Positions 1-64,000 of a stretch of 64,000 nt of DNA are shown here, piece after piece; the stretch's first letter is position 1, and every line of letters starts with the position of its first letter. Source of the DNA: Gemmobacter caeni. Its GTDB lineage: Bacteria; Pseudomonadota; Alphaproteobacteria; Rhodobacterales; Rhodobacteraceae. The notes beneath the pieces were generated by a model. It made no database searches. It was given only the letters and a program-made list of their open reading frames with translations, and had not been told where the DNA came from. Both the position numbers and the translations under genes were made by a program. The DNA lies in NCBI RefSeq assembly GCF_003054195.1, contig NZ_QBKP01000005.1, positions 1 to 64,000 of the forward strand, written 5' to 3'.

Positions 1-1
1 C

Positions 2-157
2 GGTAAGATCCGCCTGACCCTGATCCTGCCGCATGGGCCGATCCCGCTGTACGCACCGCCCGAGGCGCGGGTGATCACGCATCCCGAGCCGATCACCGTC
101 ACCACAGACGGGCCGATCCCGCTGCCCAGCTACACACCTGCCGAGGAGGCCGCGTAA
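2..157 (+). CDS. C-terminal end of a phage tail-type protein (partial)
   Basis: The reading frame is open from the left edge (frame starting at base 2) and stops at TAA 155-157, so only about 51 C-terminal residues are present. They are rich in proline, isoleucine and threonine (GPIPLYAPPEAR, then GPIPLPSYTPAEEAA), with the phrase GPIPL occurring twice. The stop overlaps the next ATG (TAATG), which indicates translational coupling. The two small genes that follow look like prophage tail-end genes, so a tail or host-interaction protein is the likeliest identity. That is an inference from context; no domain is recognisable in the fragment. Confidence 0.5.
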   Translation, partial: GKIRLTLILPHGPIPLYAPPEARVITHPEPITVTTDGPIPLPSYTPAEEAA

Positions 158-402
158 TGAGCATCGACGCAAACATGATTTTGATTTCTGAAATCCCGGA
201 GGAATGGAAGGATGGGCGGCAATTGCTCGCACTATGTTTTGCAAGCTGTCCCGACATGGTTAGGTGGCGCGTGGTGTGGTGGGAAGACCGGGAAGGATGG
301 GTTTCGCATGAAGAATTTGACGACTATCCCACAAGTTTTGTGAGGGGATGCCCCGACATGGTGATGGAGTTGCCGTCCCCCAAAGACATGGTGATGAAAT
401 GA
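157..402 (+). CDS. Small hypothetical protein of a phage-like operon
   Basis: An 81-residue frame whose ATG overlaps the preceding stop and whose TGA overlaps the following ATG (ATGA, 399-402). It is rich in Trp and acidic residues and contains three short related phrases, CPDMVRW, CPDMVME and KDMVMK, suggesting internal duplication. Its first residues (MSID) match the start of the next gene. No known domain is recognised. The tight overlaps on both sides are the main support that it is translated. Its base composition is lower in GC than its neighbours, fitting an accessory or phage gene. Confidence 0.5.
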   Translation: MSIDANMILISEIPEEWKDGRQLLALCFASCPDMVRWRVVWWEDREGWVSHEEFDDYPTSFVRGCPDMVMELPSPKDMVMK

Positions 403-812
403 GCATCGACTGGAGCAAGACGATCACCGCCGAGGCCCGCGCCGCAACCGCGCTGGAGGCCGCCAAAGCCGAAGCCCGTGTCACGCTGGCAGCGGCCGTC
501 ACCGCCGCCCGCGCCACGCTGATCACCGATCTGCCGGGGCAGAGCATGATCTACCTGGCGAAAGAGGCGGAGGCCCGCGCCTGGATCGCCGATCCCACAC
601 CGGACCCCGCCGCCTATCCGCTGCTCTCGGCCGAGCTGGGCATCACCGCCCCCGATGGCGCCAGCCTCGCCCAGATCTGGCTCAACCTCGCCACCCTCTG
701 GCGCAGCACCGCCGCCGGTCTGGAGGCCCTCCGCCTCACCGCCAGCGCCGCAATCGACGCCGCGACCACACTTGAGGAGGTCGGCGCGGCGATGGCAGGC
801 CTTCCAGCCTGA
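399..812 (+). CDS. Phage tail-associated hypothetical protein
   Basis: A 137-residue, alanine-rich, mostly helical frame beginning MSIDWSKTITAEARAA. The start at 399 is chosen because it overlaps the upstream stop; an in-frame ATG at 348 would lie deep inside the upstream gene. Residues 1-45 form a probable coiled coil, followed by a segment (YLAKEAEARAWIADP) of the kind seen in small proteins at the distal end of prophage tail operons in Rhodobacterales. No enzymatic motif is visible. It is the last gene before a long gene-free stretch and tRNA-Pro, so it probably lies at the edge of a prophage or prophage remnant. Confidence 0.55.
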   Translation: MSIDWSKTITAEARAATALEAAKAEARVTLAAAVTAARATLITDLPGQSMIYLAKEAEARAWIADPTPDPAAYPLLSAELGITAPDGASLAQIWLNLATLWRSTAAGLEALRLTASAAIDAATTLEEVGAAMAGLPA

Positions 813-1500
813 ACCAGAAGCGCCATCCGCTGACCTATGCGGGTGGCGCATAGCTCGCACATCGCCATTTCTCCTAACGCATTGAAATCATGTAACTATG
901 AACTGGAAGGCCGCCAGTTCCGAGTTTCCGGCCCAAAAACAGGGGTTTCGGGGGCGAAAGACCCGGTGAAATCCCCGTAAGATATTGAAAAGACGTAACT
1001 ATGAACTGAGTTGAAAAATCCGCGCACGAGTTCCGAGTTTCGCACTTTCCCCGGATTGGCTGAATCGCCCTGAAACAGCCGTTAAAGCCAAGTTTTATTG
1101 ATGTTTTCGGGCGATTAGCAGCTCGGGTCCGGGCGCCAGCGAGGGCGCGGATCACGCTCTGGCCACCTGTTTGGCGCAATATTTTCGTCGCGACCGACAT
1201 GACCGCCCCGAAGCCGCCCAGACACGGCACCAGAGCCTCACAGCCTCGGCAAGCGCCTTATTTTATTGAGGAACGACGGCTGGCGACGGGTAACGACACC
1301 TAGCGACGGATAGCGCCCCCTGCTTCCCTAAAAACACCCTTATTTTTGTCGGGTTACACCACTTATTTTTGTCGCGCTACAGATCGGCATGGGGATTCGG
1401 TCGATAACGCTAAAAAGCTAGCACAGCGCTATGACAGGACCGCGCGAGGCGCCCCGCGCCCCGAGGGTGGTCGCTAAGTGCTTGAAAATGTGCGGGAAAT
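813..1500. other. Gene-free 690-bp region with several short direct repeats
   Basis: No convincing gene is seen. The stretch contains a duplicated 25-bp motif (22 of 25 identical) at 881-905 and 984-1008, ending in GTAACTATGAACTG. Each copy is followed by AGTTCCGAGTTT (916-927 and 1029-1040). A tract at 1270-1316 has a rough 10-bp period of GCGACGG-type units. An exact 13-bp repeat, CTTATTTTTGTCG, occurs at 1339-1351 and 1362-1374. This is compatible with the flank of an integrated element next to tRNA-Pro, but no integrase or clear att duplication is visible. Confidence 0.6.
881..1040. repeat. Duplicated composite motif, about 100-bp spacing
   Basis: Two copies of ATTGAAA-N4-GTAACTATGAACTG (881-905 and 984-1008), each followed by AGTTCCGAGTTT (916-927 and 1029-1040). 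The first copy also contains a small inverted repeat, GAACTGG/CCAGTTC. The offsets are 103 and 113 bp, so it is an inexact tandem duplication with a 10-bp insertion. The function is unknown. Confidence 0.7.
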
Positions 1501-1577
1501 TGGTCGGAGCGAGAGGATTCGAACCTCCGACCCCCTGCTCCCGAAGCAGGTGCGCTACCAGGCTGCGCTACGCTCCG
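1501..1577 (-). tRNA. tRNA-Pro (anticodon CGG)
   Basis: Read on the minus strand this folds as a standard 77-nt tRNA with encoded CCA (TGG at 1501-1503 on the plus strand). The acceptor stem is CGGAGCG/CGCTCCG with discriminator A. The D-arm contains AGCGCAGCCTGGTAGCGC, the anticodon arm is CCTGC-TTCGGGA-GCAGG giving anticodon CGG, and the T-arm contains GGTTCGAATCC. The sequence is close to bacterial proK-type tRNA-Pro. The 3' end points left toward the phage-like genes, the orientation expected if the gene served as an integration target. Confidence 0.95.
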
Positions 1578-1643
1578 ACCGTGGGGTGGGGGTTAAACCG
1601 GATTGCAGGGGTTTGCAAGGGGGCGAATGCGATTCTTCTGCGA

Positions 1644-2609
1644 TCATCCCTCGTTCCTCTCTGCGATTTCGCGGCGGCGCAGCAAAAGAGAGATGCGGGG
1701 CGTCGTGCCCGTCTCGGGACGGGAGCGGGATTCCAGCACCGGACGGTTCTCCGACACTTTCGCGCGCCCTTCGCGCAGGACGATGTAGATGCCCGAAGCG
1801 ATGATCACCGCAGCGCCCAGCAGGGTATAGCCGTCCGGCGTTTCATCAAAGATCAGATAGCCGTAGATCGCGGCCCAGATCATCTGCGAATACTGCATCG
1901 GCGCCACGATCACCGCCTCGGCCCGGCGATAGGCCATGATGATCAGCAGCATGGCGACGAAGCTGAACAGCGCGATGATGCCCAGCATACCCAGATGCAC
2001 CACTGGCATCGGCTTGTAGACGAAGGGAAGCGCCAGCCCCAGCACCACGAAATTCGCCATCATCGGATAGAGCAGCAGCACGACCGAGCGTTCTTCTGCC
2101 CCGATCTTGCGCACGATGACCGAGGCAAGCGAGGAGAATACAGCCGCCGCCAGCGCGGCCGCGTGGCCAAGACTGAGCGGCTCTGCACCGGGGCGCAGCA
2201 CGATCATCACGCCCGCCAGACCCACCAGCACCGCAAGGCCCCGCCGCAGGCCGACCTTTTCGCCCAGCAGGGGAATGGCCAGCAGGGTGATCAGCAGGGG
2301 CGCCGCGAACAGGATGGCATAGGTCTGCGCCAGGGGCAGCACCGAGAAGGCATAGAAAGCCGAGACGCCGGTGATGACCGTAGACACCATGCGCAGCGCC
2401 GTCCACCATGGATGGCGCGGGCGCAGGTGGCCATCGGTCCGGTCGCTCATCAGCATGGTGGTGGCGAGAGGGAAGCTCAGCAGGCCCGCGAAGAAGATGA
2501 TCTGGATGGCGTGGTAATCCGCGCCCAGAAACTTCACCACCACATCATGCGTGGCATAGATGGCAAAGGCAAGAAGCGCGAGAAGCGCGCCCTGGGCATT
2601 GGGGCTCAT
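1644..2609 (-). CDS. DMT superfamily (EamA) transporter
   Basis: A 321-residue inner-membrane protein with about ten hydrophobic helices arranged as two EamA repeats (residues about 8-140 and 150-285), the hallmark of the drug/metabolite transporter superfamily. The N-terminus reads MSPNAQGALLALLAFAIYATHDVVVKFLG, typical of this group. The C-terminal ~35 residues are cytoplasmic and basic. Substrates of these exporters (amino acids, metabolites, drugs) cannot be told from sequence. It lies upstream of tRNA-Pro on the same strand and ends about 65 bp before it; no operon partner is obvious. Confidence 0.85.
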   Translation of the reverse strand: MSPNAQGALLALLAFAIYATHDVVVKFLGADYHAIQIIFFAGLLSFPLATTMLMSDRTDGHLRPRHPWWTALRMVSTVITGVSAFYAFSVLPLAQTYAILFAAPLLITLLAIPLLGEKVGLRRGLAVLVGLAGVMIVLRPGAEPLSLGHAAALAAAVFSSLASVIVRKIGAEERSVVLLLYPMMANFVVLGLALPFVYKPMPVVHLGMLGIIALFSFVAMLLIIMAYRRAEAVIVAPMQYSQMIWAAIYGYLIFDETPDGYTLLGAAVIIASGIYIVLREGRAKVSENRPVLESRSRPETGTTPRISLLLRRREIAERNEG

Positions 2610-2729
2610 GCGTCTGGACCTGCGGAAAGCGGCGCGAGCGCCGGGATGTTTGCGCTAGCGCCCGTTCTACAGAAGCCGCCCCGCCCGCTCAAGGCTTGTG
2701 GAGCGGATCGGCGGGAAAGCCCAAACGAA

Positions 2730-2753
2730 ACCGGCCGCCCGAAGGCGGCCGGT
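2730..2753 (-). terminator. Rho-independent terminator after leuB
   Basis: A perfect 10-bp stem with a 4-nt loop, ACCGGCCGCC-loop-GGCGGCCGGT. On the minus strand it is followed by TTTCGTTTGGG, 20 bp downstream of the leuB stop. It probably ends the leu transcript. Confidence 0.75.
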
Positions 2754-2772
2754 CAATGCGCTGTCTGAAGGC

Positions 2773-3879
2773 TCAGAGGCTGGCGTCCAGCGCGGCCACG
2801 ATGGCATCGCCCATCGCCGAGGTCGAGACCGGGGTACCGCTTTCAGGGCCCATCAGATCGGCCGTGCGCACGCCCTCGGCCAGAACCTTCTCCACCGCCT
2901 GCTCCAGCCGTGTCGCCTCGTCGCCGAGGTCGAAGCTGTAACGCAGTGCCATGGCGAAGCTCAGGACGCAGGCGATCGGGTTGGCCTTGCCCTGACCGGC
3001 GATGTCGGGGGCGGAGCCATGGACGGGCTCATACAGCGCCTTCGGACGACCATTGGCCATCGGTGCGCCCAAGGAGGCCGAGGGCAGCATGCCCAGCGAG
3101 CCGGTCAGCATGGCGGCGGCATCCGACAGCAGGTCACCGAACAGGTTATCGGTCACGATCACGTCGAACTGTTTGGGCCAGCGGCAGAGCTGCATCGCAC
3201 CGGCGTCGGCATACATATGCGACAGCTCGACATCCGGATATTCCTTGTCGTGGATCTCCTGCACGACCTGACGCCACAGGATGCCCGACTCCATCACATT
3301 GGCCTTCTCCATCGAGCAGACCTTGTTGTTGCGGCGACGGGCCATTTCAAAGGCCGAACGCGCGACGCGGGCGATTTCCGACTCGGTGTAGCGCTGGGTA
3401 TTGATGCCCACACGCTCGTTGCCTTCGGTGAATATGCCGCGCGGCTCGCCGAAATAAACACCCGAGGTCAGTTCGCGGACGATGACGATATCCAGACCGG
3501 CGACGACCTCTTTCTTCAGCGACGAGAAATCGGCCAGCGCGTCAAAGCACTGGGCCGGGCGCAGGTTGGAATAAAGGTCCATTTCCTTGCGCAGGCGCAG
3601 CAGGCCGCGCTCGGGCTTCACGCTGAAATCGAGATTGTCGTATTTCGGGCCACCCACGGCGCCCAGCAGCACGCAATCCACCTCTTGCGCCTTGGCCATA
3701 GTGTCATCGTGCAGCGGCGTGCCGTGCTTGTCATAGGCGCAGCCGCCGACAAGGTCTTCGCTCACGTCGAAGGTGATGCCGCGCTTGGCGTCATACCAAC
3801 CGATGATCTTTTTCACCTCGGCCATGACTTCGGGGCCGATGCCGTCACCGGCAAGGATGAGGATGGAGGGGTTTGCCAC
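2773..3879 (-). CDS. leuB: 3-isopropylmalate dehydrogenase
   Basis: This 368-residue enzyme catalyses the NAD-dependent oxidative decarboxylation of 3-isopropylmalate, the third leucine-specific step, in the cytoplasm. It has the family start [11 protein letters not shown] (residues 8-18), the substrate-contact arginines of [19 protein letters not shown], the region [16 protein letters not shown], and conserved metal-binding aspartates in [14 protein letters not shown]. The start is taken as GTG at 3879, 8 bp behind AAGGAG; an ATG 28 codons upstream would add a non-conserved extension. It is the last gene of the leuC-leuD-membrane protein-exonuclease-leuB series and is followed by a terminator. 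Confidence 0.96.
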
Positions 3880-3983
3880 GTCAAGGGCTCCTTGATCTGC
3901 ACGCAGGGTTGGCTCCGCAAGAAAGCCTGGCGGTGGCGTAGCCTTTGGGGGCAGTCGGGTCAAGCAGGCTTGGGGATTTCAGG

Positions 3984-5030
3984 CTAGGGCAGATCAAGCG
4001 TGACCCAGACCGGGAAGTGCCGCGAACTGGCTGCAAGCGCCTCGGCCAGCGGGCCGGATGGCGGGCGCATCACCCCGGCGCCGGTGACGCGCAGATCGGC
4101 GGAGGGCAGGATGTAATCCACCCGCAATCCACCCAGCCCCCTGGCATAGAACGCCGTATCCAGCGACGGGTCGCTCTTGTGGCCAGGGTCCGCCGGGGCA
4201 TTGGCCGCACGGGGGGTGGGGTCTTGCAGTCGGGGATCGGCCAGCAGGGCGCGCAGCGCCTGAGGGCGGCCATCGCCATCCTGAATGTCCAGATTGGCGT
4301 CCCCCAGCAACACGAAGGGTGCCTGTGGCGGATCGAAAGGCAAGGCGCCATCCATGAGCCGCAGCCAGAAAGCCGCCTCGTCATGGTTGCGGCGGCCATT
4401 GCGGTCTTCCGGCCCGTCAAAGACCGGCGGTGTCGCGGCCCAGGCCAGAAGCTCCAGCCTGCCGCCTTCGGGTAGTTCCAGCCCCAGGCGCCAGTGATTG
4501 ACCGAAGAAAGGCGCTGCACCGCCCTCTCCTCCCCGGTCAGATCGGGCGGCAAAAGCGCGCCCGGCAGATCGGACCAAAGGAAGCCGGTATAATCCTCCG
4601 CAAGCTCGCTGTAGACCGGCAGGCGCGACAGCAGCGCCATTCCGCCCTGCCCCCGGAAAGCGCCATAGCCCATCGCATCGCGCGGGCCGTTCAACCGGCC
4701 ATCCCGGTCAATATCCAGACCCGTGGGCAGACCGGAATTGGGCGCGAGAGCAAATTGCCAGCCGTAGGTCAGGCCCGCTTCGGCCAGCCGCCCCCGCAAC
4801 GCCGTCAGCGCCGCCTGTTCGGCATCGAAGTCGATCCCCGTCAGCAACAGCACATCGGCATCCAGCGCGGCGATTACCCTTAACGCCCCGGCGATGGCCG
4901 GACTTTTGCCGCGTTCGATTTCTTCCAGAAGCAGCCCCGGTCCCTTACGGCCCAGCTCCGCGTTCCATGTAGCAATGAGCAGCGTTTCGGCCCCAGCGGG
5001 CAAGGCGGCGCACAGAAGCGCGGCGATCAG
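3984..5030 (-). CDS. Endonuclease/exonuclease/phosphatase family protein, exported
   Basis: A hydrophobic leader (about AGLIAALLCAALPAGAE) precedes an EEP-fold domain: LIATWNAE near the start, LLGDANLDIQDGDG (the conserved N/D pair) in the middle, RVDYILPS, and the terminal SRHFPVWVTL box with the catalytic His. The usual metal-binding Glu (QE) appears replaced in LLTGIDFDAEQ. Such proteins cleave phosphodiesters or phosphates in nucleic acids, inositol phosphates or lipids; the substrate is not predictable. The start is uncertain: no ATG lies near the signal peptide, and CTG at 5030 overlaps the upstream TGA. The nearest in-frame ATG (5150) lies 124 bp inside the upstream gene. Confidence 0.75.
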   Translation of the reverse strand: MIAALLCAALPAGAETLLIATWNAELGRKGPGLLLEEIERGKSPAIAGALRVIAALDADVLLLTGIDFDAEQAALTALRGRLAEAGLTYGWQFALAPNSGLPTGLDIDRDGRLNGPRDAMGYGAFRGQGGMALLSRLPVYSELAEDYTGFLWSDLPGALLPPDLTGEERAVQRLSSVNHWRLGLELPEGGRLELLAWAATPPVFDGPEDRNGRRNHDEAAFWLRLMDGALPFDPPQAPFVLLGDANLDIQDGDGRPQALRALLADPRLQDPTPRAANAPADPGHKSDPSLDTAFYARGLGGLRVDYILPSADLRVTGAGVMRPPSGPLAEALAASSRHFPVWVTLDLP

Positions 5031-5983
5031 GCCGGCATATAGCCCTCGGCGCCCATCACGCTGGAAATGCGCCGCTTCTCGCGGATCATCTCGGCGATCT
5101 TGCCCATCGCGATACCGCGCATGAACAGGCTGAACGGCAGGAAGGCCCATGCGGTCATCGTCCAGATCAGGGTTTGCGGATTGGTCAGCGTCAGCGGCTC
5201 GAACCCGGCTGATCCGATGCGGACCACAGCGGGGATGAGGAAGGGCAACAGAAACCCGAAGGCAATGTTGATCCGCGCATCGCGCTCCAGCCGCACCACG
5301 ACATCGCCGCCGGTGGTCGGATCGAATGTCGGCAGATTGACCCAGACGTTGAACCCGTTGCCCCGGTCCGGCCAGCCTTTCAGCTTCAGCATGATGACAA
5401 AGAAAGCCAGACCCAGAAGCGAGATCAGATAGGCCATCGCCGCAGCGGTGCGCACGGAAATCACCTGAAGGTCAGAGGCACCCTCGGTCATCATCAGGGT
5501 CGCCAGACGAACCGGCGAATAGGGGAAATCCATCGCCTCGCCGATCAGCAGGCCAATGGCGCTGATCAGGGTGCTGAGCGTCGAAGGCTCCACCATGCTT
5601 TTCTGGATCACGGTCAGGATGAAGACGGTAAAGAACAGGATGAGAAAGCGGATGCGGTTGAAGGGCGGGGCGTCGCGAAACTCGACCAGACCGGGATAGG
5701 TGGTCTTGTATTCCGCAAAGGTCAGTGCGGCCGCGAACAGGGCCACCAGCGCCACCATCTGCTTTTCGTCGGCGCCGGTTCCGGGCATCAGAACCGAAGG
5801 GGTAGCAATCAGCACCACCACAAAAAATGCCCGCAACGCGGCTCCTATCAGCCGTGTGATCACTGCCTTGCCTTCCTCGACCCGGCGCCGTCCGATACGT
5901 TGCCGGATGGCTTTTCCCAGTTTTCCCCGTGCTTTGCGACGGGCTGCCTCAATCTTGCCCAAGTTTTGCCTTCTTTCTTTCAA
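5027..5983 (-). CDS. Conserved multi-pass membrane protein of unknown function
   Basis: A 318-residue protein with a very basic N-terminus (MKERRQNLGKIEAARRKARGK) followed by about six or seven hydrophobic helices and a soluble loop around residues 215-235 (GFNVWVNLPTFDPTTGGDVVVRLER split by a short gap). I do not recognise a characterised family. It lies between leuD and the exported EEP protein and overlaps the latter, so the two may be coupled. The position inside the leu cluster is probably just lineage-specific gene order; no leucine-related motif is visible. Confidence 0.7.
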   Translation of the reverse strand: MKERRQNLGKIEAARRKARGKLGKAIRQRIGRRRVEEGKAVITRLIGAALRAFFVVVLIATPSVLMPGTGADEKQMVALVALFAAALTFAEYKTTYPGLVEFRDAPPFNRIRFLILFFTVFILTVIQKSMVEPSTLSTLISAIGLLIGEAMDFPYSPVRLATLMMTEGASDLQVISVRTAAAMAYLISLLGLAFFVIMLKLKGWPDRGNGFNVWVNLPTFDPTTGGDVVVRLERDARINIAFGFLLPFLIPAVVRIGSAGFEPLTLTNPQTLIWTMTAWAFLPFSLFMRGIAMGKIAEMIREKRRISSVMGAEGYMPA

Positions 5984-6067
5984 AGTCGCAACGGTTCAGA
6001 CCATTGGACCCGATCAATGAGGCAATTACAGGGAAAAACTGTCGCCGCTTTGCATCAAAGCGGGGCA

Positions 6068-6104
6068 AGAAAAAGGCCGCCTTGGGGTTTCAGCCCAAGG
6101 CGGC
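6068..6104 (-). terminator. Terminator after leuD
   Basis: A stem of 11 bp, GCCGCCTTGGG/CCCAAGGCGGC, with a 7-nt loop. On the minus strand it is followed by a run of T (AAAAA at 6070-6074 on the plus strand). It lies just after the leuD stop and should separate leuCD transcription from the downstream membrane-protein gene. Confidence 0.85.
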
Positions 6105-6127
6105 ACAAGATGTAGTAGCGCCTCAGG

Positions 6128-6733
6128 TCAGACCCAGGGGCGCAGCAGGTTGGCCTTGGCCTCGAATGTGTCGATGCTGGACACTTTTTCCAGCGTCAGG
6201 CCGATGTCATCCAGACCGTTCAGCAGGCAATGCTTGCGGAAGGGATCGACCTCGAAACCGAAGCTCTGGCCATCCGAGGTCGTCACGGTCTGCGCTTCCA
6301 GATCGACGGTCATCCGGGCGTTCTCGCCCTTCTTCGCGTCTTCCATCAGTACTTCGACAACCTCTTGCGGCATCACGATCGGCAGGATGCCGTTCTTGAA
6401 GCAGTTGTTGAAGAAGATGTCGGCGAAGCTGGTAGAGATCACGCAGCGGATGCCAAAATCCAAAAGCGCCCAAGGCGCGTGCTCGCGCGAGGAACCACAG
6501 CCGAAGTTGTCACCGGCGACAATGATCTCGGCCTTGCGATAAGCAGGTTGGTTCAACACGAAATCGGCAATCTCGGCGCCGTCCTGCGTGTAACGCATCT
6601 CGTCAAACAGGTTCTTGCCAAGACCCGAACGCTGGATCGTTTTCAGGAACTGTTTCGGGATGATCATATCGGTGTCGATATTGACCAGCGGCATCGGCGC
6701 GGCAACGCCGGTGAGGGTGGTGAACTTGTCCAT
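6128..6733 (-). CDS. leuD: 3-isopropylmalate dehydratase small subunit
   Basis: A 201-residue subunit that, with LeuC, isomerises 2-isopropylmalate to 3-isopropylmalate. It opens [32 protein letters not shown] and carries the swivel-domain signature [17 protein letters not shown] with the conserved active-site Ser/Arg. Length matches bacterial LeuD. It follows leuC by 12 bp on the same strand, consistent with co-translation of the heterodimer, and is followed by a strong hairpin terminator. Confidence 0.97.
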
Positions 6734-6745
6734 TCCAGATACTCC

Positions 6746-8164
6746 TCAGACCGTCTCGGCCATCATCTCGCGCACATCCGTCAGGTGGCCGGTCACCGCC
6801 GCCGCCGCCGCCATGGCGGGGGACAGCAGGTGGGTGCGGCCACCGCGGCCCTGACGGCCCTCGAAATTGCGGTTCGAGGTCGCAGCGCAGCGTTCACCCG
6901 GCGACAGTTGGTCGGGGTTCATGGCGAGGCACATGGAACACCCGGCCAAACGCCATTCAAAGCCCGCGTCGATGAAGATCTGCGCCAGACCTTCTTCCTC
7001 GGCCTGAGCCCGCACGAGGCCCGAGCCCGGCACGACCATCGCGCGCATCCCCGGCTTGATCTTCTTGCCCTTCAGGATGGCGGCGGCGGCGCGCAGATCC
7101 TCGATCCGGCCATTGGTGCATGACCCGATGAACACGGTGTCGATCTTGATGTCCGACAGTTTCATGCCGGGGGTCAGACCCATATATTCCAGCGACCGGC
7201 GCGCGGCCTCGACCTTGCCGCCGGTGAAGTCTTCGGGCGCGGGCACTGTGCCGGTGATCGGCAGCACGTCTTCTGGGCTGGTGCCCCAGGTCACCACCGG
7301 GGCGATGTCCTCGCCCTTCAGCACCACCACCTTGTCGAAATGCGCGCCTTCATCGGTGAACAGCGATTTCCAGTAGGTCATCGCGGCTTCCCAGGCGGCG
7401 CCTTTCGGGGCATGCGGACGGCCCTTGATATATTCGAAGGTCTTTTCGTCTGGCGCGATCAGGCCAGCGCGCGCACCACCCTCGATCGCCATGTTGCAGA
7501 CGGTCATACGGCCTTCCATCGACAGGTCGCGGATCGCCTCGCCGCAATATTCGATGACATAGCCGGTGCCGCCGGCGGTGCCGGTCGCGCCGATGACCGA
7601 CAGCGTGATGTCCTTGGCGGTGACGCCCGGACGCAGCTTGCCGGTGATCTCCACCTTCATGTTCTTCGACTTCTTCTGGATCAGCGTTTGCGTCGCCAGA
7701 ACATGCTCCACCTCTGAGGTGCCGATGCCATGCGCCAGCGAACCGAAGGCGCCGTGGGTGGCGGTATGGCTGTCACCACAGACCACGGTCATGCCCGGCA
7801 GCGTCCAGCCCTGTTCCGGGCCGACGATGTGCACGATGCCCTGACGGATGTCGGACACGGGATAGTAGTTGATGCCGAAATCCCTGGCATTCTTGTCCAG
7901 CGCCTCGACCTGGATTCGCGATTCCTCGTTGTCGATATGGGTGTCGCGACCTGCGGTGGTGGGGACGTTGTGGTCCGGCACGGCAATGGTCTTTTCCGGC
8001 GCGCGGACCTTGCGGCCGGTCATGCGCAGACCTTCAAATGCCTGCGGGCTGGTGACTTCATGCACCAGATGGCGGTCGATATACAGCAGGCAGGTGCCGT
8101 CTTCGGCCTGATGGACGACGTGATCGTCCCAGATCTTGTCGTAGAGTGTACGCGGAGCGGTCAT
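6746..8164 (-). CDS. leuC: 3-isopropylmalate dehydratase large subunit
   Basis: A 472-residue aconitase-type [4Fe-4S] enzyme subunit. Cluster-binding cysteines are in [14 protein letters not shown] and [12 protein letters not shown]. Other family boxes are [13 protein letters not shown], and [20 protein letters not shown] near the C-terminus. The start is taken at 8164 ([10 protein letters not shown]), the conserved N-terminus, rather than the ATG six codons upstream. It is the first gene of the leu operon and is separated by 75 bp from a possible 34-aa upstream ORF. Confidence 0.97.
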
Positions 8165-8239
8165 GGCTCTCACCTTCATCAATGGGATAGCTGTGGGATA
8201 GGGGAAGGGTGCCCTCGGAGACGAAGGCAGGGCGCGGCA

Positions 8240-8344
8240 TCAAAGCCGGGCAAGCACCGTGCGGGTCATGCCGAAAAAGCGGGCCGGAAGCCGCGCGTGA
8301 TCGGTGATGTTGAAGTAGATGAACCCGTTCATGGGCCGTTTCAT
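8240..8344 (-). CDS. Possible 34-residue small protein upstream of leuC
   Basis: An ATG-initiated frame with stop at 8240 encodes MKRPMNGFIYFNITDHARLP followed by ARFFGMTRTVLARL. It lies 75 bp upstream of leuC and is translated in the same direction. An internal ATG (codon 5) gives a 30-aa version. It lacks the run of Leu codons expected of a leu attenuator leader peptide. Its hydrophobic/basic mix could be a short membrane or ribosome-associated peptide. Evidence is limited to the clean frame and position. Confidence 0.4.
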   Translation of the reverse strand: MKRPMNGFIYFNITDHARLPARFFGMTRTVLARL

Positions 8345-8370
8345 ACGCCCGAATCCCCTTGCAAGGCAAG

Positions 8371-8592
8371 TCAGCTCTCGCGCGGGATGGCCTCCAGCAG
8401 GTCACCCGGCTGACAGTCCAGCACCGCGCAGATCGCCGCCAGCGTCTCGAACCGGATACCTTTTACCTTGCCGGATTTCAGCAGGCTGAGATTGGCCTCG
8501 GTAATCCCGATCCTTTCCGCCAGCTCGCGCGAGCGCATCTTGCGGCGTGCGAGCATGACGTCCAGTCGAACCACGATCTCCACCTCAGACAA
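8371..8592 (-). CDS. XRE-family helix-turn-helix regulator (YozG-like)
   Basis: A 73-residue protein that is essentially one Cro/C1-type HTH domain (residues 12-66, LARRKMRSRELAERIGITEANLSLLKSGK split across the recognition helix). It overlaps the end of the upstream DUF2975 membrane protein (8585-8592). Small XRE proteins of this type commonly pair with DUF2975 proteins. The regulator probably binds DNA as a dimer and may control its own operon; the membrane partner may modulate it. Targets are unknown. Confidence 0.85.
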   Translation of the reverse strand: MSEVEIVVRLDVMLARRKMRSRELAERIGITEANLSLLKSGKVKGIRFETLAAICAVLDCQPGDLLEAIPRES

Positions 8593-9115
8593 AGCCCCGG
8601 TTCTCCTCCGCCACCCGTGCCGCCTCGGTCATGGCCCAGCCGATGGTCACAAGCAAGCCGCCCGCCAGCGCCAGCCAGAGCATTTCCGAGGTCAGGGCAA
8701 TCGAAACAATCCGGGCACCCGGCGGATTGTCCGCCGTCAGCAGCAGAAGCTGCAAGCCGGGCAGAACCGTCTGGGCCACGGCCAGCAAGGCCAGCGCCAC
8801 GCCAATCGCCCGGATACGCCGCGCCGCCATCGGCGTCAGCACCTCGGAGGCAGCATAAAGTGCGAACAGCCCCCGCATATGCCAAAGCGCGGCCAGCATA
8901 GGCACCAGCGCCAGCAGACCCAGGGCCAGCGTGCCCGAGGATTTCCCCGCCGTCAGCCTGGTTTCCGGCGGCAGCCCCGGAAACGCCGTCAGAAGCCAGC
9001 CGGGCTCCCGCACCCCATGCCATCCCCACAGCAGGACCAGCAGCGGCAGGCCGGGCAGCAGCAGGGTCACAACCCACCACAACACAAGCGACAGTCGCAA
9101 TATTCTTGGCGGCAT
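8585..9115 (-). CDS. DUF2975 family membrane protein
   Basis: A 176-residue protein with four hydrophobic helices (about residues 8-30, 60-85, 105-125 and 140-165), matching the size and layout of DUF2975 proteins. It ends inside the start of the XRE gene downstream, so the pair is translationally coupled. The biochemical role of DUF2975 is unknown; its usual genetic link to a YozG-like HTH protein supports the family call. An AT-rich intergenic region (9116-9181) shared with the divergent lipoprotein gene probably holds both promoters. Confidence 0.8.
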   Translation of the reverse strand: MPPRILRLSLVLWWVVTLLLPGLPLLVLLWGWHGVREPGWLLTAFPGLPPETRLTAGKSSGTLALGLLALVPMLAALWHMRGLFALYAASEVLTPMAARRIRAIGVALALLAVAQTVLPGLQLLLLTADNPPGARIVSIALTSEMLWLALAGGLLVTIGWAMTEAARVAEENRGFV

Positions 9116-9181
9116 GATTTTCCCTCTTGCAAAGTAATTTTTCTGTAAAACAATAATTAATAACTGTCAAAGGAGAATCGC

Positions 9182-9733
9182 ATGCGCATCGCCGCCCTGT
9201 TGCCGCTGCTACTTGCCGCCTGTTCCAGCCTTGTGCCTTCGACCCTCATGCGCCTGCAGGCGCTTGACCCGCTGACGGTTGATCCGTCGGGGATTGAGCT
9301 CGCCCTGGTCCTGCCCGATGGGCTGCGACCACAACCGCAGGGCGCCAGACTGGAGTTCAAGGCGGATCGCGCCGGGCATTCCGTTGCCGAAACCTTCGTG
9401 CTGGAGCCCCGGCCCGCCCCATCCCTGCCGGAAGCGAAAGGGGTGGTTATGGCCTTCGGCCTGTCCCGCGCCGATGCCGCGCGGATGCGGGCCGCGCAAT
9501 CTGCCGTGGCCGCATGGCCGCAGGACGGGCAGAGTCACGGCAGCCTCGGTGTCGCGCTGGATGCCTGCCTGACCGGCGGCCCCCTGCCCCCGACGGCAGA
9601 GGGCGGGGTACTGATAAAGCTGGAGCAGGAGCAGGGCTTCCAGCCCCTCGTCCGGCCCGCACCGATTGCAGCCCTGATCGGTGCCGAGGCGATGGCAGGC
9701 CTGCGCCCCTGCGGGAACCCCGCCTTGCCGTGA
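9182..9733 (+). CDS. Hypothetical lipoprotein
   Basis: A 183-residue protein with a short signal peptide ending in the lipobox LAAC (Cys at residue 14), so it should be lipidated. AAAGGAG lies about 5 bp before the ATG. The mature part is a single domain with the phrases LDPLTVDPSGIELALVLPDGL and LEFKADRAG. The family is not recognised. It is divergent from the DUF2975/XRE pair and precedes rsfS by about 180 bp. Confidence 0.75.
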   Translation: MRIAALLPLLLAACSSLVPSTLMRLQALDPLTVDPSGIELALVLPDGLRPQPQGARLEFKADRAGHSVAETFVLEPRPAPSLPEAKGVVMAFGLSRADAARMRAAQSAVAAWPQDGQSHGSLGVALDACLTGGPLPPTAEGGVLIKLEQEQGFQPLVRPAPIAALIGAEAMAGLRPCGNPALP

Positions 9734-9917
9734 TCGGCGGAAGCGTGTAAGCGCCAGCTTTCGCCCGGGTCCGCGCGCATTGAGTCGCGCGGGCTTCGGT
9801 GTTAGCCTGAACCTGCAAACCCCGGCGCCGGGGCCTTTGGCGCGCTATCTGGAGGACGATGTCCTGTCTCATTCTGATCCCGCGACCGGCCTGCCGGTCG
9901 GACCGAGGGCCGAGCGC

Positions 9918-10289
9918 ATGAACGACGCCGGCCCCAGCAGCGAAGAACTTCTTGCCCGCATCATCGCCTCGCTTGACGACGACAAGGCCGAGGACATCGT
10001 GCAGATCGACCTGCGCGGGCGTTCCGACATGGCCGATTACATGGTCATCTGCTCGGGGCGGTCCTCGCGTCAGGTGGCGGCGATTTCCGAAAAGCTGGTC
10101 GACCGGCTGAAGCAGGACTATGGCCGTCAGTGCAAGGTCGAGGGCAAGGAAACCGGCGACTGGGTTCTGATCGACACCGCCGATGTCATCGTGCATGTGT
10201 TCCGCCCGGAAGTGCGCGAGTTCTATCAGCTTGAAAAGATGTGGCTGCCTGCGGGCCAGCAGCGCCCTGCCCCGACCTCCGGGGTCTGA
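9918..10289 (+). CDS. rsfS: Ribosome silencing factor RsfS
   Basis: A 123-residue protein of the RsfS/Iojap family, which binds uL14 on the 50S subunit and blocks subunit joining when nutrients are short. Conserved text includes IVQIDLRGRSDMADYMVICSG split over the beta strands, SRQVAAISEKL, and the C-terminal DVIVHVFRPEVREFYQLEKMW. The ATG at 9918 gives the usual family N-terminus; longer in-frame extensions have no conserved sequence. Its TGA overlaps the ATG of rlmH, a common gene pair. Confidence 0.95.
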   Translation: MNDAGPSSEELLARIIASLDDDKAEDIVQIDLRGRSDMADYMVICSGRSSRQVAAISEKLVDRLKQDYGRQCKVEGKETGDWVLIDTADVIVHVFRPEVREFYQLEKMWLPAGQQRPAPTSGV

Positions 10290-10759
10290 TGCGGGTGCAT
10301 CTCTGCGCCGTGGGTCGGCTGCGTGCCGGCCCCGAGCGTGACCTGATCGACGATTACACAACGCGCTTCGACCGCACCGGCCGCGCACTGGCGCTTGGCC
10401 CCTTCACCGAGCACGAGGTCGAGGACCGCAAGGGCGGCGGCATGGAGGCCGAGGCCGCGCTGCTCGAACGCGCCCTGCCCTCGGGCGCCCTGCTGGTCAC
10501 GCTGGACGAACGCGGCAAGCTCTTGTCCAGCCCGGAATTTGCCGATCATCTGGCAAAATGGCGCGATGGCGGGCGGCAGGATGTCGCCTTCGTCATCGGC
10601 GGGGCCGACGGTATCGCCCCCGCACTGCGGGCGCGGGCCGATTTTTCGATCAGCTTCGGCAAGATGGTCTGGCCGCATATGCTGGTGCGGGTGATGCTGA
10701 CCGAGCAGCTTTACCGCGCGGCTTCGATCCTTTCGGGCGCCCCCTATCACCGCGCCTGA
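10289..10759 (+). CDS. rlmH: 23S rRNA (pseudouridine-1915 N3) methyltransferase
   Basis: A 156-residue SPOUT methyltransferase that modifies pseudouridine 1915 in helix 69 of 23S rRNA. The knotted SAM-binding C-terminal half is visible as FVIGGADGIAPALRARADFSIS and MVWPHMLVRVMLTEQLYRAASI, ending GAPYHRA as in the family. It overlaps rsfS by one base (TGATG). It converges on phnF with only 2 bp between the stop codons. Confidence 0.97.
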   Translation: MRVHLCAVGRLRAGPERDLIDDYTTRFDRTGRALALGPFTEHEVEDRKGGGMEAEAALLERALPSGALLVTLDERGKLLSSPEFADHLAKWRDGGRQDVAFVIGGADGIAPALRARADFSISFGKMVWPHMLVRVMLTEQLYRAASILSGAPYHRA

Positions 10760-10761
10760 GG

Positions 10762-11475
10762 TCAGTCAGGCGTGACTGTCAGTGTCACCCGGTCCCCGGC
10801 AAACCATGTCGTGCCGTATTCCAGCGGTCGCCCAGCCGCATCCACATTCACCGCCACGGATCGCAGGATTGGTGCCCCTTCCTGCACCTGCAAGGCAAGC
10901 GCCAGCACCGCCCCGGCGCGCTTCGCGGTCAGCCGGGTTTCGGCGCGGGTGTAATCGGCAACCCCCAGCGCGCCCAGCGCGGTGGTGACCGACTGATGTT
11001 CCTCCAGCAGCGCCAGCAGGCCGGGCAAAGTTTCCGCAGGAAAGACCGACCGGAACGCCGCCAGCGGCTGCCCGTCAGCAAGCGACACGCCTTCCATGAC
11101 ATGCACCAGAGCGCCGGGGGCCAGCGCCAGCGCCTCGGTCTCCTCCGTGCTGGCGGGGCGGGTCTCCAGCCGGGTCAGCCTGCGCGAGGGCGTGCGCCCC
11201 GAGGCGGCGACATTCTGGTGAAACCGCACCCGTCGGCCCAGCGGATAGTCGGTCGGTCGTGCTGTGACGAAAACCCCGGCCCCACGCCGGGCATGCACCG
11301 TGCCCGCCTCGGCCAGCGCACCCAGCGCATGCCGCACCGTATGGCGGTTCACGCCGAACCGGCTGGCCAGATCCGCCTCTGACGGCAATTTGTCGCCGGG
11401 GCGGTACAGCCCCCCTGCGATCTCTGCCGCGAGCGTCCCGGCAATGGATTTCCAGATCGGGCTGCGGGCCATCAT
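10762..11475 (-). CDS. phnF: GntR/HutC-family regulator of phosphonate metabolism, PhnF type
   Basis: A 237-residue transcription factor. Residues 1-75 form a winged-helix GntR domain (IAGGLYRPGDKLPSEADLA, then RFGVNRHTVRHALGALAEAG) and residues about 90-235 a UTRA ligand-binding domain. PhnF proteins repress phosphonate-uptake or C-P lyase genes until a ligand is bound. It is divergent from phnG across 114 bp holding an inverted repeat with 8-bp arms. ATG at 11475 is used; 11472 is an equal alternative. It is on the same control region as the C-P lyase operon, so autoregulation is likely. Confidence 0.92.
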   Translation of the reverse strand: MMARSPIWKSIAGTLAAEIAGGLYRPGDKLPSEADLASRFGVNRHTVRHALGALAEAGTVHARRGAGVFVTARPTDYPLGRRVRFHQNVAASGRTPSRRLTRLETRPASTEETEALALAPGALVHVMEGVSLADGQPLAAFRSVFPAETLPGLLALLEEHQSVTTALGALGVADYTRAETRLTAKRAGAVLALALQVQEGAPILRSVAVNVDAAGRPLEYGTTWFAGDRVTLTVTPD

Positions 11476-11538
11476 CCATCCTGTCGCAAAAGTTTCACGC
11501 CATTGGGCGTTGTGCCGACTCGGCTCATCAGCTATCAC

Positions 11539-11566
11539 TTGTCTAGTTGTATAGTAATCTAGACAA
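11539..11566. promoter_or_regulatory. Probable PhnF operator between phnF and phnG
   Basis: An inverted repeat TTGTCTAG-N12-CTAGACAA with 8-bp perfect arms. The spacer contains a third half-site, TTGTATAG. HutC/GntR regulators bind such TNGTNTAG-type palindromes. The site lies 24 bp upstream of the phnG ATG and 64 bp upstream of phnF, placed to repress both promoters. Binding by PhnF is inferred. Confidence 0.7.
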
Positions 11567-11589
11567 ATCCGCAACCTGTCGAGGATCAG

Positions 11590-12036
11590 ATGACCGAACG
11601 CCCGGAAGATCTGGCGCGGAAGGGCTGGATGTCCCTTCTGGCCAAGGCACCGCCAGCGCGGCTTGCCGCCCTGCTGCCCGACCTGCCCGAAACCGCATTG
11701 CTGCGCCCGGCCGAAGTGGGTTCCGTCATGGTGCGGGGTCGTGTCGGCGGCACCGGCGCCCCGTTCAATCTGGGCGAGATGACGGTGACTCGCTGCTCGC
11801 TGCGGCTGGACTGCGGCGCCGTGGGCCATGCCTATGTGCAGGGCCGCGACAAGGATCACGCCCGCCGCGCCGCCGTGGTGGATGCGCTGATGCAGACGCC
11901 CGAAGCCGCACGGGTCGAGGCGCAGGTGCTGCATCCCCTGCGGCTTGAGGAAGAGGCGCGCCGCACGACCCGCGCCGTCAAGGCCGCCGCAACGAAGGTC
12001 GAATTCTTCACCATGGTACGCGGAGAGGATCAATGA
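11590..12036 (+). CDS. phnG: C-P lyase core subunit PhnG
   Basis: A 148-residue subunit of the PhnGHIJ core complex, which with ATP attaches the phosphonate to ribose, releasing adenine. Family text includes RKGWMSLLAKAPP, the central FNLGEMTVTRCSLRL and GHAYVQGRDKDHARRAAVVDAL. GAGGAT precedes the ATG. It starts the operon phnGHI-HAD-JK-corA-LN and overlaps phnH by 4 bases (ATGA). Confidence 0.96.
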   Translation: MTERPEDLARKGWMSLLAKAPPARLAALLPDLPETALLRPAEVGSVMVRGRVGGTGAPFNLGEMTVTRCSLRLDCGAVGHAYVQGRDKDHARRAAVVDALMQTPEAARVEAQVLHPLRLEEEARRTTRAVKAAATKVEFFTMVRGEDQ

Positions 12037-12602
12037 CGCCCGAAGCCCTGACCGGCGGCTTCACGAATGCCGCAACCGATGCCGCCATCGCCTTCCGCGC
12101 CGCGCTGGAGGCGATGGCCCGCCCCGGCACGCTGCATCGCATGGCTGGCGTCATCCCGCCCGCCCCGCTGTCGCCCGCTGCCGGGGCACTGCTGCTGACG
12201 CTGGCCGATACCACGACGCCGGTGCACCTGGCCGGGGCTGTCGATTGCCCGGCGGTGCGCGACTGGATCACCTTCCATACCGGCGCCCCCTTCGCCCCGG
12301 CGGATCAGGCCGATTTCGCGGTGGGCGGCTGGGCGGCGCTGCAGCCATTGACCCGCTTCCGCATCGGCCAGCCGGATTACCCGGATCGTTCCACCACGCT
12401 GATCGTGGAACTGCCCGCGCTTTCCACAACCGGCGCAACGCTCCGTGGCCCCGGCATCCGCTACACCGCGCAACTGTCGCTGCCCGAGATCGCGGCGTTC
12501 CGCGCCAATCGCGCGCTCTTTCCGCTGGGCTTCGATTGCTATTTCACCAGCGGCGACACGCTCGCCGCCCTGCCCCGATCCACCCTCGTGGAGGAAGCCT
12601 GA
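12033..12602 (+). CDS. phnH: C-P lyase core subunit PhnH
   Basis: A 189-residue PLP-transferase-like fold protein without the cofactor lysine, a scaffold subunit of PhnGHIJ. Recognisable pieces are AFRAALEAMARPGTLHRM, LLLTLADTTTPVHL and the C-terminal PLGFDCYFTSGDTLAALPRSTLV. It is coupled to phnG (4-base overlap) and to phnI (one-base overlap, TGATG). Confidence 0.96.
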   Translation: MTPEALTGGFTNAATDAAIAFRAALEAMARPGTLHRMAGVIPPAPLSPAAGALLLTLADTTTPVHLAGAVDCPAVRDWITFHTGAPFAPADQADFAVGGWAALQPLTRFRIGQPDYPDRSTTLIVELPALSTTGATLRGPGIRYTAQLSLPEIAAFRANRALFPLGFDCYFTSGDTLAALPRSTLVEEA

Positions 12603-13684
12603 TGTATGTCGCCGTCAAGGGTGGCGAACGCGCCATCGACAATGCCCATGCCTGGCTGGCCGAGGAACGGCGCGGCGATCCATCGGTCGCCGAACTGACC
12701 CTGCCGCAGATCCGCGAACAGTTGAAACTGGCGGTGAACCGGGTGATGGCCGAAGGCTCGCTGTATGATCCCGATCTGGCGGCGCTGGCGATCAAGCAGG
12801 CGCGCGGCGATCTGATAGAGGCGATCTTTCTGATCCGCGCCTATCGCACGACGCTGCCCCGCCTTGGCGCCTCGCAGCCGGTGGAGACGGCGGCGATGGC
12901 GGTCGACCGGCGCGTCAGCGCCACGTTCAAGGATCTGCCCGGCGGGCAGGTGCTGGGGCCGACCTTCGACTACACGCACCGCCTGCTGGATTTCAAACTG
13001 GCCGCTGAGGGAGAGGCGCCTCTCGCGCCACAGGTGCCGGCGCGACCTGAGCCGGTGCCGCATGTCACCAGCCTTCTGGACCGCGACGGGTTGATCGAGG
13101 CCGCACCGCGCGACGACGCCCCTCCGCCCGACCTGACGCGGGAACCGCTGGAACTGCCCGCGAACCGCCCGCTGCGCCTGCAAGCCATAACGCGGGGGGA
13201 TGAAGGCTTCATCCTGTCGCTGGCCTATTCCACCCAGCGCGGCTACGGTCGTACCCATGCCTTCGTCGGTGAATTGCGCATCGGCCGCGTGCTGGTGGAA
13301 ATGGAGATCCCCGAACTGGGTTTCTCCATCGAGATCGGCGAGGTGGAGTTGACGGAATGTGAAACCGTCAATCAGTTCAAAGGCTCGAAGACCGAACCCC
13401 CGCAATTCACCCGAGGCTATGGCCTGACCTTCGGCCAGACCGAGCGTAAGGCCATCGCCATGAGCCTCGTCGACCGCGCGCTGCGCTGGCAGGAACTGGG
13501 CGAGGATTTCACCGGCGCCCCGGCGCAGGACGAGGAATTCGTGCTGAGCCATTGCGACAACATCCAGGCCACCGGCTTTCTGGAACATATCAAACTGCCG
13601 CATTACGTCGACTTCCAGTCCGAGCTGGAACTGGTGCGCCGTCTGCGGGCCGAGGCGATGCAGATGCAGGAGGCAGCGGAATGA
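12602..13684 (+). CDS. phnI: C-P lyase core subunit PhnI, nucleosidase
   Basis: This 360-residue subunit acts with PhnG/H/L to form ribose-1-phosphonate triphosphate from ATP and the phosphonate. It starts MYVAVKGGERAIDNAHAWLA and shows family boxes RGDPSVAELTLPQIREQL, LAYSTQRGYGRTHAFVGE and ECETVNQFKGSKTEPPQFTRG. The ATG at 12602 overlaps the phnH stop. Downstream it overlaps a HAD-hydrolase gene by 4 bases rather than phnJ directly. Confidence 0.97.
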   Translation: MYVAVKGGERAIDNAHAWLAEERRGDPSVAELTLPQIREQLKLAVNRVMAEGSLYDPDLAALAIKQARGDLIEAIFLIRAYRTTLPRLGASQPVETAAMAVDRRVSATFKDLPGGQVLGPTFDYTHRLLDFKLAAEGEAPLAPQVPARPEPVPHVTSLLDRDGLIEAAPRDDAPPPDLTREPLELPANRPLRLQAITRGDEGFILSLAYSTQRGYGRTHAFVGELRIGRVLVEMEIPELGFSIEIGEVELTECETVNQFKGSKTEPPQFTRGYGLTFGQTERKAIAMSLVDRALRWQELGEDFTGAPAQDEEFVLSHCDNIQATGFLEHIKLPHYVDFQSELELVRRLRAEAMQMQEAAE

Positions 13685-14277
13685 AGGCCATCGTGTTTGA
13701 TATCGGCAATGTGCTGATCCGCTGGGAACCGCATCCGGCCTTCCTGCCTGATCTGGGCAGCCGCGACGCGGTGGAGGATTTCCTGACCCGCACCGACTTC
13801 ATGGCGCGGAATCTGCGCGCCGACGGCGGCGAAAGCTTTGCCGCGCTGGCGGCAGAGATTGCCGACCCGGCCGACCGTGCCCTGTTCGCCACCTATGTCG
13901 ACCGTTACGCCGCCACAGTGCCCGAAGCTATCGAGGGCACATGGGCGCTGATGGACCGGCTGCGCGCGCGCGGGCTGGCCATCCATGCGATCACCAACTG
14001 GTCTGCCGAAACCTGGCCTGCGGGTATCGCGGCGCATCCTCGGCTGGGCTACGCCTTCGACGTGACCGTCGTGTCGGGGCAGGAAGGGATACTCAAACCC
14101 GAGGCACGGATCTACGCACGCCTCTGCGACCGTGCCGGGCTGGAGCCGGGCGATTGCCTGTTCATCGACGACAGCCTGAAGAATGTCGAGGGCGCCCGCG
14201 CCTTCGGCATGCAGGCCGAACATTTCACCACGCCTGAGGCTTTGGAAGCGGCACTGACCGCGCGGGGGCTGCTGTGA
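13681..14277 (+). CDS. HAD-superfamily phosphatase (YihX-like) inserted in the phn operon
   Basis: A 198-residue HAD-IA protein. Motif I is VFDIGNVLIRW (nucleophile Asp7; the second motif-I Asp is Gly, as in YihX-type sugar phosphatases), motif II is ITNWSAETW, motif III is the Lys of GILKPEARIY and motif IV is CLFIDDSLKNVEGA. The gene overlaps phnI and phnJ by 4 bases each, so it is part of the C-P lyase transcript. A plausible role is dephosphorylation of a ribose phosphate or another pathway intermediate; the substrate is not known. It is not PhnX, as the phosphonoacetaldehyde hydrolase features are missing. Confidence 0.88.
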   Translation: MKAIVFDIGNVLIRWEPHPAFLPDLGSRDAVEDFLTRTDFMARNLRADGGESFAALAAEIADPADRALFATYVDRYAATVPEAIEGTWALMDRLRARGLAIHAITNWSAETWPAGIAAHPRLGYAFDVTVVSGQEGILKPEARIYARLCDRAGLEPGDCLFIDDSLKNVEGARAFGMQAEHFTTPEALEAALTARGLL

Positions 14278-15140
14278 GCGACTACAACTTCGCCTATCTG
14301 GACGAGCAGACCAAACGGATGATCCGCCGCGCCATCCTGAAAGGGATCGCGGTGCCCGGCTATCAGGTGCCTTTCGCCAGCCGCGAGATGCCGATGCCCT
14401 ATGGCTGGGGCACGGGCGGGGTGCAGGTGACGGCGGCCTGCCTGACGCCCGACGACCGGCTGAAGGTCATCGACCAGGGCGCCGACGACACCACCAACGC
14501 CGTGTCGATCCGCAAATTCTTTCAGCGCAGCGCCGGCGTGGCGGTGACCGAGGCGACCGCCGAAGCCACCGTGATCCAGACCCGCCACCGCATCCCGGAA
14601 ACACCGCTCTGCGAGGGTCAGATCCTTGTCTATCAGGTGCCGATCCCGGAGCCCCTGCGCTTTCTGGAGCCGCGCGAGACCGAAACGCGCAAGATGCACG
14701 AGCTGGAGGAATACGGGCTTATGCATGTGAAACTCTACGAGGACATCGCGCGCCACGGCACCATCGCCACCGCCTATGCCTATCCGGTGAAGGTGGAGGA
14801 ACGCTATGTGATGGACCCCTCGCCGATCCCGAAATTCGACAATCCGAAACTGTCGGACAACCCGGCAATTCAGCTATTTGGCGCGGGTCGCGAACAGCGC
14901 ATCTATGCGCTGCCGCCCTATACGCAGGTCGTGAGCCTCGATTTCGAGGATCACCCGTTCGAGGCATCGAAAGCCCCGCATGACTGCGACCTGTGCGGCG
15001 CCGGTGACAGTTATCTGGATGAGGTCATCACCGATGACCGGGGCAGCCGGATGTATGTCTGCTCCGACACCGATTTCTGTGCGGGACGCCGCGCGGCAGG
15101 ACATGTCGGACGGCTGGGCCAGCCGGGAGCGGCAGAATGA
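14274..15140 (+). CDS. phnJ: Carbon-phosphorus lyase, radical SAM subunit
   Basis: This 288-residue enzyme cleaves the C-P bond of ribose-1-phosphonate 5-phosphate using a [4Fe-4S] cluster and SAM, giving the alkane and the 1,2-cyclic phosphate. Four C-terminal cysteines are present as CDLC (C238, C241) and VCSDTDFC (C263, C269), the same spacing as E. coli C241/C244/C266/C272. The N-terminus YNFAYLDEQTKRMIRRAILK is canonical. It overlaps the HAD gene upstream and phnK downstream. Confidence 0.98.
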   Translation: MSDYNFAYLDEQTKRMIRRAILKGIAVPGYQVPFASREMPMPYGWGTGGVQVTAACLTPDDRLKVIDQGADDTTNAVSIRKFFQRSAGVAVTEATAEATVIQTRHRIPETPLCEGQILVYQVPIPEPLRFLEPRETETRKMHELEEYGLMHVKLYEDIARHGTIATAYAYPVKVEERYVMDPSPIPKFDNPKLSDNPAIQLFGAGREQRIYALPPYTQVVSLDFEDHPFEASKAPHDCDLCGAGDSYLDEVITDDRGSRMYVCSDTDFCAGRRAAGHVGRLGQPGAAE

Positions 15141-15994
15141 CCGGGGCCCAAAATTCTTTGAAGAATTTTGGCGCTCCTGCCCGAGGGGATCGCGCGATGG
15201 GGGCGGTGGATATGGATATTTGTGCCAGGGTAAAAGAGGACCGGCCGCTTCTGTCGGTTCAGGGCGTGAAGAAGCTTTATGGCAACCGGATCGGCTGCAC
15301 CGATGTGACGTTCGACCTGTTCCCCGGTGAGGTTCTGGGGATCGTGGGCGAAAGCGGTTCCGGCAAATCCACGCTGCTGGGCTGCCTGGCCGGGCATCTG
15401 AAGCCCGATGCAGGGCGCATCCTTTACGACGGCCGTGACATGGGCGCGCTGGGAGAGCCGGAGCGGCGGCGGCTCAGCCGCACCGAATGGGCCTTCGTGC
15501 ATCAGAATGCCCGCGACGGTTTGCGCATGGGTGTCAGCGCGGGCGGCAATGTCGGCGAGCGGCTGATGGCGGTGGGTGCGCGCAACTATGGCACCATCCG
15601 CGACACCGCGGCCGACTGGCTGGGCCGGGTGGAGATTGCCGCCGACCGGATCGACGACCGGCCTTCCGCCTTTTCCGGCGGGATGCAGCAGCGTTTGCAG
15701 ATCGCGCGCAATCTGGTGACCGGCCCGCGACTGGTGTTCATGGATGAACCGACCGGCGGTCTGGATGTCAGCGTGCAGGCGCGCTTGCTGGATCTTTTGC
15801 GCGGGCTTGTGCGCGATCTGGGGCTTTCGGTCGTGATCGTCACCCATGACCTTGCGGTGGTGCGTCTGCTCGCCGACCGGCTGATGGTGATGAAATCGGG
15901 CCGGGTGGTGGAACAGGGGCTGACCGATCAGGTGTTGGACGACCCGCAGCACGGGTATACGCAATTGCTGGTATCCTCTGTCTTGCAGGTCTGA
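15137..15994 (+). CDS. phnK: C-P lyase ABC-type ATPase PhnK
   Basis: A 285-residue ABC ATPase that docks on PhnJ of the core complex. Walker A is GESGSGKST, the signature is FSGGMQQRLQIARN, Walker B is LVFMDEPTGGLDVS, and the switch His is in VTHDL. The ATG overlapping phnJ (15137) gives a roughly 37-residue N-terminal extension before PLLSVQGVKKLYG. Within it lies a perfect palindrome (15148-15171) read as QNSLKNFG. Initiation could instead be at ATG 15197, which would leave a short untranslated hairpin. Confidence 0.94.
   Translation: MTGAQNSLKNFGAPARGDRAMGAVDMDICARVKEDRPLLSVQGVKKLYGNRIGCTDVTFDLFPGEVLGIVGESGSGKSTLLGCLAGHLKPDAGRILYDGRDMGALGEPERRRLSRTEWAFVHQNARDGLRMGVSAGGNVGERLMAVGARNYGTIRDTAADWLGRVEIAADRIDDRPSAFSGGMQQRLQIARNLVTGPRLVFMDEPTGGLDVSVQARLLDLLRGLVRDLGLSVVIVTHDLAVVRLLADRLMVMKSGRVVEQGLTDQVLDDPQHGYTQLLVSSVLQV
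15148..15171. repeat. Palindromic element in the 5' part of phnK
   Basis: A perfect inverted repeat with 11-bp arms, CCAAAATTCTT/AAGAATTTTGG, and a 2-nt loop. Its AT-rich arms contrast with the surrounding GC-rich DNA. It resembles short dispersed palindromes common in Rhodobacterales genomes. Only one copy is seen in this window. Confidence 0.75.
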
Positions 15995-15997
15995 ACC

Positions 15998-16957
15998 ATG
16001 CTTTACGCCTATGCCCCCGCCGACCGGAAACTGAAGCAATTGCCGCAAGGGACCGACCTTGCGCAGGCGGTCTGGGTGGATCTGTACCGCCCGCTCTCCG
16101 GTCAGGTGGCTTTGGCGCAGGCTCTGGGGGTCGAGGTGCCGACGCTGGCCGATATGGAAGAGATCGAGGTGTCGAACCGACTCTACCGCGAGGGCAGCGT
16201 CGATTATCTGACCGTGGTGCTGCCGGGGTTGAGCGAGACCAAGGCGCCGATGTCCGGCCCGGTCTGTTTCATCCTGCACCCGGAACGGCTGGTGACCGTG
16301 CGCCACCACGCGCCGCGCCCGTTCGAGACCTATCCGGAACGGGCAGACAAAGTGGGGCCGGGCTGCGCCGATCCGCGCCGGGTCTTCCTGTCGCTGATGG
16401 AGGAAATCGTCGGGCGGCTGGCCGACCTGATGGAGGGCTCGGGTCGGGCGCTGGATGCTCTGATGGCGCAGGTATTCGAGGAAGGTGCGAAGGCCAGCGA
16501 TGACGCGCTGCAGGAGGCGCTGCGGCAGGTCGCGCGCGAAAGCGATCTCATCAGCCGGGTGCGACAGTCGCTGCTGACCCTGGAACGTGCGATCAGCTAT
16601 TTCGGGCAGGCGCTGGACGAGGCCGGCGCGGGCCATGGGTTGCGCCCGGTGGTCAAGGGGCTGATGCGCGATATCCGGGCGCTGGAAGTACATGGCGACT
16701 TTCTGACCAGCCGCGTCGCCATGGCCTCTGACGTGACCCTGGGCATGGTGAACCTTGCCCAGAACAAGACGGTGAAGATCGTTTCGGTGGTGGCAGTGAT
16801 CTTCCTGCCGCCCACGGTGATCGCCTCGGCCTATGGGATGAACTTTGCCCATATGCCGGAATTGCAATGGGCATTCGGCTATCCGATGGCGCTGGCGCTG
16901 ATGCTGGCCTCGGCGGTGCTGACCTATCTTTTCTTCAAGTGGAAACGCTGGCTATGA
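15998..16957 (+). CDS. CorA-family metal ion transporter embedded in the phn operon
   Basis: A 319-residue protein with a large soluble N-terminal domain, a long helix region (about 130-255) and two C-terminal membrane helices. The selectivity motif YGMNF sits between them, followed by a basic tail (FFKWKRWL). The family moves Mg2+, Co2+ or Zn2+. It begins 3 bp after the phnK stop and overlaps the phnL ATG by 4 bases, so it is co-transcribed with the C-P lyase genes. A role supplying or releasing divalent metal during phosphonate use is possible but unproven. ZntB-like function is an alternative. Confidence 0.9.
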
Positions 16958-17637
16958 TCGAGATTACCAATCTTTCCAAGGCCTTTACCCTGCACAATCA
17001 GGGCAGCGCCGTGATCCCGGTGATGGCGGGGGCGGCGCTGGCCGTCGCGCCGGGCGAATGTGTCGGGCTGACCGGGCAGTCGGGGTCGGGGAAATCCACG
17101 CTGATGCGGATGATCTACGGCAATTACCTGGCCGCAGGGGGTAGCATCCGGGTCGGCGATCTGGATGTCGCTCGCGCCGCCCCGCGCGAGATCATCCGCC
17201 TGCGGCGCGAGGTTCTGGGCTATGTCAGTCAGTTCCTGCGCGTGGTGCCGCGCGTGCCGACGCTGGATGTGGTGGCGGAGCCGCTGCTTCAACTGGGCGT
17301 GCCGGTCGATGCGGCGCGGGCGCGGGCGGCGGATCTGCTGGCGCGGCTGAACATTGCCGAACGGCTCTGGGGTCTCTCGCCCACCACCTTCTCGGGCGGG
17401 GAACAGCAGCGCGTGAACATCGCGCGCGGCTTCGCACATCCCTATCCCGCGCTTTTGCTGGACGAGCCGACGGCCAGTCTGGATGCCGCCAACCGCGAGG
17501 TTGTGCTGGGGCTGATCGAGGAAGCCAAGGCGCGCGGCGCGGCCATCGTGGGGATCTTCCATGACGAGGGCGCGCGGGATCGCGTGTGTGACCGGCTGGT
17601 CGATGTGACCGGCTTCACCCCGCGTCTGGCGGCCTGA
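16954..17637 (+). CDS. phnL: C-P lyase ABC-type ATPase PhnL
   Basis: A 227-residue ABC ATPase required with PhnGHI for the nucleosidase step. Walker A is GQSGSGKST, the Q-loop region is [12 protein letters not shown], the signature is [14 protein letters not shown], and Walker B is [12 protein letters not shown]. The final [17 protein letters not shown] is typical of PhnL, with His in the switch. The start overlaps corA (ATGA); one base separates its stop from the phnN ATG. Confidence 0.97.
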
Positions 17638-17638
17638 T

Positions 17639-18163
17639 ATGCTGATCGCGGTGGTCGGGCCTTCCGGGGCCGGGAAGGATACGCTGATCGCCGGTGCGGT
17701 GGCAGCGCGGCCAGGTCTGCGACTGGTGCGGCGGGTGATCACCCGACCGACCGAGGCCGGAGGCGAGGATTTCGAAGGGGTCAACCCCGAGGATTTCGCC
17801 GCACGCAAGGCCGCCGGGGACTTCGCGCTGGACTGGCAGGCGCATGGGCTGAGCTATGGCATCCCGCAAGCGCAGCTCGCTGCGCCAGGGGTGGTGATCT
17901 TCAACGGCTCGCGCCTGGCCCTGCCGCAGGCGCAGGCGCGGTTTCCCGGTCTGCGCGTGATCCTTGTCACCGCGCCGGATGCGGTGCTGGCGCAGCGGCT
18001 GGCCGCGCGGGGGCGCGAGCCCGAGGCCGATATCCGCGCCCGGCTGGCCCGTGCGGCCTTCACCCTGCCCGAAGGCATTCAGGCCACCGAGGTGCGCAAT
18101 GACGGCAGTCTGTCCGAGGGCATAGCGCGGTTTCTGGCGGCGCTTCAGCCGGTCAGGGCGTAG
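17639..18163 (+). CDS. phnN: Ribose 1,5-bisphosphate phosphokinase
   Basis: This 174-residue guanylate-kinase-like enzyme phosphorylates ribose 1,5-bisphosphate to PRPP, returning the C-P lyase ribose product to metabolism. The P-loop is GPSGAGKDT (residues about 7-15), followed by LRLVRRVITRPTEAGGEDFEGV as in GMP-kinase-type folds. It is the last gene of the plus-strand operon and overlaps by 19 bp, tail to tail, with the DUF1045 gene. Confidence 0.95.
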   Translation: MLIAVVGPSGAGKDTLIAGAVAARPGLRLVRRVITRPTEAGGEDFEGVNPEDFAARKAAGDFALDWQAHGLSYGIPQAQLAAPGVVIFNGSRLALPQAQARFPGLRVILVTAPDAVLAQRLAARGREPEADIRARLARAAFTLPEGIQATEVRNDGSLSEGIARFLAALQPVRA

Positions 18164-18834
18164 CGATGCAGAAAATGGAAACGCCCCGCGCCATCCTCTC
18201 CGAACAGGCACAGATCCTCGATGGCGAAAGGTTGCGGCAGGACCGGGGCAAAATGCGGCTCCAGCACGTTGCGAGCCGCTGCGGCGTCCGGCGCACTCAG
18301 GCTGCTGGTCAGCGTCAGGTGGAAGCGGAATTCCTCCATCACGAAGGGATAGCCCCAGCGGTCCAGCAGGGCGCGCTGTCGCGAGCTGAGCCGTTCAGGG
18401 CGGCGGCGGGCGATTTCGGCCTCGTTCAGCGGCGCGCGCAGAGCATCGGTGCCTTCGACCACCGCCGCGCCAAGCGCCTGAAGCGCGGCCTCACCGCCTT
18501 CGGGGATCAGCGCCAGAAATCCGTGCAGATTGACCAGCCGCAGGTGGTCACAGACGGCGGGCTTCAGACGGCTGGCGAGTTCGGCAACCCCCGCCGCAAC
18601 CTCATCCTGCCCCAGCCCGTCTGCCGGGCGGAAGGGCGCGCGGATCGTGCCGTGAAAGCCGTATTTACGCGGCTCTGCCGTCAGATCGGCAACAGCGGCA
18701 GGGAGACCCGGCAATTGTGGCTGTGGCCGGGGCTCGGCCGCGACCGGGTCCCAGCCCAACCATTCCGCCGCCCGCGCGGCAAAGGCGCCGGGGCGCGGCG
18801 CGTAATAGACAGCATAGCGTTTCATCTTTTCCAT
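18145..18834 (-). CDS. 2H phosphoesterase-like phosphonate metabolism protein (DUF1045)
   Basis: A 229-residue protein with the two HxT motifs of the 2H phosphoesterase superfamily, KYGFHGTIRAPF (about residues 57-68) and FRFHLTLTSS (about 166-175). DUF1045 proteins are found with C-P lyase genes. 2H enzymes open cyclic phosphates, and no phnP (the beta-lactamase-fold cyclic phosphodiesterase) is visible here, so this protein may do the PhnP step on 5-phosphoribosyl 1,2-cyclic phosphate. That is inference. It is divergent from phnM and its 3' end overlaps phnN. Confidence 0.88.
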   Translation of the reverse strand: MEKMKRYAVYYAPRPGAFAARAAEWLGWDPVAAEPRPQPQLPGLPAAVADLTAEPRKYGFHGTIRAPFRPADGLGQDEVAAGVAELASRLKPAVCDHLRLVNLHGFLALIPEGGEAALQALGAAVVEGTDALRAPLNEAEIARRRPERLSSRQRALLDRWGYPFVMEEFRFHLTLTSSLSAPDAAAARNVLEPHFAPVLPQPFAIEDLCLFGEDGAGRFHFLHRYALTG

Positions 18835-18855
18835 GGCGGCTGGCCTACCCTGCGA

Positions 18856-18873
18856 CTGTCACAAAGGCGTGAC
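18856..18873 (+). promoter_or_regulatory. Possible Pho box upstream of phnM
   Basis: CTGTCACAAAGGCGTGAC: a perfect first half-site (CTGTCAC) and, after 4 bp, a weaker second (4 of 7). It is 57 bp upstream of the phnM ATG and 22 bp upstream of the divergent DUF1045 start. Confidence 0.4.
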
Positions 18874-18929
18874 GGTTTCGTGCCATTGCAGCCGCCTGCG
18901 CCCGGAACCGCAAGACAGGACTTTCTGAA

Positions 18930-20072
18930 ATGACCGATACGATCCTTGCCAATGCCACCCTTGTTCTGCCGGGAGAAACCCTGCGCGGCCAGGTGCGGCT
19001 GTCTGACGGGCGGATTACTGACATCGCCGAAGGGGCCGCCGTGCCTGCCGGTGCCATCGACTGCGCGGGTGATCTGGTGATGCCCGGCCTGATCGAGTTG
19101 CATACCGACAATCTGGAACGCCATATCGAGCCGCGCCCGCGTGTCGGCTGGCCGCATCAGGCCGCCATTATCGCCCATGACGCCGAGCTTGCCAGCGTCG
19201 GTATCACCACAGTTTTCGACGCGCTGCGCGTCGGGTCTGTCGTGTCGAACAAGAAGGCCAATTACGGCGAATATGCCCGTGCACTGGCCGATGAAATTCT
19301 GGACCTGAGGGCGCAGGGCGCGCTGCGGATCAGCCATTTCCTGCATCTGCGCGCCGAGGTCTGTTCGGAAACGCTGGTGGCTGAACTGGCGAAGTTCGGT
19401 GCCGAAGATCGCATCGGCATCGTCAGCCTGATGGACCATACACCCGGCGAGCGGCAGTTCCGCGATGTGACCAAGCTGAAGGACTACCTTTGCGGCAAGC
19501 ATGGCCTCAGCGAGGCAGAGTTTCACAAGCACGTCGCCGACCAGCGCGCCCTGCGCGATCAGGTGGGCGCGGTGCACGAGGCGGCTGTCGTCTCCGAGGC
19601 GCGGCGCTTTGGTGCGGTGCTGGCCAGCCATGACGACACGACCGCGCCGCAGGTTGCGGTTTCGGCGGGGCATGGGGTGCATTTCGCCGAATTTCCCACC
19701 ACGACCGAGGCCGCGCAGGCCTGCCATGACCATGGCATCCGCGTGATGATGGGGGCACCGAACCTCATTCGCGGTGGCAGCCATTCCGGCAATGTCGCGG
19801 CGCAGGATCTGGCGCAGGCCGATCTGCTCGATATCGTGTCGTCGGATTATGTGCCCTCGTCGCTGTTGTCGGCGGCGCTGATGCTGGGCGATGTCTGGGG
19901 CGATACCGCGCGCGGCATCGCCACCGTGACCGCCGCCCCGGCCGAGGCGACCGGGCTGGAAGATCGCGGCCATCTGGTGCCCGGCGGTCGTGCCGATGTC
20001 ATCCGCGTCACGCGGATCGGGCAGGCAGGGGCGGTGCGGGGCGTCTGGGTGCAGGGCCGCCGCGTCGCCTGA
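18930..20072 (+). CDS. phnM: Ribose 1-methylphosphonate 5-triphosphate diphosphatase PhnM
   Basis: A 380-residue amidohydrolase-fold enzyme that removes pyrophosphate from ribose-1-phosphonate 5-triphosphate before PhnJ acts. Visible boxes are DLVMPGLIELHTDNLERH (metal ligands), ASHDDTT, EFPTTTEAA and SSDYVPSSLL, followed by PGGRADVI near the C-terminus. It is separated from phnN by the opposing DUF1045 gene and has its own 95-bp upstream region, so a separate promoter is likely. plcP follows after 112 bp. Confidence 0.97.
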   Translation: MTDTILANATLVLPGETLRGQVRLSDGRITDIAEGAAVPAGAIDCAGDLVMPGLIELHTDNLERHIEPRPRVGWPHQAAIIAHDAELASVGITTVFDALRVGSVVSNKKANYGEYARALADEILDLRAQGALRISHFLHLRAEVCSETLVAELAKFGAEDRIGIVSLMDHTPGERQFRDVTKLKDYLCGKHGLSEAEFHKHVADQRALRDQVGAVHEAAVVSEARRFGAVLASHDDTTAPQVAVSAGHGVHFAEFPTTTEAAQACHDHGIRVMMGAPNLIRGGSHSGNVAAQDLAQADLLDIVSSDYVPSSLLSAALMLGDVWGDTARGIATVTAAPAEATGLEDRGHLVPGGRADVIRVTRIGQAGAVRGVWVQGRRVA

Positions 20073-20144
20073 GCGCAGGTTTCGCTGCACCGCCGCAATC
20101 GTCGTGAAACTACAAGCGAAACGTCATCAAATCGTGGCCTTCCG

Positions 20145-20162
20145 CGCTCATGGTCCGCTCAC
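20145..20162 (+). promoter_or_regulatory. Weak Pho-box-like direct repeat upstream of plcP
   Basis: CGCTCATGGTCCGCTCAC: two 7-mers with 11-bp periodicity, about 10 of 14 positions matching CTGTCAT/C. It ends 22 bp before the GTG start. Confidence 0.3.
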
Positions 20163-20184
20163 GACCCCGTGACGGAGCCTTGCC

Positions 20185-20997
20185 GTGACCCAGCCGGACC
20201 GCCGACCCGCCGCCGCTTGCCCGTATCGGACGCTGTTTCTGTCCGACCTGCATCTGGGCGCGCTTGGCGCGCGGCCGGATCTGGTGCTGGCTTTCCTTCA
20301 GGCGCACCGGGCCGAGACCTATGTGCTGGTGGGCGACATCCTCGACCTCTGGCACCCGCTGCTGCCTCACTGGAGCGCGGCCGATCAGGCGGTGATCGAC
20401 CATCTGGTCGCGCGCAAGGCCGAGGGCGCGCGCATCCTTTACCTGCGCGGCAACCACGATCCCTTCCCCGACCGCGCGCCGCAGCATTGCCGCGTTCCGG
20501 CCGAGGCGCAGGAAGCGCTGATCTATACCACCGCCGACGGGCGTCGCTATCTTGTGCTGCACGGCGATGCCTGCGACGGGCGGCTGTTCCGTGCCCATAT
20601 CTTCACCCGGCTGGGCAGCCGGATCGACCATGGCCTGCGCCGGTTCGAACGCCTGCTGACCCGCCGCCGCCCCGATACCCCGCCCGAAGCGCGCAGCGCG
20701 GTGGACATGCTGCTGACCTCGGTCAATGCGCTGCTGTATCTGGGCCGCGCGCACGAGCGGAAGGTGCTGCGCCTCGCACGCCGCAAACAGGTTGACGGCG
20801 TGATCTGCGGGCATTTCCACATTGCCGGGCTGCATGACGATTTCGGCCTGACCTATGCCAATTGCGGCGACTGGATCGACAGCCTGACCGCGCTGGCCGA
20901 AACCGCCGACGGCAGCCTGCGCCTGCTGGATGCGCGCAAGGCACCCGCGCTGCTGCCGGGTCGCGCCGCCGCTGAACCCGAATTTGCAGGTGCCTGA
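20185..20997 (+). CDS. plcP: PlcP-like metallophosphoesterase (phospholipase C of lipid remodelling)
   Basis: A 270-residue calcineurin-fold enzyme with the motifs LFLSDLHLG (18-26), VGDILDLW, LRGNHDPF, VLHGDACDG and CGHFHIAG. It resembles LpxH-type hydrolases, but in alphaproteobacteria proteins of this length next to a GT21-type glycosyltransferase are PlcP. PlcP releases diacylglycerol from phospholipids during phosphate starvation and frees phosphate. The phosphonate context and the overlapping agt-like gene support that reading; LpxH-like activity remains an alternative. GTG at 20185 is the likely start. Four-base coupling (TGATGA) links it to the next gene. Confidence 0.8.
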   Translation: MTQPDRRPAAACPYRTLFLSDLHLGALGARPDLVLAFLQAHRAETYVLVGDILDLWHPLLPHWSAADQAVIDHLVARKAEGARILYLRGNHDPFPDRAPQHCRVPAEAQEALIYTTADGRRYLVLHGDACDGRLFRAHIFTRLGSRIDHGLRRFERLLTRRRPDTPPEARSAVDMLLTSVNALLYLGRAHERKVLRLARRKQVDGVICGHFHIAGLHDDFGLTYANCGDWIDSLTALAETADGSLRLLDARKAPALLPGRAAAEPEFAGA

Positions 20998-22130
20998 TGA
21001 TCGCCTTTCTGCTTGCCCTTGCCGCTGCCGGATTTCTGGTGGCGCATTATGCCTCGGTCTTGCTGTTCCTCGGGCGGCTGAGGGCTGACCGCCCGGCTGC
21101 CCCCGGACTGATCGGCACACCGCGCGTGACCCTGCTGCGCCCGGTCTGCGGGCTGGACCCGTTCGATGCCGAGACGCTGCGCAGTTCCTTCGTGCAGGAT
21201 TACCCCGATTACGACGTGATCTTCTGCGCCGCATCGCCCGACGATCCGGTTCTGCCGCTGATCCGCCACCTGATCGCGGAGCATCCGCAGGTGTCGGCCC
21301 GTCTGCTGGTGGGCGAGGCGCGGGTGACGCGCAACCCGAAGATCAACAATGTATGGAAAGGCTGGTATTCCGCTACGGCGGAATGGGTCTGCATGACCGA
21401 TGCGAACCTGTTGCTGCCGCCCGACTATCTGGCGCGCGTGGTGGCAAGCTGGGGTCCGGCAACGGGGCTGGTGTCCTCCCCCGCCGTGGGTATTCGTCCG
21501 CAGGGGCTGGCGGGGCGGCTGGAATGCGCTTTCCTGAACGGCAATCAGGCGCGGTTGCAATTCGCCGCTGACAGCCTCGGAAAGGGCTATGCCCAGGGTA
21601 AGACCCTGTTCTTCAACAAACCGCTGATCGAGCGTTTCGGCGGACTGGCCGTGCTGGGCCGGGAACTCGCCGAGGATGCGGCGGCGACCCGTCTGATCCG
21701 CGAACTGGGCCTGCGGATTCGCCTGACGCCCCTGCCCTTCGCACAGCCGGTGGGGCGGCGCGGCCTTGCGCAGGTCTGGAACCGGCAACTGCGGTGGAGC
21801 CGCATCCGTCGCGACGGATTTCCCCGGCTGTTCGGGGCGGAACCGGCGAATGGCGCCGTGCTGCCTGCGCTGCTGTGCCTCGGCGCGCTGGCGGGTGCCG
21901 GACTGCCGCCTGCGCTGGCATTGGCCTACCTTGGCCTGTGGTATGCGGCAGAGGCGCGACTGATGCGGCGCGCGGGCTGGCCCTCGGGCTGGCAGGACAT
22001 CGCGGTGTTGCCGCTGCGCGACCTGATGATACCGGCAATCTGGGGCGCCACCTTCCTGCGCCGTGGCTTCGACTGGCGCGGCAATACCATGGGCTCCGTG
22101 CCCGCCCCGGCGCTGCACCCGGCCGAGTGA
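20997..22130 (+). CDS. Agt-like glycosyltransferase (GT21, ceramide-glucosyltransferase type)
   Basis: A 377-residue membrane glycosyltransferase: one N-terminal helix (2-25), a GT-A domain with VTLLRPVCGLDPF, VCMTDANLLLP (metal-binding D-x-N variant) and the RQLRWSRIRR acceptor motif, then C-terminal helices. GT21 enzymes glycosylate ceramide or diacylglycerol. Agt of Agrobacterium makes glycosyl- and glucuronosyl-diacylglycerol in phosphate-poor cells, and its gene is paired with plcP. Here it starts inside the plcP stop, so the likely product is a phosphorus-free glycolipid made from PlcP-released diacylglycerol. A hopanoid role (HpnI) is less likely in this context. Confidence 0.8.
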   Translation: MIAFLLALAAAGFLVAHYASVLLFLGRLRADRPAAPGLIGTPRVTLLRPVCGLDPFDAETLRSSFVQDYPDYDVIFCAASPDDPVLPLIRHLIAEHPQVSARLLVGEARVTRNPKINNVWKGWYSATAEWVCMTDANLLLPPDYLARVVASWGPATGLVSSPAVGIRPQGLAGRLECAFLNGNQARLQFAADSLGKGYAQGKTLFFNKPLIERFGGLAVLGRELAEDAAATRLIRELGLRIRLTPLPFAQPVGRRGLAQVWNRQLRWSRIRRDGFPRLFGAEPANGAVLPALLCLGALAGAGLPPALALAYLGLWYAAEARLMRRAGWPSGWQDIAVLPLRDLMIPAIWGATFLRRGFDWRGNTMGSVPAPALHPAE

Positions 22131-22140
22131 CCCGCCCCCG

Positions 22141-22716
22141 ATGATGCCCCAACCCGATCTGGTCGCCTTGATTCAGCATCATGGCTTGCTGGTGCTGGCC
22201 CCTCTGGCCCTGATCGAAGGGCCGGTGGTCACGGTCATCGCGGCCTATCTGGCCCGTCTGGGGCTGATGGACCTGCCTGCCGTGGTGATCTGCGTCATCG
22301 TGGCCGATGTGGCTGGCGACGCGCTGTTCTACGCGCTGGGACGCCACGGGCGCCGCCTGGTACGGCAACGCTGGCTCGACCGGATCGGACTGACCCGGCC
22401 ACGCCTTGCCCGGCTGGTGCGGGCCTTCCGGGCGCAGGGCACGCGGTTGCTGGTGGTGGGCAAGCTGACCCATTCGGCAGGCGCGGCGGTGCTGACGGCG
22501 GCGGGCATCGCAAGAATGGATTTCGGGAAGTTCCTGATGGTCAACCTGCTGGCCTCGATCCCGAAAAGCCTGCTGTTCGTCGGGCTGGGCTGGATTTTCG
22601 GCTCTGCCTGGCAACGGATCGACGACTGGATCTTCCACGGTGCGCTGGTGCTGACGGCTGTGGTTCTTCTGGCCTCGGGCCTGTGGTTCCTGCGCAAAAG
22701 AAGGATCGGGCAATGA
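22141..22716 (+). CDS. DedA family (VTT-domain) membrane protein
   Basis: A 191-residue protein with about five hydrophobic segments and the family layout: LVLAPLALIEGPVVTVIAAYLARLG, then a D-x-x-x-Y type segment ADVAGDALFYALGRHGRR and VGKLTHSAGAAVLTAAG. DedA proteins are linked to lipid flipping and envelope homeostasis. It begins 10 bp after the glycosyltransferase and overlaps the next gene by 4 bases. The context suggests a role in moving or recycling lipid intermediates during membrane remodelling. Confidence 0.85.
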   Translation: MMPQPDLVALIQHHGLLVLAPLALIEGPVVTVIAAYLARLGLMDLPAVVICVIVADVAGDALFYALGRHGRRLVRQRWLDRIGLTRPRLARLVRAFRAQGTRLLVVGKLTHSAGAAVLTAAGIARMDFGKFLMVNLLASIPKSLLFVGLGWIFGSAWQRIDDWIFHGALVLTAVVLLASGLWFLRKRRIGQ

Positions 22717-23390
22717 GCAGCAAGGTCACCTGTCTGGTTCCCGCCCATGACGAGGCCGCGCGGATCGGCGCCGTTCTGTCCGTGCTGGTCGGTCATCCGC
22801 AGATCGACCGGGTTCTGGTCATCGATGACGGGTCACGCGACGGCACCGCCGGAGTCGCGCAGCAGGCCGGGGCCGAGGTGCTGCGCCTTGTGCCGAACCG
22901 GGGCAAGACACGGGCGCTGGCGCAGGGTATCGCCGCCAGCGACGGCGACTGGCTGCTGCTGATCGACGCAGATCTGACCGGGCTGACGGCGGCGGATATC
23001 ACGCGGCTGGTCTGGCCGGTTCTGGAGGGCCGTGCCGATGTCAGCCTGTCGCTGCGCGGCAATGCACCCCGGCTGTGGCACTGGCTGGGGGTGGACTACA
23101 TCTCGGGCGAAAGAATGCTGCCGCGGGCCCTGATCGCGCCGCATCTGGCAGCACTGGACAGCCTGCCGAAGTTCGGCTTCGAGGTGTTCCTGAACCGGCT
23201 GATGCTGAAACGCGGCATGCGCCCGGCAATCGTGCGCTGGCCCGGTGTCGCAAGCCCCGCCAAAGCCGCCAAACGCGGGCTGTGGCGTGGCATAGCCTCG
23301 GACGTGCTGATGATCGTCGACATTCTGCGCGCCACTGGCCCGCTGACGGTGCTGAGCCAGATCGCCAGCCTGACGCGGCAGGTGCGCTAG
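22713..23390 (+). CDS. Family 2 glycosyltransferase
   Basis: A 225-residue soluble or peripheral GT-A enzyme. It opens KVTCLVPAHDEAARIGAVL and carries VLVIDDGSRDGT and LLLIDADLTG (the DxD). The C-terminal GFEVFLNRLMLKRG suits acceptor binding; there are no clear transmembrane helices. It overlaps the dedA gene (ATGA) and closes the plcP-glycosyltransferase-dedA run, so it may add a second sugar to a glycolipid. Its stop overlaps that of the opposing transferase gene by 4 bp. Confidence 0.85.
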   Translation: MSSKVTCLVPAHDEAARIGAVLSVLVGHPQIDRVLVIDDGSRDGTAGVAQQAGAEVLRLVPNRGKTRALAQGIAASDGDWLLLIDADLTGLTAADITRLVWPVLEGRADVSLSLRGNAPRLWHWLGVDYISGERMLPRALIAPHLAALDSLPKFGFEVFLNRLMLKRGMRPAIVRWPGVASPAKAAKRGLWRGIASDVLMIVDILRATGPLTVLSQIASLTRQVR

Positions 23391-24004
23391 CCGCCGTATT
23401 TCTCAAGGAAAGCCTCGGCAGGCAGGCTGCGGAAATCAGGCAAGGCCTGACGCAGCGTCGCGTGATCCCAGTCCCACCAGCCCAGCGTCAGCAGGCGGTC
23501 AGCCACCTGCGGCGTGAACCGCGCACGCAGCGGCACGGCGGGGCAGCCTGCCACGATCATGAAGGGTGCCACATCGCGCGTGACCACCGCACCAGAGGCG
23601 ACGATGGCACCGGCGCCGATGGTCACCTCGGGCTTGATGATCGCACCATGGCCGATCCAGCAATCAGGCCCCAGCGTGCTGCGCCGGGCCGCGCGGACGG
23701 CAAAGAAGGCCGGATCATCCACGGCATCCTCCCAATAGTAAGAGGAGCGATACAGGAAATGATGCTGCGCGGCATGGGTGAACGGGTGATCCGTCGGCCC
23801 GATCCTTGTCATCGCGGCGATGTTCGAAAATTTGCCGACGCTCGTATTGGCGATGTCGGCCATGCGGTCGCAATAGGCATAATCCCCAAAGTCGGAGTTC
23901 AGCACCCGGCTGCCCTCGCCCACCTCGCAATAAGCGCCGAAGGTGGAATTGACCATCTGGCAGCCCGGATGAACGAAGGCTTCGGTGGCGGAGAGTTTCG
24001 GCAC
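23387..24004 (-). CDS. Phosphonate-associated hexapeptide-repeat acetyltransferase
   Basis: A 205-residue left-handed beta-helix transferase with repeated hexapeptides (FGAYCEVGEGSRV, WIGHGAIIKPEVTIGAGAIVASGAVV) and the His of TDHPFTHAAQHHF. Members of this group, close to chloramphenicol/virginiamycin acetyltransferases, recur in phosphonate gene clusters. N-acetylation of aminoalkyl-phosphonates (a PhnO-like job) is the usual proposal. It is the last gene of the minus-strand phnCDEE run, starting 4 bp after phnE2. Confidence 0.88.
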   Translation of the reverse strand: MPKLSATEAFVHPGCQMVNSTFGAYCEVGEGSRVLNSDFGDYAYCDRMADIANTSVGKFSNIAAMTRIGPTDHPFTHAAQHHFLYRSSYYWEDAVDDPAFFAVRAARRSTLGPDCWIGHGAIIKPEVTIGAGAIVASGAVVTRDVAPFMIVAGCPAVPLRARFTPQVADRLLTLGWWDWDHATLRQALPDFRSLPAEAFLEKYGG

Positions 24005-24008
24005 GGGT

Positions 24009-25340
24009 TTATCCCTTGATAAGCTTCTTGCGCAGCCAGCCCGACAGGCTGTCCATCGCCATGACCATCAGCACGATCAGCACCATGTAATAGGCGACCT
24101 CTTCCCAGTCTTTCTGGGTGATGATGGCCTGGGTCAACAGCAGGCCGATGCCGCCGCCGACGATGGCGCCGATCACGGTGGCGCTGCGGGTGTTGGATTC
24201 GAGGTAGTAAAGCACTTGGCTCACCAGCACCGGCGTCACCTGCGGGATCACCCCGAACCGTGCGCGCTGCACGGCGCTGGCGCCGGTGGAGCGGATGCCC
24301 TCCACCTGTTTCTCGTCGATGTTTTCCAGCGCTTCCGAGAACATCTTGCCGAAACTGCCGGTGTCGGTCAGAAGGATGGCCAGCGCGCCTGTCATCGGGC
24401 CGGGGCCGAAGGCCCGGCTGAGGATGATGGTCCAGATCAGCCCGTCCACGCCGCGGATGAAATCGAACACACGGCGCATGGCAAAGCGCAGCGGCCCCAG
24501 CGGCATGAAGTTGCGCGCGGCCAGAAAGCCCAGCGGCAGGGCGATCACCGCCGCCCCCATGGTGCCAAGGAAGGCCATCAGCACGGTTTCAAACATCGCC
24601 CAGGCGACGTCGCCATGACGCCACATGCGGTTGTTCCAGAACTCGGACAGCATATAGCCCAGATTGCTGCGCGCATGGTCCACCCGATCCCCCCACAGCG
24701 CCAGCGCGGCCAGTTCGCCCGCGCCCTTGCCTGCGAAGGGGCTGTCGAGTGTGAAGAAGAACAGCTCCCTCCCTGGCTGGTAGCGGAAGGTTTCAACCTT
24801 CGACCGGGTATAGGCGAAGCGCCCGGCATCCGTGGTGACGCTGACCCGGTTGTCAGAGGCGTTGATCCAGTCTGGCAGCGGTTCAGGCGCGGTCAGGCGC
24901 AGCTTGCCGTCTTCGGGCGCGATGTCGATGGTGCCGTAGCCCGGCACCACATAGCGCGCACCGGCCGCGTCATAAGTGACGATATTGCCGCCGCCGAGGT
25001 CGATGACCGTGGTGTCGCCCGTCTGCATCACCCAGTCGGGCAACTGGCCTTCGGGGTAAGCCCCTTTCGCCTCGCCTTCGATGGCGACGCTCAGCCTGCC
25101 GCTGCGGTTGTCGCGGGTCACATGGGTCTTGTAGGACCAGAAATCCGACAAAAGGATGACCGCATTGTCAGGCCGCATCCGCGCGGCAATGCCCGCGATA
25201 TCGAAGGCGAAGAAGATATAGACAAAATAGGCGCAGATCACTGCAGGCACCGCCAGCGCCATGCGGCGACGCAGGGTAAAACGCCGAATGACCGTTTCGG
25301 TCAGCGGAGCGCGGGCCCCGGTAAAATCGGTCACGGCCAT
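24009..25340 (-). CDS. phnE: Phosphonate ABC transporter permease with large periplasmic insert
   Basis: A 443-residue inner-membrane subunit of PhnCDE. The C-terminal ~230 residues are a standard PhnE permease with the ATPase-coupling loop EALENIDEKQVEGIRSTGASAVQRARFGVIPQ (split around the EAA-type Gly). A helix at about 28-50 is followed by about 170 mostly hydrophilic residues predicted periplasmic before the next helix; PhnE alone is usually near 260-290. It follows the other permease by 2 bp, so the two likely form a heterodimer. Confidence 0.92.
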   Translation of the reverse strand: MAVTDFTGARAPLTETVIRRFTLRRRMALAVPAVICAYFVYIFFAFDIAGIAARMRPDNAVILLSDFWSYKTHVTRDNRSGRLSVAIEGEAKGAYPEGQLPDWVMQTGDTTVIDLGGGNIVTYDAAGARYVVPGYGTIDIAPEDGKLRLTAPEPLPDWINASDNRVSVTTDAGRFAYTRSKVETFRYQPGRELFFFTLDSPFAGKGAGELAALALWGDRVDHARSNLGYMLSEFWNNRMWRHGDVAWAMFETVLMAFLGTMGAAVIALPLGFLAARNFMPLGPLRFAMRRVFDFIRGVDGLIWTIILSRAFGPGPMTGALAILLTDTGSFGKMFSEALENIDEKQVEGIRSTGASAVQRARFGVIPQVTPVLVSQVLYYLESNTRSATVIGAIVGGGIGLLLTQAIITQKDWEEVAYYMVLIVLMVMAMDSLSGWLRKKLIKG

Positions 25341-25342
25341 GT

Positions 25343-26221
25343 TCAGCGCCCCCTCACCAGTTTTTCACGCGCGCGGTCCGACAGGCGGTCGATGGCCACG
25401 ATGGTCAGGAACAAAAGCAGGAAGATCGCGACGACTTCGTCATATCGCCCCTGCCCCCATTGCATCGCCAGTTTCAGATCGTGGCCGATGCCGCCCTCGC
25501 CCACGAAGCCAAGGATGGCCGAGGCGCGCACATTGATTTCAAACCGCAGCAGCGCATAGCTGAGCCAGTTCGGCGCCGCCTGCGGGATGACACCGAGCCA
25601 CATCTTCTGGCCCCATGTGGCGCCAACCGAGGTCAGCCCCTCGACCGGCTTCAGATCGGCATTTTCGGCCACTTCGGAAAACAGCTTCCCCAGAGCCCCC
25701 GAGGTATGCAGGGCGATGGCGATGACTGCCGGAACCGGGCCACCGCCCAGGAGGTAGATCAGCACCAGCGCGATGACGATTTCGGGCACGGCGCGAAAGG
25801 CATCCATCATGCGGCGAAACACGCCGGTGAAGCGCGGCCAGCGCGACAGCCCCCGCGTGGACAGCAAGGCCAGCACCATGGCGGCCAGCCCGCCCGCGAG
25901 TGTGGACACCGCCGCGATGTTGATCGTCTCGATCAGCGAGGGCACATGCGCCCAGATCAGGCCCGGCACCTCGGCCCGTTTTGCCCAGGCTTCGGAAATC
26001 ACTTCCGACGGAAAGGCAAAGACCTGCGGCAACCCGTCGATGAAGCCACCCGCATTGCGGCTTTCAGCCAGACGGAAACCCGAGGCCATCAGCGCCACGA
26101 ACAGCACCAGCAGAATCCCGCCATACATGCGGCGGCGACGCACCAGATCAAGATAGGCGTCGCGCCCGTTGGTGGGGCCGGGGCCTTTGTCGCCCTGCGG
26201 GCCGAAGGCGATATCTACCAT
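25343..26221 (-). CDS. phnE: Phosphonate ABC transporter permease
   Basis: A 292-residue permease with six or so membrane helices and the EAA-like cytoplasmic loop SEVAENADLKPVEGLTSVG followed by ATWGQKMWLGVIPQAAP. It is the first of two adjacent permease genes. It starts 76 bp after phnD, with a stem-loop between them. Together with PhnC and PhnD it should import phosphonates or phosphate esters. Confidence 0.93.
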   Translation of the reverse strand: MVDIAFGPQGDKGPGPTNGRDAYLDLVRRRRMYGGILLVLFVALMASGFRLAESRNAGGFIDGLPQVFAFPSEVISEAWAKRAEVPGLIWAHVPSLIETINIAAVSTLAGGLAAMVLALLSTRGLSRWPRFTGVFRRMMDAFRAVPEIVIALVLIYLLGGGPVPAVIAIALHTSGALGKLFSEVAENADLKPVEGLTSVGATWGQKMWLGVIPQAAPNWLSYALLRFEINVRASAILGFVGEGGIGHDLKLAMQWGQGRYDEVVAIFLLLFLTIVAIDRLSDRAREKLVRGR

Positions 26222-26255
26222 TGTGCAGTCCTGTTGCGGGGCCGGAAAAGAAATT

Positions 26256-26281
26256 GCCGGGCTCCCTTCAGGGAACCCGGC
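26256..26281 (-). terminator. Intra-operon stem-loop between phnD and phnE
   Basis: On the minus strand GCCGGGTTCCC-TGAA-GGGAGCCCGGC, an 11-bp stem with one wobble pair and a stable loop. It is followed by AATTTCTTTTCC. It probably gives partial termination or 3' protection so that the binding protein mRNA is in excess over the permeases. Confidence 0.7.
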
Positions 26282-26297
26282 GACACGTCAGAAAAAC

Positions 26298-27194
26298 TCA
26301 CATGCCTTCTTGCAGCTTCCGGGCCGCAACGATGCCCAGATACTCGTCATGGGTAACCGGAACGAAGTCTTTGGCTTCGCCCGCAGCCACGCCATAGGCG
26401 CAATCCTTGTCGGTTTCATGAAGATCGGCGGTCAGCGCGATCACCTTGTCCTTGACGTCCTGCGGCAGCGCTTTGCGCACCACCATCGGCCCTTCGGGGA
26501 TCAGCTTCGACTTCCATATTTCCACGAGGTCATTCATGTCGACGAGGCCCGCATCGGCAGCCTTGCGGAAGGCGCCGGAATTGTAGCCGTCTTCCCAGTT
26601 GCCCAGACCGTCAGCCCAGCTTACGCCAGCGTCGAAATCGCCCTTGGCAACGCCGACGATGGTTTGCTCGTGGCCGCCCGAGAATTTCACTTCACCGAAG
26701 TAATCTTCCAGCTTGCCATACTTCTCTTGCAGCTCTGCACCCGGCACCAGATAGCCCGAGGTCGAGTTCGGTTCACCGAAGGCAAAGACCTTGCCCTTGG
26801 CATCCTCGATCGAGGTGATCCCCGAGTCCTTGCGGGCGAAACCGATCGAGTAGTAGCCGGTCGAGCCGTCCATGTTCTGCTTGGTCAGAACCGGCTCCAC
26901 CGCTTCCGGGTCGGTCAGGTAGATCTTAGCATAACCCGAGGCGCCCAGCCACGCGAGGTCAAGCGTGCCGCCCAGCAGGCCCTGGATCACGCCGTCATAA
27001 TCGGCCGGGGTAAAGACCTTGACCGGCACGCCCAGCGCCTCTTCGATCTTCGCGCGATAGCATTCGTTCGAGGTCATACGATCCTGGGCGTTTTCGCCGC
27101 CAAGGATGCCGACATTGAACTGGGTGATGCCTTCGGCGCTGGCAGCGCCGGTCAGCGCGGTGGTCGCGGCAAGGGCGAGGAGGAGGTGTTTCAT
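26298..27194 (-). CDS. phnD: Phosphonate ABC transporter substrate-binding protein
   Basis: A 298-residue periplasmic protein with signal peptide MKHLLLALAATTALTGAASA and a two-lobed PhnD domain: FNVGILGGENAQDRM, VIQGLLGGTLDLAWLGASGYA, FGEPNSTSGYLVPGAEL and GVSWADGLGNW. It binds phosphonates for PhnC/PhnE import. ATG 27194 is preferred over one nine codons upstream because the signal peptide and GGAG fit it. Confidence 0.95.
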   Translation of the reverse strand: MKHLLLALAATTALTGAASAEGITQFNVGILGGENAQDRMTSNECYRAKIEEALGVPVKVFTPADYDGVIQGLLGGTLDLAWLGASGYAKIYLTDPEAVEPVLTKQNMDGSTGYYSIGFARKDSGITSIEDAKGKVFAFGEPNSTSGYLVPGAELQEKYGKLEDYFGEVKFSGGHEQTIVGVAKGDFDAGVSWADGLGNWEDGYNSGAFRKAADAGLVDMNDLVEIWKSKLIPEGPMVVRKALPQDVKDKVIALTADLHETDKDCAYGVAAGEAKDFVPVTHDEYLGIVAARKLQEGM

Positions 27195-27244
27195 CGGTGT
27201 GCTCCGGGTTCTGCCCTGCATTCTGCGGGGCGGGTGAAACGGGT

Positions 27245-28066
27245 TCAGTTGGCCAGCATCCGCTCGGCCCAGGCCCGGTCGGGCGCGGTATCGGCGGGAA
27301 TGGCGGTCGAGGTCGCGGCCTCGTTGAAGCTGTCGTCGGCGCCGTAGATGTCGCGCGCGACGCCGGTCGAAAGCTGTTCCGGCGTGCCGTCAAAGACGAT
27401 GCGGCCGTCCCGCATGCCGATCACCCGGTCGCAATAGCGCCGCGCGGTATCCAGCGTGTGCAGGTTGGCGATGACCATGCGGCCATCCTCGACATTGATG
27501 CGCTTCAGCGTGTCCATCACAATCTGCGCATTCATCGGGTCGAGGCTGGCAATGGGTTCGTCAGCAAGGATGATACGGGGGTCCTGCATCAGCGCCCGCG
27601 CGATGGCGACGCGCTGCTGCTGGCCACCCGAAAGCGCCTCGGCCCGTTTTGGCGCCTGCTCGGCGATGCCCAGCCGGTCAAGGATTTCCAGCGCCTTCAG
27701 GATGTCGGCGCGGGGCCAGAGGTTGAACAGCGTTTGCAGGGTGGACCGGCGGTTCAGAATGCCATGCAGCACGTTCGAGGCCACATCCATGCGTGGCACA
27801 AGGTTGAACTGCTGGAAGATCATCGCGCAGTCACTTTGCCAGGCGCGGGCGGCGGCACCTTTCAGCGCAAGGATATCACGACCCTCAACCATGATCTGTC
27901 CGGCGCTGGCGTCGGTCAGGCGGTTCATCATGCGCAGGAAGGTCGACTTGCCCGCACCGGACCGGCCAATGATCCCCACGAAGGCGGGGCGGTCGATATC
28001 AAAGCTGATCGCGTCCACCGCGGCCTTCTGGCCGAACACGCGCGATACATTGCGGACTTGCAGCAT
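27245..28066 (-). CDS. phnC: Phosphonate ABC transporter ATP-binding protein
   Basis: A 273-residue ABC ATPase: Walker [11 protein letters not shown]-loop [12 protein letters not shown], signature [15 protein letters not shown], Walker [13 protein letters not shown], switch His in [15 protein letters not shown]. These match PhnC of phosphonate importers. It is the first gene of the minus-strand transport operon, and a Pho-box-like array precedes it. Confidence 0.96.
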
Positions 28067-28111
28067 CCCCGCCCCTTCCGTTCGAGTCGGGGCGATTGCT
28101 ATGCGGGCCGC

Positions 28112-28151
28112 ATGACAGCCACGCCAAAGTCAGGTGACGACTTGGTGACAA
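28112..28151 (-). promoter_or_regulatory. Pho-box-like array upstream of phnC
   Basis: On the minus strand, four 7-mers recur every 11 bp: TTGTCAC, TCGTCAC, CTTTGGC and CTGTCAT, with 4-bp spacers. The best adjacent pair, TTGTCACCAAGTCGTCAC (28134-28151), matches the PhoB consensus CTGTCAT-N4-CTGTCAC at 11 of 14 positions, and the promoter-proximal unit is a perfect half-site. The array ends 45 bp before the phnC ATG. PhoB control is inferred. Confidence 0.65.
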
Positions 28152-28242
28152 TGCGGGCGAACAGGGTGGAAAGCCGGTTGGTCACGCCCCTGAAGCGAGG
28201 GCAGCACCGCACGGTACCGCCCTCTGGTTGCCGCGCCGGGCT

Positions 28243-28812
28243 TCAGCGGTCAAACATCGCCAGCTTTGCGAAATCAAGCTGTTCCAGCACCGGAATCATC
28301 GCCGCTGGCTCCATCCCCTGTGCCTGGACCAGCACCCGGTTGCCGACCAGCGCCGACAGGTCGGTTCCCTGCTCCAGCATATCCTGCCCGCCAACCTTGG
28401 TGACCTTACCCATCATCTGCATCATCTGCGCGTTGCCCAGCATCCCCGCCATCGAGGCCACCAGCGGGCTGTCCGCCGTCAGCGTCAGGGTGAATCCGTT
28501 GCCATCAGCATCGGAGTAGCGCGCGGAAATCAGCGTTCCGGCCATGCCCATCATCGCCATGCCATTGGCAGCTTCGGCATCGACCTCACGCGTCCAGCCC
28601 GAAGGCGCCTCGGGCAGCAGGGCTTGCAGTCGCTTCGATTGCAGGGCCTGCACCGCCTTCCCGGCAGCAATCACCTGCGCCGCGGTCCCGTTCAGGTCAC
28701 CCGCTTCATAAGACGCTTTCGCAGCGTCAAGCGCGTCGGTTACCTCGTCGGCAAAAGCAGGCGTGGCCAGCACAAATCCGGCACAGGCGGCAAAAATGGC
28801 TTTCTTCAGCAT
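28243..28812 (-). CDS. Periplasmic hypothetical protein
   Basis: A 189-residue protein with signal peptide MLKKAIFAACAGFVLATPAFA and a mature domain containing a helical region (VTDALDAAKASYEAGDLNGTAAQV), LLPEAPSGWTREVDAE and a methionine-rich stretch (NAQMMQMMGKVTKV). The family is not recognised by me. Proteins of this length with LPEAPSGW phrases occur as conserved periplasmic proteins in Rhodobacterales. It stands alone between phnC and the serC leader. Confidence 0.7.
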   Translation of the reverse strand: MLKKAIFAACAGFVLATPAFADEVTDALDAAKASYEAGDLNGTAAQVIAAGKAVQALQSKRLQALLPEAPSGWTREVDAEAANGMAMMGMAGTLISARYSDADGNGFTLTLTADSPLVASMAGMLGNAQMMQMMGKVTKVGGQDMLEQGTDLSALVGNRVLVQAQGMEPAAMIPVLEQLDFAKLAMFDR

Positions 28813-29029
28813 ATCTTCCTCGTGTTCTGAAATCCGTCAGCCCCGCAGAAAAACCGGGGCCAGTGCACACCTGACGCGAGGAAGTCGCCCTGGTCCAGCA
28901 GAAACCGACATTCGGGTGGCATTTCCTTCCGCCGCCCCGCCACCCGTTCCATCGGACAACCGGTTCGCAACCGGCCCGGTTACGACGGGTTTCCTATCGG
29001 AAACGACATTTCCGCTTGCAAGAATCTCA

Positions 29030-29095
29030 GGGCTTCCGTAATTCCGGCGGCGGGACACCTCTCCCCAACGAGAGGCTTATATCTGGAAGGATACC
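29030..29095 (+). promoter_or_regulatory. Candidate serC RNA motif (leader of serC-serA)
   Basis: Immediately before serC are a GC-rich segment (CCGGCGGCGGGAC) and the hairpin CCTCTC-cccaac-GAGAGG, followed by TTATATCTGGAAGGA as the ribosome binding site. Alphaproteobacteria carry a conserved RNA element, the serC motif, in exactly this place upstream of serC-serA. The hairpin next to the ribosome-binding site suggests translational control. The match is by position and by memory of the motif, without an alignment. Confidence 0.55.
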
Positions 29096-30253
<1,158 letters not shown>

Positions 30254-30347
30254 TCCTTTCGGGGGCGCCCCGATGCGCCCCCTCCCCACAATCCCCCGGA
30301 TGCGCCCTGCGCATCAATGTGAACATACATTCGCAAAGGATACCGCA

Positions 30348-31943
30348 ATGGCTCCCCGCGTTCTAGTCTCCGACGAACTCTCTGAAACCGCCGTCCAGAT
30401 CTTCCGCGACCGTGGCGTCGAGGTCGACTACATGCCGAAGCTCGGCAAGGACAAGGAAAAGCTGGCTGAACTCATCAACCAGTATGACGGTCTCGCCATC
30501 CGCTCGGCCACCAAGGTCACCGAAAAGCTGCTGGAAAGCGCCACCAACCTGAAGGTCGTGGGCCGCGCCGGTATCGGTGTCGACAACGTCGACATCCCGG
30601 CAGCTTCGAAGAAAGGCGTGATCGTGATGAACACGCCCTTCGGCAACTCGATCACCACAGCCGAACATGCCATCGCCATGATGTTCGCCGTCGCCCGGCA
30701 AATCCCCGAGGCCAATGCCTCCACCCATGCCGGGAAATGGGAAAAGTCGAAATTCATGGGGGTCGAGCTGTTCAACAAGACGCTCGGGGTGATCGGCGCG
30801 GGCAATATCGGCGGCATCGTCTGCGACCGTGCGGTTGGGCTGAAGATGAAGGTCATCGCCTATGATCCCTTCCTCTCGGAAGAGCGCGCGAAAACGCTGG
30901 GTGTACACAAGGTCGAGCTGGAAGAGCTGCTGGCCAAGGCTGATTTCATCACGCTGCACGTTCCGCTGACCGACAAGACCCGCAACATCCTGTCGCGCGA
31001 GAACCTCGCCAAGACCAGGAAGGGTGTGCGCATCATCAACTGCGCCCGCGGCGGTCTGGTGGATGAGGCGGCACTGAAAGACGCGCTGGACAGCGGCCAT
31101 GTGGCAGGGGCGGCGCTGGATGTGTTCGAAGTCGAACCGGCGACCGAAAACGTGCTCTTCGGCCACCCCAATGTCGTCTGCACCCCGCACCTCGGCGCCT
31201 CGACCACCGAAGCGCAGGAAAACGTCGCGCTGCAAGTGGCCGAACAGATGTCGGACTACCTGCTGACCGGAGCGGTGCAAAACGCGCTGAACATGCCGAA
31301 CGTCACCGCCGAACAGGCCGCCGTCATGGGCCCCTGGATCAAACTGGCCGACCATCTGGGCGCCTTTATCGGCCAGATGACGGACGAGCCGATCAAGGCC
31401 ATCAATATCCTCTACGATGGCCGCGTGGCGGACATGAACCTCGCCGCGCTGAACCAGTCGGTCATCGCCGGCGTGCTGAAGGCGCATAACCCGGATGTGA
31501 ACCTCGTCTCCGCCCCCATCGTGGCCAAGGACAAGGGCATTCAGGTTTCGACGACCAAACAGGACAAGACCGGCGCCTTTGATGCCTATATCAAGGTCAC
31601 CATGGTAACGGACAAGCGCGAACGCTCGGTCGCGGGCACCTGCTTCGCCGATGGCAAGCCGCGCTTCATCCAGATCAAGGGCATCAATATCGACGCCGAG
31701 GTCGGCGCCCATATGCTCTACACCACCAACGAGGACGTGCCGGGCATCATCGGCCTTCTGGGCATGACCATGGGCAAGAACGGCGTGAACATCGCCAACT
31801 TTACCCTTGGCCGCTCCGGCGTGGGGCAGGACGCCATCGCGCTCCTGTATCTCGATCAGGCCATCGACCCGAAGGTGGTGGACACGCTGGAGGCGACCGG
31901 CATGTTCCAGCAGGTCAAACCCCTTCAATTCCACGTTGCATGA
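30348..31943 (+). CDS. serA: D-3-phosphoglycerate dehydrogenase
   Basis: This 531-residue enzyme catalyses the first committed step of serine synthesis. It has an NAD-binding fold with GVIGAGNIGG (about residues 146-155), the conserved Arg in NCARGGLVDEAAL, and the catalytic His in CTPHLGAS. An intervening ASB-type domain precedes the C-terminal ACT domain (LYTTNEDVPGIIGLLGMTMG). It is of the long type with potential serine feedback. ATG 30348 follows AAAGGA. A terminator follows. Confidence 0.97.
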   Translation: MAPRVLVSDELSETAVQIFRDRGVEVDYMPKLGKDKEKLAELINQYDGLAIRSATKVTEKLLESATNLKVVGRAGIGVDNVDIPAASKKGVIVMNTPFGNSITTAEHAIAMMFAVARQIPEANASTHAGKWEKSKFMGVELFNKTLGVIGAGNIGGIVCDRAVGLKMKVIAYDPFLSEERAKTLGVHKVELEELLAKADFITLHVPLTDKTRNILSRENLAKTRKGVRIINCARGGLVDEAALKDALDSGHVAGAALDVFEVEPATENVLFGHPNVVCTPHLGASTTEAQENVALQVAEQMSDYLLTGAVQNALNMPNVTAEQAAVMGPWIKLADHLGAFIGQMTDEPIKAINILYDGRVADMNLAALNQSVIAGVLKAHNPDVNLVSAPIVAKDKGIQVSTTKQDKTGAFDAYIKVTMVTDKRERSVAGTCFADGKPRFIQIKGINIDAEVGAHMLYTTNEDVPGIIGLLGMTMGKNGVNIANFTLGRSGVGQDAIALLYLDQAIDPKVVDTLEATGMFQQVKPLQFHVA

Positions 31944-31945
31944 TA

Positions 31946-31979
31946 CGAAAGGGCCGGGCATCCCCCGGCCCTTTTCCTT
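31946..31979 (+). terminator. Terminator after serA
   Basis: A hairpin AAGGGCCGGG-loop-CCCGGCCCTT, followed by TTCCTTT, a few bases after the serA stop. Confidence 0.85.
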
Positions 31980-32069
31980 TCAAAGCGGCGCGACAGCCGT
32001 TCCGCCCGTGAAATCCGCTCACCCGCGCCGCAACCCGGCCTCAGCGCCTGTGGCACCCTTGCCCTTTGC

Positions 32070-32120
32070 CCCTTGTCCAAATACTCCACGGGGGTCCGGG
32101 GGCGTGAAGCCCCCGGCGCT
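32070..32120. repeat. GC-rich interspersed intergenic repeat with hairpin
   Basis: The segment CTTGTCCAAATACTCC followed by the hairpin CCGGGGGC-GTGAA-GCCCCCGG (32096-32116, 8-bp perfect arms). Elements of this layout (a short AT-rich lead, then a CCGGGGGC hairpin) are dispersed between genes in Rhodobacterales genomes. The related layout at 61943-62008 lies at another gene boundary. Confidence 0.6.
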
Positions 32121-32144
32121 TTCCATTCCGCGAAGGGATACCCC

Positions 32145-32876
32145 ATGCGCGCCTATGCCATCGGTGACATCCACGGTCATCTGAACCTGCTGCTTGCCGC
32201 ACATACCTTCATCGCAGAGGATATGGCCCGCCATGGCGGCCCTGCGCCGGTCATCCATCTGGGTGATCTGGTGGATCGCGGCCCCGACAGCCGCGGCGTC
32301 ATTGAGCATCTGATGCAGGGGCAGGCACGCGGCGAAGACTGGGTGGTGCTGAAGGGCAATCATGACCGCATGTTCAGCCTGTTCCTGGATGACCCTGCGG
32401 CACAGGACCCGGGGCTCCGGCCCGACTACACCTGGCTGCACCCGCGCCTTGGCGGGGCAACCACGCTCGCCTCTTATGGCATCCATGCCCCCGGCGACCG
32501 GCCGGTCGCGCCGGTCCATGCCGATGCGCTGGCGGCTGTGCCGCAGGCACACCGGGACTGGCTGGCCTCCCGCCCCACGATGCACCGGGCAGGCGATCTG
32601 GTCTTCGTCCATGCCGGCATCCGCCCCGGTGTCGCGTTCGAGGATCAGACGGAAACCGATCTGGTCTGGATTCGCGAACCCTTCCTCTCGGACGACCGCG
32701 ACCATGGCGCGCTGATCGTGCATGGCCATACCGCGCTGGATGCACCGACGCATTACGGCAACCGGCTGAACCTCGACAGCGGTGCCGCCTATGGCGGGCC
32801 GCTGACCGCCGTCGCCTTCGAGGGGCGCGAGGTATTTCACCTGACACCCTCCGGACGCGTGCCATTGCAACCCTGA
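32145..32876 (+). CDS. Serine/threonine protein phosphatase-type metallophosphoesterase
   Basis: A 243-residue PPP-family protein with the full motif set: AIGDIHGHLNLL, HLGDLVDRGPDS, LKGNHDRMF, FVHAGIRPGV and IVHGHTALDAP, placing two metal ions at the active site. Such bacterial PrpA/ApaH-like enzymes dephosphorylate proteins or dinucleoside polyphosphates; the substrate is not predictable. It starts after the hairpin repeat and appears monocistronic. Confidence 0.9.
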   Translation: MRAYAIGDIHGHLNLLLAAHTFIAEDMARHGGPAPVIHLGDLVDRGPDSRGVIEHLMQGQARGEDWVVLKGNHDRMFSLFLDDPAAQDPGLRPDYTWLHPRLGGATTLASYGIHAPGDRPVAPVHADALAAVPQAHRDWLASRPTMHRAGDLVFVHAGIRPGVAFEDQTETDLVWIREPFLSDDRDHGALIVHGHTALDAPTHYGNRLNLDSGAAYGGPLTAVAFEGREVFHLTPSGRVPLQP

Positions 32877-32990
32877 GCCGCGCGCAACCCGAACAAAACG
32901 CCACAATCCCGTCACCCGGCGGTAAGCTGGCGTTAATCGACCCGGCACAGGCTGGACTGCGGGGGCAGGTCCAGCAAGGGAGTGTCGGAA

Positions 32991-33158
32991 ATGACGGTGG
33001 AAATGATCGACGGAATGCGCGTTCTGAAACTGAGAGATCATTCGCGCAACGCCCAACCCAGGGGCGATGACATGGTGACCATGGTGCATCTGTGGCGCCT
33101 GCTCTCGGGCGGGCACGCCCTGCGCGACACGACGCTGGCGCCGCGGCGGTTTCTCTGA
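32991..33158 (+). CDS. Possible 55-residue small protein
   Basis: A clean ATG-to-TGA frame preceded by AAGGGAG at a somewhat long spacing (about 10 bp). The product is basic and amphipathic: MTVEMIDGMRVLKLRDHSRN, then DDMVTMVHLWRLLSGGHALR and a short tail. A hairpin CTGGACTGC/GCAGGTCCAG lies just upstream (32952-32974). There is no known family. It converges on the MFS gene with 6 bp between stops. Confidence 0.4.
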   Translation: MTVEMIDGMRVLKLRDHSRNAQPRGDDMVTMVHLWRLLSGGHALRDTTLAPRRFL

Positions 33159-33164
33159 CCCGGC

Positions 33165-34292
33165 TCAGGGGGCCGGTTCTGGCCCCCTGCCCCCAGCCAC
33201 GGGCCAACCGCGCAGGCCGAAGGCCAGCGCCGCCAGCACCACCATGGCGGACAACATTGCCAGCAGAAGGAACAGGCCGCGCGGCCCCATTGACTCGACC
33301 ATATGGGCAAGTGCGAAGGGCATCCCGATGCCCCCAACCAGACCACCAGCGACGATCAGCGGCGAAACACGGGGATCATGGCCCATGCGCTGCACCGCTG
33401 CGACGAAGTAACCGGGGAAGATCGTCGCGGCAAAGGCGCCAGAAGCCACGAACATCCAACCCGGCGAGATGACCATGGCCCCGCCCAGAGACAGCGCCAG
33501 CCCTGCGACAGACAGTGTAAACAGCGTGAAGGGCGCCACGAGGTGTGCGACAAAGACCAGAAGGATACGCGCCGCCAGAAACGCCACGAAGAACAGGCTG
33601 AGCATTTCCGCAGCGCCCACCTCGGACATGCCGCTGCGCACCAGAGCGGCGGGGCCAAGGCCGATCAGGGTGGCCTCGAACCCCACCCCGAAGGCACCGA
33701 AGCCCAGTATGATCCAGTCGGCCCGCAGGCGACCATGGGCCGTATCGGCCAGCGGACGCCCGATGTCGCGGGCAAGCACAAGCGTCACGACGAAACCGGC
33801 AGCCAGCACCAGAAACAGCGGCCGGAAGGTCCCGGCGAGCGCGACAAAGGCCAGTGGCGCAAAGATGGCCCCTGCCCCGAAAACCGCATTGATCAGCGTC
33901 AGCATTGCCGGGCCGCGCGGCCCGTAGGCGGCCAGCAGGCGCGGGTTGAACAGCACGGCGGCGCAGCCCTGCCCCATCCCGGCCAGCACCGCCCCCGCCA
34001 GCATCACGCCCCATCCCATCCCGGCGCCAAGCAGGGCAGAGCCCGCTGCCAGCACGATCACCACAACACGCGGCGTCATCCGCGCGCCCAGCGCGAACAT
34101 CGCCGCCACCCCCACGGCAGCGCCGATCCAATGCGCAGTGAACAGCACCGAAACCGAGGCCAGCCCGCGCCCGGTTTCCCGTGCGATCACCGGCAGGGCC
34201 GGACCATAGACCGCCTGCACCGCGCCCATCAGCACAAAGACCGCCATTCCCGCCGCCAGCAGGACGTGCCGGTCCCGCGCTGTCATTTCCAT
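33165..34292 (-). CDS. MFS transporter
   Basis: A 375-residue protein with about 12 hydrophobic helices and the major-facilitator layout: helix 1 [20 protein letters not shown], a basic loop between helices 6 and 7 ([18 protein letters not shown]), and the second half starting [20 protein letters not shown]. The substrate is unknown; similar proteins are drug or sugar exporters. It is divergent from the thiolase gene over 117 bp and has no operon partner. Confidence 0.85.
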
Positions 34293-34409
34293 ATCCGTCT
34301 CCTGCGGCGTTGCCGCCTTTGCCTTTCGCCCGCTGATGACGCAACGTCAGACTCGCGCCCATCGCGCTCTGCCGCCAGTCTCGCACCGACCCGAGTGAAA
34401 GGCTTCCTC

Positions 34410-35585
34410 ATGACCGACATCGTTATCCTCTCTGGTGCCCGGACTGCAATCGGCGCTTTTGGCGGCAGTCTCTCAGGCTTTGCCCCCATCGACCTTGCCA
34501 CCCATGTCGCGAAAGCCGCGCTGACGCGGGCGGGGGTGGCGCCGGGCCAGATCGGCACGACGGTCTTCGGCCATGTGATCAATACCGAACCGCGTGACAT
34601 GTATCTGTCGCGGGTTGCGGCGGTGCAGGCCGGGGTGCCCGAAACCGCGCCCGCGATGAACGTGAACCGGCTGTGCGGCTCCGGCGCGCAGGCGGTGGTT
34701 TCTGCGGCGCAGATGCTGATGCTGGGGGATGCCGATTTCGCGCTGGCGGGTGGCGCGGAATGCATGAGCCGCGCGCCCTATGCGCTGCCTGCCGCCCGCT
34801 GGGGGCAGAAGATGGGCGACGCCCGCGCACTGGATATGATGACCGGCGCGCTGACCTGCCCCTTCGGCACCGGGCATATGGGCGTGACCGCCGAGAATGT
34901 GGCGGCGGAATGCGGCATCTCGCGCGAGGATCAGGATGCCTTCGCTCTGGAAAGCCAGGCCCGCGCCGCCCGCGCCATCGCGGAAGGCCGGTTCAGTGAC
35001 CAGATTGCGCCCATCGAGATTCAGGGCCGCAAGGGCATCGTGATCTTTGACACCGACGAACATCCCAAGGCCACCACGGCCGAGGCGCTGGCCGGGCTGA
35101 AAGCGGTATTCCAGAAGGGCGGCAGCGTCACCGCCGGCAATGCCTCCGGCATCAATGACGGGGCGGCGGCGCTGGTGCTGGCGCGGGCCGATGCGGCGGA
35201 AAAGGCCGGGCTGTCGCCCCGCGCCCGCATCCTTGGCTATTCTGTCGCCGGTGTGCGGCCCGAGGTGATGGGCCTTGGCCCCATCCCCGCCGTGCGGCAA
35301 CTGATGGAGCGTACGGGCCTGACGCTGGCTGATTTCGACGTGATCGAATCGAACGAAGCTTTCGCAGCCCAGGCCCTGGCGGTGACGAAGGAACTGGGGC
35401 TTGATCCGGCGAAGGTGAACCCGAATGGCGGCGCCATCGCACTGGGGCATCCGGTCGGCGCAACCGGCGCGCTGATTACCGTGAAAGCGATGTACGAGCT
35501 GGAGAGGATCGGCGGCAAGCGCGCCATCGTCACCATGTGCATCGGCGGCGGTCAGGGTATCGCGCTGGCGCTGGAGCGGATCTGA
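34410..35585 (+). CDS. Acetyl-CoA C-acyltransferase (thiolase)
   Basis: A 391-residue thiolase with the nucleophile C89 in [11 protein letters not shown]347 in GHPVGATGA and C377 in MCIGGGQG, all at the positions usual for biosynthetic thiolases. [11 protein letters not shown] is also present. It may condense acetyl-CoA (PhbA-like) or act on longer beta-ketoacyl-CoA (BktB-like); the sequence does not decide. The ATG at 34410 gives the canonical N-terminus [19 protein letters not shown]. No phbB lies next to it. Confidence 0.94.
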
Positions 35586-35588
35586 CCG

Positions 35589-37625
35589 CTATTTCAGCAG
35601 CACCCGGACGCGGGAGGATCGCCCTTCGGCGTCAATCACGCTCAGCGTGACAAAGCCCGCGCCGGGCATCGCCAGCAGCGCCTCGCGGCTGCGCAGGTCT
35701 GTCCGCAGTGGCACACCATCCACCATCACCGTCAGCGGCAAGCGCCCGCCGCGCAGCTTCACCAGCAATTGCCCGTCCAGCCGCTCGACCTCCGCGCCTT
35801 CCGGCGGGAAGGTGACGACCGGCGCGTCGGCGGTCAGTTCGAACGCGGCGGTGCGGGACCGGAAACGGCGAAGGGGTTGCGGCAGTTCGGCATTTGACAC
35901 CAGCAGCGTCGCCGGGGGGGCCGGTGGCAGCGGCGTTAGGCTGCGGCTGATCCGACCGATCGCCTGAAACAGCACCGGCGCGGCGGTATCGGCGCCGAAG
36001 GCCCCCGGCACTGGCGTGCCATCCGCCCGACCCATCCAGACGCCCACCACATAGCGTCCGTCAAAGCCGATGGCCCAGGCATCGCGGTGGCCGTAGGAGG
36101 TGCCGGTCTTGTAGGCCAGCCGGTTCGAGGGCGCGCCAGGCGGCGGCGGCAAACCGGCCAGCACATCGGCCACCTGCCACGCCGCGACCGCCGACATCAC
36201 CCTTTGCCCCGGCGCACCATCCCCCATGACCCGCAGGGGAAGCGCCACGCCGCCGCGCGCGATGGCGGCGTAAAGCTGCACCATATCGTGCAGCGTCACC
36301 CCCACTCCGCCAAGGCTGATCGCCAGCCCCGGCTCGTCCCCCTTCAGCACCGGCGCCATGCCCGCACGGCGCATCCCGGCAATGACCTTGGCCGGACCCA
36401 GCGCATCGGTCAGCAGGACGACGGGGATGTTCAGCGACATCTGCAACGCCTCGCGCACCCGCACAGTGCCGCGGAAGATCTTGTCGAAGTTCCGCGGCGC
36501 ATAGGTGCCGAAGTTGACCGGCTTGTCGTCGATCATGGTTTCGGGATGAGCCAGCCCCTCGTCGAAGGCGAGGCCATAGACAAGGGGTTTCAGCGTGCTG
36601 CCGGGCGAGCGGAGCGCCTGCGTCATATCCACGAAGCCCTGCCGCCGGTCAGCCAGAAACCCCGCCGATCCGACCGAGGCGAGAATCTCCCCCGAGCGGT
36701 GATCGGCAGCCAGAATGGCGATCTGCAACTGCTCGCCACGCGCCTGCACCGCCTCGCGCGCCAGCGCCTCCAGCGACTTCTGCAATCCCGCCTCGATGGT
36801 CAGCTTCAGGCGCGGCACGCCGGGGTTTTCGGCCACCACCCGGTCGGCCAGATGCGGGGCGAGCATCGGTACCGGCTGGCGCCCATCGGGCACCCTTTCG
36901 CCCTGCGTCTGGCGCGCCTGCTCGGCGCTGATCACACCATCGCGCAAAGCGCGCTCCAGCACGCGGCCCCGTGCCTCTGCCGCGCGACCGGGGTGGCGGT
37001 CGGGACGACGGCTTTCCGGAGCCTGAGGAATGGCGACCAGCAGCGCGGCTTCCGCTGGCGTCAGGCGGCGCGGTTCTTTGCCGAAGTAGGTCAGCGAGGC
37101 CGCGCGCAGCCCTTCAAGATTGCCGCCAAACGGCGCGAGGTTGAGGTAGAGTTGCAGGATCTGCGACTTGGTCAGCCGCTGTTCCAGCGCCAGCGCCACC
37201 CGCATCTGCCGCAGCTTGCCCGACACCTTGCCGGTGCCACTGTCTTCCAGCAACCGCGCAACCTGCATGGTCAGGGTCGACCCACCCGAAACCACGCGCC
37301 CCGACCGGACCGCCTGCGCAACCGCCCGCGCCATTGAACGCCAGTCGACGCCATCATGCTGCCAGAACCGCTTGTCCTCATAGGCCACCAGCATGGCGAG
37401 GTAACTCGGGTCCACCTCATCCGGCGTCACAGTCATGCGCCAGCGGCCATCTGCCACGGTATAGGCACGCAGCAGGATGTCGTTGCGGTCCACCACCTCG
37501 ACCGAGCTTGGCAGGGTCAGCGGCGGCAGATCGGTCGCCGCCACCCAGTCCCGCGCCCGGTCAAGGCCAAAGGCCGCCACCCACAGGGCAGCGACCAGGG
37601 CAATGGGCCAGCGCGCGCGCATCAC
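35589..37625 (-). CDS. pbpC: Penicillin-binding protein 1C
   Basis: A 678-residue bifunctional peptidoglycan synthase: an N-terminal membrane anchor, a GT51 glycosyltransferase domain (LVAYEDKRFWQHDGVDW), a transpeptidase domain with SPGSTLKPL (SxxK), the SLN motif and YKTGTSYGHRDAW (KTG), then a C-terminal BiPBP_C beta domain. It overlaps the upstream alpha-2-macroglobulin gene by 4 bases, matching the well-known pbpC/yfhM pairing in which PbpC repairs the wall while the macroglobulin traps attacking proteases. Confidence 0.96.
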   Translation of the reverse strand: MMRARWPIALVAALWVAAFGLDRARDWVAATDLPPLTLPSSVEVVDRNDILLRAYTVADGRWRMTVTPDEVDPSYLAMLVAYEDKRFWQHDGVDWRSMARAVAQAVRSGRVVSGGSTLTMQVARLLEDSGTGKVSGKLRQMRVALALEQRLTKSQILQLYLNLAPFGGNLEGLRAASLTYFGKEPRRLTPAEAALLVAIPQAPESRRPDRHPGRAAEARGRVLERALRDGVISAEQARQTQGERVPDGRQPVPMLAPHLADRVVAENPGVPRLKLTIEAGLQKSLEALAREAVQARGEQLQIAILAADHRSGEILASVGSAGFLADRRQGFVDMTQALRSPGSTLKPLVYGLAFDEGLAHPETMIDDKPVNFGTYAPRNFDKIFRGTVRVREALQMSLNIPVVLLTDALGPAKVIAGMRRAGMAPVLKGDEPGLAISLGGVGVTLHDMVQLYAAIARGGVALPLRVMGDGAPGQRVMSAVAAWQVADVLAGLPPPPGAPSNRLAYKTGTSYGHRDAWAIGFDGRYVVGVWMGRADGTPVPGAFGADTAAPVLFQAIGRISRSLTPLPPAPPATLLVSNAELPQPLRRFRSRTAAFELTADAPVVTFPPEGAEVERLDGQLLVKLRGGRLPLTVMVDGVPLRTDLRSREALLAMPGAGFVTLSVIDAEGRSSRVRVLLK

Positions 37626-40600
37626 TCGGCAATCGTCACCCGGCCGGTGCCGCTTTGGGCGCGGAAGCTCGGGCGATACATGTCCTCGACCGAGGCGGCG
37701 GGATGGGTGAAGCTGCCGGGCGAGACCGCGCGCACGATATAGGCCAGCCGGAAGCTGCCGTTATCGTAACGGTCCACCGCCGTCAGGAAACGATCCTGCC
37801 GGAACTCGCTATGCGCGGCCTCGGTTTCCAGGCCCAGCCAGTCCAGTGCATCGACATTGCCGCCACCGATCAGGTTAGGGTTGTCGATCTCGAAACCGGC
37901 GGGCAGCGGATCGTTCACCATCAGCCGCGCCTCACCGCGCCCGAAGGGGGTCACCTCCAGCACGGTGACCAGACGGTCGCCGACCTTCAGCCCGTCCAGC
38001 GTCGCCGCCTGACCATCCAGCGTGTAATAGCTGCGGCTGATGGAATAGCCGTTGCCAGCCGCCGACAGCGGTTCGGCAGGCACGCCGTAGGTGGTGACCG
38101 TCAGGAAGGTCTTCGCGCCGTTGTTCTGTACCTTCACCGGCGCATCGCCATCGGACAACACGCGCACCAGCGGCCCGTCGACGGGCGCCCCGTTCATCGT
38201 GACATCCGCCCCTGCCCCGTCAATCAGCGCGTTGGAGGCCAGCAGCGTCCACACACTTTCCTGCGTCGAAAGCGCGCCGGTGGTGGCGATGCGACTGACC
38301 AACTCGTCGCGGTTCACCGCCTGCGAGCCGGATTCCACCGCCAGCGTGAGCACCGCCGCCGCGTCGCGCCGGGTGGTGCCGTAATCCGCCCGCAGGATCT
38401 GCGCCGTGTCGGGCTTCGCTGCATCCAGCCGCGCCATCGCCTTGCGGAACATCGCATCGGCCCGCGCCGGATCGCCGTAAGAGGCGAGCGCCGCGCCAAG
38501 TTGCGCCTGTGCCAGCGGCGTGGCGAAGGCATCGCCCTTCACATCGGCGTAATAGCGCAGATCGCCAATCGCCGCCGCCCCTTCGCGCGCCAGAACCAGC
38601 AGCGCATAGGCCAGCGCCTCGCCGCCCTCGTCGAAGTCGGACTGGTAGTTCACCTGATTGCGCAGATTATCCAGCGCATTGCGGAAGGCCAGCGCCGGCA
38701 CCTCATGCCCTTGCGCACGGGCCCGGCTGAGGAAATCGGTCACATAGGCATCCAGCCACAGGTCGCCGCCCGAATATTCCGGCGCCGACCACAGGCCAAA
38801 GGCACCTTCTGCATTCTGGTTCTGCAGGATTTCGGTAATCGCCTGGTCGATACGGAGGTTGATATTCCCGGCCCCTTTCAGCTGCATCGCCTGCGCCACC
38901 TGATCAAAGTAGACAAGCGGCAACGCGCGCGAGGTCATCTGTTCGGTGCAGCCATAGGGGTAACGATCCAGCGCCTCCAGAAGCCCCGGCGCATTCAGTC
39001 GCGCGATGGGACCGACGGCCAGCGTGGCCTTGGCGGTGCCGGGCATCATCCCGTCGAAGGCAGCGGAATCGAAGGTAAACGCCTGCCCCTTGTCCAGATC
39101 AAAGCGGCTGACGCGCGCGATCTCGGGTTCGCCCGATTGCACGGGCAGGGTCAGGGTTTTCACCAGGTCCCTACCTTCCGGCGTGGTCAGCGTGACGGTG
39201 ATCTTGTCGATCCCCGCCGCGCCCGCAGTCACCGGAATACGGAGGCTGGTCTTCTGCTTCTCGCCAAGGTCGATTTCGGCAGGCACGTTGCCAAGGGTAA
39301 CACCCTCTCCCGCGACGGCCAGTTTCATCCGCCCGGCCGGGCCGGTGGCATGCACGATTTCCAGCAGCAGGCGGCTTTCGTCGCCGGGGGCCATGAAGCG
39401 CGGCAGCGAGGCGGTCACCACCACCGGGTCACGCACCAGCACATCGGCGCTGGACTGGCCGACGCCCTTACCGCTCCAGGCGACAGCCATCACCTTCACG
39501 GTGCCGTTGAACGAAGGCAGATTGAAGCTGACGCGCGCCAGACCATCGGCCCCCACCTCGACCGGGCCGGTGAAATAGGCCACCAGTTCTTCAGTGGGGG
39601 GTGGGGCTTGCAGCCTTGCCTGCGCGCCCGCATCACCGCCGGAACGCACCTGGCCTTCGGCTCCGTTCAGCCCGTCGATCAGACGGCCATAGACGTCGCG
39701 GATGCCGATGCCCAGCTTCTGCTGGCCAAAGTAATAACCCGCCGGATCAGGCGCGGTGAAGCCGGTGAGGTTGAGGATACCCACATCCACCGCCGCAACG
39801 GTGACATAGGCGGTATCGCCCTCGGCCAAACCCGCCACCTTCACCGCGATGTCCAGCGGACCGCGCGGCGCAGCCTCGGCCGGGGCCTGCACGGCAACGT
39901 CAAGCTTCGCGGCGCCGGGGTCGATGCTGGCATGGGCCAGACCCAGCGCCCGCGCCGGATTGCGGCCAGCCGCCACATCCATCGGCCGCAGAACCGAGGC
40001 CGTGACATAAACCCCCGCCCCCCATTCATCGGTCACGGGCAGATCAATCAGGTTCTCGCCTTCGGTCACATTCACCGCCTGCATGGCGATCAGACGGTCA
40101 GACATCACCATGACCAGCGCCTTGCCCGCCGCGCGCGGCACCATGCGCAGTTTTGCCGTCTCGCCGGGCCGATAGGCGGGTTTATCCAGTGACAATTCCA
40201 GCGTGTCGGGCGTGGCCGTGGCATCGGCGGGGGCATACCAGCCCGCATAGAAGCTGGTCGAGGTTTCGGCAGGTGTACCGTCGATGCGGCTGACCGAAAG
40301 CTCATATTCGCCCCATTGTACCGGGGCCGAAACCTCGACCGGCGCCGCTCCCAGATCGACCTCGCCACTGGCAATGCGGGTCCGTGTCGTCACCGGCTCC
40401 CAGTTCCAGTTGCCCGAGTAGCTATACCATTGGTAATTGGTCTCGACCCGCGTCAGCTCCCAGGCCGCTTTCATCGGCGTGGCGGCCAGATCGGTGCCGA
40501 CGCCGATCAGCGCGAAACGCGCCTCAGCGTTTTCCGGCACGGTGCCATCGAACAGCGGCTTCACCCCGATCATCGGCGATACCGGCACCAGCGGGGTTTC

Positions 40601-43060
40601 CACTCGCCGCTCCACCGGACGGCCCGAGCCTTCGGCGATGCGCAGGGTAAAGCGCGCCTCCAGCGGGCGGCCCGGATCATCTGCTTCGGGCAGCGCGGCG
40701 GCAACGGTCGCCTTGCCGGCCGCATCGGTGCGGGTGCCGGAGGCGATCGCCTCCATCCGCGCGTCGAACGGCTGATCATGGCGGCCAAAGACATAGCCGG
40801 GCCAGGCAGGCAGACCTTTGGCCGCGCGCAGCAGCACCTCGCCCTCGATCGCCAGATCGGCACCGGGCGCGCCAAACAGGTATTTCGCCTCGACACCGAT
40901 TTCGGCCACATCGCCGGGGGCGAGCGGGGTATCCGGCAGGGTCAGCGCATAGTCGATGCGTTCCGGCAGGAAATCCTCGACGAGGAAGGTCTGCGTCGCC
41001 AGCGGCTTCGCCTCAAGATCGGCATAGACCTGCATCTTCCACACGCCACGCGGCGCGCTGCCCGCGATGGGTTGTGCAAAGACATGGCCGCCCTTACCCC
41101 CATCCGTCGCCTGCGCACGGGCGTATTCCACGCCGTCAGGCCGACGATAAATCGCGGTCAGCGGCAGTCCTTCAACCGCCTGCGCACGCGGATCGCGGGT
41201 CAGCGCGGTTGCATAGACGGTTTCGCCCGCACGATAGGCGCCGCGATCCGTGGTCAGGAACACATCCACCGGCCCCGCTGCCTCTCGCCCTTCCACACCA
41301 CGGTCGGACAGGTCGAACTCCGGGTCGGTCAGCGACAGGAAGGCCAGATCCTTGTCGCCATCTTTCGCCACCAGCATCGAGGGCGCCGCCCCGCCGGTGC
41401 CGCGCGCCAGCCCGGCGTCAAACCGGGCATAACCTTGCGCGTCAGTCACCGCAGTGCCCAGAACATTGTTGGTCCGGCTCAGCAGTTCGACCGTCACACC
41501 TGCCCGTGCCTCGGCACTGGCGAGGCTGCGAATGATGACATGCAGCCCGTCAGTCCCCGAAAGCGAAGTCATGCCAAGATCGGAGACCACGAACCATTGC
41601 CAGGCCGCCGGGATGGCATAGGGGTCCACCCCCGGCACCGCCGCCTTCAGCGCATAGATACCGGCGGGCAGGTCATGCAGCGCCTCGGCCAGCGGCAGGC
41701 GCGTGGTGACATCCTTGTTCACCTCGCGCACCACGGTGGCGCTACCCTTCCACAGCTCCTCGCCCACTTCACCGGCGAAACCCTGTTCCTGATATTCGGC
41801 AATCGGCCAGTCGATATAGCCATTCTGCGCCGCCCGCAGGATGTTGCGGTCGGATACGCGATACAACGCAAGATCCAGCTTGTCGGTATTCACCGTCACC
41901 ACCGGCAGCGCCGCCTGATCGGTTTTCGGCAACACATAAGCCCGGCCGGGGAAGCGCACCTGCGCCGCGCGGTCGCGGACATAGGCGCTGATCTGCACTG
42001 ATTTCGCCAGTTCCTGCCCATCGGCCGAGGGCAGGCCCTCGCGGAAGGTGAACTGATAGCGTTTGCCATGGCTGACGCCCTCGACGCACAGCTGCCGCCA
42101 GCCACCCGGCTGCACCGTCAGCCCGGTTTCCGGCAGTTGCACGAAGGGGGTGTAATCCAGCCCCGACTCCACCAGATCTTCCGACACATTCACGCAGACA
42201 CGCGGGCGCGCCGTGTCACTTTGGATATCCGTTTCCAGGATACGGAAGCCGTATTTGCCCGCCGCATTGTCCAGCAGCGCTGCCGTATCGTCCCGCGGCT
42301 GGATGGATTGCGCCAGCCGCAGCGCCTTGACCATATCGCCACCACGCCCCTGCGTTTCCATCGCCAGCGCCATCTGCACCAGCGCATTGTGGCGGATCGC
42401 GGGTTGCCCGGCCCTCAGATAGGCATTGACCGCCGCTGAAAGCGCCCTTTGGCGCAACGATCCGGCGTCATTCTGGTTCTGGCCCGCCGCCGCCAGCAGA
42501 AGCCGCGCATATTCCACCCAGAGGTCAGAACCATCCTCGACGTTCAGCGCCGCACCGACATAGTTCGCGGCCCGCATCGGCTTGCCTTCGGCCTCGTTCT
42601 GACGCGCCGCAGCCATGTGTTCCGCCGCCGTCCACTCCCCCGCAGTGTGAAGCTTGCCAAGCCCCTGCGCCTGATCCAGCGCGGCGGCAAGATCGCCGTC
42701 GTTCAGGAACGTCAGATCGGCGCGACGGGCAGGAGCATCACGCAGCAGCGCGGCATCGGCCAGAATCAGGCGCCCGGAAATCGCCCCCTGATAAAAGCCA
42801 GGCTCGCCCGGCGCCGCCTTCACGAAACACGATCCGTTCCGCGTGTTGAAGGTAAAATTGGTACAGCGGGATTCCGCCATGCAGGCGCGTTCACAGGCGT
42901 CCAGAGTCGTATCGAACTGCGATGACAGATCCCCGCCCGGAAGGTCGGCATCCTGCGTCAGCGCGAATCGCTTGGCCGGAACCAGTTCCTGCGCAGACGA
43001 CAGCCCCGGCAATCCCACGGCAAACACGGCTGCAACAAAGGCAGAGCGAAACAGGCGCAT
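37622..43060 (-). CDS. yfhM: Bacterial alpha-2-macroglobulin with N-terminal PAN/Apple-like segment
   Basis: An 1812-residue exported protein with signal peptide MRLFRSAFVAAVFAVGLPGL and no lipobox. Residues about 50-85 contain Cys-rich text (CERACMAESRCTNFTFN, then GSCFV) like a PAN/Apple domain. They are followed by macroglobulin beta domains and the thioester motif YGCTEQ (Cys near residue 1371), then the alpha-helical thioester domain and a receptor-type end. It covalently traps proteases in the periplasm. The frame is open far upstream, but the start is placed at 43060 by the signal peptide. It is coupled to pbpC. Confidence 0.95.
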   Translation of the reverse strand: MRLFRSAFVAAVFAVGLPGLSSAQELVPAKRFALTQDADLPGGDLSSQFDTTLDACERACMAESRCTNFTFNTRNGSCFVKAAPGEPGFYQGAISGRLILADAALLRDAPARRADLTFLNDGDLAAALDQAQGLGKLHTAGEWTAAEHMAAARQNEAEGKPMRAANYVGAALNVEDGSDLWVEYARLLLAAAGQNQNDAGSLRQRALSAAVNAYLRAGQPAIRHNALVQMALAMETQGRGGDMVKALRLAQSIQPRDDTAALLDNAAGKYGFRILETDIQSDTARPRVCVNVSEDLVESGLDYTPFVQLPETGLTVQPGGWRQLCVEGVSHGKRYQFTFREGLPSADGQELAKSVQISAYVRDRAAQVRFPGRAYVLPKTDQAALPVVTVNTDKLDLALYRVSDRNILRAAQNGYIDWPIAEYQEQGFAGEVGEELWKGSATVVREVNKDVTTRLPLAEALHDLPAGIYALKAAVPGVDPYAIPAAWQWFVVSDLGMTSLSGTDGLHVIIRSLASAEARAGVTVELLSRTNNVLGTAVTDAQGYARFDAGLARGTGGAAPSMLVAKDGDKDLAFLSLTDPEFDLSDRGVEGREAAGPVDVFLTTDRGAYRAGETVYATALTRDPRAQAVEGLPLTAIYRRPDGVEYARAQATDGGKGGHVFAQPIAGSAPRGVWKMQVYADLEAKPLATQTFLVEDFLPERIDYALTLPDTPLAPGDVAEIGVEAKYLFGAPGADLAIEGEVLLRAAKGLPAWPGYVFGRHDQPFDARMEAIASGTRTDAAGKATVAAALPEADDPGRPLEARFTLRIAEGSGRPVERRVETPLVPVSPMIGVKPLFDGTVPENAEARFALIGVGTDLAATPMKAAWELTRVETNYQWYSYSGNWNWEPVTTRTRIASGEVDLGAAPVEVSAPVQWGEYELSVSRIDGTPAETSTSFYAGWYAPADATATPDTLELSLDKPAYRPGETAKLRMVPRAAGKALVMVMSDRLIAMQAVNVTEGENLIDLPVTDEWGAGVYVTASVLRPMDVAAGRNPARALGLAHASIDPGAAKLDVAVQAPAEAAPRGPLDIAVKVAGLAEGDTAYVTVAAVDVGILNLTGFTAPDPAGYYFGQQKLGIGIRDVYGRLIDGLNGAEGQVRSGGDAGAQARLQAPPPTEELVAYFTGPVEVGADGLARVSFNLPSFNGTVKVMAVAWSGKGVGQSSADVLVRDPVVVTASLPRFMAPGDESRLLLEIVHATGPAGRMKLAVAGEGVTLGNVPAEIDLGEKQKTSLRIPVTAGAAGIDKITVTLTTPEGRDLVKTLTLPVQSGEPEIARVSRFDLDKGQAFTFDSAAFDGMMPGTAKATLAVGPIARLNAPGLLEALDRYPYGCTEQMTSRALPLVYFDQVAQAMQLKGAGNINLRIDQAITEILQNQNAEGAFGLWSAPEYSGGDLWLDAYVTDFLSRARAQGHEVPALAFRNALDNLRNQVNYQSDFDEGGEALAYALLVLAREGAAAIGDLRYYADVKGDAFATPLAQAQLGAALASYGDPARADAMFRKAMARLDAAKPDTAQILRADYGTTRRDAAAVLTLAVESGSQAVNRDELVSRIATTGALSTQESVWTLLASNALIDGAGADVTMNGAPVDGPLVRVLSDGDAPVKVQNNGAKTFLTVTTYGVPAEPLSAAGNGYSISRSYYTLDGQAATLDGLKVGDRLVTVLEVTPFGRGEARLMVNDPLPAGFEIDNPNLIGGGNVDALDWLGLETEAAHSEFRQDRFLTAVDRYDNGSFRLAYIVRAVSPGSFTHPAASVEDMYRPSFRAQSGTGRVTIAE

Positions 43061-43240
43061 CGGAAAATCCCCCGGAAAACACTTGGGCCTGATGCTGCCA
43101 CGCCCGGAGGCGCGGTGCAATCGCCGCTTCCGCCTGTTCGCGGTCCGGTCCCGGTTAAGCCTTGCTTTACGATGTTGCGCCAACCTGCCCGAAACCGGCG
43201 GAGCCACGATCCCCGGAACGATCTGGATGATGGGTAGCGG

Positions 43241-45781
<2,541 letters not shown>

Positions 45782-45784
45782 GGC

Positions 45785-46549
45785 TCAGGCCGTCCTGCGA
45801 AAGACCAGACGCGGCCCTTCGGACGCGGATGCATCATGGCGATAGCCGCCTGCGGTAAAGCCGCGTAGGTCCGCCGGGTCGGAGAGGCGGTTCTCCATGA
45901 TGAACCGCGCCATCGCCCCACGGGCTTTCTTGGCCCAGAAACTAATGACCTTTGCCCCGTCCGCTCGGTCCTCCAGAAAGACCGGGGTGATCACAGGCAG
46001 GCGCAACGCGCCAGCATCGACCGCCGAGAAATATTCAACCGAGGCGCAGTTCACCAGAAATCGCGCGCCCGCCTCCTCCGCCGTCGCGTCCAGCGCCTGC
46101 GCCAGCCGCTCGCCCCACCAGTCGTAAAGCGAGCCGCCGCGCGGATTGGCAAGCCGCGAACCCATCTCCAGCCGGTAGGGCTCAATCCGGTCGGTCGGGC
46201 GCAGAAGACCGTAAAGCCCCGACAGGATACGCAGATGCGTCGTGGCCCAGCGCCAGGCATCAGCATCAAGCTTGCCAGCCTCCAGCCCGGCATAGGTATC
46301 GCCCGCAAAGATCAGAGCGGCAGGCGCGCGGTCCTGGGCACCGAAAGCGGCGAAGCGATCCGCATTCAACTCGGCCAGCGCTGGTGAAATCCCCATCAGC
46401 CTGCGCAGATCCGCGGGCGTCAGACCACGCGCGATCCGGGCAAGCTCGGCTGCTTCAGCCGCAAACTGCGGATCGGTCGCAGCAAGACCGGCGGGCAGAG
46501 CGGGCGGCGCGGGATCGAGACGTTTGGCGGGGGAAATCACAGTCAGCAT
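45785..46549 (-). CDS. yaaA: Peroxide stress protein YaaA (DUF328)
   Basis: A 254-residue DNA-binding protein of the YaaA family, which limits free iron and oxidative DNA damage. It starts MLTVISPAKRLD and contains DTYAGLEAGKLDADAWRWA, LRILSGLYGLLRPTDRIEPYRLEMGSR (split) and KKARGAMARFIMENRL. The ATG at 46549 is preferred over one seven codons upstream. It follows recQ by 10 bp on the same strand. Confidence 0.95.
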   Translation of the reverse strand: MLTVISPAKRLDPAPPALPAGLAATDPQFAAEAAELARIARGLTPADLRRLMGISPALAELNADRFAAFGAQDRAPAALIFAGDTYAGLEAGKLDADAWRWATTHLRILSGLYGLLRPTDRIEPYRLEMGSRLANPRGGSLYDWWGERLAQALDATAEEAGARFLVNCASVEYFSAVDAGALRLPVITPVFLEDRADGAKVISFWAKKARGAMARFIMENRLSDPADLRGFTAGGYRHDASASEGPRLVFRRTA

Positions 46550-46559
46550 GAAATATCTT

Positions 46560-48599
46560 TCAGGCGTCACGGCACAGGGTCAGAAACGCTTCACCAAAGC
46601 GTTCCAGCCGCGCGGGGCCAAGATCTCCGGCGCGATCCAGGTCCGACAGGGTAGAAGGCCGTGCCTCGGCGATGCGGCGCAGGGCGCTTTGCGACAGAGA
46701 CATCGGTTTGCCAGTGCCATCCTCGCCGCGCATCAGCCGCAACTGCGCTTCGGCCAGCAGGTCGAACAGTGCCCCGGCCGGCTGCCCGGCCAGTCGGGCA
46801 CGAGCCGGATGCACCGGATCGGCCGCACCATTGATGACTGAAAGGAAAGCCGTGCCATAGCTTTCCAGCTTCTTCGCGCCTACGCCGCTGACGCGCGACA
46901 TCTCGTCCAGCGTCGCGGGGCGGCGTTCTGCCATCTCGATCAGCGTGCGGTCAGGGAAGATGACATAGGCGGGCACGCGCGCAGCCTCGGCCAAAGCACG
47001 GCGTTTCGCTTTCAGCGCAGACAGCAGCGGCGCATCCTCTTCCGCCACCAGTGATTTGACCGCTGGCCGCGCGGTGGTCTGCACCGTGTCGCGCCGCAGG
47101 GTGATGTTTGCCTCACCGCGCAGGATCGGACGCGCGGCCTCGGTCATGCGCAGGGCGCCAAAGCGTTCGGGATCTGGGCGCAGCAAGTCGCGCCCCATCA
47201 TCTGACGGAACACCGCACCCCAGCCGGTTTTCGTCAGGTCGCGCCCGACGCCGAAGGTGGGTAGCTGGTCATGCCCCTTCTCGCGTACCTTGGGGGTGTC
47301 ATTGCCGGTCAGAATATCAATCAGATGCCCGGCACCGAACCATTCACCGGTGCGCAGCACGGCTGACAGTGCCTTACGCACGGGTTCCGTTGCATCAAAA
47401 ACCTGCGCGGGGCGGTCGCAGATGTCGCAACTGCCGCAAGGCTCTGACGCCTCACCGAAGTAGCCCAGCAGCACCTGACGGCGGCAGCCTGTCGCTTCGG
47501 CCAGACCCAGAAGCGCGTTCAGCCGGGCGTGATCGGCCTCTTTCCGGTCGGCGGGGGCGGGGCTTTCGTCAATCTGCGACCGGCGGAGGCGGATATCATC
47601 GGGGCCGTAAAGCGTCAGCGTCTCGGCCGGGGCACCGTCACGCCCGGCGCGACCGATTTCCTGATAATAAGCCTCGATCGACTTCGACAGGTCAGCATGC
47701 GCGACCCAGCGGATGTCAGGCTTGTCGATCCCCATGCCAAAAGCGATGGTGGCGCAGACGATCAGCCCGTCCTCCTGCTGAAACCGCACCTCGACGCTTC
47801 GGCGGTCCTCGGCATCCATGCCGCCGTGATAATAACAGGCCGCATGTCCTGCCTCGCGCAGCGCCTGGGCCAGCACCTCGGTCTTGGACCGTGTGGCGCA
47901 ATAGACGATGCCGGATTGCCCCTTCCGCGCCCCCGCGAAATCAAGGATCTGGCGACGCGGGCTGTCCTTCACGGCGAAAGCCAGATGGATATTGGGCCGG
48001 TCAAACCCGCGCAAGAAGGTAGCAGGCGCCTCCCCCCCGAACAGCCGCGTCACAATCTCGGCGCGGGTTTCCTCGTCCGCTGTGGCGGTGAAGGCGGCCA
48101 GCGGCACATTCAGCGCACGTTTCAGCTCGCCGATGCGCAGGTAATCGGGGCGGAAGTCATGGCCCCACTGGCTGACGCAATGCGCCTCGTCCACCGCGAT
48201 GAGATTGGTGCCGACCCGGCGCAAGAGCGCAGTGGTGCTGCCGGAGGCGAGCCGTTCCGGCGCCATATACAGCAGCTTCAGCCGTCCTTCATCCAGCGCG
48301 CGGAACACCTCTTCGGTTTCCTCGTCGGTATTGCCGGAGGTCAGCGCCCCGGCTTCCACCCCCGCCTCGCGCAAGCTGCGCACCTGATCGCGCATCAGGG
48401 CGATGAGCGGCGAGATGACGACCGTGACACCCTCGCGGCACAGCGCCGGAAGCTGGAAGCACAGCGACTTGCCGCCGCCGGTGGGCATGATGGCCAGCGT
48501 GTCGCGGCCTGCCAGCACCGCCTCGACGATCTCTTCCTGACCGGGGCGAAAGGCCCCGTAGCCGAAGACCCTCGCCAGAAGCTCGCGCGGGTGTTGCAT
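46560..48599 (-). CDS. recQ: ATP-dependent DNA helicase RecQ
   Basis: A 679-residue 3'-5' helicase. Walker A is MPTGGGKSLCFQLPAL, motif II is the DEAH box in AVDEAHCVSQWGHDFRP, motif VI is QEIGRAGRDG. The zinc-binding RQC cysteines include C in GCRRQVLL and CGSCDIC, followed by a winged helix and two C-terminal HRDC domains, the last ending FLTLC. It resolves recombination and replication intermediates. It lies between yggT and yaaA. Confidence 0.97.
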   Translation of the reverse strand: MQHPRELLARVFGYGAFRPGQEEIVEAVLAGRDTLAIMPTGGGKSLCFQLPALCREGVTVVISPLIALMRDQVRSLREAGVEAGALTSGNTDEETEEVFRALDEGRLKLLYMAPERLASGSTTALLRRVGTNLIAVDEAHCVSQWGHDFRPDYLRIGELKRALNVPLAAFTATADEETRAEIVTRLFGGEAPATFLRGFDRPNIHLAFAVKDSPRRQILDFAGARKGQSGIVYCATRSKTEVLAQALREAGHAACYYHGGMDAEDRRSVEVRFQQEDGLIVCATIAFGMGIDKPDIRWVAHADLSKSIEAYYQEIGRAGRDGAPAETLTLYGPDDIRLRRSQIDESPAPADRKEADHARLNALLGLAEATGCRRQVLLGYFGEASEPCGSCDICDRPAQVFDATEPVRKALSAVLRTGEWFGAGHLIDILTGNDTPKVREKGHDQLPTFGVGRDLTKTGWGAVFRQMMGRDLLRPDPERFGALRMTEAARPILRGEANITLRRDTVQTTARPAVKSLVAEEDAPLLSALKAKRRALAEAARVPAYVIFPDRTLIEMAERRPATLDEMSRVSGVGAKKLESYGTAFLSVINGAADPVHPARARLAGQPAGALFDLLAEAQLRLMRGEDGTGKPMSLSQSALRRIAEARPSTLSDLDRAGDLGPARLERFGEAFLTLCRDA

Positions 48600-48602
48600 G
48601 GA

Positions 48603-48890
48603 TCAGTAGAAAGAGGCGGCGTTGTTGATAATGACGATGCGCAGCGCGTAGATGCCCAGAAGCACGATGAGCGGCGCGAAGTCGATGCCCGACATCGCGG
48701 GCAGGATGCGGCGCACCGTGCCGTAAACCGGCTCCAGCAGGCGGTTCAGGCCATACCACAGCTGCGCGACCAGCGGCTGCCGGGTGTTGAGCACCTGAAA
48801 GTTGATCAGCCACGACATGATGATATGGGCGATGATCACCCACTGCGCCACGTCAAGCAGCAGGAGCAGGATTTGCAGAATGGAAACCAT
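48603..48890 (-). CDS. YggT family membrane protein
   Basis: A 95-residue protein with two hydrophobic segments and the family text IIAHIIMSWLINF, LVAQLWYGLNRLLEPVYGTVRRILP and GIDFAPLIVLLGIY. YggT proteins are small inner-membrane proteins linked to osmotic or cation homeostasis and cell-envelope functions. It precedes recQ by 3 bp on the same strand. Confidence 0.93.
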   Translation of the reverse strand: MVSILQILLLLLDVAQWVIIAHIIMSWLINFQVLNTRQPLVAQLWYGLNRLLEPVYGTVRRILPAMSGIDFAPLIVLLGIYALRIVIINNAASFY

Positions 48891-49012
48891 GGTGCCCTCA
48901 CAAGCTGTTGTGGTCTAGGTAACGCGATGACCCTAGGGGAGCAAGCCTTTCCGCAGCGTTCCGCTTGACCCTGTGGATGACGCGCGGCAGGCCACGGGGA
49001 CAGGAGGCGCCC

Positions 49013-49549
49013 ATGTATCCCTATGCCCGACTCGCCAAGGAAATCGTGAAGTTCCGCAATGCCCCCACCCTGGGGATCTTCGACACCCATGTCAGCACAC
49101 ATCGCATCTGGCCTTGGGATATCGACCCGTGGATGGAACTGAACAACGGCCGCACGCTGACGCTGTTCGATCTGGGCCGGGTGCCGCTGGCCATCCGCAC
49201 AGGGCTGGTGCGGGTGGTGCGCGAACAGGGCTGGGGCATGGCGGTGGCAGGCAATACCACACGCTATCGCAAGCGGGTCACGACATTCCAGCGCGTGACG
49301 ATGCATTCGCGCTGCGTGGGCTGGGATGCGCGGTTCATGTATCTGGAACAAAGCATGTGGCGGGGCGATGACTGCACCGGCCAGATGCTTGCCCGATCAG
49401 CCTTCACCTCCAAAGCCGGGATGGTGCCGCCCGCGCGCGTGCTGGAGGCGATGGGCCAGCCCGTCGAAAGCCCGCCTCTGCCCCAATGGGTCGCCGCCTG
49501 GATCGCGGCGGATGCCACCCGCCCCTGGCCACCGGAACGGCACGGCTGA
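49013..49549 (+). CDS. Acyl-CoA thioesterase-like protein (4HBT fold)
   Basis: A 178-residue hotdog-fold protein. HRIWPWDIDPWMELNNGRTLTLFDLGR places the Asp/Asn-Gly active-site region typical of 4-hydroxybenzoyl-CoA-type thioesterases. RYRKRVTTFQRVTMHSRCVGWDARFMYLEQ forms the central strands. AGGAGG lies 7 bp before ATG. The substrate is unknown. It is divergent from yggT and upstream of the UMF1 transporter. Confidence 0.85.
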   Translation: MYPYARLAKEIVKFRNAPTLGIFDTHVSTHRIWPWDIDPWMELNNGRTLTLFDLGRVPLAIRTGLVRVVREQGWGMAVAGNTTRYRKRVTTFQRVTMHSRCVGWDARFMYLEQSMWRGDDCTGQMLARSAFTSKAGMVPPARVLEAMGQPVESPPLPQWVAAWIAADATRPWPPERHG

Positions 49550-49619
49550 CTGCATCGGAGGGGTTGCCAGCCGATAGCCTTTCAGGCTTGATCGGCCCGA
49601 ACAGGCAAAGGGGACAGCC

Positions 49620-50984
49620 ATGGTCAGCGCGAAGAAACGCATCTGGGGCTGGTTTTTCTTTGACTGGGCCAGCCAGCCCTACAACACCTTGTTGCTGACC
49701 TTCGTCTTTGGCCCCTATTTTGCGGAAGTGGCGAAAAGCTATTACCTGACCCAGGGCCTTTCGGCCGAGGCGGCGGGCGCACAGGCACAAGCTTTCTGGG
49801 GCTATGGTCAAACCATTTCCGGCGTGCTGATCGCCCTGCTGGCCCCGGTTCTGGGTGCCATCGCCGATGGCTCCGGTCGCCGGATGATCTGGATCTGGGT
49901 ATTTTCCGCCTTCTATGTCATCGGCTCGTGGGGCCTTTGGTATCTGCCCCCCGAAATGCCCGACCTGACGATGGCGATGATGTTCTTCGGGCTGGGCCTG
50001 ATCGGCATGGAGTTTGCCACGATCTTCACCAATTCCCTGATGCCCAGCCTCGCCGATCATGAGGAGATGGGAAAGATTTCCGGCTCGGGCTTCGCTTTCG
50101 GCTATCTGGGCGGGATCATTTCGCTGGTGATCATGCTGCTGTTCCTTGCCGAAAGCGGCGTCACCGGCAAGACGCTGATCGGACTGGACCCGGTGCTGGG
50201 GCTGGATGCAGCCAGCCGCGAGGGCACCCGCGCGGTCGGGCCCTTCACCGCTCTGTGGTATATCGTCTTCATGGTGCCCTTCTTCCTGTGGGTGCGCGAA
50301 ACACCCGGAACTGGCACAGGTCAGCCGGTGAAGGCCGCGCTGGCCGATCTGGGACGGCTGCTGAAGACCCTGCCCAGCCGTCAGAGCCTGTTCGCCTATC
50401 TCATGTCTTCGATGTTCTACCGCGACTCGCTGAACGCGCTTTACGGCTTCGGCGGGGTCTATGCCTCGGGCGTACTGGGTTGGAGCGTCACGCAAATCGG
50501 CATTTTCGGCATCATCGGCGCCATTTCTGCCAGCCTTGCCACCTGGATCGGCGGCAAGCTGGATGCCGCGCGCGGGCCAAAGCCGGTGATCGTGATGTCG
50601 GTCTGGGTGCTGATTGTCGTCTGTGCCGTCATCGTCGGCATGTCACGCGAACAGATCTTTGGCATTCCCTTCGCAGAAGCGTCCGGCACACCGGATATCA
50701 TCATGTATCTCTGCGGTATCCTGATCGGCGCGGCGGGAGGCACGGTTCAGGCCGCCTCGCGCACCATGATGGTGTTTCACACTACCCCCGAACGCGCGAC
50801 CGAGGCCTTTGGCCTGTTCGCCCTGTCGGGCAAGGCCACATCCTTCATCGCACCCTTCGCCATCGCCGTCGCCTCGGACATCAGCGGATCGCAGCGCATT
50901 GGCGTCGCCCCGCTGATCGGGCTGTTTCTCATCGGCCTCATTCTGCTAATCTGGGTGAAACCGAATGGTGAACGGGCAGTCTGA
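49620..50984 (+). CDS. UMF1/Atg22-type MFS transporter
   Basis: A 454-residue protein with about 12 helices. It opens with the Atg22/UMF1 signature RIWGWFFFDWASQPYNTLLLTFVFGPYF, followed by LLAPVLGAIADGSGRR. Fungal Atg22 exports amino acids; bacterial members are uncharacterised. It overlaps mepA by one base (TGATGA). Confidence 0.9.
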   Translation: MVSAKKRIWGWFFFDWASQPYNTLLLTFVFGPYFAEVAKSYYLTQGLSAEAAGAQAQAFWGYGQTISGVLIALLAPVLGAIADGSGRRMIWIWVFSAFYVIGSWGLWYLPPEMPDLTMAMMFFGLGLIGMEFATIFTNSLMPSLADHEEMGKISGSGFAFGYLGGIISLVIMLLFLAESGVTGKTLIGLDPVLGLDAASREGTRAVGPFTALWYIVFMVPFFLWVRETPGTGTGQPVKAALADLGRLLKTLPSRQSLFAYLMSSMFYRDSLNALYGFGGVYASGVLGWSVTQIGIFGIIGAISASLATWIGGKLDAARGPKPVIVMSVWVLIVVCAVIVGMSREQIFGIPFAEASGTPDIIMYLCGILIGAAGGTVQAASRTMMVFHTTPERATEAFGLFALSGKATSFIAPFAIAVASDISGSQRIGVAPLIGLFLIGLILLIWVKPNGERAV

Positions 50985-51889
50985 TGATCCGCAAGATGTT
51001 TCTGGCCAGCCTGCTGGCCGCCGCAAGCCTTTCCCTGGGCGCAGCACCCGTCAGCGCCGAGAAACTGGCGAACAAACTGTTCGGCGCGAAAGATGCGCCG
51101 TCGCAACAGGCGCCCATGCCCATCGGGTCTTACGCGCGGGGCTGTGCGGCAGGACTTGTGGAGCTGCCCGAAACCGGCCCGACCTGGCAAGCCATGCGTC
51201 TGTCGCGTGGCCGGAACTTCGGCCAGCCGGAAATGATTGCCTTCCTTGAGGATCTGTCGGCGCAGGTATCCCGCATCAATGGCTGGGCCGGACTATACAT
51301 CGGCGACATCAGCCAGCCACGCGGCGGCCCGATGATCAGCGGCCATGCCAGCCACCAGATCGGGCTTGATGCCGATATCTGGATGCTGCCTCCCAAGCGG
51401 CTGAACCTCAGCCGGGCGGATCGGGAAAAGATCAGTTCGATTTCGGTGCGCTCTGCCGATCAGCGCAAGATCACCACGAACTGGACGGCACAGCATGCGG
51501 CGGTGCTGAAGGCCGCCGCCTCTGACCCGCGCGTGGATCGTATCTTCGTGACGCCGCCGGTGAAGATCGAGCTTTGCCGCACCGCCGGTCGCAAGGACAA
51601 GGACTGGCTTCAGAAAATCCGCCCCTATTGGGGGCATGACACGCATTTTCACGTCCGGCTGAAATGCCCGCGTGGTGCCACGGCCTGCGAGACGCAGAAA
51701 CCCACAGTGGCCGAACTGTCCAATGGTGGCGATGGTTGCGACGACAGCCTAACCTGGTGGGTGACCGCCGCGCTGGAGCCGCAGCCGAAAAAGCCCAAAG
51801 ACCCGAATGCGCCGAAAAAGCGCGGGCCGCGTGAATACACGATGGCCGATCTGCCCAAGCAATGCGCCGCCGTTCTGTCATCACGCTGA
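50984..51889 (+). CDS. mepA: Penicillin-insensitive murein endopeptidase MepA
   Basis: A 301-residue periplasmic LAS-type zinc peptidase that cuts D-Ala-mDAP crosslinks. A signal peptide ([20 protein letters not shown]) is followed by [13 protein letters not shown], the zinc motif [14 protein letters not shown] and the C-terminal [12 protein letters not shown]. The C-terminal ~30 residues are lysine/proline rich ([18 protein letters not shown]), an unusual basic tail. It overlaps the next gene by 28 bases. Confidence 0.95.
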
Positions 51890-52749
51890 TCCTCGCCTGC
51901 GGGCTCGCCCTTGAAGGCAGCGCCAGCCCGACCGAGGCGCCCGGCCATATCGGACGCTTCGTCTGGCGGTCGGATGATCCGCGCATGGGCGGCATGTCGG
52001 GGCTGGAGATCAGCGACGAGGGTCTGCGCTTTACCGCCCTGTCAGATCGCGGCGGCTGGACTTCGGGCCGTTTGCTCCGCGATGGGTCCGGCCGGATCAC
52101 CGGGATCGAGGCCGCGCCGGTGCAGCCGTTGCGCGGCAAGGGCAAAGAACCGCTGGCCGCTGGCCGCAATGACAGCGAGGGCCTCGCCATCGCCCCGGAT
52201 GGCACCGCCTATGTGTCGTTCGAAGGAGTGGCGCGGGTCTTGCGCTATGCCCGGATGGGCGCCGGGGCCGAAAACCTGCCGACGCCGCCCGCCTTTGCGA
52301 AGATGCAGCGCAACTCCTCGCTGGAGGCGCTGGCCATCGGGCCGGATGGCACGCTTTACACCATGCCAGAAAGATCGGGGCGCGAGGACAGGCCATTTCC
52401 GGTCTGGCGGTTTCGCAACGGTGGCTGGGATCAGCCCTTTACCATCCCGCGCGAGGGTTCTTTCCTGCCGGTCGGTGCCGATTTCGGGCCGGATGGACGG
52501 CTTTACCTGCTGGAGCGCCAGTTCCGCGGTCTGATGGGCTTTGCCTCCCGCGTCCGGCGCTTCAACGTGACCGGCAACCAGATCGACAGCGGGGAAACCG
52601 TGCTGCAAACCCGCGCCGGGCAACATGACAATCTGGAGGGCATTGCCGTCTGGCGCGATGCGCAGGGCATCCGGCTGACGCTGATTGCGGACGACAATTT
52701 CCGCTTCTTCCAGACCACCGAAATCGTCGAATACCGCCTGCCGGATTGA
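51862..52749 (+). CDS. Esterase-like activity of phytase family protein
   Basis: A 295-residue exported protein ([21 protein letters not shown] leader) with a beta-propeller-like domain. [24 protein letters not shown] is the hallmark start of the PF13449 esterase-like phytase family; [20 protein letters not shown] and [15 protein letters not shown] continue it. Its enzymatic activity is inferred from the family only. The start lies 28 bp inside mepA, so the two are probably coupled. Confidence 0.87.
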
Positions 52750-52760
52750 CTCGCGCAGCG

Positions 52761-52820
52761 TCCGGGCGTAACGGAGCGGCCTGCCCGAAGGGCCAAGTCT
52801 CCGCGACCTTGTAAAAACGG
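52761..52820 (+). promoter_or_regulatory. Structured leader upstream of the yhhQ-type gene (possible riboswitch)
   Basis: CGGAG (52772-52776) pairs with CTCCG (52799-52803), enclosing GGCC/GGCC or the alternative GCCC-GAA-GGGC. An A-rich tail (GTAAAAACGG, 52811-52820) follows, whose CGG could pair with CCG in the hairpin loop (52785-52787) to form an H-type pseudoknot. That arrangement recalls preQ1-I riboswitches, which control such transporters. There is no consensus match I can confirm. Confidence 0.35.
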
Positions 52821-52827
52821 ATATCAC

Positions 52828-53451
52828 ATGTCGAAATCCCTCCTGCCCGGCGTTCTCGCCATGGCGGCCACTGTCGTGGCTTCCAACATCCTTGTGCAAT
52901 ACCTGCTTGGCCCCTGGCTGACCTGGGGCGCACTGACCTACCCCGTTGCCTTTCTGGTGACCGACCTGACCAATCGCCTGCATGGCGCCGCTGCTGCGCG
53001 CCGCGTCGTGCTGGTGGGCTTTGTCGCTGGAATCCTGTGCTCGCTGATCGGTTCGCAGATCATGGGAGAATTCGGGCCGCTGGTTACCCTGCGTATCGCA
53101 ATCGGCTCGGGCGCTGCTTTCCTTGCCGCACAACTGACCGACATCGCTATTTTCAACCGCCTGCGCGCGGGAAGCTGGTGGCGCGCGCCGCTCGTCTCCA
53201 CGCTGTTCAGTTCCAGCCTTGATACAGCGATCTTCTTCACCACCGCCTTCTCCGCCAACCTCACCTTCATCGAGCCCGCGAACGATGTGTCCTGGGCTGG
53301 CGAAGTGCTGCCGATCCTGGGTTTCGGACCGCAAGCCCCGCTGTGGGTTTCGCTCGCCGTCGCCGACTGGATGGTCAAGCTGGCACTGGCAGCTGTTGCA
53401 CTTGTGCCATTCCGCATCATTGTCGGAAAGTTGACTCTACGTCCGGTATAA
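52828..53451 (+). CDS. yhhQ: Queuosine precursor transporter, YhhQ family
   Basis: A 207-residue integral membrane protein of the VUT/YhhQ family (preQ0/preQ1 import). It has about six helices with the conserved phrases NILVQYLLGPW, WGALTYPVAFLVTDLTNRLHG, GSGAAFLAAQLTDIAIFNRL, APLVSTLFSSSLDTAIFFT and VADWMVKLALAAVALVPFR. A weak ribosome binding site next to a foldable leader suggests regulated translation. Confidence 0.92.
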   Translation: MSKSLLPGVLAMAATVVASNILVQYLLGPWLTWGALTYPVAFLVTDLTNRLHGAAAARRVVLVGFVAGILCSLIGSQIMGEFGPLVTLRIAIGSGAAFLAAQLTDIAIFNRLRAGSWWRAPLVSTLFSSSLDTAIFFTTAFSANLTFIEPANDVSWAGEVLPILGFGPQAPLWVSLAVADWMVKLALAAVALVPFRIIVGKLTLRPV

Positions 53452-53521
53452 AACCTTTTGACAAAGCCCAGATCTGTGTCACGCTCCCTATATCGGCAAT
53501 CTTTTGAAAGGAGGTGATCCA

Positions 53522-53578
53522 GTGTCTAGAGTGATATTGGAGAGAGGTGTCGGGACAGTCAGGAGGAGCGATATTTAA
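53522..53578 (+). CDS. Possible 18-residue peptide with an extended Shine-Dalgarno
   Basis: GTG start, TAA stop, product MSRVILERGVGTVRRSDI. The GGAGG core is 7 bp upstream, the optimal spacing, within a 17-nt complement of the 16S rRNA tail. Such near-perfect complementarity by chance is very unlikely. The peptide itself matches no family I know. Confidence 0.4.
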   Translation: MSRVILERGVGTVRRSDI

Positions 53579-53648
53579 GGGCAACCCCTTGAAAATCAAT
53601 CCTATGATTGGGCTTGAAACCTAACTGGCCCATCTCCTTGGAACTCGG

Positions 53649-53677
53649 AAAGGGTCGCCGATTTAAGGCGGCCCTTT
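53649..53677 (+). terminator. Rho-independent terminator upstream of arfB
   Basis: The 11-bp stem AAAGGGTCGCC/GGCGGCCCTTT (one T-G pair) with a 7-nt loop is followed by CTCGTTTCC. It lies 110 bp upstream of arfB and ends the short transcription unit. Confidence 0.8.
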
Positions 53678-53785
53678 CTCGTTTCCGACGCCGGAATTAC
53701 CAGCGTCGGGCACCCCCCTGAATATCGTTTCGTCAGGTCGCTATTTCCCTCTTTTCCAGACGGTCAAAGCCGCTAATCTCGCGCC

Positions 53786-54208
53786 ATGCTGCGCATCACC
53801 GAGACAATCTCCATCGCCGACTGGGAGCTTTCAGAAAGCTTTTCCCGGTCCTCCGGGCCGGGCGGGCAGAATGTGAACAAGGTGGAAACTGCGGTGGAAC
53901 TGCGGTTCGAGGCAGAACGCTCGCCCCACCTGACACCTGCGGTGAAGGCGCGGCTGAAGCGCATCGCCGGGCGACGCTGGACCACGGAAGGCGCCATCGT
54001 GATCCGGGCAGAGGAAACCCGCAGTCAGGCCCGCAACCGCGAACTGGCCGAGGCGCGCCTGGTCGAAATGATCCGTCAGGCGTTGGTCGCCCCCAAGCGG
54101 CGCATCGCCACCAAGCCGACACTGGGCAGCCAGCGGCGGCGGCTGGCAGCCAAAAGCCAGCGTGGTGAAGTGAAGGCCCTGCGCGGCCGGGTGGAGGGCG
54201 AGGAATGA
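53786..54208 (+). CDS. arfB: Alternative ribosome-rescue factor ArfB (YaeJ)
   Basis: A 140-residue peptidyl-tRNA hydrolase that rescues ribosomes stalled on non-stop mRNA. The catalytic loop GPGGQNVNK has GGQ at 26-28, and the basic C-terminal tail (KRRIATKPTLGSQRRRLAAKS) is the part that threads into the mRNA channel. It overlaps the kinase-like gene downstream by 4 bases. Confidence 0.95.
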   Translation: MLRITETISIADWELSESFSRSSGPGGQNVNKVETAVELRFEAERSPHLTPAVKARLKRIAGRRWTTEGAIVIRAEETRSQARNRELAEARLVEMIRQALVAPKRRIATKPTLGSQRRRLAAKSQRGEVKALRGRVEGEE

Positions 54209-55143
54209 CCGAAGCGGAAGAGGCGGCGGCGCTGTGGGGCGCGCGCATCCTGCATGAATTGCGCAACCGCGAGAATGCGGTATACGCCATCGCCCTGCCC
54301 GATGGCGCGCAAGCCGCCCTGCGCCTGCATCGCACCGGCTATCAGAACCCGGCCGCCATCCGCTCGGAACTGTGGTGGTGTGCTGAACTGGCAAAGGCAG
54401 GCGTCGCGGTGCCTGCCCCCGTCGCCTCTGCCAGCGGTGCAAGTCTTCACCAGTTACAAGGCGGACGCCTGGCTTCGGTCATCTCCTGGGTTGAAGGCGC
54501 TCCCTTCGGCGAAGCACTGGTGCCGCTGACCGGCACCGCCGCAGAACAGACAGCGCGCCATCATGCGCTTGGGCGTCTTCTGGCCGAAGTGCATGACGCC
54601 ACCGACCGGCTGACGCTGCCGCCTGATTTCACCCGCCCACGTTGGGACATCGACGGCCTGACAGGCGAGACCCCGCTTTGGGGCCGCTTCTGGGATCATC
54701 CCGCGCTGTCGGCCACAGAGGCGGCACTGCTGCGCCGCGCCCGCGATCTGCTGCGCGAGCGTCTGACCGATCATGCCCGGCACAGCCAGCCCGGCCCGGT
54801 TCATGCCGATGTGCTGCGCGAGAATATCCTCGTTTCCGGCGACCGGCTTTCGCTGATCGACTTCGACGACAGCGGGATTGGCTTCCGGCTTTACGACCTT
54901 GGCACCGTTCTGTCGCAAGACCTTTATGAGCCGCAGCACCCCGCTTTGCAGGCGGCCTTGATCGAAGGCTACGGCAGCCTTCGGCAAGATGATTTCAATA
55001 TGGCGCCACTGTTCACATTGGCGCGCGTGCTGGCTTCGGTCGGCTGGGCGATGACCCGTCTTCCTGCCGATCACCCGGTTCACCGCAGTCATATTGCCCG
55101 CGCGACGATGTGGGCCGACCGCCAGCTTTCCGCAGGAAACTGA
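54205..55143 (+). CDS. APH-family phosphotransferase
   Basis: A 312-residue kinase-like protein with catalytic-loop motif VHADVLRENILV and metal-binding LSLIDFDDSGIGFRLYDLG. It resembles the homoserine kinase II/SrkA-type aminoglycoside phosphotransferase fold. The substrate is unknown (small molecule or stress-related Ser/Thr kinase). It is coupled to arfB by an ATGA overlap. Confidence 0.88.
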   Translation: MTEAEEAAALWGARILHELRNRENAVYAIALPDGAQAALRLHRTGYQNPAAIRSELWWCAELAKAGVAVPAPVASASGASLHQLQGGRLASVISWVEGAPFGEALVPLTGTAAEQTARHHALGRLLAEVHDATDRLTLPPDFTRPRWDIDGLTGETPLWGRFWDHPALSATEAALLRRARDLLRERLTDHARHSQPGPVHADVLRENILVSGDRLSLIDFDDSGIGFRLYDLGTVLSQDLYEPQHPALQAALIEGYGSLRQDDFNMAPLFTLARVLASVGWAMTRLPADHPVHRSHIARATMWADRQLSAGN

Positions 55144-55231
55144 CCAAAACATCAGGAATAAACCGGGAATCGGTTGCCCGCCCGCAGTGGCCGGGCTATG
55201 CGCAGCGCGTGTAACAGGCCGATGACGGAAC

Positions 55232-56701
55232 ATGCCACAATTTCAGCAGAACAAGTGGAAGACGCTCGACAAGGATCTGTCCCGCCTCGTGGTGCTGGAG
55301 CAGGCAACCGTCTTCCTGTCCCGGCCCCTGATTGCGGTCGGCATCGGCCTCGCGTTCATCGCCCTGTGCGCCATTGCGGCGGCCATCCTGACCGGCGGGG
55401 CACCCAATTCTGTCATCATCATCACGGCGGCGGCCTTCGGCGCGTATATGGCACTGAACATCGGCGCCAATGATGTTGCCAACAACATGGGGCCTGCGGT
55501 CGGCGCCAATGCCCTGACCATGGGCGGCGCCCTGATTATCGCCGCCGTATTCGAAACGGCGGGTGCGCTGATCGCGGGCGGAGATGTCGTGTCCACCATT
55601 TCGGGCGGGATCGTGGCGCCTGAAGCTGTGGCCGACCCGCAGACCTTTATCTGGGCCATGATGGCCGCACTGATCGCCGCCTCGCTCTGGCTGAACCTTG
55701 CAACCTGGTTCGGGGCGCCGGTCTCGACAACCCATGCCATTGTCGGCGGCGTGATGGGTGCGGGCGTTGTCGCCGCCGGTTTCGGCGCTGTGGACTGGGG
55801 CAAGATGGGGCAGATCGCGGCAAGCTGGGTGATCTCGCCTATTCTCGGGGGTGTCATCGCCGCAGGCTTCCTTGCCTTCATCAAATCCCGCATCAATGAT
55901 GTCGAAGACAAGCTTGGCGCGGCGCGGCTGTGGGTGCCTGTGCTCATCGGGATCATGGGTGGCACCTTCACCACCTATCTGGCCGTCAAGGGCCTGAAAA
56001 AGCTGTTCTCGGTCTCGATGCCCATGGCCCTGCTGCTGGGACTTGCGGTCGGAATCGCAGCGGTTGTGATCACCCGCCCGCTGATCCGGCGCAAATCCGC
56101 AGGGATGGAGAACCGCAAGAACTCGCTCAAGGTGCTGTTCTCGATGCCGCTGGTCATTTCGGCCGCGCTGCTCTCCTTCGCGCATGGCGCCAATGATGTG
56201 GCCAATGCAGTTGGCCCGCTGGCGGCCATCGTCCATGCGGTGACCGATCACGCCACCTCCGACAAGGTGGGGATTCCGCTCTGGGTCATGCTGATCGGCG
56301 CAGCCGGGATTTCCTTTGGCCTGACCCTGTTCGGGCCCAAGCTGATCCGCATGGTGGGCACCGAGATCACCAAGCTGAACCCGATGCGCGCCTATTGCGT
56401 CGCCCTGTCCGCAGCGATCACGGTCATCGTGGCAAGCTGGCTTGGCCTGCCGGTCAGCTCCACCCATATCGCTGTCGGGGCGGTGTTCGGCGTCGGCTTC
56501 TACCGGGAATGGCATGCCGACCGGAAAGCCCGGCGGACTGGCATCATCAAGGGCAAGCCCGTCCCGCCGGAAGAACGGTCGCGCCGCAAGCTGGTGCGCC
56601 GCGTCCATATCCTGTCCATCGGGGCAGCCTGGGTTGTCACCGTGCCGCTGACCGCGCTGCTGTCGGCGCTGATCTTTGTGATGCTGCGTCTGCTGACCTG
56701 A
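55232..56701 (+). CDS. Inorganic phosphate transporter, PiT family
   Basis: A 489-residue permease with about ten helices. The two PiT repeats each carry the signature: GANDVANNMGPAVGANALTM in the N-terminal half and HGANDVANAVGPLAAI in the C-terminal half. A hydrophilic loop at about residue 260-300 (RRKSAGMENRKNSLK) lies between them. It transports metal-phosphate with protons or sodium. The ~65-residue N-terminal extension is predicted cytoplasmic with one hydrophobic segment. It converges on pncB with 6 bp between stops. Confidence 0.93.
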   Translation: MPQFQQNKWKTLDKDLSRLVVLEQATVFLSRPLIAVGIGLAFIALCAIAAAILTGGAPNSVIIITAAAFGAYMALNIGANDVANNMGPAVGANALTMGGALIIAAVFETAGALIAGGDVVSTISGGIVAPEAVADPQTFIWAMMAALIAASLWLNLATWFGAPVSTTHAIVGGVMGAGVVAAGFGAVDWGKMGQIAASWVISPILGGVIAAGFLAFIKSRINDVEDKLGAARLWVPVLIGIMGGTFTTYLAVKGLKKLFSVSMPMALLLGLAVGIAAVVITRPLIRRKSAGMENRKNSLKVLFSMPLVISAALLSFAHGANDVANAVGPLAAIVHAVTDHATSDKVGIPLWVMLIGAAGISFGLTLFGPKLIRMVGTEITKLNPMRAYCVALSAAITVIVASWLGLPVSSTHIAVGAVFGVGFYREWHADRKARRTGIIKGKPVPPEERSRRKLVRRVHILSIGAAWVVTVPLTALLSALIFVMLRLLT

Positions 56702-56707
56702 CCTGCG

Positions 56708-57997
56708 TCAGACCAGCAGATCCTGCGCATCCTGATCACGGACATCGAAGACCCGCTTGTAGCGGGCCACTTCCTCTGCGGGGCCCATCGCCTTGTTCGG
56801 GTTGTCGGACAGCTTCACCGTGGGCCGCCCATTCGCGCTGACCGCCTTGCAGACAAGGCTGAACGGGGCCAGACGGTCCCCTGCCAACCCCCGGAAATCG
56901 TTGGTCAGCATGGTGCCCCAGCCGAAGGATACTTTGACCCGCCCGACGAAGCGGGCGTGGAGCTCCTCGATCTTTTCGACATCCAGCCCGTCCGAAAAGA
57001 TCACCAGTTTGCGGGTCGGATCTTCCCCCCGCTCCTTCCACCAGCGGATCGCCATTTCGGCCGCCCCCGCCGGATCGCCCGAGTCGATGCGGATACCAGT
57101 CCAGGTCGTCAGCCAGTCCGGCGCATGTTTCAGAAACCCTTCCGAGCCGAAAGTATCGGGCAGAATGATCCGCAGATTACCGTCATGTTCGTCATGCCAG
57201 TCCGCAAGAACGCGATAGGGCGCCTGAGCCAGTTCGGCATCACTTTCTGCCAGTGCGGCATAGACCATGGGCAGTTCATGGGCATTGGTGCCGATGGCCT
57301 CGATGTCGCGTTTCATCGCGATACGGCAGTTCGAGGTGCCGATGAACGCATCGCCCAGACCTTCCTGCATCGCCTGCACGCACCAGTCCTGCCACAGGAA
57401 GCCATGACGCCGCCGCGTGCCGAAATCCGCGATCTTCAGCCCCTCGATCCGCCGCAGCCGCTCGATCTTTTCCCACAGGCGGGCCATGGCCCGTGCGTAA
57501 AGCACCTGAAGCTCGAACTTGCCCATGTCGCGCAGCACCGCACGCGAGCGCAGTTCCATCAGCACGGCAAGCGCCGGGATTTCCCACAGCATGACCTCGG
57601 GCCAGCGGCCTTCGAAGGTCAGCTCATATTGGCCATCCCGCTTTTCAAGATGGTAGTCGGGCAGGCGCATCCCTTCGAACCATTCCATGAAATCGGGGCG
57701 GAACATCTGGCGTTTGCCGTAAAAGGTATTCCCCCGCAGCCAGGTGCTTTCCCCGCGGCTGAGGCTCAGCGAGCGGACATGATCCAGCTGTTCCCTCAGT
57801 TCGCCCTCGTCGATCAACTCGGCGAGGCGGATGGATTTGGTGCGGTTGATCAGGCTGAACACCACCGTCGTGTCCGGCTTGTTGCGGAAGATCGACTGGC
57901 ACATCAACAGTTTATAAAAATCCGTATCGATCAGCGAACGGACGATCGGGTCGATCTTCCAGTTGTGGTTGTGGACCCGTGTTGCGATATCGACCAT
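56708..57997 (-). CDS. pncB: Nicotinate phosphoribosyltransferase
   Basis: This 429-residue enzyme joins nicotinate and PRPP to give NaMN in NAD salvage. It starts [20 protein letters not shown] and contains [43 protein letters not shown] and [13 protein letters not shown] (PRPP/phosphate contacts). Its 5' end overlaps the upstream hybrid kinase by 67 bp on the same strand, so expression of the two is likely coupled. Confidence 0.96.
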
Positions 57998-60261
57998 GAC
58001 GCCTCTCCCTTTGCGCCCATGTCTAAGGCATCGGCGGGGGAAACGTCAAAACCCGTATCGCCATGATGCGCCACCTGGGTCAGCAAATCATACAGTTCCC
58101 GGCGTACCAGTGGCTTGGACAGCATGCCATCCATCCCGGCCGCTACCACGGCCGCCCCTTGCTCACCCTCTGAAAAGGCCGTCTGGGCCACGATTTTGCA
58201 ACGCGGCAGGCCCGTTGCTGCTTCATATGCGCGGATTGCCCGTGTCGCAGCCAGACCATCCATGCCGGGCATCGACAGATCCATCAGCACCAGATCCGGC
58301 GGGTCCGCCTTGTACTGGCGCAGCGCCTCGGCACCGTCGCGGGCGGTAGTGACCCGGGCGACACAACGCTCCAGCAGCTTGTGGACAATCATCAGATTCG
58401 TAGCATTGTCTTCCGCGATCAACACATGCAGCCCGGTCCGGGGCGCGGCCCCCTGCCCGACTGCCGGTGTCATCAGCATGGCCCCGGTCGCCCGCCGCAA
58501 ATGCAGCGTCAGGGTAAAGACCGACCCTCGGCCCGGCAGAGCGGCGACCGTGATATCCCCACCCATCTGTCGTGCCAGGAGGCGCGAGATCGTCAGACCC
58601 AGCCCCGATCCGCCGAACCTTCGGGAAATGCTGCTGTCAGCCTGGGTGAAACTGTCGAATATGGTCTCCAGCCGCTCGGGCGCAATGCCAATGCCGGTAT
58701 CCTCGACCTCTATCTGCAGCCGGTCCGCCTCGGGACCGGGCTGGCAATCCAGCCTCACGATGACAAAGCCCTGATCGGTGAATTTCACCGCATTGCCCAG
58801 CACATTCAGCAGCATCTGGCGTATCCGCCCGCCGTCCCCAAGATGGCGTGGGAGGTGGTCAGGCTGCACAATCCGAAGCGCTATCCCCTTCTTCGCGGCA
58901 GAGGGGCGCAGCAGATTAACCACACTTTCCACGCCCGCGGCGACCGAGATTGGCTCGGTCAGCAGATCGGATTTTCCGGCCTGCAATTTTGACAGATCCA
59001 GAACATCATTGATGATCGTCACCAAGGCCCGTCCGGATTCGATGATCGTATCCAGATAATCCCGCTGCTCGGGGTCCAGCGCCGTATCGCCCAGCAGGTC
59101 TGCCATTCCGATCACGCCATGCAGCGGGGTGCGGATTTCATGGCTCATCGTCGCCAGAAACTGCGATTTTGTCCGTGCGGCAGCCTCTGCTGCCTCGCGC
59201 GCCGCAGCGAGTTCAGCGGCATGCAGGCGCGCCTCGGTCACGTCGCGTTCCACCGCGATGAACACCTCGGCCCGGCCCCCGGCATCCAGAACCGGCGTCA
59301 GCGATACATCCATCCAGAGACGCTGACCATCCTTGCGCCGGTTCTGAAGCTCCAGCCGCACCGGCTGCGCCACATCATAGGCCCGCCGCAGGCGCGCCAG
59401 ATCTTCGGCCCGCGTCTCGGGCGCATTCAGCAGATCGCCAGGCTTGCGACCAAGCGCCTCCTCAAACGTGTATCCGGTGATGCGGGTAAACGCCGGATTA
59501 ACCCATTGGATGCTGCCATCCGCCCCCGTGAACACCACGCTGTCACCCGCATGCTGCGCCACAAGCGCAAGCCGGGCCGATTTGCGCGCGGCCTCTGCCA
59601 GCGCCTCGCGCGACTGGCTCAGCGCAAGCTGTTCATCCAGAAGCGCGCGTTCGAAGCGGCCCCGTTCGTGCCGCCCTTTCTCGACCGCGCGAATGAACAG
59701 CGCGGTGCTGTAGCCAAGAATGAGGATCGACAGGATCAGAAACAGACTGTCAGGGCCGTGCTGCGACAGCAGGTCAACCATCAACGCAACAGCAGACACA
59801 CCATACACGCCCAGACGCGCCGCGCCGCCTTCAGGGAAATGGTGCCGAACCAGACCTGCATTCAGGATGGCCGACATCAGGAAGACGGCGGCAAAGACCT
59901 GCGCCCCGATCAGCGGGATCACATGCCAGCAGAGCGCAATGCAGCCAGAAATTGTCAGCGCCTGAAACCCGGCAGAAGCTGTCGCCAGCCTGCGCAGCCC
60001 GGGCGGAATACGGTCGGGGCAGCACCGCAGGATCAGCCGCAGCACCAGACAATCCACCGCTTCGCCGCCCAGCGCCAGCGCGATGCTCGCCGGGGCCATC
60101 CAGGTAGCGCCAAGCGCGCCAATCACTGCGGCGCCAATTACGGTCATCGTCTGACGCACCAGAAAGGTGCGAACCCGCCCACGCGCATAGCGGCGGAACA
60201 ATCCATCGGGGCTGTTCCGTTTTATGAAGCTTTCGCGCGCATCGGCGACTGCCGTATCCAT
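57931..60261 (-). CDS. Membrane hybrid histidine kinase between pncA and pncB
   Basis: A 776-residue sensor with six or so membrane helices in residues 35-210, a coiled coil, and a PAS domain (about 235-355, containing [20 protein letters not shown]). It continues with HisKA (His near 371 in [12 protein letters not shown]), HATPase ([28 protein letters not shown]) and a C-terminal REC (about 610-735, Asp in [13 protein letters not shown], Lys in LSKPL). It has no output domain. Its 3' end overlaps pncB by 67 bp. The ligand is unknown. Confidence 0.92.
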
Positions 60262-60321
60262 CCCAACGCCCTGCAGATTTCCCGCACAGGCTAGATGCCG
60301 GACCTTAACAGACCGTGTGCA

Positions 60322-60918
60322 TCAGACGAGTTTCACACCCGCATTCCGCATCTGCTCCAGCGCTGCAGCCAGCGAACCGTCGAGGTCGATCCCCCGGCAG
60401 GCAGAAAGCCTGACCTTCACATCGAACCCGAGCCGCACAGCATCCAGAGCCGAATAGGCCACGCAGAAATCCGTCGCCAGCCCAACCAACGTCAGATCCG
60501 TAGCCCCGCGCGTGCGCAAATAGCCCTCCAGCCCAGTTGGCGTCGTGTGGTCATTTTCGAAGAACGCCGAATAGCTGTCGATCCCGGTGCGAAAGCCCTT
60601 GCGGATCACCAGATCGGCGGCATCGGCATTCAGCCCGGCATGAAAGCCCGCCCCGGCGGTGCCCTGCACACAATGCACCGGCCACAACACCTGAGGACCA
60701 TAGGGCATCTCGACCATGGAGAATGGCGAAGTGCCCGGATGATTGGCGGCGAAGCTCGCATGATCCGCCGGGTGCCAGTCCTGTGTCAGCACACGCACGG
60801 AGTAATCGGCCAGCATCGCGTTGATCTCGGGCACGATCTCGTCGCCCCCTGCAACCGCCAGCGCGCCACCGGGACAGAAATCGTTCTGGACGTCGATCAC
60901 GATCAGGGCCTCGGTCAT
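60322..60918 (-). CDS. pncA: Nicotinamidase
   Basis: A 198-residue isochorismatase-fold hydrolase converting nicotinamide to nicotinate. The catalytic Asp is D9 in [11 protein letters not shown]; Lys is in LVIRKGF; the Cys is in [16 protein letters not shown]. The metal site follows in [13 protein letters not shown]. It heads the pncA-kinase-pncB run on the minus strand and is divergent from trhO. Confidence 0.95.
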
Positions 60919-61034
60919 GGCTGGTCCTCTTTCACTGCTGCCCCTCTTGCGTAAGGCCGCCCGCAGCTTGCGTCAACGCCGCACCCCTGCGCGCGGCTCT
61001 TGCCAGCCAGGGGGCGCTGACCTATGCCCGTGCC

Positions 61035-61937
61035 ATGATCACCATTGCAGCGCTCTACCACTTCACCCGCTTCCCCGATCCCGCTGCACTGCGCGCGCCG
61101 CTCTTTGCACTGGCCGAGGCGCAGGGCATCAAAGGCTCGCTCCTGCTGGCGCAGGAAGGGATCAACGGCACGATCGCCGGTTCCCGCAGCGGGATTGACG
61201 CGATGCTGGCCCATATTCGCGCCCTGCCCGGCTGCGCGGATATGGAGCACAAGGAAAGCCACGCCGAAACCATGCCCTTCGGCCGCATGAAGGTCCGGCT
61301 GAAGCGCGAGATCGTCACCATGGGGCAACCCGATGTCGACCCGCGCGCCCGTGTCGGCCATTACGTCGCGCCCGCAGACTGGAACGCGCTGATCAGCCAG
61401 CCCGATGTCGCGGTGATCGACACCCGCAACGATTACGAGGTCGCCATCGGCACCTTCCGTGGCGCCATCGACCCGCAGACCGCCAGTTTCCGCGATTTCC
61501 CCGCATGGTGGGAGGCGAACAAGGATCGCTTTCACAACAAGCGCATCGCAATGTTCTGCACAGGCGGTATCCGCTGCGAGAAATCAACGAATTTTCTGCT
61601 GGCGCAGGGCGTGGAAGAGGTCTTCCACCTCAAGGGTGGCATCCTGAAATACCTGGAGGACATGCCCGAGGATCAAAGCCTCTGGGATGGTCAGTGCTAT
61701 GTCTTTGACCAGCGCGTCAGCGTGGGTCACGGCCTCGTTCCGGGCGGGCTTGCCACCTGCCACGCCTGCCGCCGCCCGCTGCAACCCGAGGATCTGTCCC
61801 GCCCGGAATACGAGGAAGGCGTCTGCTGCCATCACTGCGCGAATGAATATTCCGAGGCTGACCGCGCCCGCTTCCGCGAACGCATGCACCAGATGCGCCT
61901 GGCCGAGACGCGCGGCACCCGGCACCTCGGCGGCTGA
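61035..61937 (+). CDS. trhO: tRNA uridine(34) hydroxylase TrhO (YceA family, rhodanese domain)
   Basis: A 300-residue enzyme that makes 5-hydroxyuridine at the tRNA wobble position, oxygen dependent. It has an N-terminal UPF0176 domain ([26 protein letters not shown]) and a rhodanese domain with active-site [11 protein letters not shown]. The C-terminal end carries four Cys ([16 protein letters not shown]) suited to binding a metal. It starts at ATG 61035 with pncA on the other side. Confidence 0.95.
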
Positions 61938-61942
61938 TCTTT

Positions 61943-62008
61943 TATCTTGGTGAAAATATCCTCGGGGGTGAATTGGCCGCAGGGCAAGAGGGGGCGGACA
62001 GCCCCCTT
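61943..62008. repeat. Hairpin repeat / bidirectional terminator between trhO and ftsK
   Basis: A Rhodobacterales-type interspersed sequence (TTTATCTTGGTGAAAATATC) followed by the hairpin GGGGGC-GGACA-GCCCCC (61990-62006). The two flanking genes converge here, so it can end both transcripts. The layout (AT-rich lead, then a GGGGGC hairpin) is like the element at 32070-32120. Confidence 0.6.
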
Positions 62009-62010
62009 CT

Positions 62011-64000
62011 TCACGCCTCGGGGATCAGGATTTCCCGCTTGCCGACATGGTTCGCTGGCGTGACGACACCCTGCTCCTCCATCTGCTCCACCAGACGCGC
62101 GGCCTTGTTGTAGCCGATGCCCAGCTTGCGCTGAATGTAGGAGGTCGAACATTTCCGGTCACGCGCCACGATCGCCACCGCCTGATCGTAAAGCGCGTCC
62201 TCGCCATCGGTATTACCCCCGGCATTGAGGCCAAGCACCGCGTCGATATCGCTGGCAACCTCGTCATCCGGGCCTTCCACCACGCCCGACATATATTGCG
62301 GCGGGCCAAAGCTCTTGAGGTGGTTCACGATTTCCTCGACCTCTTCGTCCGATACGAAGGGCCCGTGGATACGCGTGATGCGCTGGCCGTTGCCCATGTA
62401 AAGCATGTCGCCCTGGCCCAGAAGCTGTTCCGCGCCCTGCTCGCCCAGAATGGTGCGGCTGTCGATTTTCGAGGTCACCTGGAAGGAAATCCGGGTGGGG
62501 AAGTTCGCCTTGATCGTGCCGGTGATCACATCGACCGAAGGCCGCTGCGTCGCCATGATGAGGTGGATGCCCGAGGCCCGCGCCATCTGTGCAAGGCGCT
62601 GGATGCAGGCCTCGATCTCTTTCCCGGCCACCATCATCAGGTCGGCCATCTCGTCCACGATGACGACGATATAGGGGAAGGGCTCGGGCGCGAATTCCTC
62701 GGTTTCGAACACCGGCTCGCCGGTATCCTCGTCAAAGCCGGTCTGGATGGTGCGCTTGAACATCTCGCCCGCAGCCTGCGCCTCGCGCACCCGGCCGTTA
62801 TAGCCGTCGATGTTGCGCACCCCCATCTTCGACATCTTGCGGTAGCGCTCTTCCATCTCACCCACCACCCATTTCAGGGCGACGACCGCCTTCTTCGGAT
62901 CGGTGACGACGGGCGACAGCAGATGCGGAATCCCGTCATAGACGGAAAGTTCCAGCATCTTCGGGTCGATCATGATCAGGCGGCATTCCTCAGGCGTCAG
63001 CTTGTAGAGGAGGCTCAGGATCATGGTGTTGATGGCGACGGATTTCCCCGACCCAGTGGTCCCGGCGATCAGCAGGTGGGGCATCTTGGCGAGGTTCGCC
63101 ACGATCGGGTCGCCGCCAATATCCTTGCCCAGCGCCAGCGGCAGGCGCAGCTGGCTGTCACCGAAGTCGCGCGCGGCGAGGATCTCGCGCAGCACCACCT
63201 TTTCGCGGCTGGCATTGGGCAGTTCGATCCCGATGACCGAGCGGCCCGGAACGGTGGATACCCGTGCCGACAGCGCCGACATTGAGCGTGCGATGTCATC
63301 GGCGAGCCCGATCACCCGGCTGGCCTTCAGGCCCGGCGCCGGTTCGAGTTCATACATGGTGACGACCGGGCCGGGGCGGACCGAGACGATCTCGCCCTTC
63401 ACGCCGTAATCATCCAGCACGGATTCCAGCATCCGGGCGTTTTCTTCGAGCGCCTCGTCCGACAGCGCGTGGCGCGTGATCGTCGACGGCGATGCCAGAA
63501 GCGACAACGGCGGCAATTCGTAAGCCGCGTTCACCTGATCCTCGAAACGCAGGCGCGGTTGCGACTCGGCCACCGCCTGACGTGACGGCGTGATCGGCTT
63601 CTTGGCCGGATGCTGCACCACACCGCGTTTCACCTCGGGCGTGACCAGAGGCGCCGACGGACGTGCGGGCATCCCGCCCGTTTCGGCACGCAACGGCGCG
63701 ACGTGGCTCACCGGCGTCGGGTCATAATCCGGTTCGTAATTATCATCCGGCGACCAGTCATCATAGGCGTCTTCCACCGGCTCGGCCACCGGCGCCGGGG
63801 CAGGCGCCTGCATGCGCGGGGCGGCGGGCACAATCGTCTCGGCCTCGTCACGCCACATGGCGGGCTGCGCGGGCAGGACCGTAGCCGCAACCGGCATCCG
63901 GGTCGCAGCGGGGCGCAGCAGCGGGGCCGGGCGATCCAGATCCGCCGCAGCAGCGGCATGGCCTGAATCGAGCGCCAGCGGCTTTGCACGCGGGGCAATG
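62011..64000 (-). CDS. ftsK: DNA translocase FtsK (C-terminal part; 5' end outside window)
   Basis: The frame is open to the right edge (about 662 codons present). The motor has Walker [15 protein letters not shown], Walker [13 protein letters not shown] and [22 protein letters not shown], and the C-terminal gamma winged helix ([21 protein letters not shown]) that reads KOPS sites. The upstream portion (about 150 residues) is the Ala/Pro-rich linker. It pumps chromosome ends at the septum. The N-terminal membrane domain is not in the window. Confidence 0.96.

Follow-up and report, generated by a model that had tools for sequence, protein, structure and literature searches.

A structured small RNA of alphaproteobacteria and its 16S-complementary start site, a candidate reporter of initiation capacity

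Between a yhhQ-like gene and arfB of Gemmobacter caeni lies what we read, with moderate confidence, as a stand-alone gene for a structured small RNA of alphaproteobacteria, with a translation start site adapted to the 3′ tail of 16S rRNA; the RNA would capture 30S subunits and be gated by translation. Among the sequences compared, a conserved Shine-Dalgarno (SD) element, a start codon, the length of a short reading frame, a predicted fold, a terminator and clade-specific neighbours recur. The match to 16S is maximal, and start and frame length are kept while the peptide is not; the simplest reading of this combination is that ribosome loading is the function. We regard the RNA as a candidate reporter of initiation capacity.

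Layout of the locus and family membership

The window, by which we mean the whole 64,000-nt stretch of DNA analysed, carries the locus on its + strand, as it does all parts of it given below. The extended SD element GAAAGGAGGTGATCC (53506–53520) is the complement of the 16S tail, and the complementary letters read GAAAGGAGGTGATCCAG over 53506–53522. A GTG (53522–53524) opens an 18-codon ORF, (M)SRVILERGVGTVRRSDI, which closes at a TAA (53576–53578; ORF 53522–53578). Further downstream are an internal anti-SD, CATCTCCTT, at 53631–53639 and an intrinsic terminator at 53648–53681, comprising a GC-rich hairpin (53648–53678) with 12-nt arms that are 92% complementary and a T-rich tail. A sequence-only reading of the window had named the 17-nt complement, the ORF, the anti-SD and the terminator, and all of these letters lie where it placed them. 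Among the Rhodobacterales, 58 of 60 members have such a hairpin with a T-rich tail; for all groups taken together the figure is 165 of 193, compared with 44 of 195 control places.

Upstream of the element, a promoter-like element (53458–53485) consists of TTGACA at 53458–53463, 16 nt, and CACGCT at 53480–53485, the last following a TG-N. A generic consensus promoter scan missed the TTGACA box at 53458–53463. Of 60 distinct Rhodobacterales members, 46 have TTGAC, which in 45 of them lies 48–51 nt 5′ of AAAGG. From the promoter-like element, the terminator, the folding energy and the matches of two covariance models described below, we predict an RNA of about 185 nt at 53494–53681, both of its ends being estimates. 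Its predicted folding energy is −86.8 kcal/mol, against −57.8 (s.d. 4.7) for shuffled sequences (z −6.17, 0/200). No tRNA, tmRNA or Rfam gene at gathering score was found at the RNA locus. Elsewhere the window holds a serC leader (RF00517, 29048–29099 +, 70.8 bits, over gathering) and a tRNA-Pro(CGG) (1501–1577, − strand).

Allowing up to one mismatch at any position, the search pattern AAAGGAGGTGATCC-N-[AGT]TGTC had matches in 63 of the 289 class genomes and 97 of the 149 order genomes; its reversed control was absent from both sets (0 of 289 and 0 of 149). Within a sample of the phylum, 49 of 299 genomes had the motif, all 49 among the 86 rows of the same class, and it occurred in 0 of the 213 sampled genomes from other classes of the phylum (rows counted by hand). 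Contig 1 of one genome (G036) has two motif places, 805113–805132 and 2922049–2922068, one altered at the last AAAGGAGGTGATCC letter. A covariance model, R1, built from 40 Rhodobacterales sequences with the window among them, matched 141 of the 149 genomes of the order and gave no match in the other 8; the match was single in all but one genome, where the second was weak. At the window, itself one of the 40 sequences, R1 covers 53506–53652 with 134.7 bits. Of 31 loci chosen from other types, R1 also matches 9 with E<0.01.

By Rfam, the best match at the locus is RF01867, the Caulobacter sRNA CC2171, with 31.8 bits over 53498–53675 (E 3.4e-5 over 361 bases, 1.1e-4 genome-wide). The Caulobacter sRNAs were reportedly discovered by Landt et al. 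in 2008. Because the curated gathering score of RF01867, 75 bits, is not reached, the window RNA may not count as a member by the cut-off rule. The two have in common an identical 22-nt 5′ block, GAAAGGAGGUGAUCCAGUGUCU, their layout, a terminator and an end-to-end alignment, which spans model positions 1–159 of 159 including the terminator. However, most of the middle is unaligned, and the window RNA aligns essentially by its 5′ block and terminator. At 20 loci chosen from 50 fetched, RF01867 is the best Rfam match at each RNA, with E values from 2e-17 to 0.025 (19 at or below 0.0023, five above gathering). Intermediate sequences, namely these 20 relatives and the R1 matches in other types, connect the window RNA with RF01867. 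Together with the best Rfam match, they lead us to place the window RNA, as a divergent relative, in a single homologous family with RF01867.

Over 278 genomes of the class, 7 pass the RF01867 cut-off and 65 reach E≤0.01, so the cut-off misses most relatives and a better family model would be an immediate by-product of this work. When applied to 14 control genomes, the RF01867 model matched Caulobacter and Deinobacterium, one of them over the cut-off. In a wider scan for the extended SD motif, most of the matches listed (80 of at least 117 stretches) come from Alphaproteobacteria of several orders, a few have unspecific labels and two are labelled Gemmatimonadetes. The latter, both MAGs (L058, 7832–7977 +, and L089, 107–189 −), carry the extended SD, TTG starts and similar 20-codon frames, and score 10.5 and 10.9 bits with R1; either the family occurs outside the class or the bins are mixed.

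A relative is transcribed in Mesorhizobium huakuii, where, in excerpts of PMC5596092, the RF01867 locus MH_s33 has a 215-nt sequenced product and MH_s6 alone of 35 non-riboswitch candidates was not seen. Among the papers found to name CC2171, only PMC11701678 and PMC5596092 concern the RNA, judging by titles and excerpts. Searches for extended SDs with small RNAs, mostly outside subscription papers, turned up nothing about it.

Predicted fold and base pairing

Whole-group alignment with MAFFT and RNAalifold gave poor consensus folds, and the Rhodobacterales fold comes from a separate alignment, A1, in which 40 sequences out of the 60 were used. It has five helices, with 85.8% of cells paired over the 40 sequences. 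Two-sided changes occur in 16 of 40 pairs and amount to 117 cells, compared with 52.4 (s.d. 8.2) in shuffled and 27–61 in slid alignments, figures to be read with a fold derived from the alignment it is scored on, which favours paired cells, and with shuffles that ignore relatedness.

Helix 1 joins the SD core (53509–53515) to the anti-SD ATCTCCT (53632–53638), so that the SD pairing proposed by the sequence-only reading appears in the predicted fold. It is also conserved in the Rhodobacterales, with 94.2% of helix 1 cells paired over the 40 sequences, and all 60 members have a CTCC-type core within the 54-nt stretch where it is expected. Covariation between 53508–53516 and 53631–53639, the check named in the sequence-only reading, cannot be strong because the SD strand of this helix hardly varies; one-sided changes alone are seen. 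Helix 2 is a start-codon hairpin (53518–53526 with 53533–53541, loop TAGAGT; 96.4% of cells paired). Most of the covariation is held by helix 3 (53546–53553 with 53625–53631; two-sided changes in 4 of 7 pairs), helix 4 (53556–53564 with 53602–53610; 5 of 9 pairs) and helix 5, an apical hairpin with GGGCAACCC at 53572–53594 (6 of 8 pairs). The stop codon sits inside the 5′ strand of helix 5.

A further pairing, P1, may join GAGT in the helix 2 loop (53529–53532) to ACTC just before the terminator (53643–53646), making a pseudoknot if helix 1 is formed. In 19 distinct combinations, 72 positions are paired compared with 64.6 after shuffling (P 0.002), and in 59 of 60 members 242 compared with 214.8 (0/5000), both by a test chosen after inspection. 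In a general permutation test of P1, the scores of matched and permuted strands did not differ in Rhodobacterales, Sphingomonadales or Bradyrhizobium. In other clades codons 2–6 pair with the pre-terminator place, and matched strands scored better than permuted strands in three groups out of six (−12.81 versus −11.35, s.d..41; −9.95 versus −7.98, s.d..37; −10.32 versus −8.48, s.d..57).

Class-wide sequestration of the SD was tested against shuffles and found not to be general. The duplex of SD and anti-SD has a mean z of −1.88 in Rhodobacterales (n=60) and −1.95 in Bradyrhizobium. In Sphingomonadales, by contrast, the internal anti-SD does not exceed chance (mean z −0.24, n=29), and three further groups show it weakly (mean z −0.69, −0.96 and −0.92), from which it follows that closing of the SD is not class-wide. 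Seven Bradyrhizobium-type loci (L098, L108, L112, L116, L135, L157 and L162) share a frame of 14 codons (VS..KRCHLAGIAR); its TCACCTC and the GAGGTGA of the SD make a helix of 7 pairs.

Start site, reading frame and neighbourhood

The 16S 3′ end is absent from the genome's own assembly (0 matches of GGCTGGATCACCTCCTTTC at up to one mismatch), and the 16S tail exactly complementary to the element was found in a genome of the same genus (G002, the one of 11 genomes with a match). At equal base odds, simple arithmetic gives about 6e-4 occurrences of a given 17-mer per genome, both strands included. GAAAGGAGGTGATCC is unique in the genome, having one exact match, none at one mismatch and 13 at two mismatches, compared with 1 at two mismatches for its reversed pattern. 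We ruled out a chance match and a 16S fragment, given that the tail alone matches and that the RNA is present in 141 of 149 genomes of the order. The 17-nt match stressed in the sequence-only reading is there in the window; relatives keep GAAAGGAGGTG, usually with ATCC, rather than 17 nt. Some of the divergent Rhodobacterales have a changed ATCC end or lack it, so the 17-nt match as such is not required.

Within the 14 letters of AAAGGAGGTGATCC we counted 22 changes by hand, per family and change, excluding one locus (L169, 58-codon frame). Sixteen transitions leave a G-U with 16S, one (T to C) breaks the pair, and the five further changes are transversions, all of them pair-breaking. That 16 of 17 transitions preserve pairing (P 1.4e-4, binomial, null 1/2) argues for selection on pairing with 16S.

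Wobble-preserving changes of this kind also suit a ribosome sponge without a switch, in which a very long SD ties up 30S subunits or stalled initiation complexes, thereby lowering or buffering initiation, and the ORF does no more than complete the docking site. That the internal anti-SD is not general fits such a sponge as well. However, a sponge has no need of a kept frame length with a conserved stop, nor of a covarying fold, and while it is the nearest rival of the initiation-capacity reporter, we consider it unlikely.

The evidence on the frame comes from 195 distinct sequences in 147 clusters. Start codons over the clusters are GTG in 86, ATG in 56 and TTG in 5, counts that are biased because the scan behind them allowed no letter but A, G or T at the start position and listed 80 of at least 117 stretches. 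In the class, order and phylum searches, where the mismatch was free to fall anywhere, every match starts with ATG, GTG or TTG. No cluster of the 147 has a frame-0 stop before codon 14; in 143 the frame ends within 14–36 codons, and in four it ends later. Stops before codon 14 occur in 53 (frame +1) and 59 (frame +2) of 140 clusters, a comparison that excludes L050, L129, L142 and L169 (56, 59, 44 and 58 codons) and, as doubtful, L058, L089 and L167, the frame-0 count covering all 147. Three of the long-frame loci, L050, L129 (Azospirillum) and L169, have the same or nearly the same extended SD before a frame of 56–59 codons, and their products look alike and resemble small secreted proteins.

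Clade groups were sorted by peptide patterns of our own. The 60-member Rhodobacterales group, on which the duplex, P1, neighbour, TTGAC and terminator counts were made, was picked by an 18-codon rule, and the Sphingomonadales group by a limit of 20 codons; frame lengths were therefore taken from sets picked by nucleotide signature, without a length rule. In these, 60 of 62 Rhodobacterales-type members have 18 codons (the other two have 31 and 20), as have 27 of 29 Sphingomonadales-type members. In the Rhodobacterales-type set the stops stand at one column in the same 60 of 62, as TAG in 25, TAA in 18 and TGA in 17. The 30 best model-found loci, which repeat several genomes from earlier sets, have 18 codons in 30 of 30. 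Of the 20 Rhodobacterales loci that lack the exact motif, all 20 have GAAAGGAGGTG with a start codon 3–5 nt after it, and 16 have frames of 18 codons; the other frames, of 13, 13, 22 and 25 codons, count against the initiation-capacity reporter, as do the 31- and 20-codon frames above.

Another reading takes the RNA as an ordinary non-coding, base-pairing sRNA, as filed in Rfam (type 'Gene; sRNA'), with frame and start as by-products of structure. Its conserved CUCC strand could pair with the SDs of other mRNAs. Selection at the peptide level was not seen by codon-position entropy, which suits this reading, and so does the ribosome profiling of Schrader et al. 2014, where, in excerpts of PMC4117421, Caulobacter ncRNA regions are said in general not to be translated; this statement, in which CC2171 is not named, counts against both the initiation-capacity reporter and the 30S sponge. 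By-products of structure do not account well for a start restricted to ATG, GTG or TTG, a frame 0 open for 14–36 codons or longer in all clusters, three different stops in one column, or a start codon placed 3–5 nt after GAAAGGAGGTG in every divergent locus. We give this reading less credence than the sponge.

Codon-position entropies are.87/.81/.71 bits in the 62 Rhodobacterales-type and.86/.93/.60 bits in the 29 Sphingomonadales-type members (.88/.81/.72 and.86/.93/.61 in the length-ruled groups), with no excess of third-position variability in either group. Peptides from different clades have little in common beyond Met-Ser. A conserved open frame with an SD and a start codon, by which a dual-function sRNA is recognised, is present. 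Given a start and frame length that are kept and third positions without excess, translation, and not the peptide, looks selected, and the selected trait looks to be initiation together with the distance travelled by the ribosome, although codons kept for RNA pairing could alone hold part of the frame open. A micro-mRNA encoding a functional peptide, an option in the sequence-only reading that the codon positions speak against, could draw on the strong SD, the conserved length and clade-specific residues such as VGT or TWI.AS. However, third codon positions are not the most variable, conserved residues coincide with helix strands, and the clades share little of the peptide; we find this reading highly improbable.

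The locus is flanked by a yhhQ-like queuosine precursor transporter gene (52828–53451 +; TIGR00697, 86.9 bits, cut-off 50.95) and by arfB (53786–54208 +; NF006718, 184.1 bits, cut-off 100). Over 60 Rhodobacterales loci, yhhQ lies upstream in 56, arfB less than 700 nt downstream in 47, and the order yhhQ-RNA-arfB holds in 43. In three more, arfB is about 1 kb off, and in 10 it was not found, nine of these having at least 1.5 kb of downstream DNA and one being cut short. The sequence-only reading would have been refuted by a lack of conservation in relatives with the same neighbours; instead the RNA is kept in them, with yhhQ beside it at 19 of the 20 divergent Rhodobacterales loci and arfB at 18 (one partial, 1.8 kb off). 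At 135 other loci arfB appears twice, at one that is itself Rhodobacterales-type (L008) and at one from the Hyphomonadaceae (L104). In the latter (2323–2932), the RNA lies divergently beside an upstream arfB homologue of 53% identity.

We compared all reading frames of at least 100 aa within about 1.6 kb of the RNA. Neighbour protein clusters are common within clades (one upstream gene, for example, in 27 of 29 Sphingomonadales-type loci), and none is shared between clades except at two Rhodobacterales-type 'other' loci and for arfB at L104. No single downstream gene accompanies the RNA family-wide, as one would a cis leader. Apart from one locus, the arfB link is seen in Rhodobacterales only, and the function tied to arfB that had been proposed is not borne out, as other clades keep the RNA elsewhere and arfB was not found at 10 of 60 Rhodobacterales loci. 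The RNA's own terminator and its clade-specific neighbours make it a gene of its own. An arfB attenuator as a general role is ruled out by these clade-specific neighbourhoods. A leader sensing ribosome stalling for arfB, for which the gene order and the adjoining arfB at divergent loci speak, is the least probable reading of all, with a terminator between RNA and arfB, other neighbourhoods in other clades, and the one arfB outside the Rhodobacterales type lying upstream and divergent.

Readout of initiation capacity and known systems

Under the preferred reading, that of an initiation-capacity reporter, a 30S subunit would dock on GAAAGGAGGTG(ATCC) and initiate at the GTG. The ribosome would then read the short frame, whose openness and length are kept and whose peptide is not, and, in moving over 18 codons as far as the stop inside the 5′ strand of the apical hairpin, would open P1 and melt helices 2–5. 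When initiation-competent 30S subunits are few, the RNA would close. In Rhodobacterales, the closed state would have the SD paired with CATCTCC, a near-copy of the 16S tail inside the RNA, and the start codon in its hairpin; with both closed in this fold, a 30S subunit must compete with the RNA's own anti-SD. In this way the RNA would read out initiation capacity, and either its fold or the CUCC strand exposed by the ribosome would act in trans. For Gemmobacter caeni, we infer transcription of the RNA, its translation, its switching and any target.

From sequence and predicted folds, a switch is plausible in Rhodobacterales, but it is not general. We entertain only tentatively, as a possible but doubtful extension, an RNA that throughout the class senses free 30S subunits competent for initiation, held open by docking and by one ribosome passage over a frame of kept length and closed by loss of 30S, and that turns translation capacity into a trans-acting signal.

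A nameless Caulobacter sRNA proves to have relatives across alphaproteobacteria, with a 16S-matched start site and a frame kept without its peptide. In Caulobacter, an SD is present in 24.6% of CDSs (excerpts of PMC4117421). If our reading is right, the monitoring or tuning of SD-dependent initiation becomes directly testable in bacteria with many SD-less genes. If the class-wide sensor is real, a stand-alone sRNA would have translation, whatever the peptide, as one of its conserved functional components, which would be a new principle.

Three known systems invite comparison. The autoregulated, long-SD rpsU of Bacteroidota resembles the window RNA in having a start site with an unusually long anti-SD complement, tied, in the window RNA putatively, to the state of the ribosome; however, rpsU is a ribosomal protein gene, whereas the peptide of the window RNA has no conserved sequence. 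The CcsR 'cuckoo' CCUCCU-motif sRNAs of Rhodobacter are, like the window RNA, small RNAs that carry an anti-SD-like strand, but they carry the anti-SD sequence in loops and are not known to have an SD with an ORF. The dual-function rnTrpL/peTrpL of Sinorhizobium is likewise a short RNA with a short frame, which in rnTrpL is translated (excerpts of PMC10117765). As described there, rnTrpL is leaderless, serves as the trpE attenuator and has a functional peptide; the window RNA, in contrast, has a very long SD and neither a class-wide linked gene nor a sign of selection on its peptide.
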